A stretch of DNA of 38,179 bases, taken from contig CALMOM010000045.1 in NCBI GenBank assembly GCA_937873305.1, forward strand, positions 17,675 to 55,853, in the 5' to 3' direction. This document shows positions 1-38,179 of this stretch, piece by piece; the stretch's first letter is position 1; the number at the start of each line of letters is the position of its first letter. Source of the stretch: an uncultured Terriglobus sp. (GTDB taxonomy: Bacteria; Acidobacteriota; Terriglobia; Terriglobales; Acidobacteriaceae). The position numbers and the translations under genes were made by a program. The notes under the pieces were generated by a model. That model ran no database searches. It was not told the origin of the DNA and saw only the letters and a program-made list of their open reading frames with translations.

Positions 1-795
1 GGTTAGGTCGATCAGACCAAGCTTCATCGCATCCGGCATGCAGATCAGCAGGTACTTGCCGTCTGCCGTGGGCGCGGAGCCGAAGCCGGGCGCGGGCAGA
101 TCGATCCACTGCCGCAGCGTGCGCGTGCCCGTGTCGATGGCAGCCAGGCGGTTCGTCGTGGTGTCGGAGACAAAGACGGTCTTGTCGTCGCGCGAGATGC
201 TGATGCGCTGCACGTGCTTTGCCACGGGGATGACCGCCAGCGTCTTATGCGCATCCATGTCCAGCACGGAAACCGTGCCCGGCCCCACGTTCGACGTGTA
301 GCCGTACTTGCCATCATGTGAGAGCGCGAACATGTGCGACTCCGGTTGGCCAGTCGGAATCTCGTACAGCACCTTGAAGGTCTTCGCATCGATGGCGGTC
401 ATCGCCTGGTCCAGTTCGGTGGTTAGATAGATCACGTTGCGCTTGGGGTCGTAGGTGGGCTGGTGCGGCCGCAGCCCTTTGCCCAGGTCAATGGTGTGGA
501 TCACCTTGCGCGAGGGAATGTCGTACACCAGGACCTTCGAACCGTCGGTGGCGGGCTTACCCACGCCGCTGTCGCCATAGATTGGCGCAATCAGCGTTTT
601 GCCGCCCGGCAGCATTACCAACTCGTGCACCTTCACTAAGCCCTGCTCATCCAACACGCCCACCTGCTTGCCCGTCGCCAGGTCAATCATCGCGAGATTG
701 TTTGGTCCCTGGTTGGCAGTGATGAGCGTACCCTTTGGTCCGGCGCCGTGGGTTAGCAGGGGCAGGGCGAACAGCAGGGCATTGATTTTGTGCAT
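1..795 (-). CDS. YVTN-type beta-propeller protein, 3' end cut by window edge
   Basis: An open frame of 265 codons begins at an ATG at 795 and runs off the left edge without a stop. A short hydrophobic start (MHKINALLFALPLLTHGAGP) looks like a signal peptide, so the product is probably exported. The rest consists of repeated blades typical of YVTN/cytochrome-D1-like propellers: TLITANQGPNNLAMIDLATG, KVLVYDIPSRKVIHTIDLG, YGYTSNVGPGTVSVLDMD and KTVFVSDTTTNRLAAIDTG. Such proteins serve as binding or scaffold domains; no catalytic role can be read here. A GAGGA ribosome site lies about 5 bases before the ATG and supports this start. The true frame is easily overlooked because it has no stop in the window, and a 114-codon ORF in another frame (45-389) is only its shadow. 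Confidence 0.8.
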   Translation of the reverse strand, partial: MHKINALLFALPLLTHGAGPKGTLITANQGPNNLAMIDLATGKQVGVLDEQGLVKVHELVMLPGGKTLIAPIYGDSGVGKPATDGSKVLVYDIPSRKVIHTIDLGKGLRPHQPTYDPKRNVIYLTTELDQAMTAIDAKTFKVLYEIPTGQPESHMFALSHDGKYGYTSNVGPGTVSVLDMDAHKTLAVIPVAKHVQRISISRDDKTVFVSDTTTNRLAAIDTGTRTLRQWIDLPAPGFGSAPTADGKYLLICMPDAMKLGLIDLT

Positions 796-876
796 GAGGA
801 TCCTCGTGTGCGGCAAGTCAATCGCCGCGGAAGCATTGTGCCATGCCCACGCTATCACTGACATCGCATTCAATTT

Positions 877-998
877 GTCATCCCGACCGGAGCATGTAGT
901 GCGGAGCGGAGGGACCTGCTTTTTCTCTTTCGGGCTGCACTGCAGGCTCCGTGCAAACAGCAGGCCCCTCCACTACACTTCGCTCCGGTCGGGATGAC
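877..998. repeat. Long imperfect inverted repeat (REP/MITE-like hairpin)
   Basis: The outer arms are 17 bases and perfectly complementary: GTCATCCCGACCGGAGC at 877-893 and its reverse complement at 982-998. Inside them the pairing continues imperfectly (GTAGTGCGGAGCGGAGGGACC against GTAGTGGAGGGGCC), leaving a central loop of about 40 bases. It lies in the gap upstream of the propeller gene (starts 795, minus) and downstream of dut (ends 1057, minus). The form is that of a dispersed palindromic element; only one copy is present in this window, so repetitiveness in the genome is inferred. It could also act as an RNA hairpin ending transcription of the dut cluster. Confidence 0.6.
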
Positions 999-1056
999 GA
1001 GTTAGTGGGTGACAGGCGAGGTCGTTACAACTTATTCAGCACCTTGAAAAGGTGGC

Positions 1057-1491
1057 TCAGTTATGACCGGTCGACCCGAAGCCGCCGTCGCCCCTATGAG
1101 TGTCGTCCAGGTCGTCCACTTCCTCAAAGCTGGCCTGCAGCCGCTGCACGATGCGCAATTGAGCAATCCGGTCTCCCGCCGCAAGCTGGATCGGTGAGTC
1201 CGTCACGTTGGTGAGAACGACCTTCAACTCGCCACGATAGCCGGGGTCGATCACACCCGCCAGCGTGGTGATGCCTTTGACCGCAAGCCCGCTGCGGTCT
1301 TCCACCAGCGCGCCGTAGTCGGCAGGGAACGCCATGGCTAATCCCGTAGCGACCAGCGCGGTTTTCTGTGGCTCCACCGTGGCGTCGTGCACGCTGTAGA
1401 GATCGGCGGCTAGATCTCCCCACGGGCCGGTATGGGCGTAGCAGGGAAGCCTGGCGGCAGGGTCGAGACGCTTGGTAGGAATGTGCAGCAC
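1057..1491 (-). CDS. dut: dUTP diphosphatase (dUTPase)
   Basis: The protein hydrolyses dUTP to dUMP and pyrophosphate, keeping uracil out of DNA and supplying dTMP synthesis; it acts as a cytosolic homotrimer. At 144 residues it has the normal family length and carries the trimeric dUTPase motifs: AADLYS (28-33, motif 1), EDRSGLA (64-70, motif 2), AGVIDPGYRGE (78-88, motif 3 with the catalytic Asp82), GDRIAQL (106-112, motif 4) and the glycine-rich GDGGFGSTG (134-142, motif 5, whose Phe stacks on the base). It is the last gene of the minus-strand cluster that starts at 6522, 51 bases after the histidine phosphatase gene. Nothing looks broken. Confidence 0.95.
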   Translation of the reverse strand: MLHIPTKRLDPAARLPCYAHTGPWGDLAADLYSVHDATVEPQKTALVATGLAMAFPADYGALVEDRSGLAVKGITTLAGVIDPGYRGELKVVLTNVTDSPIQLAAGDRIAQLRIVQRLQASFEEVDDLDDTHRGDGGFGSTGHN

Positions 1492-1542
1492 AGATCAAGC
1501 TTACGGAGGTGTGCAGTGGAAAGGAAGGTACCAAACTCCGCC

Positions 1543-2121
1543 TTACGGTGCCACATTCCAACGCGAAAGGACCCGCGTGTCCCGCTCCCAGCCCAGCACA
1601 CTGTACGTCGCCGTGGAAAGCGCCAGCCGAGCGCCGAAGCCGCCGGGCTGCTGCAGCCATGTGGCTGCCAGAACGCGAAAGACATGCGCGTGTGCGAACA
1701 GAGCGCAGCGGCCGCCGTGTGCAAGGCAGCGGTCGATCACAGCCTGCGTGCGCGCGGCCACCTGCTCCAACGACTCACCGCCAGTGATAGGGTCCTTCCA
1801 CACGTTCCAGCCTGGGTGTGTCTCACGGATCTCTGGAGTGCTCAGCCCCTCGAAGTCGCCGTAGTTCCATTCCTGCAGGTTCGGCTCGACTTCGGCGTGG
1901 CCCAGGTCTGCGAGCTCGGCGGTGTCGCGTGCGCGCAGCCGTGGGCTGCTCAGCACGAGGTCAAAGGTCTGCTTTGCCAGCACGGGCCGCAGGGCCTGCG
2001 CCTGCGTTCGGCCGTTCTCGGTCAGCGGCAGGTCGGTGTAGCTGGTGTGCTTGCCGTTCAGGGTCCACTCGGTTTCACCATGCCGCATCAGCCACAGCTC
2101 GGCCTTTGTCATCTCGCTCAT
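1543..2121 (-). CDS. Histidine phosphatase family protein (phosphoglycerate mutase-like)
   Basis: 192 residues with the fold signature of the histidine phosphatase superfamily: LMRHGETEW near the N-terminus (RHG at 13-15, His14 being the phosphorylated residue), LPLTENGRTQA (31-41), SSPRLRARDTAE (58-69), a likely acid Glu84 in LQEWNYGDFEG, and the second active-site histidine in FAHAHVFRVLA (142-152). The second His motif reads AHAH rather than the common SHG. The size fits small GpmB/CobC-like cytosolic phosphatases; the substrate cannot be told. It sits 23 bases after the channel-like gene and 51 bases before dut, so cotranscription is likely. Confidence 0.85.
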   Translation of the reverse strand: MSEMTKAELWLMRHGETEWTLNGKHTSYTDLPLTENGRTQAQALRPVLAKQTFDLVLSSPRLRARDTAELADLGHAEVEPNLQEWNYGDFEGLSTPEIRETHPGWNVWKDPITGGESLEQVAARTQAVIDRCLAHGGRCALFAHAHVFRVLAATWLQQPGGFGARLALSTATYSVLGWERDTRVLSRWNVAP

Positions 2122-2144
2122 GGAAGCAGTGTACGTTGCTACCT

Positions 2145-3026
2145 TTACTGTTCCCGTTCCGCGTACGCGCGAAACACTGCCTCCACATCCGGCGTTTGCA
2201 GCAAGTCGTTTACCGAGAGACGTTCCCCGATGGTTTGTGCCAGGTCTTCCAAGGCGATTTGGACCTTTGTGGCAGCCAGGCGCGTGTGCAGGGTCTGGCC
2301 CGCGTCGGCTCCTTCACGTGCAAAGCGGCACGCGGTGGGCAGCGCAAGGGCCAGCGTATAGGCCGGTGTCAACGCATAGAAGTGCAGCAGGATGGGAAAT
2401 AGCACCATGTCGAGCCGCGCCTGGATGATCTTTTGCTCCAGCAGGATGAGGAATGCGGGGTCATGCTCTTCCACGCGCAGGCCGGAGCGCTCCTCCGCTT
2501 CCGCCGCCAGCGTCAGCCAGCGTGCAGTGCCACGCTGCCGCGCCAGCGCCGGGTACAGCAGCACCAGCCACGACACGCTGGCGGTAATCATGCTAATGCC
2601 CACCAGCCCTTGAAACGCGACGATCAGGCGCAGCCAGTCCGTCTTCGGGTTCAGATCGAAGGTTTGAAAGGTGCACAGCGCGCCCACGGAAAAGTAGAGG
2701 CAGTGCACCATGCGGCTGCCTACGCTCATGCTGTCCACACTGGCCGTGGTGAAGAAGTCGCCTGGGTATAGGCCGTAATAGACGACGGCGAACCCCACCG
2801 ACAGCAACACAATCCACGCTAGCAGTACGGCAATCAGCGCCAGCGGGCCTGCCGCGTTGCGCAGCCGCGTATGCCGCAGCAGGAGCGACATACCGCGTCC
2901 GATCGCATCGCTCAGGTTGCCGGAGCGGGTGGGATGGAAGATGTCACGAAAGACCTCACGCAAGGTGAACAGTACCAGGACAGTGCCGGCAACTTCAAAG
3001 GCGATACGTGACTGCACAGGACTCAT
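2145..3026 (-). CDS. Two-TM ion channel-like membrane protein with unusual filter
   Basis: 293 residues from the ATG at 3026; a TTG at 3044 would add six residues. Hydrophobic segments lie at about 8-26, 58-84 and 131-158. Between the last two is a re-entrant pore-like segment, YFSVGALCTFQTFDLNP (about 111-127), which aligns without gaps to the K+ channel pore WWSVETATTVGYGDLYP. The canonical TVGYGD becomes TFQTFD, losing both glycines, so potassium selectivity is doubtful. The C-terminal half is soluble and partly helical, with no clear RCK domain. The gene lies 38 bases downstream of dnaG and 23 bases upstream of the histidine phosphatase gene, in the same direction. The channel assignment rests on the pore alignment and topology. 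Confidence 0.6.
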   Translation of the reverse strand: MSPVQSRIAFEVAGTVLVLFTLREVFRDIFHPTRSGNLSDAIGRGMSLLLRHTRLRNAAGPLALIAVLLAWIVLLSVGFAVVYYGLYPGDFFTTASVDSMSVGSRMVHCLYFSVGALCTFQTFDLNPKTDWLRLIVAFQGLVGISMITASVSWLVLLYPALARQRGTARWLTLAAEAEERSGLRVEEHDPAFLILLEQKIIQARLDMVLFPILLHFYALTPAYTLALALPTACRFAREGADAGQTLHTRLAATKVQIALEDLAQTIGERLSVNDLLQTPDVEAVFRAYAEREQ

Positions 3027-3064
3027 CTGCTGTGCAGCATACAAGCTGCTTCGGATAGAGTGCG

Positions 3065-4843
3065 CTACAGCGTGCGCAGGGCGCGGTTCACCTCGACCGA
3101 CTCCGCCACTAACTGGCCTATCATGGCACCGTCGCCACGGCGCTCCGCCTCGGCAATGGTGCCGCGCAGCTCGCGCTGGCGACGCTGCAGGCGGCTACGC
3201 TCCAACGTGTGCAGCACGTTGCCCACTTCGACGCTCAGCATGGCCGGGTCACTCACCTGGTCCTCGCTCAGCAGACGGGCCAGCATTTCCCGGCTGCGGT
3301 CGTCCGGTGCGGCATCTAGCGGGTTGTCCTGCACGGGCGCGCTTGCCAGCCGCTCGATCAGTTCACCCGCGGCCATGCCGTCCAGCCACTCCGGATGCGC
3401 AATGATCTCACTTGCTGCACGCTGCCGTGCGCGGTCGCTTTCGGGCAGCACCAGGGCCCGCAGCAGGATGCGCTCCGTCTCGCCCATGCTGTCAGCGGCG
3501 GTGGCGCGGACGCTCTCCAGCCGGTTGGTCGCGGCGTGCTGCAGCTCCTGCCGCAGGAGGGAGCTATCGATGCCCAATTTCTGCGCCGCGTCATCCACAA
3601 ACTGCGTCCGCTGGATGGCCGAGGGCAGCCGCCGCATGTGCGGCAACAGGTAATTGACCGCCTTCACCTTGGCCTCGGCGGTGCGTTGCGGATAGAGCGC
3701 GCGCGCCCGCTCAATCAGGTAATCCGCATGCGGACGTGCGGTGCGCAGCGCCTCAGCGTAGCCCGCAATGCCGTGTTCCTGCACATACCGATCCGGATCC
3801 AGCCCGCCGTCCAGCGTCACGATGCGCACCTCAAACTCAGCCTCGGTTAGCAAGGCTAACGACTTCTCCGCGGCGTTCGCGCCTGCCGTGTCCGGGTCGA
3901 AGTTGACGACCACGCGCTTGGTAAACCGCGACAGAAGCCGCACCTGGTGCTCGGTAAACGCGGTGCCGCTGGTCGCGATGACCGGCTGGATGCCCGACGT
4001 AAATACGCGTATGCAGTCCATTTGGCCTTCCACCAGCAGCGCGTAATCCTGCTGCCGAATGGCCGCCTTGGCCTTGTCCAGGTTGTAAAGCACGTTGCCC
4101 TTGGTGTACAGCGCCGTCTCGGGCGAGTTCAGGTACTTCGGGCCGCTCTTGTCGTCGCTGTCCAGCGCGCGCGCCGTGAAGGCGATGGTCTTGCCCGACT
4201 CGCCTGCGATGGGGAACGTGATCCGCTTGCGAAACCGCGCGTATAGGTTGCCGGTGGGCAGGCCGCCGTCGCCCTGCTCCTTGCTGGAAAACAGGCCGCT
4301 GGCGCGCATCGCGTCGTCTTTGAAATGGCGGCTCAGCGCCTCGCGCATGTGGTTGAAGTCGTCAGGCGCGTACCCAATGCGAAAGCCGTTGACCGTCTCC
4401 GGCGACACGGCACGGCTCGACAGGTATTCACGCGCTCGCGCTGCCTCAGGCGATTGCAGTGCCTGCTGAAAGTACTGCGTCGCTGCCTCGTGGATATCGA
4501 TCAGCTGCCGCCGCAGTCCGGCCTGCGCCGCCTCCTCCGGCGAGTTCCACTCGCGCTTGGGCAGCGGAATGCCGCACTTCTGCGCGACAATGCGCACCGC
4601 TTCGGGAAAGCTCACGTTCTCCAGCTTCTGCACAAAGGTGAATACATCGCCCTTGGCGTGGCAGCCAAAGCAGTAAAAATAGCTGTGCTGCACGTTGACG
4701 CTGAACGACGGCGACTTTTCCTGATGAAACGGGCACAGGCCCGTCATATTCTGCGCGCCGCTCTTGCGCAGCTTCACATACTCGCCAATCACCTTGACGA
4801 TGTCGGCGGCCTGCTTGACGGATTGTGCAAAGTTGTCAGCCAC
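3065..4843 (-). CDS. dnaG: DNA primase DnaG
   Basis: The enzyme synthesises the RNA primers for chromosomal replication, working with DnaB helicase. 592 residues, within the usual range. The N-terminal CHC2 zinc domain is visible (Cys37, His40, Cys58, Cys61 in CPFH and CFGC). The catalytic core follows, with RITFPI (207-212) and a Toprim domain: VEGQMD (271-276, catalytic Glu272) and NFDPDTAG (314-321, metal-binding Asp316 and Asp318). The C-terminal 170 residues are helical and should form the helicase-interacting domain. It begins with MADNFAQSVKQAADIVKVIG, a typical DnaG start. It is the third gene of the minus-strand cluster, after the moaB-like gene. Unlike the classical arrangement, rpsU and rpoD are not adjacent. 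Confidence 0.97.
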   Translation of the reverse strand: MADNFAQSVKQAADIVKVIGEYVKLRKSGAQNMTGLCPFHQEKSPSFSVNVQHSYFYCFGCHAKGDVFTFVQKLENVSFPEAVRIVAQKCGIPLPKREWNSPEEAAQAGLRRQLIDIHEAATQYFQQALQSPEAARAREYLSSRAVSPETVNGFRIGYAPDDFNHMREALSRHFKDDAMRASGLFSSKEQGDGGLPTGNLYARFRKRITFPIAGESGKTIAFTARALDSDDKSGPKYLNSPETALYTKGNVLYNLDKAKAAIRQQDYALLVEGQMDCIRVFTSGIQPVIATSGTAFTEHQVRLLSRFTKRVVVNFDPDTAGANAAEKSLALLTEAEFEVRIVTLDGGLDPDRYVQEHGIAGYAEALRTARPHADYLIERARALYPQRTAEAKVKAVNYLLPHMRRLPSAIQRTQFVDDAAQKLGIDSSLLRQELQHAATNRLESVRATAADSMGETERILLRALVLPESDRARQRAASEIIAHPEWLDGMAAGELIERLASAPVQDNPLDAAPDDRSREMLARLLSEDQVSDPAMLSVEVGNVLHTLERSRLQRRQRELRGTIAEAERRGDGAMIGQLVAESVEVNRALRTL

Positions 4844-4870
4844 GCCCAGCCCTTAGCGTACCGAAGCCTG

Positions 4871-4896
4871 CAGAGTGGAAAAGCGATGCCACTCTG
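4871..4896. other. Hairpin between moaB and dnaG
   Basis: CAGAGTGG at 4871-4878 pairs perfectly with CCACTCTG at 4889-4896 across a 10-base loop, in the 74-base gap between the moaB-like stop and the dnaG start. There is no U-run on the minus strand after it, so it does not look like an intrinsic terminator. It may tune read-through or mRNA stability ahead of dnaG. The function is inference only. Confidence 0.35.
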
Positions 4897-4917
4897 TGCG
4901 TGAAAGCGACGGGAAAT

Positions 4918-5436
4918 CTACTCCACAAGCCGCGGCATCAGTTCAAGCAGCGTGCACACCTTGCTGGTGCTGTCGAACTGGCCGGCCAGGATGCCGTCCC
5001 ACGCGTCGGCTACGGCACCGGGCGAACCCGGCAGGGCAAAAAGATACTTGCCTGCGGCAATGCCGCCCAGCGCACGGCTGAAGATGGCGCTGGCCCCGAT
5101 CTTTGCGTACGACTGCATGCGGAACAGCTCGCCAAATCCGAGTATTTCTTTGTCCAGAACGCGGCGGAACGCCTCCGGCGTCACATCGCGGCCAGTCACG
5201 CCGGTGCCGCCGGTGCTCAGGACGACATCGACGTCCGTCTGCGCGAGCCATCCGCGCAAAGTAGCCTCAATGGCGTCTGTTTCGTCTCGCACCAGGGCAC
5301 GATGGGAAATCTGGTGCCCGGCAGCCACGACTCGCTGCTCCAACGCGTCACCAGACCGGTCGTCCGTGCCGGTGCGCGTATCGCTCACGGTCAGGATCGC
5401 AAAGCGTACGCGTAGCTGCTGCTGTGTGGCAGTCAC
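4918..5436 (-). CDS. moaB: Molybdenum cofactor biosynthesis protein MoaB/MogA family
   Basis: 172-residue cytosolic protein of the MoCF-binding fold, which adenylates or otherwise handles molybdopterin before molybdenum insertion. Visible signatures are AILTVSDTRTGTDDRSGD (13-30, with the conserved SGD), LSTGGTGVTGRDVTPEA (73-89), and LPGSPGAVADAW (135-146). Its length matches MoaB/MogA single-domain proteins rather than MoeA. It begins 6 bases after the stop of the receiver-like gene, implying translational coupling, and is followed after 74 bases by dnaG. No other molybdenum cofactor gene is in the window, so its placement in a replication-gene cluster is not explained by pathway. MoaB versus MogA cannot be settled from sequence alone. 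Confidence 0.88.
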   Translation of the reverse strand: MTATQQQLRVRFAILTVSDTRTGTDDRSGDALEQRVVAAGHQISHRALVRDETDAIEATLRGWLAQTDVDVVLSTGGTGVTGRDVTPEAFRRVLDKEILGFGELFRMQSYAKIGASAIFSRALGGIAAGKYLFALPGSPGAVADAWDGILAGQFDSTSKVCTLLELMPRLVE

Positions 5437-5442
5437 GCGGGC

Positions 5443-6522
5443 CTACTGATTAAAGTTCGGTTCGTGCTCGTCCTCTACGCCATAGCGGCGCAGCAGGTTG
5501 GGCAGGTTTTGCGAGAAGGCGGCGCGCGGCATCACGCTGTTGCAACCTGCTTCCACCGCCTTGGCCTTCAGGTCGCCCTGCAGGTGCGAGAGGAAGCCAA
5601 CGATGGACGTGCCCTTTTTGAGCTTGTTCTTGAGCTTCGGGATGAGCGTCAGAGGCTTCGCCGCGGCATTGTTCAAGTCGATCACAATCAGCGATGGGTG
5701 CTCATGGTCGTTCAACTCCGCCAGGTGCGCCACCACATCCTTGTCCGGCTTCATAAACGCTACTTTGACGCCCTGCTGGCGTGCGGCTTCCTGTATCTTG
5801 GCCGTAAAAAACAGGTCTTCGATAAAGAAGTAGATGTGCGTCGGCGCGTCTTCCGGAATGGCTACGGCACGGTGCTTGGTCAACAACTCCGGCGGCATGC
5901 GGTCTTCATTATGCGGCTGGTTGCGGTGTCCGTTGTTACGGCGGCCATGTACCTCAATCGTGCTGGCGGGCACGTCGGCAAAGTTGCCATTGGCCTCACG
6001 GTAACTGTGGTCCATGGGACCGACGAACGAACGCGGCCCACGCGCCTGCTGCTTGCGCTGGCGGCCCCGCTGGCCCGCTTGGCTGCCCTGCACGCTGTTA
6101 CCCGGCTCTGGCCGTGGCGAACCATCACCCGCACGGCCAAACTTTTTCTTCTTCCAGCGCTTGCCCTGGCCATTGGCCTGCTGCCCGTTGGTCTGCTGCC
6201 CGTTGGTCTGCTGGCCACGGCCCTGGCCGTTCTGTTGGTTTTGCTGCGGCCTGCGCTGTTCTCGCTGTGGTTGCGTCTGCTGTGGCTCAGCGCCTGCTTC
6301 CGGGTTCGCGCTGTCGTTGGCGGCGATTGTGGCCACTATGCCTTCTGTTGGCGTGCCTGCCTCTCCGGCTGGGCGGGTCTTGCGCTTGCGGCGTCGGCGG
6401 CGATTTTTGCTGGATGCGGTCGTGCCGGCAGCTGAGTTGGAGGCGCTTTCAGTGTCTGGTGCGGGTAGCTGCGAAGGCGCGCTGGACACCGGCGCCTCAG
6501 AGGAGTTTTGTTCTGCGTTCAT
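5443..6522 (-). CDS. Receiver-like domain protein with long basic disordered N-terminus
   Basis: 359 residues from the ATG at 6522, chosen because GAAAGAAG lies just upstream; the open frame extends to 6639 but the extra 39 residues look non-coding. Residues 1-220 are low complexity: Ser/Ala-rich, then a basic block (KNRRRRRKRKTR), Gln/Asn/Gly repeats (NGQQTNGQQANGQ) and more Arg/Lys/Gly stretches, resembling RNA-binding disordered regions. Residues 230-355 look like an alpha/beta CheY-type receiver fold: THIYFFIEDLFFTAKIQEAA, SLIVIDLNN, SIVGFLSHLQGDLKAKAVEA and SVMPRAAF. The usual acidic pair and phospho-acceptor are poorly conserved (ID and VIDLN remain), so phosphorylation is uncertain. 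It is the first gene of the minus-strand cluster, 6 bases before the moaB-like gene. Confidence 0.7.
   Translation of the reverse strand: MNAEQNSSEAPVSSAPSQLPAPDTESASNSAAGTTASSKNRRRRRKRKTRPAGEAGTPTEGIVATIAANDSANPEAGAEPQQTQPQREQRRPQQNQQNGQGRGQQTNGQQTNGQQANGQGKRWKKKKFGRAGDGSPRPEPGNSVQGSQAGQRGRQRKQQARGPRSFVGPMDHSYREANGNFADVPASTIEVHGRRNNGHRNQPHNEDRMPPELLTKHRAVAIPEDAPTHIYFFIEDLFFTAKIQEAARQQGVKVAFMKPDKDVVAHLAELNDHEHPSLIVIDLNNAAAKPLTLIPKLKNKLKKGTSIVGFLSHLQGDLKAKAVEAGCNSVMPRAAFSQNLPNLLRRYGVEDEHEPNFNQ
6166..6225. repeat. 15-bp tandem repeat coding for Gln/Asn/Gly-rich segment
   Basis: Two exact 15-base units (CTGCCCGTTGGTCTG at 6181-6195 and 6196-6210) are flanked by two degenerate ones (6166-6180 and 6211-6225). 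On the minus strand they encode the QTNGQ/QANGQ repeats in the disordered N-terminus of the receiver-like protein. The unit is in frame, so copy changes would alter linker length without breaking the protein. Confidence 0.75.
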
Positions 6523-6589
6523 TCGCTTCTTTCTAGTGCCGACCTTGCGTTTGCCACGGTACGCTTCCCACCAGAGTGGTGACCTGTCT

Positions 6590-6611
6590 CCTGCCGTGTA
6601 CTGTCGGCAGG
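6590..6611. other. Hairpin upstream of the receiver-like gene
   Basis: CCTGCCG (6590-6596) and CGGCAGG (6605-6611) form a perfect 7-bp stem with an 8-base loop. A smaller one, CACCA/TGGTG, lies at 6569-6581. Both would fall in the leader of the minus-strand cluster beginning at 6522, where a structured 5' leader could affect translation of the first gene. Function is not shown. Confidence 0.35.
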
Positions 6612-6724
6612 GCTGGATTGCAGGGAAGCTGCCATGCAAGGCACGTGTTAGCTCAACGTCTTCAGGTTCCGCTCAGGTTGTGCATTGCTTTGCTGCGCTG
6701 GCCGACGCGAGGGGCTGTTGCAGT

Positions 6725-6859
6725 GATGGCGGGAGCTACTTGCCAACAGAGTTCACCGCTTTCGGGTGGTCTGTTTCAGGATCCTGCGACCCAGGCTGGG
6801 TCGAGGTCTTCCTGGCTGTCCACCCTGTCTTCTGTGAAGTGCTTGTGCGGGCATCCATC
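6725..6859. ncRNA. Candidate structured RNA (strand unknown)
   Basis: Nested complementary segments suggest a long folded element: GATGG 6725-6729 with CCATC 6855-6859; TTCAC 6752-6756 with GTGAA 6834-6838; GGGTGG 6764-6769 with CCACCC 6820-6825; and an inner perfect hairpin CGACCCA/TGGGTCG (6787-6803). A palindrome CAGGATCCTG lies at 6777-6786. The layout of closing stem, open bubble and terminal stem recalls 6S-like RNAs, but I recognise no family sequence. I looked for RNase P, SRP and tmRNA signature sequences on both strands and did not see them. It could be a small RNA, a leader element of either flanking operon, or chance pairing in GC-rich DNA. Confidence 0.3.
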
Positions 6860-7015
6860 AACCGATGGCCAGCGGTTAAGAGATATGGCGAGCGGATACC
6901 CGATCCTATGCGGGCCGTGCGTCAGCCACTTTCCCCAAGCAGGACTATCCTACGCAGAAAATCGTCTGCTTTGCAAGTAGGCAATCTCGCCTGCCGCGCG
7001 AAGCAATCCAGACGA

Positions 7016-7044
7016 GAACAGCCATCTCGAGGAGATGGCTGTTC
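7016..7044. repeat. Perfect 13-bp-arm palindrome
   Basis: GAACAGCCATCTC at 7016-7028 is followed by a 3-base spacer (GAG) and its exact reverse complement at 7032-7044. As RNA this is a very stable stem with a tight loop; as DNA it is a symmetrical site centred near a CTCGAG. No T-run follows on the plus strand; on the minus strand a weak TTCTCGTCT follows. It could be a terminator-like stem, part of a small RNA or a protein-binding site. Confidence 0.55.
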
Positions 7045-7265
7045 AATGGCCAGTCACGGCCTCCTAAATGTCTTGCTGACTCCCATTCGGCTCCGGTCAC
7101 CAGATCTTCGTCTGCTTCCAGGCCGGGAGTGTGTTGCACCCGTCTACTCGTTTGTGCATTGATGCAGTCCGCTGTCGCGGCCTCACCTATCCGCACGCTC
7201 TTCCCGTATACCGATGTTGCAACTGCCGTGCCAAAACCATTTCTGTGCGGAAGACGCGCAACGGC

Positions 7266-7287
7266 GCGGGTCCCCGAGGGGATCCGC
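7266..7287. other. GC-rich hairpin upstream of yceD
   Basis: GCGGGTCCCC (7266-7275) and GGGGATCCGC (7278-7287) pair over ten positions with a single G-U wobble and only two unpaired bases. TCTGATTCTCT follows on the plus strand. It may be the 3' end of a transcript from the gene-free region to its left, since it lies about 100 bases before the likely yceD promoter. Between 7045 and 7394 I see no other coding signal. Confidence 0.35.
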
Positions 7288-7381
7288 TCTGATTCTCTAC
7301 AGGAAATGAAAGAAGGTGTCCTTGAAATTGGAGAGTGATCGGTCTGTTTGTCTGCTTACCGCACGGAAGCGCAACTCTTGC

Positions 7382-7387
7382 GATAAT
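7382..7387 (+). promoter_or_regulatory. -10-like box just before yceD (possible leaderless start)
   Basis: TTGCGATAAT contains a GATAAT -10 hexamer preceded by TGC, ending 7 bases before the ATG of yceD at 7395. Transcription from this box would begin at about the start codon itself. There is no convincing Shine-Dalgarno sequence before the ATG. A good -35 box is not obvious (TTACCG or ACCGCA are weak). Confidence 0.4.
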
Positions 7388-7394
7388 GGGGTAG

Positions 7395-7946
7395 ATGCGC
7401 ATTACCCCTGCTGACCTGATACCCGACCCGCTCATGTTGGACATTGTGTTTGCGCCCGGGGCTGTGCACTACGCTCCTGATGTGCAACAGGCCGGGCCGA
7501 TCCATGTGACAGGATCTGCCGACCGGCTGGAGGAATACCGTGGACCACATGATGTGGTGGACGATATTCGTCTGCGTGGACGGGTTGAAGGCGAGTTCGA
7601 ACTGCTGTGTGCGCGCTGTTTAGATCCAATTCGCCACCATGCGGACCAGCGCTTTGACCTGATCTTTCGCCCGTCGGGCGTGGACGCGGAGCAGGGCGAA
7701 CGGTCGATCAGCGAAGCGGAAACGGAAATCGGGTATTATGACGAAGGCGGGCTGTTGCTGGAAGATGCTGTGCGTGAGCAGGTGCTGCTCTCCCTGCCCG
7801 ACCGGTCACTTTGCCGCGATGATTGCAAGGGTTTGTGTCCCAATTGCGGGGCAAATCGGAACGAGGTAGCCTGCAACTGCAGCGAGAAACCCATGGATTC
7901 TCGCTGGGGTGCACTGCAGGGCTTTGCCGGTTCCGCTAAGAACTAA
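7395..7946 (+). CDS. yceD: YceD/DUF177 family protein
   Basis: 183 residues. The family (DUF177, YceD) is found next to rpmF in many bacteria and has been linked to 23S rRNA accumulation and ribosome biogenesis; it acts in the cytosol. The core motif LLCARCLDPI (70-79, Cys72 and Cys75) is present, with an acidic middle region and EDAVREQVLLSLPDRSLC leading into a cysteine-rich end: Cys140, Cys144, Cys148, Cys151, Cys160 and Cys162. The C-terminal CKGLCPNCGANRN is typical and may bind zinc. The order yceD - rpmF - plsX is the classical one and confirms the assignment. The ATG at 7395 is preferred, although a second Met at residue 14 exists; neither has a clear ribosome site. Confidence 0.88.
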   Translation: MRITPADLIPDPLMLDIVFAPGAVHYAPDVQQAGPIHVTGSADRLEEYRGPHDVVDDIRLRGRVEGEFELLCARCLDPIRHHADQRFDLIFRPSGVDAEQGERSISEAETEIGYYDEGGLLLEDAVREQVLLSLPDRSLCRDDCKGLCPNCGANRNEVACNCSEKPMDSRWGALQGFAGSAKN

Positions 7947-8047
7947 CTACGATCCAGGCTTTGCCTGAGACTATGTTGACGTCGTGTTATGTCCGGGCAA
8001 CGCTTCAGGGCGATGCGGACTAGGCCCGATAGTGAAAGGTAAGACCG

Positions 8048-8236
8048 ATGCCAAATCCAAAGCGTCGCCACTCGAAGCAGCGCACAGCCAAGCGCCGCTC
8101 CCATGACTTTCTGACCACGCCCAACTCTGCGCTCTGCCCTAATTGCAACGAGCGCAAGCTGCCCCATCACGCATGTCCTAAGTGCGGTGAATATCGCGGT
8201 CGCACTGTCATAGCGTCGTCCACCCAGGCAGCGTAG
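8048..8236 (+). CDS. rpmF: 50S ribosomal protein L32
   Basis: 62 residues with the family-typical start PNPKRRHSKQRTAKRRSHD and a zinc ribbon formed by CPNC (30-33) and CPKC (43-46), so this is the zinc-binding form of L32. It is a structural component of the large ribosomal subunit. AAAGGTAAGA lies just before the ATG and provides the ribosome site. It starts about 100 bases after yceD and is followed 15 bases later by plsX. Confidence 0.96.
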   Translation: MPNPKRRHSKQRTAKRRSHDFLTTPNSALCPNCNERKLPHHACPKCGEYRGRTVIASSTQAA

Positions 8237-8251
8237 CTCCGCTATCTGCGG

Positions 8252-9304
8252 ATGTTGACCGACATTGTTCTGGACGCCATGGGCTCCGACCGGAGTCCTG
8301 AACCGGAGTTGCGCGGTGCCATCGCCGCCAGCCGGCTGTTTCCTGTACGCATTCACCTCGTAGGTCCAGAAGATCAGATTGCCCCTGCGCTGAAGGCGTA
8401 CCGGCAAGACGAGCGTCTGCCCATTGAGATCGTGCACGCCAGCGAGCGGATTGGCATGCACGAGAAGGCAGCGCTGGCCGTCCGATCCAAGCGCGACAGC
8501 ACCATGCGAGTGGGCCTCAAGCTGGTTCGCGAGGGCCGTGCGCGCGGCTTTGTTACCGCCGGAAATACAGGCGCGGCCATGGCCACGGCAAAGATGGTCC
8601 TGGGCAGCCTGCAAGGCGTTGACCGGCCTGCGTTAGCGACGATTCTGCCAACTGTCATGGGCACACCGTGCGTCCTTCTGGATGCTGGTGCCAACGTAGA
8701 CAGTGACCCGCACAATCTCGTTCAGTTCGCCCTGATGGGGCAGATCTATGCACGCAACGTCTTGGGTATTGCGAAGCCGCGGGTAGGACTGCTATCCATC
8801 GGCGAAGAGGACAGTAAGGGCAATGCGCTCACCCACGAAACCCTACCCCTGCTGCGCGCCCTGAGCAACGACGTGCTATACGACTTTGTGGGTAATGTGG
8901 AAGGCCGCGACCTGTACAACGGCCGGTGCGATGTGGCTGTTTGTGACGGATTTGTAGGCAATGTGGCGCTAAAAACCAGTGAGGGTTTGGCCAAGCTGGT
9001 GTCCGACCTGTTGAAGCAGACGCTGAAAGCGACCATCACCTCGCAGGTGGGCGCTCTGCTGAGCCGCAAGGCCTTCAAGAATTTCAAGAAGCGGCTGGAC
9101 TACACCGAGTACGGCGGTGCCCCGCTACTGGGATTACGCGGGGCCTGCATCATCGGCCATGGGTCGTCCAACGAAACGGCCATTCTCAATGCGATCCGTG
9201 TGGCCAGCCAGTTCGCCCAGGCAGACGTGAGCCGCCATATTGAAAGCTCGTTGCAGGCCGTCGCAGTGCCCGGTCAGAGATTGACTCAGGCGTCCGGTGG
9301 CTGA
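8252..9304 (+). CDS. plsX: Phosphate acyltransferase PlsX
   Basis: 350 residues. PlsX converts acyl-ACP and phosphate to acyl-phosphate at the membrane surface, the first step of the PlsX/PlsY route to phosphatidic acid. Family marks include IVLDAMGSDRSPEPELRGA at the start (usually DAMGGD; here DAMGSD), FVTAGNTGAAMA (about 100-111), LLDAGANVDSDPHNLVQFA (about 144-162), SIGEEDSKGN, CDGFVGNVALKTSEG (about 231-245) and YGGAPLLGLRGACIIGHGSS near the end. It follows rpmF closely without a strong ribosome site of its own, suggesting coupling. No fabH/fabD follows, unlike many bacteria; the next gene is convergent. Confidence 0.95.
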   Translation: MLTDIVLDAMGSDRSPEPELRGAIAASRLFPVRIHLVGPEDQIAPALKAYRQDERLPIEIVHASERIGMHEKAALAVRSKRDSTMRVGLKLVREGRARGFVTAGNTGAAMATAKMVLGSLQGVDRPALATILPTVMGTPCVLLDAGANVDSDPHNLVQFALMGQIYARNVLGIAKPRVGLLSIGEEDSKGNALTHETLPLLRALSNDVLYDFVGNVEGRDLYNGRCDVAVCDGFVGNVALKTSEGLAKLVSDLLKQTLKATITSQVGALLSRKAFKNFKKRLDYTEYGGAPLLGLRGACIIGHGSSNETAILNAIRVASQFAQADVSRHIESSLQAVAVPGQRLTQASGG

Positions 9305-9600
9305 CCAGGTGCTGTTCTCGCTTGACTGTGCAAAATGCCGCAGCAATAACACAAGTTTTCATCTCCGCTGTGCCTAAGCGAACGTTGTGCGTAACAAATA
9401 GCGCGTTAACGGTGACTAGCAGCACCACCAAAGGCCGCCAAAGCGCACGAAAGTGTCAATAACAATCCGCTTGGTGTCAGTCAGTCGTCACATTCGCGAG
9501 ACCGGCGGATCGGTTCCATAAAGACCTTTCCCGGCAGGGAGGCGGCATGCCTGACAGCCAAGTAGTACTCGCGCTTGGAGTCGGTGCTTATTCGCATGGC
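9305..9600. other. Convergent intergenic stretch, no feature seen
   Basis: The 296 bases between the ends of plsX and the PD40 regulator contain no credible ORF, RNA gene or strong terminator hairpin that I can see. Confidence 0.5.
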
Positions 9601-11769
9601 CTAATTTTGGTCGAAATCCAAACTGTAAAGATTGCCGCTGGTGGCTTCAACGTGCATGAGCGGAATGTTACCCGGGGTAAGCCCCGCAAAAGTAGCGCGC
9701 GCTATGGGCCCGACGCGAAAATCCTTCAGATTTGCAACTGTATCCACTTTGCCGGTTGCAACCGCAATCCGCAGGATGGGCGCGTCGTCTGCCTGATAGG
9801 CGTGGACAAAAAGGCTACCGCTATCGTTCGACCACATGGGCCACGCCGCTGATGTCTGCGCCAATCTTCTCCAGGTAGACGTTCTGGTGTCATACAACAT
9901 CACTTCACTTTGGTCTGTGGTAATCGCGGCAATAAAGCGTCCATCGGGCGACCAAGCGGGGCTGAACAGGCCAAGCGAACGAGGCAGTTGCGTAACGCGA
10001 CTGGTGGCTAAGTTCAGAATAGAAAGAGCCCTGGTCTTTGGGTCGCCGATAAATTCTCCAACGCTGCCAAAAACGATCGATTTCCCATCCGCAGAAAAAA
10101 AGGGGTCGCCGATGTTCCTCGGTTCGGAGAGTAGTTGGACGGGCGGTCCTCCATCGGCGTTCACCATGTAGATTTGCCATGGCTTCTGTCGCTCACGCGC
10201 CATGAAGGCGATCTGAGTGCCGGCAGGCGACCAGTTGGACATGTACACATGCATGGATGGCGGGGTAAGCAGCATTTTATCGGTGCCGTCCACTCGAGCT
10301 CGCCATAAGCATTGGTCCGGGTCTACCCATGAGACCCAGGCACCATCAGGCGAAAACTTGATGTGGTCCGCAGAGGCAAGAAAGCCAGGCTGCGAGATGT
10401 ACTCCTTGCGGTCAGGATCATACCGCTCCAGCAACGAGCGGAAATCTTGCCCCACAAAGAAGATTCGGCTGCCTTTACGGCCAGGTACAGGTGCCCTGTA
10501 ATTCAGTGGTCCATGGGTGATGCGCATCGGCTTCTCGCTTAGAGGCGAGTTTGTTTTCCAAAGGTCGGAAACACCATCTTTGCTTCGCTCATAGACGAAC
10601 GAACGGCCGTCCGCCGTCCAAACTCCGCAGCACTGGCGAATAGAAGCGTCGCCCACCTTCAAAATAGGGTGGGCTTTTCTGTCACTTTGCGAGAGTTCCC
10701 AGAGGGAAGAAGTATGATTTACGGCATCGACGATCGTGAAGCGTAGCTGCTTGCCATCCGGAGACCATCTGGGCCAGAAAGCACGGCCACCAACCTTGGC
10801 AAATACGGTCGATCTGCCATCCTCCACCGATACAACAAAAAACTCGTTCTCTGACGAGTACAGGATGGACTTGCCATCCGGCATCCACACCGCATCCAGC
10901 GCGAGCACATCGGACACCCGAAAAGCGGAAGCGCCATCCGTCGAAACCACCCAGAGGGGTTGCGGTGTGGAAGACGCTATGTTGCTGCGCACCAGTAGCT
11001 TTGTACCGTCAGCCGACATGTCTTCGACCTGCGGTGACCTGATCTGACTCAACAGCGAAAGCGTGTGACTGGCGCCGCCACTTAGTGGAATCTCCTTCAG
11101 AGCAATCTCGCCGGACTCCTGTACTGGTGAGAAGATCTGCGAGCCATCACTTGCAAAACCAGGAATCAACCCGATCAGATTGTCTCTTGGCGTATAGATC
11201 GTGCCCTCCCGCGTGATCTGGGAGATGCGGGGACTGAGCGCAGGCTGCCGCTGTGCATGCCAAATCTGAAGCGTGTAGACGGTCAGGAGTACGCCCGCGG
11301 CGAAGGCGAGCGCAACAAGCCATGCCATTCGAATCTCAAAACGGCGCGACAGGGCAGTGGGTACTGGGATAGTCCTCAGGACTTCCTGCTCAGGCTGCGG
11401 CTCCGGAACTGAAATCACAACCGCGCTGGGTTCCGGTTTTACCTGCTCCGCTATACGATCCGCCACGCTGACGGGCGCGATAAACCGAAACCCGCGACGT
11501 GACAGCGTCTCAATGAAGCGTGGGTTGTCAGCCGAATCGCCGAGGGCCTCTCGCAACTTCTTCACCGCGTTGGACAGAGAGTGCTCGAAGTCAACGATAA
11601 CGTCAGGTCCCCAAACCCGCTTCTGGAGCTCCTCGCGGGTGACGACTTCGCCAGGTCTTTCCAGCAGGACCGTTAACACCCTGAAGGGCAGTGCTTGCAA
11701 CCGTACCCGGATTCCGGCGCGGCGCAGCTCTCCTGTCTTCAGGTCGGCCTCAAACAGGCCAAAAGCCAC
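9601..11769 (-). CDS. ToxR/CadC-like membrane regulator with PD40 beta-propeller
   Basis: 722 residues from a GTG at 11769 with AAGAGGGG seven bases upstream; a GTG at 11808 gives 13 more residues without a ribosome site. Residues 2-100 form an OmpR-type winged helix (FGLFEADLKTGELRRAG, VVTREELQKRVWG, LSNAVKKLREALG, FIETLSRRGFRFIAPV). A Pro-rich linker leads to one TM helix (about 148-169, MAWLVALAFAAGVLLTVYTL). The rest carries TolB/PD40 blades such as WSPDGKQLRF, FSPDGAWVSW, FSADGKSIVFG and WSPDGRFIAA. The topology implies DNA binding in the cytoplasm and sensing in the periplasm. It is divergent from the receptor at 12164, so it probably controls the carbohydrate locus; the ligand is unknown. 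Confidence 0.85.
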   Translation of the reverse strand: MAFGLFEADLKTGELRRAGIRVRLQALPFRVLTVLLERPGEVVTREELQKRVWGPDVIVDFEHSLSNAVKKLREALGDSADNPRFIETLSRRGFRFIAPVSVADRIAEQVKPEPSAVVISVPEPQPEQEVLRTIPVPTALSRRFEIRMAWLVALAFAAGVLLTVYTLQIWHAQRQPALSPRISQITREGTIYTPRDNLIGLIPGFASDGSQIFSPVQESGEIALKEIPLSGGASHTLSLLSQIRSPQVEDMSADGTKLLVRSNIASSTPQPLWVVSTDGASAFRVSDVLALDAVWMPDGKSILYSSENEFFVVSVEDGRSTVFAKVGGRAFWPRWSPDGKQLRFTIVDAVNHTSSLWELSQSDRKAHPILKVGDASIRQCCGVWTADGRSFVYERSKDGVSDLWKTNSPLSEKPMRITHGPLNYRAPVPGRKGSRIFFVGQDFRSLLERYDPDRKEYISQPGFLASADHIKFSPDGAWVSWVDPDQCLWRARVDGTDKMLLTPPSMHVYMSNWSPAGTQIAFMARERQKPWQIYMVNADGGPPVQLLSEPRNIGDPFFSADGKSIVFGSVGEFIGDPKTRALSILNLATSRVTQLPRSLGLFSPAWSPDGRFIAAITTDQSEVMLYDTRTSTWRRLAQTSAAWPMWSNDSGSLFVHAYQADDAPILRIAVATGKVDTVANLKDFRVGPIARATFAGLTPGNIPLMHVEATSGNLYSLDFDQN

Positions 11770-12163
11770 GTGGGTGCCCCTCTTCGTATCTGAAACCAGT
11801 TCAAGCACAAAGCAAAGAATACAACGCGCGGGTATGCAGCCGCAGCACCAAACGCAGCTGTTTCTGTGTGGTCCTGATTTGACGCTTCTTGGGCATGCTC
11901 TATGTGCTTTCAGCCAAACGAACGGATAAGGCGAAATACAAATTGCAGCAAGTCAAACAAAATGAATAAGTTAAGAGGTTAAAAAGAAAAGAGAAAGAGA
12001 TTTTCAACGGGGTCTTGCGGATAGTAGTAGCGCGCGCAGACGGTGCTGCGAGAACACGGTGGTTCCGGTTGTCTGTATTTAGAACATGTCTCGGAAGTGC
12101 GTGGTTGGGCCTGGAGTCCACACGGATTTGCGCTGTTCGGGATTGCCCCACCTCGGAGGAAGT
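11770..12163. promoter_or_regulatory. Divergent control region between regulator and TonB receptor
   Basis: The 394 bases between the two divergent starts should hold both promoters and any operator. The middle (about 11930-12005) is markedly AT-rich compared with its surroundings, including runs of A/G on the plus strand, a plausible promoter zone. I could not pick convincing -35/-10 pairs or a clear operator repeat. GGAGGAAGT directly before the ATG at 12164 is a strong ribosome site for the receptor. Confidence 0.45.
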
Positions 12164-15100
12164 ATGCAGAACGTAGGAAGTACGTCACGACGTACAAAGC
12201 GCAGGACTGCGCTTCCATGGAGCGCAGTGGTTGTGGCGGGAGCCTGCCTCAGCATGTCAGGCCTAAGCGCGTCGGCGCAGGGTCTGCAGCAGTTTGAGGG
12301 TCACGTGACTGACTCCTCTGGTGCCGCGATTCCCGGTGTGACAATTACAGTGCACAATGAGGGGACAGGAACGGACGTGGTCGTAAAGACCACCGGGGCT
12401 GGCGATTACACGGTTCCATACCTGAAGGTCGGCAAATACTCGATCACGGCGACGATGTCGGGGTTCGAAGCACTGACGAAGACCCACATCAATCTCGACA
12501 TCGACCAGACGTCGAAAATGGACTTTCTGCTGCCAGCCGGTAGTGTGAACGAAACGGTTGTGGTGAATGCCGACGCGGCGCAGATCGAGTTGGCCAAGGC
12601 CGACCGTGGCGAAACCATCGAGTTCGAGCGTGTTCAGGAACTTCCACTCGACGGGCGAAACGCGTTTTCGCTCTTTGCCCTGGTACCCGGCACCCAGATC
12701 ACGACAAACCCGATCTTTCCCAGGCAGTTCGACAATGTAAACCAGGGGCTTATCGCCAATGGTGTCAGCATCAATCCTGCGGCCCAGTATATCGATAACT
12801 TGACAAATGACAACGCCGGGAACTATTCGGGCTACAACTTACCGCTGGACTCGGTTGGTGAGTTCAAGGTCGTCTTGAATGCGTATGACGCATCCTACGG
12901 CCGCTCTGCCGGCAGCGTGGTCAACGTCGCGGTCAAGTCAGGCACCAACAACGTGCATGGCGTGTTGTACGAGTATGCTCGCAGGCCGTTTCTGGACGCA
13001 AACACGTGGGTGTACGACTTCAACCCGACCGGCCCGCGGGCACGCCATTCCCGTGACCAGTTCGGCGCGCAGCTGGAAGGCCCCGTGACCATTCCGCACC
13101 TTTACAGCGGCCGTGACAGAACCTTCTTCGAGATGCAGTGGGAACAGCAGTATGAAAGTATCCCGAGCACCACGCCGAGCATATCTTCCATTCCCAACCC
13201 CGCATGGCTCAAAGGTGATTTCTCTGGTGCGCAGTACTACAACACCGTCACTAAGTCGCTGATGCCGCTGATCATCTACGATCCACTCTCGCCGCTCGTC
13301 ACCTTCAAGGACCCCCTAGACGGCAAGACGAAGACGATGCACTCGCCCTTCCCGAACAACATGATTCCGCAAAACCGGATCAGCCCGGTCGGGGCGGCCT
13401 TGGCACAGTTTTACTCTGGCATTACCCCGAACTACAACCCCGGCCCGGGCTTTGCGCCGTACCAGAACAACTTCTATTACATTCAGGTAGAAAGCGATGT
13501 GGCCCGCAACGGTACGATCAAGCTCGATCAGGTGTTTGGTGAGCATGATCGCGCCACCTTGCGCTGGGGTGGATTCGAGCGCTTCGCGAATCAGAACCCG
13601 AACGGCATCCCAGCCAGCGACGCAGCCAACCAGATCTCCAGCCAGGTGCAACCCGCCGAAATGCAGTTTGCACTCGAAGAGATCCATACATTCTCGCCCA
13701 ACCTGATCATGAACAACAAGGCCATCGTAAGCACCTACAAGCAGGGGCTCACGTTCGGAACACGCGGCAACTACCTGTCGCAGCTCGGCTTTTCACAGAA
13801 CTTCATCAACAACTCGTTTCAGCAAAGCATGATTCCGTACGTCACCGCTACGGCCAACCAGCCGGGTGCCGCGGCCTTCATTCCGCTTAGCTCGACCACG
13901 CCTGGCCGCAGAAACGTGGCGCACGAACTCGCTTACGAGCCGGATATGACCTATATCCATGGACGTCACACGCTGCGGGCGGGATTTGACATGCGTCTGC
14001 TGCAGTACACCACGACCGCGCCGGGTCAGAACAACCAGTTCGGCTTTACGAGTACATTTACGGGTGAACTCGGTCCGAGCTACGTGTACGCCCCGGGCTA
14101 CACCGCTGGCAGCTCCATCGCCAGCCTGCTGCTTGGCGATCCAAACAGCGGCAATTCCGGCAACCAGTTCAGCCCGTTCTATTCGCAGCACTATTTCGGC
14201 ATGTGGGTGCAGGATGACCTGAAAGTTACGTCCAAGCTCACGCTGAATATCGGCGTCCGGTATGACTTGCTGGGTGCCCGTACCGAGCGTCATAACCGAT
14301 TGAATGGTGCATTCAGCACAACCGCGGCAAGTCCCATTGACGCGCAGATCACGAACCGTGCCGGCCTGACCACCCCGTTGACGGGCGGCCTCACCTTTGC
14401 GGGCGTCAACGGCACACAGCGTGGTGCGTATGCACGCAACCTGCTGAACATCCAGCCACGCTTCGGCGCAGCCTACGCCTTCTCTGAAAGGACTTCGCTC
14501 CGCTTCGGCTTTGGTGAGTTCTTTGTCAATGACGAGACAGTGAACGGTGCTGGCGGCTTCATGTCGACTACGAACTACAACAACTCAGTCAACAACGGCA
14601 TCACGCCTGCTGGCAATTTGGCCGATCCATACTCCAGCTTTGTGCAGCCGCTTGGTTCCAGTCTTGGCTATGCAACCGGTGCAGGTGGCGCACTCACTTT
14701 TGTGAATCCGAACTACCAGATTCCGTCCGTCTGGCAGTACAGCGGCTCGCTCGAACAGCAGCTCTCACGCCGCGACACGCTGGACATCAGCGTTACCTCG
14801 ACACGGGCGCACGGTCTGCCAGGCAGCGACGACATTAACCACGTCTCCACTGCGTATTATGCGCAGTGCGACGTGGAGCGTGGTGGAAACCGGCAGCTTT
14901 GTGACGGCACGTCGTCTCCTGCGCAGGTTGCGAGCCCGTTTGTTGGCGTCGCAGCGTTCCAGGGAACCGGGTACTACACCAACAGGACCATCTCCAGTGG
15001 TGCGTTTACACGCCCGTTTCCGCAGTTCACCAGCATTACGGAAAACAACCTGAACCTGATCCACAGCTGGTACAACTCGCTGCAGGTGACCGCGGCACAC

Positions 15101-15889
15101 CGGGCCTCGCGCGATCTGACACTTCACTTCGCATATACCTGGTCGAAGAACATGCAGGCTGGCAACGTCATCGATCCGGTCAACCGCGTGTTCGGCCGTT
15201 CGCTGCAGACCAACGACCGTCCGCAGATCATTACGCTCTCCGGCGTGTACTTTGTGCCGGTGGGTCGCGGGCGTCAGTTCCTGGGGCACTCCAATCCCAT
15301 TGTTGATGCGGCAATTGGCGGCTGGGAAATTGCACCTTCCTATGTCTTCAACTCCGGCAATCCATGGAACCCCAATAATCAATACCCTGCAACTAGCTCA
15401 CTCGCTAACTTCCGTTTGAACAACACGATCCACACGCCCTTCACCGAGCTTCTGCCCGACGCGACACATGCGTACAAGCGCCTGCGTGGAGCGAGCCCCT
15501 GCGTCGGCTACGAGGATCAGGACACGGGCATCGTGACGCCGGGCCCATCGTATGCTCAAGCGGGCTGCACGGGGACACCGGCCATTATTAGGACGAACTC
15601 TGCCTATTCGGTACAGCAGAACATCGTCTTCAGTGGTGTCCGGTATCCTTCCATTCACAACTTCGATACCAGCATCTCGAAGCGGTTCTCGTATAACGAA
15701 AAGCTAAACCTGCAGATACGCATGGACGCCATCAACGTACTGAATCACCCGAACTTCTCCTACTCACAGTATGGTGATGGCTACAACAACGATCCAACGA
15801 ACGACAACTGGGGAACTATTCAGAAGGGACCGCAGGGTCCGGCGAATCCCGCTCGTGAACTGCAGCTCTCTGCAAAGTTCAACTTCTAA
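12164..15889 (+). CDS. Oar-type TonB-dependent receptor with carboxypeptidase-regulatory-like domain
   Basis: 1241 residues from the ATG at 12164, chosen for its strong GGAGG ribosome site and because the signal peptide follows (basic RRTKRR, hydrophobic WSAVVVAGACLSMSGL, cleavage near SASAQ). The open frame extends upstream to 12086 but lacks a signal there. After the signal is an Ig-like carboxypeptidase-regulatory domain (FEGHVTDSSGAAIPGVTITV through GFEALTKTHI), then the plug region (ELPLDGRNAFSLFALVPGTQ, SVGEFKVVLNAYDASYGRSA) and a long outer-membrane beta barrel ending LQLSAKFNF with the terminal aromatic expected for BAM insertion. Its position before GH27 and GH28 genes suggests uptake or surface binding of plant oligosaccharides; the substrate is inferred from context. 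Confidence 0.92.
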   Translation: MQNVGSTSRRTKRRTALPWSAVVVAGACLSMSGLSASAQGLQQFEGHVTDSSGAAIPGVTITVHNEGTGTDVVVKTTGAGDYTVPYLKVGKYSITATMSGFEALTKTHINLDIDQTSKMDFLLPAGSVNETVVVNADAAQIELAKADRGETIEFERVQELPLDGRNAFSLFALVPGTQITTNPIFPRQFDNVNQGLIANGVSINPAAQYIDNLTNDNAGNYSGYNLPLDSVGEFKVVLNAYDASYGRSAGSVVNVAVKSGTNNVHGVLYEYARRPFLDANTWVYDFNPTGPRARHSRDQFGAQLEGPVTIPHLYSGRDRTFFEMQWEQQYESIPSTTPSISSIPNPAWLKGDFSGAQYYNTVTKSLMPLIIYDPLSPLVTFKDPLDGKTKTMHSPFPNNMIPQNRISPVGAALAQFYSGITPNYNPGPGFAPYQNNFYYIQVESDVARNGTIKLDQVFGEHDRATLRWGGFERFANQNPNGIPASDAANQISSQVQPAEMQFALEEIHTFSPNLIMNNKAIVSTYKQGLTFGTRGNYLSQLGFSQNFINNSFQQSMIPYVTATANQPGAAAFIPLSSTTPGRRNVAHELAYEPDMTYIHGRHTLRAGFDMRLLQYTTTAPGQNNQFGFTSTFTGELGPSYVYAPGYTAGSSIASLLLGDPNSGNSGNQFSPFYSQHYFGMWVQDDLKVTSKLTLNIGVRYDLLGARTERHNRLNGAFSTTAASPIDAQITNRAGLTTPLTGGLTFAGVNGTQRGAYARNLLNIQPRFGAAYAFSERTSLRFGFGEFFVNDETVNGAGGFMSTTNYNNSVNNGITPAGNLADPYSSFVQPLGSSLGYATGAGGALTFVNPNYQIPSVWQYSGSLEQQLSRRDTLDISVTSTRAHGLPGSDDINHVSTAYYAQCDVERGGNRQLCDGTSSPAQVASPFVGVAAFQGTGYYTNRTISSGAFTRPFPQFTSITENNLNLIHSWYNSLQVTAAHRASRDLTLHFAYTWSKNMQAGNVIDPVNRVFGRSLQTNDRPQIITLSGVYFVPVGRGRQFLGHSNPIVDAAIGGWEIAPSYVFNSGNPWNPNNQYPATSSLANFRLNNTIHTPFTELLPDATHAYKRLRGASPCVGYEDQDTGIVTPGPSYAQAGCTGTPAIIRTNSAYSVQQNIVFSGVRYPSIHNFDTSISKRFSYNEKLNLQIRMDAINVLNHPNFSYSQYGDGYNNDPTNDNWGTIQKGPQGPANPARELQLSAKFNF

Positions 15890-15910
15890 CGAAAAGTCAG
15901 CAAAGTATGT

Positions 15911-15941
15911 CTACTCCGGAGTCCAAGCGGCTCCGGAGTAG
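15911..15941. terminator. Strong hairpin between receptor and GH27 genes
   Basis: CTACTCCGGAG (15911-15921) and CTCCGGAGTAG (15931-15941) form a perfect 11-bp stem with a 9-base loop, flanked by CAAAG and CTTTG (15901-15905 and 15942-15946), which can extend the pairing. Only a short T-run follows, so it may be a partial terminator or processing stem that lowers expression of the downstream enzymes relative to the receptor. Confidence 0.5.
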
Positions 15942-15962
15942 CTTTGAGTACGAGGTTTAGCA

Positions 15963-17459
15963 ATGAAGCGGTCAGCTCTTGCAATCACGATGTGTCTCAC
16001 CTTCGCAACCTTCCTGCCGGCTGCGTGGGGGCAATCGGTCACCGGTAAGTGGGTCGGCCAGTGGCGCGTCCTTGACAACGGTGAGAAGGACCGCATGTTC
16101 CTGGACCTGCACCAGGACAAGAACCAGTTCACCGGAACCATGAAGACCATCGGTCATGTGTGGCAGGTGCATGGCACGCTGACAGCGGCCAACTTCGACG
16201 TCTTCTTCAACCCACATGACGCAAAGCCCCGCATGACGGGGGTGGTGAGTGCGGGCAAGCTGCATCTGAGCCGGGAAGGCACGGACTTCGACGCGGTTCC
16301 ATCCACGTCCCCCGCGGATGACTACCCTGGTTACGACCGCATGCCCCTGCCCGCGCAGCACGACGTGCCTGCAAATGGCCTGGCAAAAACGCCGCCCATG
16401 GGCTGGAACAGCTGGAACCTGTTCCAGAGCCACATTGACGACAAAACCGTACGCCAGGCCGCCGACGTAATGGTGAGCAGCGGGATGCGCGACGCGGGCT
16501 ACGTTTACGTCAACATTGATGACGCCTGGCAGGGTGTGCGCGACTCCAACGGCAACCTGGCTGCGAACAGCAAGTTTCCGGACATGAAGGCGCTGGCCGA
16601 CTACATCCACTCCAAAGGGCTGAAGTTCGGCATCTACTCCACGCCCGGGCCCCGGACCTGCGCCGAATACCCGGGCAGCTACGGGCATGAAGAGCAGGAT
16701 GCCAAGACCTTCGCTGCTTGGGGCATCGATTACCTGAAGTACGACTGGTGCGGCGCTCGCATGATCTACAGCAACACGGAAGAGCGGCCCCTCTATCAGC
16801 TGATGGGTGCTGCTCTGCAGCGTGCGGACCATCCCATCGTGTATAGCCTGTGCCAGTACGGCGCTGACAAGGTGGAGACCTGGGGCGCGCAGGTGGGGGG
16901 CAACCTGTGGCGCACCACTGGCGACATCCGTGACGAGTGGGCCAGCATGATCTCCAACATCGAGAAGCAGGTGCCGACCGCACCCTACGCGGGGCCGGGC
17001 CACTGGAACGATCCGGACATGCTGGAGATTGGGAACGGCGGCATGACGGACAACGAGTACCGCACGCACATGACGCTGTGGGCCATTACCGCGGCACCGC
17101 TGCTGGCGGGTAACGACCTGAGCAAGATGACGCCGTCCATCAAGAGCATTCTGCTGAATCCTGACGTCATCAAGGTGGACCAGGACAGCCTGGGCAAGCA
17201 GGCGATCCCCGTTAAGAACGGCAGCGTGGAGACTTGGGTGAAACCGCTCGCGGACGGCGGTGTTGCGGTTGCGGTGGTGAATCTTGGAGCAGATGAGGCA
17301 AAGGCCACGGTGAAGGATACTGACCTGGGCATGCCGGGCAAGGTCAAGTCTGCGCGTGACCTGTGGGCCCACAGTGACGTCACTTTTCACGACGGCGCCT
17401 ATGCCGTGAATATTCCGTCGCACGGAGCCATTATGCTTCGGGTCGCCGCCTCAAATTGA
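15963..17459 (+). CDS. GH27 alpha-galactosidase, secreted
   Basis: 498 residues with a signal peptide (MKRSALAITMCLTFATFLPA, cleavage after AWG). GH27 enzymes release terminal alpha-galactose. The catalytic barrel starts at TPPMGWNSWN (143-152); the nucleophile is Asp261 in YLKYDWCG, and the acid/base is likely Asp321 in LWRTTGDI by alignment with human alpha-galactosidase (recalled family knowledge). GHWNDPDML (347-354) is another hallmark. A short beta-sandwich end follows (SVETWVKPLADGGVAVAVVN). Residues 24-135 are an additional N-terminal beta-rich module (GKWVGQWRVLDNGEKDRM and following) not part of GH27. GAGG seven bases before the ATG is the ribosome site. Alpha-N-acetylgalactosaminidase activity is an alternative. 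Confidence 0.92.
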   Translation: MKRSALAITMCLTFATFLPAAWGQSVTGKWVGQWRVLDNGEKDRMFLDLHQDKNQFTGTMKTIGHVWQVHGTLTAANFDVFFNPHDAKPRMTGVVSAGKLHLSREGTDFDAVPSTSPADDYPGYDRMPLPAQHDVPANGLAKTPPMGWNSWNLFQSHIDDKTVRQAADVMVSSGMRDAGYVYVNIDDAWQGVRDSNGNLAANSKFPDMKALADYIHSKGLKFGIYSTPGPRTCAEYPGSYGHEEQDAKTFAAWGIDYLKYDWCGARMIYSNTEERPLYQLMGAALQRADHPIVYSLCQYGADKVETWGAQVGGNLWRTTGDIRDEWASMISNIEKQVPTAPYAGPGHWNDPDMLEIGNGGMTDNEYRTHMTLWAITAAPLLAGNDLSKMTPSIKSILLNPDVIKVDQDSLGKQAIPVKNGSVETWVKPLADGGVAVAVVNLGADEAKATVKDTDLGMPGKVKSARDLWAHSDVTFHDGAYAVNIPSHGAIMLRVAASN

Positions 17460-17519
17460 AGGCCTTACTCACCCGCCTATAACGCAGTCTGTGGAAGAGA
17501 AATGCAATAAAGGACGTAT

Positions 17520-19154
17520 ATGCAACGCCGTGATGTTCTGAAGCTGTCTCCGCTTGCCCTTGCCCCGGGTGCCTTTGGGTACACAGCACTCGCGCAAACG
17601 CCGAAGCCGAATGGCGGCGAACTCCTCATTAATGTTCTGACGTATGGCGCGGCCGGCGATGGCAAAACTCTGGACACACCAGCCATCAACAAGGCCATTG
17701 CAGCGGCCGCCGCGGCGGGTGGCGGGACGGTGGTGTTTCCGGCGGGCAACTACCTCTGCTTCACCATTCGTCTGCAATCCTTTGTCGATCTTTACCTGTC
17801 CAGCGGATGCACCATTACAGCTGCGGATTCGCCCAAGCCGGGCGAGGCGACCGGCTACAACGGCGGTACCTACGACGCAGCAGGACCCGCGCAGCCGTGG
17901 GAGGCGTACCAGGATTACGGCCATAACCACTGGAACAACTCGCTGATGGTGGGTGACGGCATCCACGATTTCTCCATCAGTGGCCCAGGGCTCATTCACG
18001 GCAGAGGCCTTTCACACGGCAGTGCTTCCAGCCGCCCGGGCATGGTCTCGTTCATCGCGGAGCAGGCGGGTGTCGGCAACAAGGCGATCGCGCTCAAGAA
18101 CTGCCGCAATGTCCTCCTGCGCGACTTTTCTGTGCTCAAAGGTGGGCACTTCGCAATTCTTGTTACCGGCGTCGACAACCTGACCATCGACAACCTGACC
18201 ATCGACACCGACCGCGACGGCATGGATATCGATTGCTGCCGCAATGTGCGCGTGTCGAACTGCACCGTCAACTCGCCCTGGGACGACGCCATCTGCCCGA
18301 AGTCGAGTTACGCGCTTGGGTACGCTCGCTCCACGGACAATGTCACCATCACCAACTGTTTTGTGACGGGAACGTACCAGCTCGGCAGCGTAATCGACGG
18401 AACATGGAAGAAATTTGACGAGCAAAACCGCGCGCCGCGCAATGGGCGCATCAAGTGCGGGACCGAGTCGAATGGGGGCTTTCGCAACATCTCCATCTCG
18501 AATTGCGTGTGCGAGGGATCGAAGGGGATCGCGCTCGAGACCGCCGATGGCGCGACCGTGGAAGACATCGCCATCACCAACATTGCCATGCGCGACACAA
18601 GCGATGCCCCGCTCTTTTTACGGCTGAACCGCCGCAATCGCGGGCCGAGCGAAAGCATGCGGCTCGGAACGCTACGCCGGGTGGTGATCTCAAACATCGT
18701 CAGTCACGACTCCGCGTCGTCGACTTCCTCCGTGTTGTCCGGCATCCCGTCGAACCTGATTGAAGATGTGAAGCTGACGAACTGCTACTTTGGCCACGCG
18801 GGCCTGCCAACCGTACTCCCCAACGGCAAGCCCTTTCCGGACTGGCGCAGCATACAGGTACCGGAGATCGAGGAGGCATACCCTGACTTAAACAGGTTTG
18901 GGCCCACGTCCTGCAACGCCTTCCTTGTTCGTCACCTAAAGAACCTGGAGATGTCGCACGTCGAGATCGCGCCAGCTGTTGCTGATCCGCGTCCAGCGTT
19001 CTGGCTTGAGGATGTTCACCGGGCCGACTTCTTTGCTGTCACCGCACCCGCACAGGCGAACTTTGAGTTGCGTAATGTCACCGATCTCCGCATCTTCTGG
19101 TCCAGGGCCACAAAGGACACAGCACTGGCGAACGTGGTCCGTCAATCTATTTAG
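17520..19154 (+). CDS. GH28 family (polygalacturonase-like) protein, Tat-exported
   Basis: 544 residues. The start MQRRDVLKLSPLALAPGAF is a twin-arginine signal with cleavage near ALAQ. The body is a right-handed parallel beta-helix of the GH28/pectate type: VLTYGAAGDGKTLDTPAINK and GGGTVVFPAGNYLC are the usual opening. Possible catalytic residues are DTDRDG (229-234), the paired Asp255-Asp256 in SPWDDAICPKS, and RIK (310-312). The normal GHG motif is replaced by GTYQLG (284-289). GH28 enzymes hydrolyse alpha-1,4-galacturonan or rhamnogalacturonan; the altered motif makes the exact linkage uncertain. It follows the GH27 gene by 60 bases, with AGGAC before the ATG. A close paralogue lies at 24240-25922. 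Confidence 0.88.
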   Translation: MQRRDVLKLSPLALAPGAFGYTALAQTPKPNGGELLINVLTYGAAGDGKTLDTPAINKAIAAAAAAGGGTVVFPAGNYLCFTIRLQSFVDLYLSSGCTITAADSPKPGEATGYNGGTYDAAGPAQPWEAYQDYGHNHWNNSLMVGDGIHDFSISGPGLIHGRGLSHGSASSRPGMVSFIAEQAGVGNKAIALKNCRNVLLRDFSVLKGGHFAILVTGVDNLTIDNLTIDTDRDGMDIDCCRNVRVSNCTVNSPWDDAICPKSSYALGYARSTDNVTITNCFVTGTYQLGSVIDGTWKKFDEQNRAPRNGRIKCGTESNGGFRNISISNCVCEGSKGIALETADGATVEDIAITNIAMRDTSDAPLFLRLNRRNRGPSESMRLGTLRRVVISNIVSHDSASSTSSVLSGIPSNLIEDVKLTNCYFGHAGLPTVLPNGKPFPDWRSIQVPEIEEAYPDLNRFGPTSCNAFLVRHLKNLEMSHVEIAPAVADPRPAFWLEDVHRADFFAVTAPAQANFELRNVTDLRIFWSRATKDTALANVVRQSI

Positions 19155-19268
19155 GTGGCTAGGTTTGCAGGGCGAACCTTGTGTTCGAGCTGAAGCCCGC
19201 CTTGCATGGCCGCAACGATAGTCATGGCAGTGTCAACGCAGAACAGCGCAAAGGGGCTGGCTCTCACA

Positions 19269-21128
19269 ATGAAGAAGATTTATGGGTCAGCGTACCTACT
19301 TGGGTTTAGCCTGCTCTCTTCGATCGGCAGCCACGTTTCTGCGCAGGTGGATGTGCTGACGCAGCACAACAACAACATGCGCACAGGAGCGAACACAGCC
19401 GAAACGTCACTTACCCCGGCGGATGTGACGAAGTCTCGCTTTGGCATGCTTTCCCGGAAGGTGCTGGACGACCAGCCCTTCACGCAGCCGCTCGTCGCAA
19501 CCGGCGTCTCTGTAAACGGCGGTACGCGAGACCTGGTGTACATCACGACGGTGAACAACAGTGTCTACGCCTTCGACGCGAATGACGGACAAGCTGCCGA
19601 TCCCATTTGGCATGTCAATTTCGGCACACCCGCGGATGTCAACAGCACGGATTTCGGATGCCTGGACATGAACGGCAAGATGGGCATTGTCGGCACGCCG
19701 GTCATCGACAAGCAGCGTGGCGTTCTCTACGTGGTGGCGCTCACAAAGCTCAGCACGTCAGCCCCATCCGGCTCTGCCTTTACACAAAAGCTGCATGCGC
19801 TCGATCTTGCGACAGGGGCTGACCTTCCCGAAAGCCCTGTTACCATCCAGGCGCAGGATTTCGACCCGCTCATGCAGAACCAGCGCCCCGCACTTCTGCT
19901 GGCAAACAACCAGGTGTACGTCGCGTACTCGTCGCACTGCGATAAGCAGCCGTACCACGGCTTTCTGCTGGCGTATTCCGAGACTGGACTGCGGCAAACC
20001 GGCAGCTTCAACACCTCTCCAACCGGCACGGAGGCCAGCATCTGGCAGTCCGGTCAGGGGCCAGCCGCGGATGAGCAGGGCAACATCTACGTAGTCACTG
20101 GCAATGGTTCCTGGGATGGCAAGCTGAACCTCAGCGAAAGCTTCCTGAAACTTACACCGAGTCTTCAACTCAGCGATTGGTTCACGCCTACCAACCATGC
20201 CACCCTGGATAAGCGAGATCAGGATCTCTCCTCTTCCGGCCCCACGCTGATCCCTGGCACACACCTTGTCGTCGGCGGTGGCAAAGAAGGTGTGCTCTAT
20301 ACCTTGAGTACGGATGAGTTCGGCCACCTTGGGGACGAGCATGCCGTCCAGCACTTCAAGGCGACAGCCTCGCATCTGCACAGCCTCGTCTACTGGCAAA
20401 GCGCAAAAACGGGAGACGCCCTGTACATTTGGGGTCAGCGGGATAAGGCCAAGGTATACCGGTTACAAGGCAGCAAAATCGATGAGACACCGACCGTCAT
20501 GCGGGACATTCCGAACGAGGGCCATCCTGGTGCCATGCTTTCGCTCTCGGCAAACGGCAACCGGGATGGCATCCTCTGGGCTGCCATCCATGCCACAGGA
20601 GACTCCTGGCACGAATCCCGCCCAGGCATCCTCCATGCCTATGATGCGGACGACATCCGGCACGAACTTTGGAACTCGCTTGAGGAGCCGCAACGGGATG
20701 ACTGCGGCGAATACGCAAAGATGTCGCCCCCGACCATTGCCAATGGCAAGGTGTACCTTCCCAGCTTTGGGAGCAAGAACATCGGCACAGGCCAACTTTG
20801 TGTCTACGGCCTCTTGCCCACGACGAACGGCCAGAAGTTGGCGGCACCTGCGAACCTGACATACGTCACCGCGGATCATCGCGTCAGTCTTACCTGGACT
20901 TCTAATCCAGGTGCGACGACATATCGCGTGCTGCGTCGAAGCAGTCTTGAGCAAGCGCCAGTCGTTGTTGCCTACGGACTCACCACTTCGCACTTTACGG
21001 AGGCTGCGCCCGCGCGCGGCGAGACGGTTTCCTACACCGTACTTGGTGTGGATAGGAACGGCGTCGGAGCGGAGTCTCAGCCTGTGTCCATTGAGGCACC
21101 GTCACCAGCACCTGCGGCCCATCACTAG
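19269..21128 (+). CDS. Secreted quinoprotein-like beta-propeller with FN3-like end
   Basis: 619 residues from the ATG at 19269, chosen because a clear signal peptide follows (MKKIYGSAYLLGFSLLSSIG, cleavage at SAQ); the frame opens upstream at 19206 without a signal. VDVLTQHNNNMRTGANTAE is followed by propeller blades resembling PQQ/quinoprotein repeats: DLVYITTVNNSVYAFDAN, GVLYVVALTK, NIYVVTGNGSW, GKVYLPSFGS. No PQQ-binding signature or haem site was identified, so enzymatic activity is not claimed. The last 90 residues (APANLTYVTADHRVSLTWTS through GVGAESQPVSI) look like a fibronectin type III domain, often linked to carbohydrate contact. It follows GH28 in the same direction and ends convergent with the GH2 gene. 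Confidence 0.75.
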   Translation: MKKIYGSAYLLGFSLLSSIGSHVSAQVDVLTQHNNNMRTGANTAETSLTPADVTKSRFGMLSRKVLDDQPFTQPLVATGVSVNGGTRDLVYITTVNNSVYAFDANDGQAADPIWHVNFGTPADVNSTDFGCLDMNGKMGIVGTPVIDKQRGVLYVVALTKLSTSAPSGSAFTQKLHALDLATGADLPESPVTIQAQDFDPLMQNQRPALLLANNQVYVAYSSHCDKQPYHGFLLAYSETGLRQTGSFNTSPTGTEASIWQSGQGPAADEQGNIYVVTGNGSWDGKLNLSESFLKLTPSLQLSDWFTPTNHATLDKRDQDLSSSGPTLIPGTHLVVGGGKEGVLYTLSTDEFGHLGDEHAVQHFKATASHLHSLVYWQSAKTGDALYIWGQRDKAKVYRLQGSKIDETPTVMRDIPNEGHPGAMLSLSANGNRDGILWAAIHATGDSWHESRPGILHAYDADDIRHELWNSLEEPQRDDCGEYAKMSPPTIANGKVYLPSFGSKNIGTGQLCVYGLLPTTNGQKLAAPANLTYVTADHRVSLTWTSNPGATTYRVLRRSSLEQAPVVVAYGLTTSHFTEAAPARGETVSYTVLGVDRNGVGAESQPVSIEAPSPAPAAHH

Positions 21129-21257
21129 AGAGCGGGAGCCTTGCGGAGCTCTCAACCTTTAAACGCAACCAAATGACACGGCTCGTGTGCCGCGACCGAC
21201 AGAGGGATGCGAGTTCGAGAAAACGCTCTAGCGCCTGCGGCTGCTCCCGTGCCAAAG

Positions 21258-21298
21258 GCGGGCAGGTAAGTCCAGCTTAGCCGCACTTACCTGCCCGC
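21258..21298. terminator. Bidirectional hairpin between convergent genes
   Basis: GCGGGCAGGTAAGT (21258-21271) and ACTTACCTGCCCGC (21285-21298) form a perfect 14-bp stem with a 13-base loop. It lies between the quinoprotein-like gene (ends 21128) and the GH2 gene, and its right arm includes the GH2 stop codon. No U-run is present, so it may protect 3' ends rather than terminate intrinsically. Confidence 0.55.
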
Positions 21299-24181
21299 AG
21301 GCCCTCCGAAGTAGAAGCTGACGCTGCCTTTGTACTCACCTGCGGCAACGGCTGGCTGGCCGGATGGCCCCATGGATTTTGGGCCGCCGAATTTGCTGCC
21401 AACCGCCGGAATGGCATTCAGAAAGGAAATACCAGCCCTCGGGTATGGCACGCTCGTCTGACCCTGCAGAGTGACGGCAGGGCTCCTGGGCGTGAAGATC
21501 TGCACGTAAACCGGCCGGTCGTTCTGCTGCGCGACTTCTGCGGTCATGAGACCCTGGCTGGTGTTCAACTGGAGCCAGCGCACGCCCGCATAAAACCCCT
21601 TAAATGGTGGATAGGTGAAGTGCTCTCCGGGCTTGAGGTCGTCCGGGTCGCCAACCATGGTGTTGTTGTACTTTCGATCCCAGACGTCAAGCGTTCCACC
21701 GGCAAGACGGTTCTGGTACACAGGCCCGGGTCCTTCTCCTAGAAAGCGCATTCCGCGCACATCCGCTTCCGGATAATCGAAGCCAACGCCAAAGTACTCC
21801 TGCGGGCCGCTCAGCGTGTAAACGTAGTCGATCGTAAGCCGGCCATCCAGCCTAGTGCGGTACGTGAGCGACTTCAATGGACCATCGAAAAGGGCAGTGA
21901 TCGTAAGGCCCGCGCTATCGGATGCGTGGGTGAGTGATCGCAGCGTCGAATCCGGCGCGAAGTCCGCAGCGACGGGTGGGGGGGCCTGCTTACGCCCAGG
22001 TGCCGGGCGTGGCCCTACAGCCACGACCTTTGGACCATTGGTCAGCGAAAAGGTGCCACCATGCCGAGTTGCGGATACAAGCAGACCCGTGGTCTTGCTG
22101 ACCTCAAACGAAAGATCGCTCACGGTTGCACGAAGCGTGTTGCCAGCGTCAGCCACAGTCGCACCTGCACTGGCTGCAGTAGGCTCCGCCAGCGAGAGTC
22201 GCTGTTGCAGATCGTCGACTGGCCAGACATAGGTCTGGATCAAACGGCCAGTCGTGTCCTTGATGCTGAGTCGAACAGCATCCGGAACACTCGATGCTTT
22301 GCCCATCGCCGGTGGCACCCAACCGTCCCAGGTTGCCGAGCCGCCGGGAGCAAGCGACCGGCCACGGTCTGTCCGCTGGGCAAGCACCAAGGAGCCAGAG
22401 GCCGTGTCGCTGGCCTTTCGGAAGGCGATCCACTCCCACTGGAAGGTGCACGTATCAGCATTGAGGAAGCCGTAGCGATTGGTCACGGTGTACGTGGGTG
22501 ACGGCCCGGACGACTGCTTCACCAGGATTGGCGACCAAAGCTGCCGCGCGGCGTAGAAGCTCCCTTCGCGCTCACGATACGGACCCACCAGACCGTCCGG
22601 TGCGTAGTTCCCCTGCGAATCAAGAATGCCGCCCTTGTCGGTGCGTTTGACGTCTTCATCCAAAAAGGCCCAGATGAAGCCACCCGCGCCAGCTTTGCTG
22701 TGCACCATCGCGTCCCAGTAGTCGCTGAGCCCCGCGCCTGCGCCACCGTCATAGAGGCCGTGCAACATCTCTGTTGGAAAGAAGACAGGGTCCTCCGATA
22801 GCTTTTGCTGCACTAACTCGTAATTGGGATAGTGCTTGGTGTCTGCGATGCCAGGCGGGTACGCTGCCCATGGGTGCAGCACGGTGCGTTTTTGCGGATC
22901 GTACTTCGCATACTCGCCATCCAGATCAAGGTTGAAGCCACCTTCATTGCCGTTATCCCAGAACAGGATGGAGGGATGGTTTACGTCATGTTCCACCATC
23001 TCTCGCACCAGCTTTTTGCCGACTTCAGTGTCGTAAAACGCCTGCCAGCCCGTAAGTTCATCCAGCACATAGAGGCCTAGTTCGTCGCAGGCATCCAAAA
23101 AGTGGCGATCCGGCGGGTAGTGCGTGGACCGGACTGCGTTGCCATTCAGGTCTTTAATTACGTTGATGTCGTCGCGGGAAATTTGCTCCGACAGTGCGCG
23201 CCCGGAATCGGGCCAGAACGAGTGGCGAGCGACGCCTTTCAAGAAGATGCGTTTGCCATTGACGAACATGCCCTGTCCGGGGCGCAGTTCGACCGTGCGG
23301 AATCCGAAGCGCTGGTACACCGTGTGCACGACAGAGTTGCCCTGCTTTAAATCGACGCGAAGCTGGTAAAGGTTGGGCGTTTCTGCAGTCCAAAGCCGCG
23401 GCTGTGCGATCTGCTGATGAAGATGTGCCGTCGCGTTCAACGCGACAGGATCCGCAACAACAGCCTCGCCGACTGGCTTGCCCTGCAGATCAAGCACGCG
23501 CACTGCGACCGAAGATGCACCCTGACTCGGCGCTTCCGGTCCGGAGAGGGCAACATCCACGTCGAGCATGCCCGCAGCCGTCGCGCTGACTGCAAGATGG
23601 TCCACAAACGTCTTCGGCACGGCTTGCAGAAACACGGGCCGAAAGATACCGCCGTAGTTCCAGAAGTCGCCTCGGCGCTCTGCACGGTTCACGGATTCAT
23701 TGGCTGACTCGTCATCGACGTCCACCTGAATTTCGTTCTGCTGGCCTGCCGGCTTCAGCAGCCGCGTGATGTCGTAGTGGAAAGCATAGTAGCCCCCCTG
23801 GTGCATCGGTCCAGCGGACTGCCCGTTCACAGTCACCGCCGCGTCCGTCATCACGCCTTCAAAGTTGAGAAGAACAGTCTTCTGAGCCCACGATGCGGGA
23901 ACGGTAAAGCGGCGCTTATACGTACCGTGTACACGCTGCCAGCCTTCCTGCGGCTTGATGCGGCCGTAGCTGTAGATGCCAAAGCCCTGCAACTCCCAGT
24001 TGGAGGGCACACCGATGGTCGACCACGTACCGGCGTGCTGGCCGTGGTCGACTCGGAACTCCCACTGAACGGTGTCGTCTTTGCCATGGCCGGAGAGATA
24101 TTGCGTCTGGGTCTCCGCAGCCCTCGCTAGCGGAGCCAGGAGCAGAAGGGCCAGGGCTGTACACAGATCAAGTAAACGCAT
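21287..24181 (-). CDS. GH2 beta-galactosidase-like enzyme, secreted
   Basis: 964 residues from the ATG at 24181, with TTGAGGA upstream and an immediate signal peptide (MRLLDLCTALALLLLAPLAR, cleavage near AAE). The frame opens at 24268 but that extension overlaps the neighbouring gene and carries no signal. Domains follow GH2 order: sugar-binding jelly roll (WSTIGVPSNWELQGFGIY, about 53-190, including FWNYGGIFRPV), Ig-like (about 195-295), TIM barrel (LKGVARHSFWPDSG, about 314-327) and further C-terminal beta domains. The acid/base is Glu413 in WDNGNEGG and the likely nucleophile Glu471 in FFPTEMLHGLYDGG. Such enzymes remove beta-galactose, though beta-glucuronidase-like specificity is possible. 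It lies 58 bases after the second GH28 gene, suggesting one transcript. Confidence 0.9.
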   Translation of the reverse strand: MRLLDLCTALALLLLAPLARAAETQTQYLSGHGKDDTVQWEFRVDHGQHAGTWSTIGVPSNWELQGFGIYSYGRIKPQEGWQRVHGTYKRRFTVPASWAQKTVLLNFEGVMTDAAVTVNGQSAGPMHQGGYYAFHYDITRLLKPAGQQNEIQVDVDDESANESVNRAERRGDFWNYGGIFRPVFLQAVPKTFVDHLAVSATAAGMLDVDVALSGPEAPSQGASSVAVRVLDLQGKPVGEAVVADPVALNATAHLHQQIAQPRLWTAETPNLYQLRVDLKQGNSVVHTVYQRFGFRTVELRPGQGMFVNGKRIFLKGVARHSFWPDSGRALSEQISRDDINVIKDLNGNAVRSTHYPPDRHFLDACDELGLYVLDELTGWQAFYDTEVGKKLVREMVEHDVNHPSILFWDNGNEGGFNLDLDGEYAKYDPQKRTVLHPWAAYPPGIADTKHYPNYELVQQKLSEDPVFFPTEMLHGLYDGGAGAGLSDYWDAMVHSKAGAGGFIWAFLDEDVKRTDKGGILDSQGNYAPDGLVGPYREREGSFYAARQLWSPILVKQSSGPSPTYTVTNRYGFLNADTCTFQWEWIAFRKASDTASGSLVLAQRTDRGRSLAPGGSATWDGWVPPAMGKASSVPDAVRLSIKDTTGRLIQTYVWPVDDLQQRLSLAEPTAASAGATVADAGNTLRATVSDLSFEVSKTTGLLVSATRHGGTFSLTNGPKVVAVGPRPAPGRKQAPPPVAADFAPDSTLRSLTHASDSAGLTITALFDGPLKSLTYRTRLDGRLTIDYVYTLSGPQEYFGVGFDYPEADVRGMRFLGEGPGPVYQNRLAGGTLDVWDRKYNNTMVGDPDDLKPGEHFTYPPFKGFYAGVRWLQLNTSQGLMTAEVAQQNDRPVYVQIFTPRSPAVTLQGQTSVPYPRAGISFLNAIPAVGSKFGGPKSMGPSGQPAVAAGEYKGSVSFYFGGPAGR

Positions 24182-24239
24182 GACGGTCCTCAAACGTGAG
24201 GGTGATGGAGCGTTGTGGATACTGCGTCCGGGCTGGCAG

Positions 24240-25922
24240 CTACAGCGTTTCATTGGCGGCGTTTGCAAGCGCAGTGTCCTTTACCGCCCTGGACCATGCA
24301 ATGCGAAGGTCTGTGACTTGGCGCAGTGCAAAGTTTGGTTGCGGTGGCGCGGTGACCGCGAAGAAGTCTGCACGGGAGACGTCTTCCAGCCAGAAGGCGG
24401 GACGCGGGTCTAGGTTTGAAGGCGCGATCTCGACGTGTGACATCTGCAGGTTTCGCAGATGTCGAATGAAGAAGCCGTGGCAAGGAGTGGGCCCGAAGAA
24501 CTGCAGTTCCGGGTAGCCCGTTTCGAGTTCAGGCACGTGCAGTGTTCGCCAGTCCGGCATGGGCTTTGTCGTTTCACCAAATCCTTCGCCCGCCCGGTCA
24601 GGCAGACCACGATGACCGAAGTAGCAGTTGGACAGCATTACGTCTTCGATCCTGTTGTCAGGAATACCGGAAAATACTGACGCGGTCGAGGATGCGGAGT
24701 TGTACGAGACAAGGTTGGAGATGGCGACGCGACGCAACGTGCCCGGGCGCGCCTGCTCTTTGGGGCCGCGGTTGCGACGGTTCAGCCTTAGGAAGAGCGG
24801 CCCATCGACCGTATCGCGAAGCGCGATGTTCGAAATGGCAATGTCTTCGAGAAAAGCGCCGTCGCTCGTTTCAAGCGAGATTCCCTTAGAACCCTCACAC
24901 ACGCAGTTCGAAATGGCGATGTTGCGGAACCCACCATTCGACTCTGTGCCGCACTTGATCCGGCCTTGTCGCGAGACGTGCACGTCAGGCGCGAACTTCT
25001 TCCAGGTTCCAGCCAGCACCGTGCCGAGTTCGTACGTTCCTGTCACGAAGCAGTTCGCGATCGTCACGTTGTCGGTCGAGCGTGCATACCCCAGAGCAAA
25101 GCTGGATTTCGGACAGATGGCGTCATCCCACGGAGAATTGACGGTGCAGTTCGACACGCGCACATTTCTGCAGCAGTCGATGTCAAATCCGTCCCGGTCC
25201 GTGTCTACGACTAGGTTGTCGATGGTGAGGTTATCCACGCCCGTTGCAAGCAGAGCGAAGTGACCGCCTTTCAGAATGGCAAAGTCTTGCAGTGTGACGT
25301 TGCGGCAAAGTTTAAGCGCGATGGCCTTGTTGCCAACACCGGGTTGTTCTGCACGGAACAGCACGCCAGGGCCGCGCAGCGGGTCGGGAGCTGTGCCCGC
25401 GCGCGCTCCATTGCCGCAGGAGAGACCCCTGCCGTGGATCAATCCCGGGCCGGTGATGGAAACATCGGCGAGTCCCTCGCCATAGATCAGCGAGTTAGGC
25501 CAGTGGTTGTGACCGTAGTCCTGGTACGCCTCCCACGCTTGCGGCGGGCCTGCAGCGTCATAAGAACCGCCGTTGTAACCTGTGGTGTCGCCGGGCTTAG
25601 GCGAATCGGCACCGACAATGACACAGCCTGCGGACAGGTAGAGGTGCAGCCTGTCGCACAGGCGGATCGTGAAGCAAAGGTATATTCCACTTGGAAATAC
25701 CAGGGTTCCACCACCTGCGTCTCGAATCGCAGAGATGGCCCGATTGATCGCGGGCGAGTCCACCGTTTTCCCATCGCCCGTGGCACCGTAATCACGCACA
25801 TTAACGAACGCGGCGGCAGCATTCGGCGCAGCAGGGGATGCAAACGCAGACGTAGCAGCAGCAACCGCGCCGGATGCTGTGGACAAAGAGAATTTCAGCA
25901 CGTCCCGCCGGCTTTCGTTCAT
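24240..25922 (-). CDS. Second GH28 family (polygalacturonase-like) protein, Tat-exported
   Basis: 560 residues, a clear paralogue of the protein at 17520. A twin-arginine signal (NESRRDVLKFSLSTASG) precedes NVRDYGATGDGKTVDSPAIN. Active-site candidates are DTDRDG (240-245), Asp266-Asp267 in SPWDDAICPKS and RIK (321-323); the usual GHG is again replaced, here by GTYELG (295-300). Long stretches are identical to the paralogue, such as CRNVRVSNCTVNSPWDDAIC and RIKCGTESNGGFRNI, with an insertion of about eight residues near 170-185. It probably acts on the same pectic polymer with somewhat different specificity. It is upstream of the GH2 gene in the same direction. Confidence 0.88.
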   Translation of the reverse strand: MNESRRDVLKFSLSTASGAVAAATSAFASPAAPNAAAAFVNVRDYGATGDGKTVDSPAINRAISAIRDAGGGTLVFPSGIYLCFTIRLCDRLHLYLSAGCVIVGADSPKPGDTTGYNGGSYDAAGPPQAWEAYQDYGHNHWPNSLIYGEGLADVSITGPGLIHGRGLSCGNGARAGTAPDPLRGPGVLFRAEQPGVGNKAIALKLCRNVTLQDFAILKGGHFALLATGVDNLTIDNLVVDTDRDGFDIDCCRNVRVSNCTVNSPWDDAICPKSSFALGYARSTDNVTIANCFVTGTYELGTVLAGTWKKFAPDVHVSRQGRIKCGTESNGGFRNIAISNCVCEGSKGISLETSDGAFLEDIAISNIALRDTVDGPLFLRLNRRNRGPKEQARPGTLRRVAISNLVSYNSASSTASVFSGIPDNRIEDVMLSNCYFGHRGLPDRAGEGFGETTKPMPDWRTLHVPELETGYPELQFFGPTPCHGFFIRHLRNLQMSHVEIAPSNLDPRPAFWLEDVSRADFFAVTAPPQPNFALRQVTDLRIAWSRAVKDTALANAANETL

Positions 25923-25971
25923 GGGTGACGAGAGCCTATCAGGCTACATCGTCGTTGACAATCAACGAGGG

Positions 25972-26736
25972 TTAACGGATGACCTCAACCATCGCCTCCA
26001 CCTCCAGCCGACGGGTGCTGCCCAACACATCCAGGCCGCCCAGCACCAGCGGCTTGCCCTCGACGAGATAGCTGGTCCCCTCAAGCCGGGTCTGGCGAAT
26101 GATGGGGTCCTCGGGACCGGTGCTTGACTTTTCCGCCACCACTGCAGACTGCTCGATGTTCGACTTGAGCTGAACCCCGTTGCCATAGTCGCGCACCGTG
26201 GAATCGAAGTTCAAGCCAACGTCCAGGTACGTGGCCTGCTTCGTGATCTGGCCCGGGATGGAAGTAGAACCGGTATAGATCGGGATGCGGCTGCCTTCTT
26301 TCATCTGCATGCGCTCACCTTCGGCCAGCACCATGCTGTAGCGTTGCACGCCAATGCGCTTGCCAGTATCGATATCGGTGAACGTATAGGTCAGGCGGTA
26401 TTGCCGGTGGGGGTGATCGAGCTCTTTGATAAGTTCGCCTGTTTGTTGCACCTGATCCGGCGTGCTGCGCACCACAATGGCATTCTGAGCGGGTACCAAG
26501 AAAATGCGTGTTGAAGGCAGGCCTGCATTGCGCACGGCAGTCAAAATTTCATTCTGCTCCGCCTGAGTAGCAGAGGCCGAAAGGTGAAACGTCCGCGTAA
26601 TGAAGCCTGGTTCGCGAACTGCCTCCTGAGCGAGCCCGGGGATCGGGGCCTGCGCCGGTGCTTGTTGGGGCGCAAGGGATGCGATGGCGTACATAAGGGC
26701 CATGGGCAGGGTGTGGCGCAACTGAATTGGCTTCAT
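25972..26736 (-). CDS. Mini secretin-like periplasmic protein
   Basis: 254 residues with a signal peptide (cleavage around APAQA, residues 25-30). Residues 48-108 look like a secretin N-type (NolW-like) domain: FHLSASATQAEQNEILTAVR, STRIFLVPAQNAIVVRSTPD, ELIKELDHP. The remainder resembles the beta-rich secretin domain in miniature: EGSRIPIYTGS, YLDVGLNFDSTVRDYGNGVQ, PIIRQTRLEG and GKPLVLGGLDVLG. True secretins are longer and have several N domains, so pore formation is unproven. It overlaps the anti-sigma-like gene by one base (TAATG), indicating coupled translation in the operon with the ECF sigma factor. Confidence 0.65.
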   Translation of the reverse strand: MKPIQLRHTLPMALMYAIASLAPQQAPAQAPIPGLAQEAVREPGFITRTFHLSASATQAEQNEILTAVRNAGLPSTRIFLVPAQNAIVVRSTPDQVQQTGELIKELDHPHRQYRLTYTFTDIDTGKRIGVQRYSMVLAEGERMQMKEGSRIPIYTGSTSIPGQITKQATYLDVGLNFDSTVRDYGNGVQLKSNIEQSAVVAEKSSTGPEDPIIRQTRLEGTSYLVEGKPLVLGGLDVLGSTRRLEVEAMVEVIR

Positions 26737-27467
26737 TATGGTGTCTCCCGTACAAGTGGTTGTGCATTCGCTGCAGCGGCGGCAGCAGGGGTCAGCAGAG
26801 TGCCGGACGTGTCGTCCTCTTCGTCGTCGGCCGCGGGAGCCGTGGCGAAAAATTCGGCGACCGCATCCTTTTGCCGCTGGAACGTCGCCTCCCGTGCGGG
26901 GTCTGTCAACTGGGCAAGCTGTTCGGTTGGCTCATGCCGCGCCAGCCGCAGTAGAAGCCGCTCCTGCTGCGTCATGGGAAGGGGCGGCGGCGCAAAGCTG
27001 GTATCGACTGTGCCCGATGAGTGCACCGCAATGGGCGTATCCAGTGCGACAGTCACATGGTTCACGGCTTGGCTGTGGAAGGGGCGCGGCCCAGGCAGCA
27101 TGGATGCTACCTGGACCGGCACGGCTGTGGTGCCGCGCTGCTGGATGAGCGCGGTCTGGCCGCCGTTGCTGGTTTCGGCATAGGTATGCTGCTGCTTGGG
27201 AGACGCATTGGGCCAATGCAGCAGCATGCCGCCCGCAGCGCACAGCAGGGTAGCTGCGGCAAGCCACGGGGCTGCGGCAGGCCAAGGCCAACGCCATAGG
27301 GAGGGCTGTTGGGATGGAGCACTCATGGCTCCGCGCTCTGTTTCTGCGTGGCGCAGCATGGCCAGAACACGGTCCTGCATGGCTGCATCGGGCGCTGTTC
27401 CAGGCAGTGCCTGCAGAACGGTGTCAATCCGCCGGGTTTGTTCGTGGTAGGGCTCCTTGTGGCTCAT
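26736..27467 (-). CDS. Anti-sigma-like single-pass membrane protein
   Basis: 243 residues. The N-terminal 60 are soluble and would lie in the cytoplasm (HKEPYHEQTRRIDTVLQALP, VLAMLRHAETERGAM), followed by one TM segment at about 64-85 (AAAPWLAAATLLCAAGGMLL) and a Pro/Ala/Thr-rich periplasmic part ending in an acidic and poly-Ala stretch. There is no zinc HxxxCxxC anti-sigma motif. The role as regulator of the neighbouring ECF factor is inferred from topology and gene order: the start codon overlaps the sigma-factor stop by four bases and its own stop overlaps the next gene. Sequence family is otherwise not recognised. Confidence 0.6.
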   Translation of the reverse strand: MSHKEPYHEQTRRIDTVLQALPGTAPDAAMQDRVLAMLRHAETERGAMSAPSQQPSLWRWPWPAAAPWLAAATLLCAAGGMLLHWPNASPKQQHTYAETSNGGQTALIQQRGTTAVPVQVASMLPGPRPFHSQAVNHVTVALDTPIAVHSSGTVDTSFAPPPLPMTQQERLLLRLARHEPTEQLAQLTDPAREATFQRQKDAVAEFFATAPAADDEEDDTSGTLLTPAAAAAANAQPLVRETP

Positions 27468-28054
27468 GGGCGCCTCCTTTCTGTTTGTGTGCCCAGCCGC
27501 TGCCGTAGCCGTTCGCGGGCGCGGAACAGCAGGGCGCGTACGGCGGACTCGCTCTTGTGGAGCACTGCCGCAATCTCGGCTGTCTTCATTTCATCGACCG
27601 CGCACAGCAGCAGCACGTGGCGCTCGGCACGTGGCAGCCGGTCCATTTCAAGCAGGACGCGTTGCAACTCACGCACCTCCGCCAGGGCCTGATCTGCGGG
27701 CAAATGGCGGGCCACCAGCGACTGCGCAAAGCCGTCGTCCATCTGACCGGGTGTGATGCGTTGCTTGCGGTCGAGCGCCAGCCGCCACACGATGCGCACC
27801 AGCCACACGCGCATGTCTTCAATCTCGGGCAGCCGGTCCTGGTGCCTCAACACGCGCAGAAAGGCATCCTGCACGGCGTCCTCTGCCTCCGCCGGATTGC
27901 GCAGCACGGCATGCGCCACGCGAAACAGCAGAGACGAGTAGGTTACGACCAGCGCCTCCACGTCCACGGCGCGGCGCACGGTTTCGCTGCGGGCCTGTGC
28001 GGGTTCCGCCGGGTCGATCACTAAAACCAGTCCGTACCTTTCCGCAGAGGTCAT
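27464..28054 (-). CDS. ECF-type RNA polymerase sigma factor
   Basis: 196 residues with the two domains of extracytoplasmic-function sigma factors. Sigma-2 spans about 37-100: LVVTYSSLLFRVAHAVLRNP, AEAEDAVQDAFLRVLRHQD, MRVWLVRIVWRLALDRKQR. Sigma-4 spans about 128-185: RVLLEMDRLPRAERHVLLL and the helix-turn-helix MKTAEIAAVLHKSESAVRAL, ending RARERLRQRL. It directs RNA polymerase to a set of promoters when released from its regulator. The gene overlaps the anti-sigma-like gene by four bases (ATGA). Whether it autoregulates cannot be seen; the 124-base gap upstream shows no clear AAC/CGT type promoter that I can defend. Confidence 0.92.
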   Translation of the reverse strand: MTSAERYGLVLVIDPAEPAQARSETVRRAVDVEALVVTYSSLLFRVAHAVLRNPAEAEDAVQDAFLRVLRHQDRLPEIEDMRVWLVRIVWRLALDRKQRITPGQMDDGFAQSLVARHLPADQALAEVRELQRVLLEMDRLPRAERHVLLLCAVDEMKTAEIAAVLHKSESAVRALLFRARERLRQRLGTQTERRRP

Positions 28055-28178
28055 TGGGGTCTCTCTATCGGTACAGACGGGCTGGTGGGTGGCGCGCTCG
28101 AGAAATGTTTTGCATCAAGTCTGCGCAAGAGAATGAGCGACCTCGGCGTCGAGGTCGCCCGTTCTGCACTTGGGCGCT

Positions 28179-29990
28179 TCAGACCACGTTCACGGTCAAC
28201 GTGACGGTTTGTGCGGTGCCGCTGCTGGGCGTGATCGTGACGGGTACGGTGTACGTGCCGGCGGCGGAGCTGTGGGCGTTCTTGTCGCCACCGCAGCCGC
28301 TGACACCCAGCACCACGGCCAGTGACAGCAACACCGGCAGCTTCCATAGCGCAATGGAGCGAAGATTGCGCGCACGCCGCCGTGCCAGCCCCAAACCGCT
28401 GAGCAGAGACAAGCCCAGTACCGCGTACTCCACCTGCGGAGTTGCAGGCAGTAAGGGCAAGGTGGGTCTGCGAAGTGCTGCCACATTGGCTGTGCCGATG
28501 GTAATGTTTGTGCTCACAGCAGCGCCGGTGATGGTGAGCGATCCGGTGGCGACGCTGCACTTGAGGCCGGTGACGCTGCCGCAGGCCACGGTGAAGCTGC
28601 CTGTAAAGCCACCGACTGGCATGATGGTGAGCGTGGAAAAGCCGCTGTTGCCGCGCGGTATGCCGATGGTGGTGGGTGAGAGCGCAGCGGTGTAGCCGGG
28701 TGCAACCACGGTGACGGTGACATTTGAGGAAGTGGCGCTGCTGAAGCCGTTGACTCCGGCAAAGGTAGCCATCAGCGAGTGCGATCCGGCAGCGAGCGCG
28801 GTGGTGGTGTATGTGGCAGTTGCGACCGTGGTGGTGCCGCTGACCAGCGAGGTGCCGAGGACGGTGGTGCCGTCGCGGAAGGTGACGATGCCGGTGGGAG
28901 TGCCTGCCGTGCCGGTAACCGTTGCGGTAAGCGTAACGCTGCTGCCCAGGTTGGTGCTGCTGGCAGAACTGGTAAGCGAGAGGCCAGTAATGACTGGCGT
29001 GCCCAGCAAACGCAGGGCAGCCGCTGCAATCAGGCTGTGGCCATAGGTGGTGGGGTGCAGGTCATCCCAGAAGAGGTACGTGTCCGGGTTGACTGTGGCA
29101 TTGCCCTGCGAACTGGATTTGACGTTGGCGAAGCCGTAGCCGATGGGCGGACCGACGACCGTGCTAAACAGCGTATAGATGTCGAGCTGGTACAGCCGCA
29201 GCGTTCTGCCTGCGGCTGCCTGTTGCACCTGCGCGAGCGCGGCGGCCAGCGCCTGGTTGAAGCCTGCCGCGGCAGCCGTGGCCTGCGCGGATGCCGCGGC
29301 GCTGCCGTTCAGCCGGGGGATGAGGCCGAGGGGCGGCAGGTTCGGTACCAGGATGTCGGTGGCTCCGGCGGCGATCAATGCCTGCACGATGCTAGCCTCG
29401 CGCATAGCGGCGGTGATGATGTCGGCGGTACTGGTGGCATTCAAGAGATCGTTCGCGCCGCCCCATACCACGTAAAGCGTGCTGCTGTTGATGGTGGGTG
29501 CGCTGGCAAAATAGTCGCTCAACTGCTGGCCCATGTTGTTGACGGTGAACGAGAGGGCATTGCCAGGGCCGTAGGTGAACGGGGAGGTGCCGGTGTTGGT
29601 GGTGGCAAAGCCGTAGGCGTAGTTGCGTCCGCCTGCAAGCGAGTTGGTCACGCTGGGCTTGCTGGCAAGTTGTGCGGCCAGTTGCTCCACCCACACGCCG
29701 GTGTAGTTGCGCGCGGAAGGCAGTGTGTCCAGGCCGTCGGTGAAGCGGCCGTTGGTGTATCCGGTGAGCGGGCCGGGTACCTGCGCGCTGAATCCGTATT
29801 TGGCGTTGCTCTGGTAGGCGTCGTTGCCGGTGTCGGAGAGCGAGTCGCCGATGACGACGACGGAGGTATACGCCTGCCCCAAGGCCATACGGCCAGCGAT
29901 GAGGAGTACCAGTGCAAGCAGGAGCAGAATGCCTGACGGTGGTGCGCAATGTTGCGTACGTTTTATGGGTGCTGCATTGAGTGTGGTCAC
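28179..29990 (-). CDS. GDSL/SGNH esterase with Ig-like domain and unusual C-terminal tail
   Basis: 603 residues from the GTG at 29990, which has TTGGAG seven bases upstream and leads into a signal peptide (SGILLLLALVLLIAG, cleavage near ALGQA). ATG 30026 and TTG 30041 are weaker alternatives. SGNH blocks are clear: VVIGDSLSDTGND (nucleophile Ser50), GGAND (177-181) and DDLHPT (309-314, Asp and His of the triad). Family members hydrolyse esters. A Big_3_5 Ig-like domain follows (335-430), then a beta domain (431-500). The end has a hydrophobic segment (about 521-536), RRRAR (537-541), a second hydrophobic segment (546-562), VSGCGG with Cys566, and a beta-rich end. The same tail layout occurs in the protein at 34784. 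Confidence 0.85.
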   Translation of the reverse strand: MTTLNAAPIKRTQHCAPPSGILLLLALVLLIAGRMALGQAYTSVVVIGDSLSDTGNDAYQSNAKYGFSAQVPGPLTGYTNGRFTDGLDTLPSARNYTGVWVEQLAAQLASKPSVTNSLAGGRNYAYGFATTNTGTSPFTYGPGNALSFTVNNMGQQLSDYFASAPTINSSTLYVVWGGANDLLNATSTADIITAAMREASIVQALIAAGATDILVPNLPPLGLIPRLNGSAAASAQATAAAAGFNQALAAALAQVQQAAAGRTLRLYQLDIYTLFSTVVGPPIGYGFANVKSSSQGNATVNPDTYLFWDDLHPTTYGHSLIAAAALRLLGTPVITGLSLTSSASSTNLGSSVTLTATVTGTAGTPTGIVTFRDGTTVLGTSLVSGTTTVATATYTTTALAAGSHSLMATFAGVNGFSSATSSNVTVTVVAPGYTAALSPTTIGIPRGNSGFSTLTIMPVGGFTGSFTVACGSVTGLKCSVATGSLTITGAAVSTNITIGTANVAALRRPTLPLLPATPQVEYAVLGLSLLSGLGLARRRARNLRSIALWKLPVLLSLAVVLGVSGCGGDKNAHSSAAGTYTVPVTITPSSGTAQTVTLTVNVV

Positions 29991-30128
29991 TGGGGAGCTC
30001 CAAGACTGCACCTGCGCGGCACGCATGTGCGGCAAATTCAATCCGCTACTGTCGGTTGTGCGAGACTACGCGGGAGTATGCCCCAGGCACTCGCGGTTGG
30101 GCAAGGAAAACTTGAGAGGAGGGTGCCG

Positions 30129-30602
30129 ATGTGTATCGCAGACGCAGGGATCGCGGCGCACTTGCCGACAGTGCAGGCGAAGGACCTGAACGGACGCGTG
30201 CTCGCGCTGCCGAAGGATTTGCCGGGTGAGCGGACGATTGCCATTGTCGCGTTTCAACGTGAGCAGCAGCCCAACGTGGACACGTGGACGCGCGGCCTGA
30301 AGCTGCTGGAGAGCAGCCTGCCGTGGCTCGAGCTGCCGGTGATCGACGACCCCGGCGCGGTGGCGCGATGGTTCATCGCCGGTGGCATGCGGCGCGGCAT
30401 CAAGGACCATGCGCTATGGCAACACGTTGTGACGCTGTACACGCGCAAGGCCGACCTAAACCGCGCGCTGGAGATTACGTCGGAGGCGACGGTGTATGTG
30501 TTGGTGCTGGACCGTGAGGGCCGCGTGGTGGAGCGGGTGAGCGGTGACTACTCACCCGCGGCGGCGGAACAGGTGCTGCGGGCTGTGAACCCGCAGCGTT
30601 GA
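30129..30602 (+). CDS. Thioredoxin-fold protein without active-site cysteines
   Basis: 157 residues from the ATG at 30129, which has GAGAGGAGGG six bases upstream; the frame opens earlier (29949) but that part overlaps the divergent gene and has no ribosome site. The pattern VQAKDLNGRVLALPKDLPGE, TIAIVAFQREQQPNVDTWTR, LPVIDDPG and EATVYVLVLDREGRVVERVS matches a thioredoxin-like fold of the redoxin/ATP10-like kind. The only cysteine is at residue 2, so peroxidase or disulfide activity is unlikely. There is no signal peptide. It is divergent from the GDSL gene and ends three bases from the stop of the second TonB receptor, which is convergent. Function unknown. Confidence 0.7.
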   Translation: MCIADAGIAAHLPTVQAKDLNGRVLALPKDLPGERTIAIVAFQREQQPNVDTWTRGLKLLESSLPWLELPVIDDPGAVARWFIAGGMRRGIKDHALWQHVVTLYTRKADLNRALEITSEATVYVLVLDREGRVVERVSGDYSPAAAEQVLRAVNPQR

Positions 30603-30605
30603 CGG

Positions 30606-33600
30606 TCAGCGGCTGAAGCGCAGGGCGAACTGCGCGACGCGCGGATCGGTGACGGTGCTGGTGATGCTGCCAAAGGCGGTGGTGCCGTAGGCTCCGCTTG
30701 GCTGTGCGAAGCCGGGTGTGTTGAGTACGTTGAAGAGTTCGGCGCGGAACTCGAGGTTAGTTTTTCCGCGGAGCGTGGTGTTCTTGATGAACGACACGTC
30801 GCCGTCGCGGTAGGCGGAACCGCGCACCGGGTTGCGCGAGGCGTTGCCGTACTGGAACTGCGCCGTGGTGCTGAAGGCGGCGGTGTTGAAGAAGTGCGCG
30901 GGCGTGCGCTGGCTCGGTGCCAGTGTAGGGCTCATGCCTCCGATCAGCATGGGCCGCTGCGTAGCGATGCCCGCGAAGCTGTTGGTGTTGGTGGACTGTG
31001 TGACGGTAACGGGCATGCCGCTCTGCATGGTGAGGATGCCCTGCACCTGCCAGCCGCCCAGCACACCGGTGGCAAGGCCGTGGCCTGCGAATTTGGGCAG
31101 CGCGTACACGGTGCTGAGCGTGAGCAGGTTGGGGATGTCGCCGCTCGATGAGTCACGTTCCAGGTATGGGCGGTAAGCGTCCGCGCCCACCAGCGAGCTG
31201 GTGTTGGGCGACGACAGCACGGTGGACGAAAAGACGGACGACGCGTCGTCGATCAGCTTGCTGTGCGTGTAGCTGAGCAGCAGTGACAGGTTGTGCGACA
31301 GGCGCTGCTCCACCTTGGCTTCGATCGCGTTGAAGTTCGTGGTGCCGGTGTTGTTGCGGTAGATGCTGACGTTCTGGAAGCGCGGATAGGGCTTGAGCAG
31401 CTGTGCCGCCGCGACGGTCTTGCCGCCGATGGAGCTGCTGGTGGGCAGTTGGCCGTAGTACGGGTTGGCTACCTGCGTGGTGAGCGATGAGCCCTGCGCC
31501 AACTGCGCCGCGGTCAGCGAGTTGAAGTTGCTGTCTGGGATGCCCACGTGCACCACGTGCGAACCGACGTAGGCCACGTCGAATGACAGGTTGTTGGTCA
31601 CGGCGCGCTGAAAGGCGAGGTTCCACTGCTCCACGTAGCCGGAGCCGGCCTTGCGCGTGGCGGTGTAGACGCTCTGGCCCAGGCCCGCGTTGGGTGTCAG
31701 CGCGATGGAGGCGACCGTGGGGCCGTTCGACAACTTGAACGGCGCGTTGTAGCTGTCGGTGGTTTTCTGCTGCACGTTCTGGATGAAGGGGTACTGCGGC
31801 GTGGTGAACGGCGTGGTGATGCCGCTCTGGTCGATGAAGACGATGCCGAAGCCGCTGCGGATGACGGTCTTGGTGTCAGGCGAGTACGCAAAACCGACGC
31901 GTGGACCGAAGTTGTCGTAATGCAGTTCACGCGCGCTGCGCGAGTTGCCGTTGACGCCCAGGTAGTCCAGTTGCTGCGTGGCCAGGTTGAAGACCGCGCC
32001 CTGGTTGTGCGTCTCCGTGGAGGGCCGGTGCAGGGTGTAGCGCACACCCGCGTTGACCACGAGGTTGGGCAGCGCCTTCCAGTCGTCCTGCACGAAGAAC
32101 TCGTGGATGTAGTCGCGCGGGCGGATGGTGCGCGCCTGCAGGTCGATGGAGAACGTGTCCACCTGGCCCAGCAGGAAGCTGGCCAGCGCGTTGCCGCCGG
32201 TGCTGACAGCCGTGCCCGTGGCCGTGGTGGTGTTGGTGCCGGTGGTGGTGAAGGCGAAGCTGCCGGTGGGATTGGGCGGTGCGATGGCGTTCAGCTCGTA
32301 GCGGCGGCCATCGTAGCCTGCCTTGAAGCTGTGCGCACCCCTGGTCCACACGATCGTGTCGTTGATCTCGCCCACGGCGGTCTGGTAGCGGGCAAAGGTG
32401 CTGGCTGTCTGCCCGAGCTGCGCGAAGCCGGTAAGGGTAAACAGCGGCAGCGCGTTGTTGAAGGCGGCGTTGGTTGGAATGCCAGGGATGTTCAGCGACG
32501 AGCCCGCGGTGCCCGGCAGCGTGGTGCCCGCCTGGGTGTTGCCGCGGCGCGTGTAGCCGATGCGGAAGTCGTTGACCACCGAGGGTGAGAAAGTGTGCGT
32601 CTCGTTCAGGACGATCTGCTGGCCGGTGATGTGCGTCAGGCCGCTGACATTGCCCGCGCCCAGCACAGAGCCGGTGATGACGCCGGAGCCGTCGGGCAGC
32701 GGCGTGGCTGGCTGCTCCACCTCGTGGTAGTAGGTGTAGCGGCTAAAGGCGCGGTCGTGCAGGCCTACCGCGCCGTCCACGCGGGTGTCGAACTGCTGCT
32801 GGTGGTCGTCGTCATTTGCCACGCGGGTGTAATTGTTCGCGGCACCTGTGGAGGTTGGTAGCGGGAAGCGCGCCAGCAGCGCGACGGCGGCGGGGTCGAG
32901 CGGAATGTTGATGGTGTCGTTCGGGAACTCGGCGCGGGCGAGTCGTCCGTTCACCGTGGCGGTGGTATTGGGATTGTAGATTTTCGAGACGCCGGTGAAG
33001 ATGCCGTTGCGCTCGGCCACAGTGGGCACCGTGCTGATGCGGGTGACGCCGATGCGCTGCAGGATGCCCTGGTAGTCGCCAAAGAAGAACAACTTGTCGT
33101 GCAGGATGGGCGCGCCCAGCGTGGCCCCGAACAGGTTGCGGCGATACTCCGGCTTGCGCGCGGTAGTCGTGGCGAAATAGTTGCGGGCGTTCAGCGCCTC
33201 GTTGCGGAAGTACTCGAACAGGCTGCCATGGATCTCGTTGCTGCCGCTGCGCGTGGCCACGTTGACCACGCCGCCGTTAAAGCGGCCAAACTCGGCGGGC
33301 ACGTTGTTGCTCTCGATGGTGAATTCCGCAATGGAGTCGAGGATGGGGAAGAACGCGACCTGACCGGGTTCGGGCTGCAGGGCGCTGATGCCGTCGAACA
33401 GGTATTCGTTCGTGCGCGGACGGCCACCGTTGATGCGCGGCAGCAGGGTTCCTGGCGGCAGCGACACGCCGGGTGCCAGCTGCGCCAGCTGGATGAAGTT
33501 GCGCGTGTTCAGCGGCAGGGCTTCAATGGTGGCACCGGGAATGGTGGTCTGGATGTTGCTGGTCTGCGACTGCAGGAAGAGCGCGTCCGCGTTGACCGTG

Positions 33601-33965
33601 ACGGTATCCGTGCCCGCGGCGGCGAGCGGCAGGTCGAGACCAATGGTTTGGCCGGTAGCGATGGTGATGCCATTGCGCTGGTACCCGGCGAAGCCGCTGT
33701 CTGTCACAGCCACGCTGTACTGGCCGGAGACGAGTTGTGTGAAGTCATACACCCCATCGCCCGTGCTAACAGTGGACTGCTGGATGCCCGTGGCGGTCTG
33801 CGTGAGCGTGACCTGCGCGCCGGGCACGCTGGCACCGGATGTATCGGTGACGCGGCCCTTGAGTTCACCGGCGATTTGTGCGTGGGCAAGGGCAGGCGAA
33901 AGCGTACAGGCGGCAAGTGCAAGCGCGGAAAGGCGCGGAAGTGGCTGCGAGAGCTTGAACGGCAT
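30606..33965 (-). CDS. Second Oar-type TonB-dependent receptor
   Basis: 1119 residues. A signal peptide (LSALALAACTLSPALAHAQ) precedes a carboxypeptidase-regulatory-like domain (ELKGRVTDTSGASVPGAQVT through GFAGYQRNGITIATG, about 33-105). The plug region is recognisable (EALPLNTRNFIQLAQLAPGV, AEFGRFNGGVVNVATRSGSN) and is followed by the barrel (for example YDNFGPRVGFAYSPDTKTV, SFDVAYVGSHVVHVG), ending VAQFALRFSR. It is shorter than the receptor at 12164 and not adjacent to glycosidase genes, so no substrate can be suggested. TonB/ExbBD genes are not in the window. It is 89 bases downstream of the small zinc-ribbon gene in the same direction. Confidence 0.92.
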   Translation of the reverse strand: MPFKLSQPLPRLSALALAACTLSPALAHAQIAGELKGRVTDTSGASVPGAQVTLTQTATGIQQSTVSTGDGVYDFTQLVSGQYSVAVTDSGFAGYQRNGITIATGQTIGLDLPLAAAGTDTVTVNADALFLQSQTSNIQTTIPGATIEALPLNTRNFIQLAQLAPGVSLPPGTLLPRINGGRPRTNEYLFDGISALQPEPGQVAFFPILDSIAEFTIESNNVPAEFGRFNGGVVNVATRSGSNEIHGSLFEYFRNEALNARNYFATTTARKPEYRRNLFGATLGAPILHDKLFFFGDYQGILQRIGVTRISTVPTVAERNGIFTGVSKIYNPNTTATVNGRLARAEFPNDTINIPLDPAAVALLARFPLPTSTGAANNYTRVANDDDHQQQFDTRVDGAVGLHDRAFSRYTYYHEVEQPATPLPDGSGVITGSVLGAGNVSGLTHITGQQIVLNETHTFSPSVVNDFRIGYTRRGNTQAGTTLPGTAGSSLNIPGIPTNAAFNNALPLFTLTGFAQLGQTASTFARYQTAVGEINDTIVWTRGAHSFKAGYDGRRYELNAIAPPNPTGSFAFTTTGTNTTTATGTAVSTGGNALASFLLGQVDTFSIDLQARTIRPRDYIHEFFVQDDWKALPNLVVNAGVRYTLHRPSTETHNQGAVFNLATQQLDYLGVNGNSRSARELHYDNFGPRVGFAYSPDTKTVIRSGFGIVFIDQSGITTPFTTPQYPFIQNVQQKTTDSYNAPFKLSNGPTVASIALTPNAGLGQSVYTATRKAGSGYVEQWNLAFQRAVTNNLSFDVAYVGSHVVHVGIPDSNFNSLTAAQLAQGSSLTTQVANPYYGQLPTSSSIGGKTVAAAQLLKPYPRFQNVSIYRNNTGTTNFNAIEAKVEQRLSHNLSLLLSYTHSKLIDDASSVFSSTVLSSPNTSSLVGADAYRPYLERDSSSGDIPNLLTLSTVYALPKFAGHGLATGVLGGWQVQGILTMQSGMPVTVTQSTNTNSFAGIATQRPMLIGGMSPTLAPSQRTPAHFFNTAAFSTTAQFQYGNASRNPVRGSAYRDGDVSFIKNTTLRGKTNLEFRAELFNVLNTPGFAQPSGAYGTTAFGSITSTVTDPRVAQFALRFSR

Positions 33966-34054
33966 GCTACGACTCTATGCGAGTCAAGCCGTATATCCAA
34001 GTGCAGGCGTGCGCCAGTTCAGTCTTCGTCAGCCACGGTGAAGCCCAGGAGCGG

Positions 34055-34285
34055 TCAGCTGTCCTTGCGATAGAGCATGTTGCGGATGGCATCGCGGCGG
34101 GCGGCATCCATCTCGCTCTTTTCCTTGCGTTCGTCGGCACCCATGCCGGACTTCTTCGCAGCCTCGGCCGCGGCGTCCTGCTCTTCCAGCGTGCAGTCCA
34201 GGCAGCGGTTGGCAAAACCGGGTTTGCCGGGCTTCAGTTCAAACTCTTCACCACACACGGCACAGGTCTTAATTGGGAAAGGCAT
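34055..34285 (-). CDS. Small zinc-ribbon protein, 76 residues
   Basis: MPFPIKTCAVCGEEFELKPG contains CxxC (Cys8, Cys11), and NRCLDC gives a second CxxC (Cys28, Cys31), so a four-cysteine zinc ribbon is likely. The remaining half is highly charged and helical (EEQDAAAEAAKKSGMGADER, DAARRDAIRNMLYRKDS). The longer open frame to 34609 is rejected because only this last part looks like protein. No strong ribosome site is visible before the ATG. It might bind nucleic acid or protein; the family is not recognised. Confidence 0.7.
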   Translation of the reverse strand: MPFPIKTCAVCGEEFELKPGKPGFANRCLDCTLEEQDAAAEAAKKSGMGADERKEKSEMDAARRDAIRNMLYRKDS

Positions 34286-34783
34286 AGTACGAACTCGATG
34301 ATAAATCCTGCGGGGAAGGCCCGCAGCGCGCAACACTGAAAGAGGGCGTCGGGTCAAAGCGGGAGCGACGCTCTGCACCTCCGCACCCAACTGTAGGAAG
34401 AACATAGCGCCATCCGGAGGCTCTGCCCCATGTACAACATCCTGCGCTACATCAGCCTCTTCCTGCTGTTGGCCTTGGCCACCGCAGCATAGCCGTGCAG
34501 ATGCACCCTTTGCAGGCGGGCGGCATGCCTTCCTGCTGGTGCACGCGAGAATGGCAAGCTGGTTGACCCGGGCGACAAGGTGAACAGGGCCGTGGGCGCG
34601 CCAGGCCATGCGCCTCCAGGACGACTCGGTGGATACTGCACGCGGACAACCTGCGGCCCATGGCTCCGAATGAGCTTTCCAGCTGACAGTGACCGATTGT
34701 TAAGCCCCATGCCGCTTGAGCAGAACGCGACGGCGTGCACGCGAGGGTCGTGGTCAGGCTATTCGCGTGCACAGATAGCTCTG
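34286..34783. other. Gap with one tiny ORF and possible gene debris
   Basis: The 498 bases between the zinc-ribbon gene and the Ig-repeat gene hold no full-length gene. A 20-codon ORF (34430-34492) has a ribosome site. After it, the plus-strand reading ENGKLVDPGDKVNRAVG (around 34550-34600) looks protein-like but is broken by frame changes, so this may be the remains of a secreted-protein gene. No RNA gene was recognised. Confidence 0.35.
34430..34492 (+). CDS. Possible 20-residue hydrophobic peptide or truncated signal peptide
   Basis: GGAGG lies nine bases before an ATG that opens MYNILRYISLFLLLALATAA and then a TAG. The peptide is a short hydrophobic helix with one positive residue, like a signal peptide or a small membrane peptide. 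Either a genuine small protein or the surviving start of a decayed gene; the sequence does not decide. Confidence 0.3.
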   Translation: MYNILRYISLFLLLALATAA

Positions 34784-37405
34784 TTAGTTGCCGCCAGTCT
34801 CCGTGAGTGTCAGGTCGCTGTTGTGGCTCAGCGCGCCGGAACTGGTGGTCAGCGACATGCCATACGTCAGCGTCTTCCAGCCGGAGCCGCAGCCTGACAC
34901 CCCACTCATGAGGACGGCCGCCGCCAGCAGCAGGAGCAGGAGCTGTCGCGCTCTGCGCCTGGACTGCAGGCTGACCGGCAGCACGAGCAGCGCCAGCAAC
35001 AACTTGCCGCCTGTCTTCAACCGCGAAATCTTCAGCAGGTCCGGTGGAACGCTCGGGCCGTCCGCCGTCTTGACGGTGAGGGTAACCGTGGTCGTCCCGC
35101 TGCCCGCCGCAACTGTCGCAGGTGCAAAAGTGACCGTGGACCCGGGCCGTGCGTTGGCCAGCGCCAGCGTGATGGCCGATGGCATGGCCGTGCCGCCCAG
35201 CGGCGCTAGCGTGAAAGTGTAGGTGGCCGCGTTGGAGTGCGGAATGGTGGTGGCCCCGGAGGCTAGGGTGAGCGTGTAGTCCATCACGTTCTCCACCACG
35301 CTTTGCGAGGCGGACGGGCCATAGTAGTTGTCGCCACTGTAGGCCGCCGTGACCGTGTGCTGACCGAAGAGCAGGGTCGAAAGCGAAAGCGTGGCAGAAC
35401 CGTTAACCAGCGGTGCCGTACCCAGCACCGTGGTGCCTTCGCTGAAGGTATAGGTGCCGGTCGGAACCGCATCGGAGACACCATCAGCGCGTGCTGTAAA
35501 CACCGCCGGATTCAGCAGGAAGACCGCCGGTGCTGCCTCTGTGAGCGTGGAGCTGGACACTACCTGCACGTATAGCGTGGTGGTCGCGCTCTGCGAGTCG
35601 AAGTTGGCATCGCCGCTGTAGACGGCGGTAATGGGGTGCGGCCCGTTGGTGTAAATCTTGGGCGCGGCGGTCGCCGTGCCATTGGTGAGTGGATAGCTCG
35701 TCGTTGTGCCGTCCACCGTGATGGCCACAGTGCCCGTGGGCGTGGGCGCATTGGTGCCGCCGCTGGCCGTGAACACGATGGCCGAAGCATGGCCCGTGTA
35801 CACCGGGTTGGGCTGGGCCACCACGCTGACCACGGCGGCGGGATACACCGTGACCGTGGTGGTGACGTAGCGCGAGTTGTAGTACGGGTCACCCGCGTAG
35901 CTCGCGGTGATGGTGTGCGTGCCCGCCGCCAATCCCGAGAGTGTCGTGGTGGCGGTGCCGGAGTGCACGACGACCGTGCCAAAGGTGTTGGTGCCTTCGC
36001 TGAACGTGACCGCGCCAGTGGGCGTGGGGTAGGTGGAACCAGCGGGCGTGGCCAGTGGTGCAGTCATGACCACGGCAGCGTTGAACTTTGCCGGGTTCGG
36101 CGCGCTGGTCAGCGTCATGTCCGGATCGACCTTGGTGATGGCGGCAAAGGTTGACAGGTCAAACAGGCTGAACTCCAGCACTTTTTCCTGCTGCGACAGC
36201 GTGCCGCTGGTGCACTCCGCTGGGAAGATGGTGCCATGGCTGCTGCTGACCGGGCTCACGTGGTACTCGTTGTATAGAACGCGCCCATAGGTCCTGCCGG
36301 TGCCCGCGCCCACCGGCGTGTCGAACGATGCCTGAATCGGCAGCTTATTGCTGTTCAGGTTGATCCACTGCTGAGCATTGGTGCCCAGGCTACCCAGCGA
36401 GGCGAACACGTTAGTGATGCTGAGTTGGCCCAGCGTGGTGGTGGCACCCAGATTCTGCAACCAGGCCGCCAACGTGGCACCGATGGTGAAGCTCTGGTCG
36501 ATGGTCGCTGGTCCGGCGGGAGCGGTGGCATTGTCCGCGGCCCAATTGAAGGTGTTGTTGGAAAGCGCCGTGTTGCCCTTGAGCCAGGCGTGGCTGTGGT
36601 GATTGATAAAGGCGCGGCCGCCATTGTTGACGAACGAGGCAAAGTTGGCCTGCGCTGCTGGGGTCGTCACGTTGGTCTGGTCGGCACTCTGGCAGGCGAA
36701 CAGCAGGAGGTCGAACGTGTTCAACTGCGCAGTGTCGTTCATCAGGGCGGCTTCACCCGGCGTGCTGCTGTTAATGGCAGAGCCGCCCAGGCCGGTGGTC
36801 GTGCCTGCGCGCACGCCGCCGCCCACGTACAGGTTGATACGGCCGCCATCGGTGAAATTGGTGAACTCTGCATCGTCCATGCCCACCTTGCGCAGTACGC
36901 ACTCCGTGGTTTCCACCGAGCCGGTTACGATGCCGATGTGTGGAATGTAACCCTCGCTCTTGTTCCTCGGAAAGCGCGCGAACTTGTCGCCGGCAGGGTC
37001 AGGCGGCACGTTGTCCTGGCAGGCCGTCACGCTGCGGATGACCAGCTGCCGCTGCCACTTGCCGCTCTGCACCACCAGCGGAATGGACGTGCCCGCGGGC
37101 GCGTCGGTCAGCGTGAAGCTGCCGTCGTAGGCGGTGGTGGTCTCGGTCAGCTGGTCGGTAGGGCGCAGGTCCACCGTGGTCACGCCGTCGGGAATCTTGA
37201 CGGCGCCGCTCGGGCCAGGCACGTACACCAGCACGTCGGGCAGCGGGTCCAGCCCGTTGGGCGAGTACACCACGCCGCTGATGGTCGTGGTGTTCCTGCC
37301 GTTGGCGCAGTTGGTAGGCGTGGCATACGTCTGCGCCATCGCCGGTAAGCCGAGCGACAGCAGGGCTACAGAGAGTGAACGGGCAAAACGGCGAAGCAGC
37401 GGCAT
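34784..37405 (-). CDS. Large secreted Ig-repeat (Big_3_5) protein
   Basis: 873 residues from the ATG at 37405 (a GTG at 37414 adds three). A signal peptide (LLRRFARSLSVALLSLGLPA, cleavage at MAQ) is followed by a carboxypeptidase-regulatory-like domain (about 40-120: ISGVVYSPNGLDPLPDVLVY, AYDGSFTLTDAPAG), then a glutamine-amidotransferase-like or binding region (about 180-410: FDLLLFACQSADQ, FASFVNNGGRAFINHHSHAW). Three Big_3_5 Ig-like repeats follow (about 435-525, 526-615, 616-708), each with a variant of HTITASYAGDPYY, then a beta domain (709-790). The end repeats the tail seen in the GDSL protein: hydrophobic segment, RRRAR (816-820), hydrophobic segment, VSGC (836-839, Cys839), 34-residue Thr/Ser-rich end. 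Likely cell-surface adhesin or scaffold; no enzymatic role seen. Confidence 0.75.
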   Translation of the reverse strand: MPLLRRFARSLSVALLSLGLPAMAQTYATPTNCANGRNTTTISGVVYSPNGLDPLPDVLVYVPGPSGAVKIPDGVTTVDLRPTDQLTETTTAYDGSFTLTDAPAGTSIPLVVQSGKWQRQLVIRSVTACQDNVPPDPAGDKFARFPRNKSEGYIPHIGIVTGSVETTECVLRKVGMDDAEFTNFTDGGRINLYVGGGVRAGTTTGLGGSAINSSTPGEAALMNDTAQLNTFDLLLFACQSADQTNVTTPAAQANFASFVNNGGRAFINHHSHAWLKGNTALSNNTFNWAADNATAPAGPATIDQSFTIGATLAAWLQNLGATTTLGQLSITNVFASLGSLGTNAQQWINLNSNKLPIQASFDTPVGAGTGRTYGRVLYNEYHVSPVSSSHGTIFPAECTSGTLSQQEKVLEFSLFDLSTFAAITKVDPDMTLTSAPNPAKFNAAVVMTAPLATPAGSTYPTPTGAVTFSEGTNTFGTVVVHSGTATTTLSGLAAGTHTITASYAGDPYYNSRYVTTTVTVYPAAVVSVVAQPNPVYTGHASAIVFTASGGTNAPTPTGTVAITVDGTTTSYPLTNGTATAAPKIYTNGPHPITAVYSGDANFDSQSATTTLYVQVVSSSTLTEAAPAVFLLNPAVFTARADGVSDAVPTGTYTFSEGTTVLGTAPLVNGSATLSLSTLLFGQHTVTAAYSGDNYYGPSASQSVVENVMDYTLTLASGATTIPHSNAATYTFTLAPLGGTAMPSAITLALANARPGSTVTFAPATVAAGSGTTTVTLTVKTADGPSVPPDLLKISRLKTGGKLLLALLVLPVSLQSRRRARQLLLLLLAAAVLMSGVSGCGSGWKTLTYGMSLTTSSGALSHNSDLTLTETGGN

Positions 37406-37648
37406 ACGCGGCACGACTCAGAAGATGAAATGTTCGACACGCCGCTCTACGGACGGAATGGCTTGTCAGCAGCATACTGCGGTACACCGTGCGACGGGAG
37501 GTGCGGCTTCGCCGATTACGCCACGGCATCGCAACAGCCAGGTCGTCACGTAAATCTTGTGTCAGCCGTCGGGCTCCGTACCTTGGCCGCATAACAGCGG
37601 TCGGGAGTTGTTGCCGGAGCGCAGCCTGTGCCGTGAGGAAGGCTCCAC

Positions 37649-37668
37649 GGGCGCAATTACGCGCGCCC
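37649..37668. other. Short GC hairpin between Ig-repeat and TIGR03435 genes
   Basis: GGGCGC (37649-37654) and GCGCCC (37663-37668) form a 6-bp stem with an 8-base loop, 13 bases downstream of the TIGR03435 stop on the minus strand. No U-run follows, so only a possible weak terminator. The rest of the 275-base gap (37406-37680) shows no other feature. Confidence 0.3.
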
Positions 37669-37680
37669 ACACGGGACGGC

Positions 37681-38179
37681 TCAGTTGTCTGAAGGCGCAG
37701 TCGCGGAGTCGATCACGTACGTTTCCACCGGTACCTTCGCGGAACGCAGGCGCAGTCCTAGCTGCTCCTGAACTGCGGTAAAGATCGAGATGTTGTCACC
37801 ATCCGCCGCTCCGGCAAGCTGCGCCCGCTCCGGCGTCCACTGCAGGCTGAAGCGGAAAGTGCCCGCCAGGGCGGTTTGGTTCACCACCGGATGATCCATG
37901 CTGCGCGACAGCCGCTTGGCAAACTGATCCATCGTCGTGTGCGACACCTTGACCGTGGCGCGGGTGTTGCTGCTCGAAGTATCCGTGGTGTACTCGCCCG
38001 TGTTGTCTGACTTCAGCTTGGTGCCGGCAGGCAGCTGTTCCAACACGTAGACCTGTGTAGGGCGCTGTTCCGTGTGCAGTTTCAGCTGAAAGCGGTCGGC
38101 CAGCAGTTGCACAAACATCCGGTCCAGCTCCGCATCGGTATCGACCGGGGTCTCCGACTTCGCCTCAATGTCGAACCGC
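37681..38179 (-). CDS. TIGR03435 family soil-associated protein, 5' end cut by window edge
   Basis: The frame is open to the right edge and so the N-terminus is missing; 165 residues are visible. Readable beyond the first internal Met is RFDIEAKSETPVDTDAELDR, followed by FVQLLADRFQLKLHTEQRPT. This matches the TIGR03435 pattern of LADRF.LKLH.E, then HPVVNQTALAGTFRFSLQWT and the terminal GLRLRSAKVPVETYVIDSAT. The family is abundant in Acidobacteria with unknown function; members usually have an N-terminal signal or TM segment, which would be outside this window. The stop at 37681 is followed by a gap before the Ig-repeat gene. Confidence 0.88.
   Translation of the reverse strand, partial: RFDIEAKSETPVDTDAELDRMFVQLLADRFQLKLHTEQRPTQVYVLEQLPAGTKLKSDNTGEYTTDTSSSNTRATVKVSHTTMDQFAKRLSRSMDHPVVNQTALAGTFRFSLQWTPERAQLAGAADGDNISIFTAVQEQLGLRLRSAKVPVETYVIDSATAPSDN

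Follow-up and report, generated by a model that had tools for sequence, protein, structure and literature searches.

Can a lipoprotein signal act from near the C-terminus of a protein that carries its own N-terminal export signal? The question is raised by two genes on the reverse strand of the DNA analysed here, a stretch of 38,179 nt from an uncultured Terriglobus sp. that is called the window throughout. A sequence-only reading had claimed that their products, a GDSL esterase and an Ig-repeat protein, end in a tail of common layout, and coordinates and residues both agree with that description. In each protein a β domain is followed by a hydrophobic helix, the sequence RRRAR, a second hydrophobic helix, VSGC and a β end of 34–37 residues. 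We refer to this arrangement as the lipo-invert tail, after the NCBIfam name discussed below.

Two proteins of the window and their tails

The GDSL esterase, with a Big_3_5 domain and the tail, is encoded by an ORF at 28179..30041 (−) and comprises 620 aa from a TTG codon or 603 aa from a GTG at 29990. It matches PF00657 (E 8.5e-21) and PF16640 (E 3e-17), and a Sec/SPI-type signal peptide (..ILLLLALVLLIAGRMALGQ) was read directly from its N-terminal sequence at 29874..29966 (−). Within the tail, helix 1 (residues 535-556; 28374..28439, −) is a predicted stop-transfer helix, read from the sequence and present as a helix of moderate confidence in a structure model. The RRRAR loop lies at 28368..28382 (−), and helix 2, assigned from sequence and model, forms a lipoprotein-signal-like h-region running to VSG at 28296..28349 (−). 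VSGCG occupies 28290-28304 (−), and sequence and alignments place the invariant lipobox cysteine, Cys583, at 28293..28295 (−), leaving 37 residues C-terminal to it.

The Ig-repeat protein (876 aa; ORF at 34784..37414, −) contains three PF16640 repeats (E 1.7e-37), and its N-terminal SPI-type signal peptide (..LSVALLSLGLPAMAQ) was likewise read directly from the sequence at 37331..37414 (−). Sequence and alignment place helix 1 at 34961..35005 (−), followed by the RRRAR loop at 34946..34960 (−) and by helix 2, again a lipoprotein-signal-like h-region to VSG, at 34892..34945 (−; sequence and pattern scan). VSGCG is found at 34886-34900 (−) with the invariant lipobox cysteine, Cys842, at 34889..34891 (−; sequence and alignments), and 34 residues lie beyond the cysteine. 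Cys583 and Cys842 are the residues previously numbered Cys566 and Cys839, the numbers having changed with the use of upstream start codons.

An internal lipoprotein-signal-like pattern, defined as a basic run, 13 uncharged hydrophobic residues and A/G/S-C, was present in 2 of the 27 ORFs of the window, exactly these two proteins. The same pattern occurred 11 times in 688 ORFs from 800 kb of one complete relative. The only C-terminal occurrences with a β end after them were three further lipo-invert-type tails, while most of the others resembled membrane proteins or N-terminal signals preceded by an early start codon. An HMM built from 84 tails, none from the window's own genome, matched exactly the same two proteins within the window (E 5.3e-20 and 6.8e-17). 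Because pairwise BLASTP of the GDSL tail against the Ig-repeat tail is weak, their relationship is visible only via the family. The resemblance of the two window tails is not due to chance.

Elsewhere in the window, closely similar proteins are encoded on opposite strands at 17520-19154 (+) and 24240-25922 (−). They have Tat-like signals (RRDVLKLS and RRDVLKFS) and are probably pectinase-type beta-helix enzymes.

The tail is part of a family modelled by NCBI

The tail had been put forward as uncharacterised and without a described system, which has to be amended. NCBIfam NF058595 (invert_tail; release 20.0) already models it, as "lipo-invert putative C-terminal anchoring domain-containing protein", and our literature search found no paper describing the lipo-invert tail or using its name. 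Measured by the curated cut-off of 37 bits, the GDSL tail is borderline, scoring 38.1 bits as a tail alone, 39.0 in the genome search and 33.9 as a whole protein. The Ig-repeat tail remains under the cut-off (22.9 and 25.9 bits), yet layout and cysteine are common to it and the model. Both window tails show the NF058595 layout of helix, Arg cluster, helix, Cys and short C-terminal β end, with the parts in identical order and the identical cysteine, and the model matches all 34 tails of alignment A3, the window tails among them. With its 113 positions the model begins with the strand that immediately precedes the hairpin, and so covers only part of the interrupted Ig-like domain described below.

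NF058595 was found above cut-off in 21/21 relatives and 0/14 control genomes; at E 0.001 the number of matches in a relative's genome ranged from 3 to 23. Across the phylum it exceeded the cut-off in 49 of 396 genomes, nearly all of them from the window's own family. A pattern scan of contigs from named genomes gave 47 confirmed tail loci, 47/47 in Acidobacteriota, and the same tail is shared by Terriglobus albidus (L082) and genus member G009 (L015). The 40-row tail alignment was too variable for scanning contigs, and beyond Acidobacteriota the distribution is drawn from the 14 control genomes and one pattern scan. The tail is widespread in the window's bacterial family and order, and NCBI has already modelled it as a putative anchor.

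All tails read out form the C-terminal end of their protein. The hosts are mutually unrelated and include a kumamolisin-type protease, GH39, sortilin/BNR-type proteins, a nuclease/phosphatase with LTD, and proteins with SBBP repeats or Ig repeats, to which the window adds a GDSL esterase. Among hosts with an upstream stop, 27 of 29 have an export-signal-like N-terminus. With both the HMM and NF058595 the tail recurs on unrelated acidobacterial proteins. Neither a restriction to few proteins nor a lack of cysteine conservation, which that reading had named as counting against it, was seen, the hosts being unrelated and the cysteine invariant. At the level of sequence, these data support a recurring C-terminal module on unrelated exported proteins that combines an invariant cysteine with a lipoprotein-signal-like segment.

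The hairpin interrupts a single Ig-like domain

The β domain before the hairpin and the β/Thr-rich end after it had been described as separate parts of the tail. A spliced HMM, structure models and fold alignment identify them instead as halves of one Ig-like domain. In the GDSL protein the first part of the split domain covers residues 450-520 (28482..28694, −), assigned from seven model strands and a VIA alignment, and the last two strands lie at 28182..28259 (−). In the Ig-repeat protein the first part covers residues 712-785 (35060..35281, −) by tail alignment, with an HMM match from residue 714, and alignment and HMM match place the linker and closing strands at 34787..34888 (−).

For the spliced HMM the insert (median 71 residues, 60-93) was cut from 59 tails and the halves were joined. 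When it was run against tail loci, it aligned over its full length and without gaps to uninterrupted tandem copies that lie directly upstream of tails in the same proteins, for example in L056, L057, L058, L067 and L073 (E down to 1e-14). Structure models cover the GDSL tail and the tail of one relative. The AlphaFold model of the GDSL tail has strands within residues 1-71, helices at 89-110 and 121-133, and strands again at 149-159 and 165-173. Its strands, including the seven of the first part, mostly have pLDDT >90 (95-97 for E149-159 and E165-173), while the helices are lower and of moderate confidence only. The second tail, from another genome, has the identical plan. In VIA, model residues 3-174 align to contiguous Ig/Fn3 domains of ~100 residues, bridging an insert of ~75 residues. 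Examples are 8jmw 594-700 (Z 12.6, rmsd 2.1, 101 aligned) and a sialidase Ig-like domain at 405-502 (Z 12.4), and Foldseek agrees on an Ig/Fn3-like fold. A Pfam search with the insert-removed domain gave no family above cut-off.

Because the spliced HMM, the models and the structural alignments agree, the hairpin with its cysteine is, by sequence and modelling, an insert that separates two of the strands making up one Ig/Fn3-like sandwich. Spliced HMM and fold results rule out two separate domains flanking the hairpin. Since the hairpin sits inside one Ig-like domain, "hairpin anchor" and "lipidated end", which had been offered as alternatives, are not mutually exclusive. In a plain hairpin anchor the two helices in the Ig-domain loop would retain the uncleaved protein in the inner membrane, and the cysteine would have a structural role, being neither acylated nor a cleavage site. 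Two helices and a positive loop suffice to anchor, and the split domain could close without cleavage. What bears on this explanation is the behaviour of the cysteine.

In subdivision-2 acidobacteria (L100, L104, L105, L107, L109, L110, L114, L118) the same GTPAGTYTLTITGTSG end was observed after an ordinary Ig-like repeat. These ends are without hairpin or cysteine, and could be either ancestral or released forms.

The cysteine and its surroundings

The cysteine is the sole invariant column among 40 diverse tails. Across 94 unique tails its preceding residue was always small (G 54, A 23, S 17; 94/94 G/A/S), as against a G/A/S share of 34% in the rest of the hydrophobic segment. Position +2 was Gly in 74/94, and no charged residue was found from −14 to −2 in 85/94. 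On average the loops between the helices contained 4.2 basic and 0.1 acidic residues; from the last basic residue to the cysteine the median distance was 18 residues. A PS51257-like lipoprotein pattern fits 80 of the 94 tails, and both window tails fit the lipoprotein-signal-like pattern scan. Among the N-terminal lipoprotein candidates of a relative, a small and noisy set, 24/28 were PS51257-like with a median basic-to-Cys distance of 15. Position −3 was L/V/I in 48% of tails, looser than the textbook lipobox; the strict lipobox pattern was found in 37/94 tails and in a similar share of the native candidates (11/28 of the same noisy set). The linker after the cysteine is mostly Gly/Ser-rich. 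In a subfamily of short Ig proteins (L103, L120, L173, L176, L206, L230, L250) an aromatic-rich linker (CNPRYNYINHHPP, CAARYWYNHRPP) replaces Gly/Ser.

Conservation of this kind could arise from the search itself, so 41 family genomes were searched with a profile in which the cysteine and its neighbours at −1, +1 and +2 were masked. Tails were recovered in 39/41 genomes, and all 90 loci read (90/90) had a cysteine at the end of helix 2 with G/A/S before it. Of the 30 best loci, some had also gone into building the model; of the other 60, fetched separately from below each genome's best match, most had not. Masking of the cysteine and its neighbours rules out search bias as the source of its conservation. 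In a separate Cys-blind pattern scan, the cysteine was present in 36/36 tails with a hairpin and absent in 8 tails without one.

This coupling of hairpin and cysteine fits the prediction for a lipoprotein signal and not that for a plain anchor. A plain hairpin anchor has no need for an invariant cysteine, an obligate small residue before it or a mostly Gly/Ser-rich linker after it, and within the tail no partner cysteine is invariant. We regard the plain anchor as unlikely.

Processing enzymes across relatives

A different reading of the same hairpin takes helix 1 and the Arg cluster as a CTERM-type sorting tag, cut near helix 1 by an intramembrane protease or a sortase-like enzyme, with or without lipidation of the cysteine. 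A helix followed by an Arg cluster resembles the ends of PEP-CTERM and MYXO-CTERM proteins, other CTERM tags have dedicated enzymes (PMC11980579, PMC3237569), and freeing the body from the inner membrane would need an additional cut. Exosortase, rhombosortase and additional Lsp copies, the candidate enzymes searched for, are not distributed as this reading would have it; a CPBP-type or other protease would be a further candidate. Exosortase is absent from four tail-rich relatives, G003, G008, G009 and G012, which carry 23, 11, 15 and 9 tails respectively, and dependence of the tails on exosortase is thereby ruled out. Rhombosortase, the enzyme of the GlyGly-CTERM system, did not exceed the TIGR03902 cut-off in any of 21 genomes (0/21), and an extra Lsp paralogue occurs in one genome only. 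A sorting tag of this type appears rather improbable. As a side observation, PEP-CTERM proteins vanish together with exosortase in G003, G008, G009 and G012, where lipo-invert tails remain abundant, while G000, G001 and G004 have 16-19 PEP-CTERM matches each.

The ordinary lipoprotein enzymes are nearly universal, Lgt being found in 21/21 relatives and Lsp in 20/21. Lsp is present as one copy in 19/21 relatives and as two in G009, while one genome, 70% complete, yielded no copy; on these counts an Lsp dedicated to the tails was rejected. A second, more divergent Lgt (for example G000:C158:23248-23955) occurs in 13/13 genomes of the Terriglobus group and in 1/8 sister-family genomes, mostly scoring 68-95 bits where the main copy scores about 130. 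Because sister-family genomes bear tails, mostly without a second Lgt, that copy is not required for the tails, and a dedicated Lgt was rejected as a requirement.

A model for anchoring by the tail

The explanation that we favour, and consider reasonably probable, is that the tail is a membrane-anchoring module, in which a stop-transfer helix and a lipoprotein signal lie within a loop of the final Ig-like domain and the cysteine is acylated by Lgt. Many secreted proteins of soil acidobacteria are probably fixed to a membrane in this manner, via the fat-modified cysteine of the tail. Since the body is exported, a signal peptide near the C-terminus can work only after the chain has come back into the cytoplasm. 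Export would begin through the N-terminal signal peptide and be halted by helix 1, so that the Arg-rich loop would remain cytoplasmic. Helix 2 would then re-start export in an N-in/C-out orientation, the one needed by Lgt and Lsp, and the cysteine would emerge on the outer side of the inner membrane, where it would be acylated. With the last two strands, the Ig domain whose first part precedes the hairpin would become complete. From the features above we infer both the topology and the acylation, the latter most likely by Lgt.

A cut by Lsp before the cysteine is plausible. If it takes place, it would leave two pieces, the body containing the Ig core and a short chain bearing the lipid, joined through the shared β-sandwich. 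The split Ig domain thus offers a concrete way for two chains to remain associated. That Lsp cuts inside the Ig-like domain, giving many two-chain proteins per genome in which the acylated C-terminal chain holds the body by strand complementation, is possible though somewhat doubtful; the cut itself, the cohesion of the two chains and the destination membrane all belong to the conditional part of the proposal. The hairpin of helix 1 and helix 2 would stay with the body after the Lsp cut, so an outer-membrane destination would need a further cut. Lsp cleavage alone would not free the body from the inner membrane, and this is the main gap in the proposal. To our knowledge there is no precedent for Lsp processing a signal peptide downstream of another membrane helix.

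If the cysteine is acylated, the tail would be a C-terminal lipid anchor for an already exported protein that relies on the ordinary lipoprotein enzymes without a dedicated sortase. This would then explain how Terriglobia, which are abundant soil bacteria, anchor many exported enzymes and repeat proteins. New in the present analysis are the split Ig-like domain, the test of the cysteine without search bias and the exclusion of exosortase.

Comparison with known anchoring and sorting systems

The tail looks similar to PEP-CTERM in that helix 1 is followed by an Arg cluster. It differs from PEP-CTERM in being without a PEP motif, in having helix 1 and the Arg cluster away from the C-terminus, and in being independent of exosortase; the window proteins gave no match to TIGR02595 at E 1. 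A possible sister arrangement of the hairpin was seen at L049 (G000:C28:56386-56598). There a second hydrophobic segment comes after an end resembling PEP-CTERM (TPEP, helix, RKR) and closes with an SPI-like site (TLSHAQG) in place of a lipobox; the contig stops at this point.

MYXO-CTERM (TIGR03901), of the myxosortase system, is likewise a C-terminal module on many exported proteins per genome, with an invariant cysteine, a membrane helix and an Arg cluster, and its cysteine has been proposed to be acylated (PMC11980579). Its order is Cys, helix, Arg cluster and end, with no defined lipobox and an inverted topology (PMC11980579). In the lipo-invert tail, by contrast, the second helix precedes the cysteine, the orientation is that of a normal lipoprotein and 34-65 residues follow. 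The window proteins had no NCBIfam match to TIGR03901 at E 1, and assignment of their tails to MYXO-CTERM was rejected, as the cysteine comes after helix 2, 34-37 residues lie beyond it and there is no Arg-cluster terminus.

With bacterial lipoproteins processed by Lgt, Lsp and Lnt, the tail shares a basic run, an uncharged h-region, [GAS]C and a Gly/Ser-rich linker after the cysteine. Unlike theirs, its signal is internal, close to the C-terminus (the cysteine being 34-64 residues from it) and placed after another helix, in proteins that also have an N-terminal SPI-type signal.
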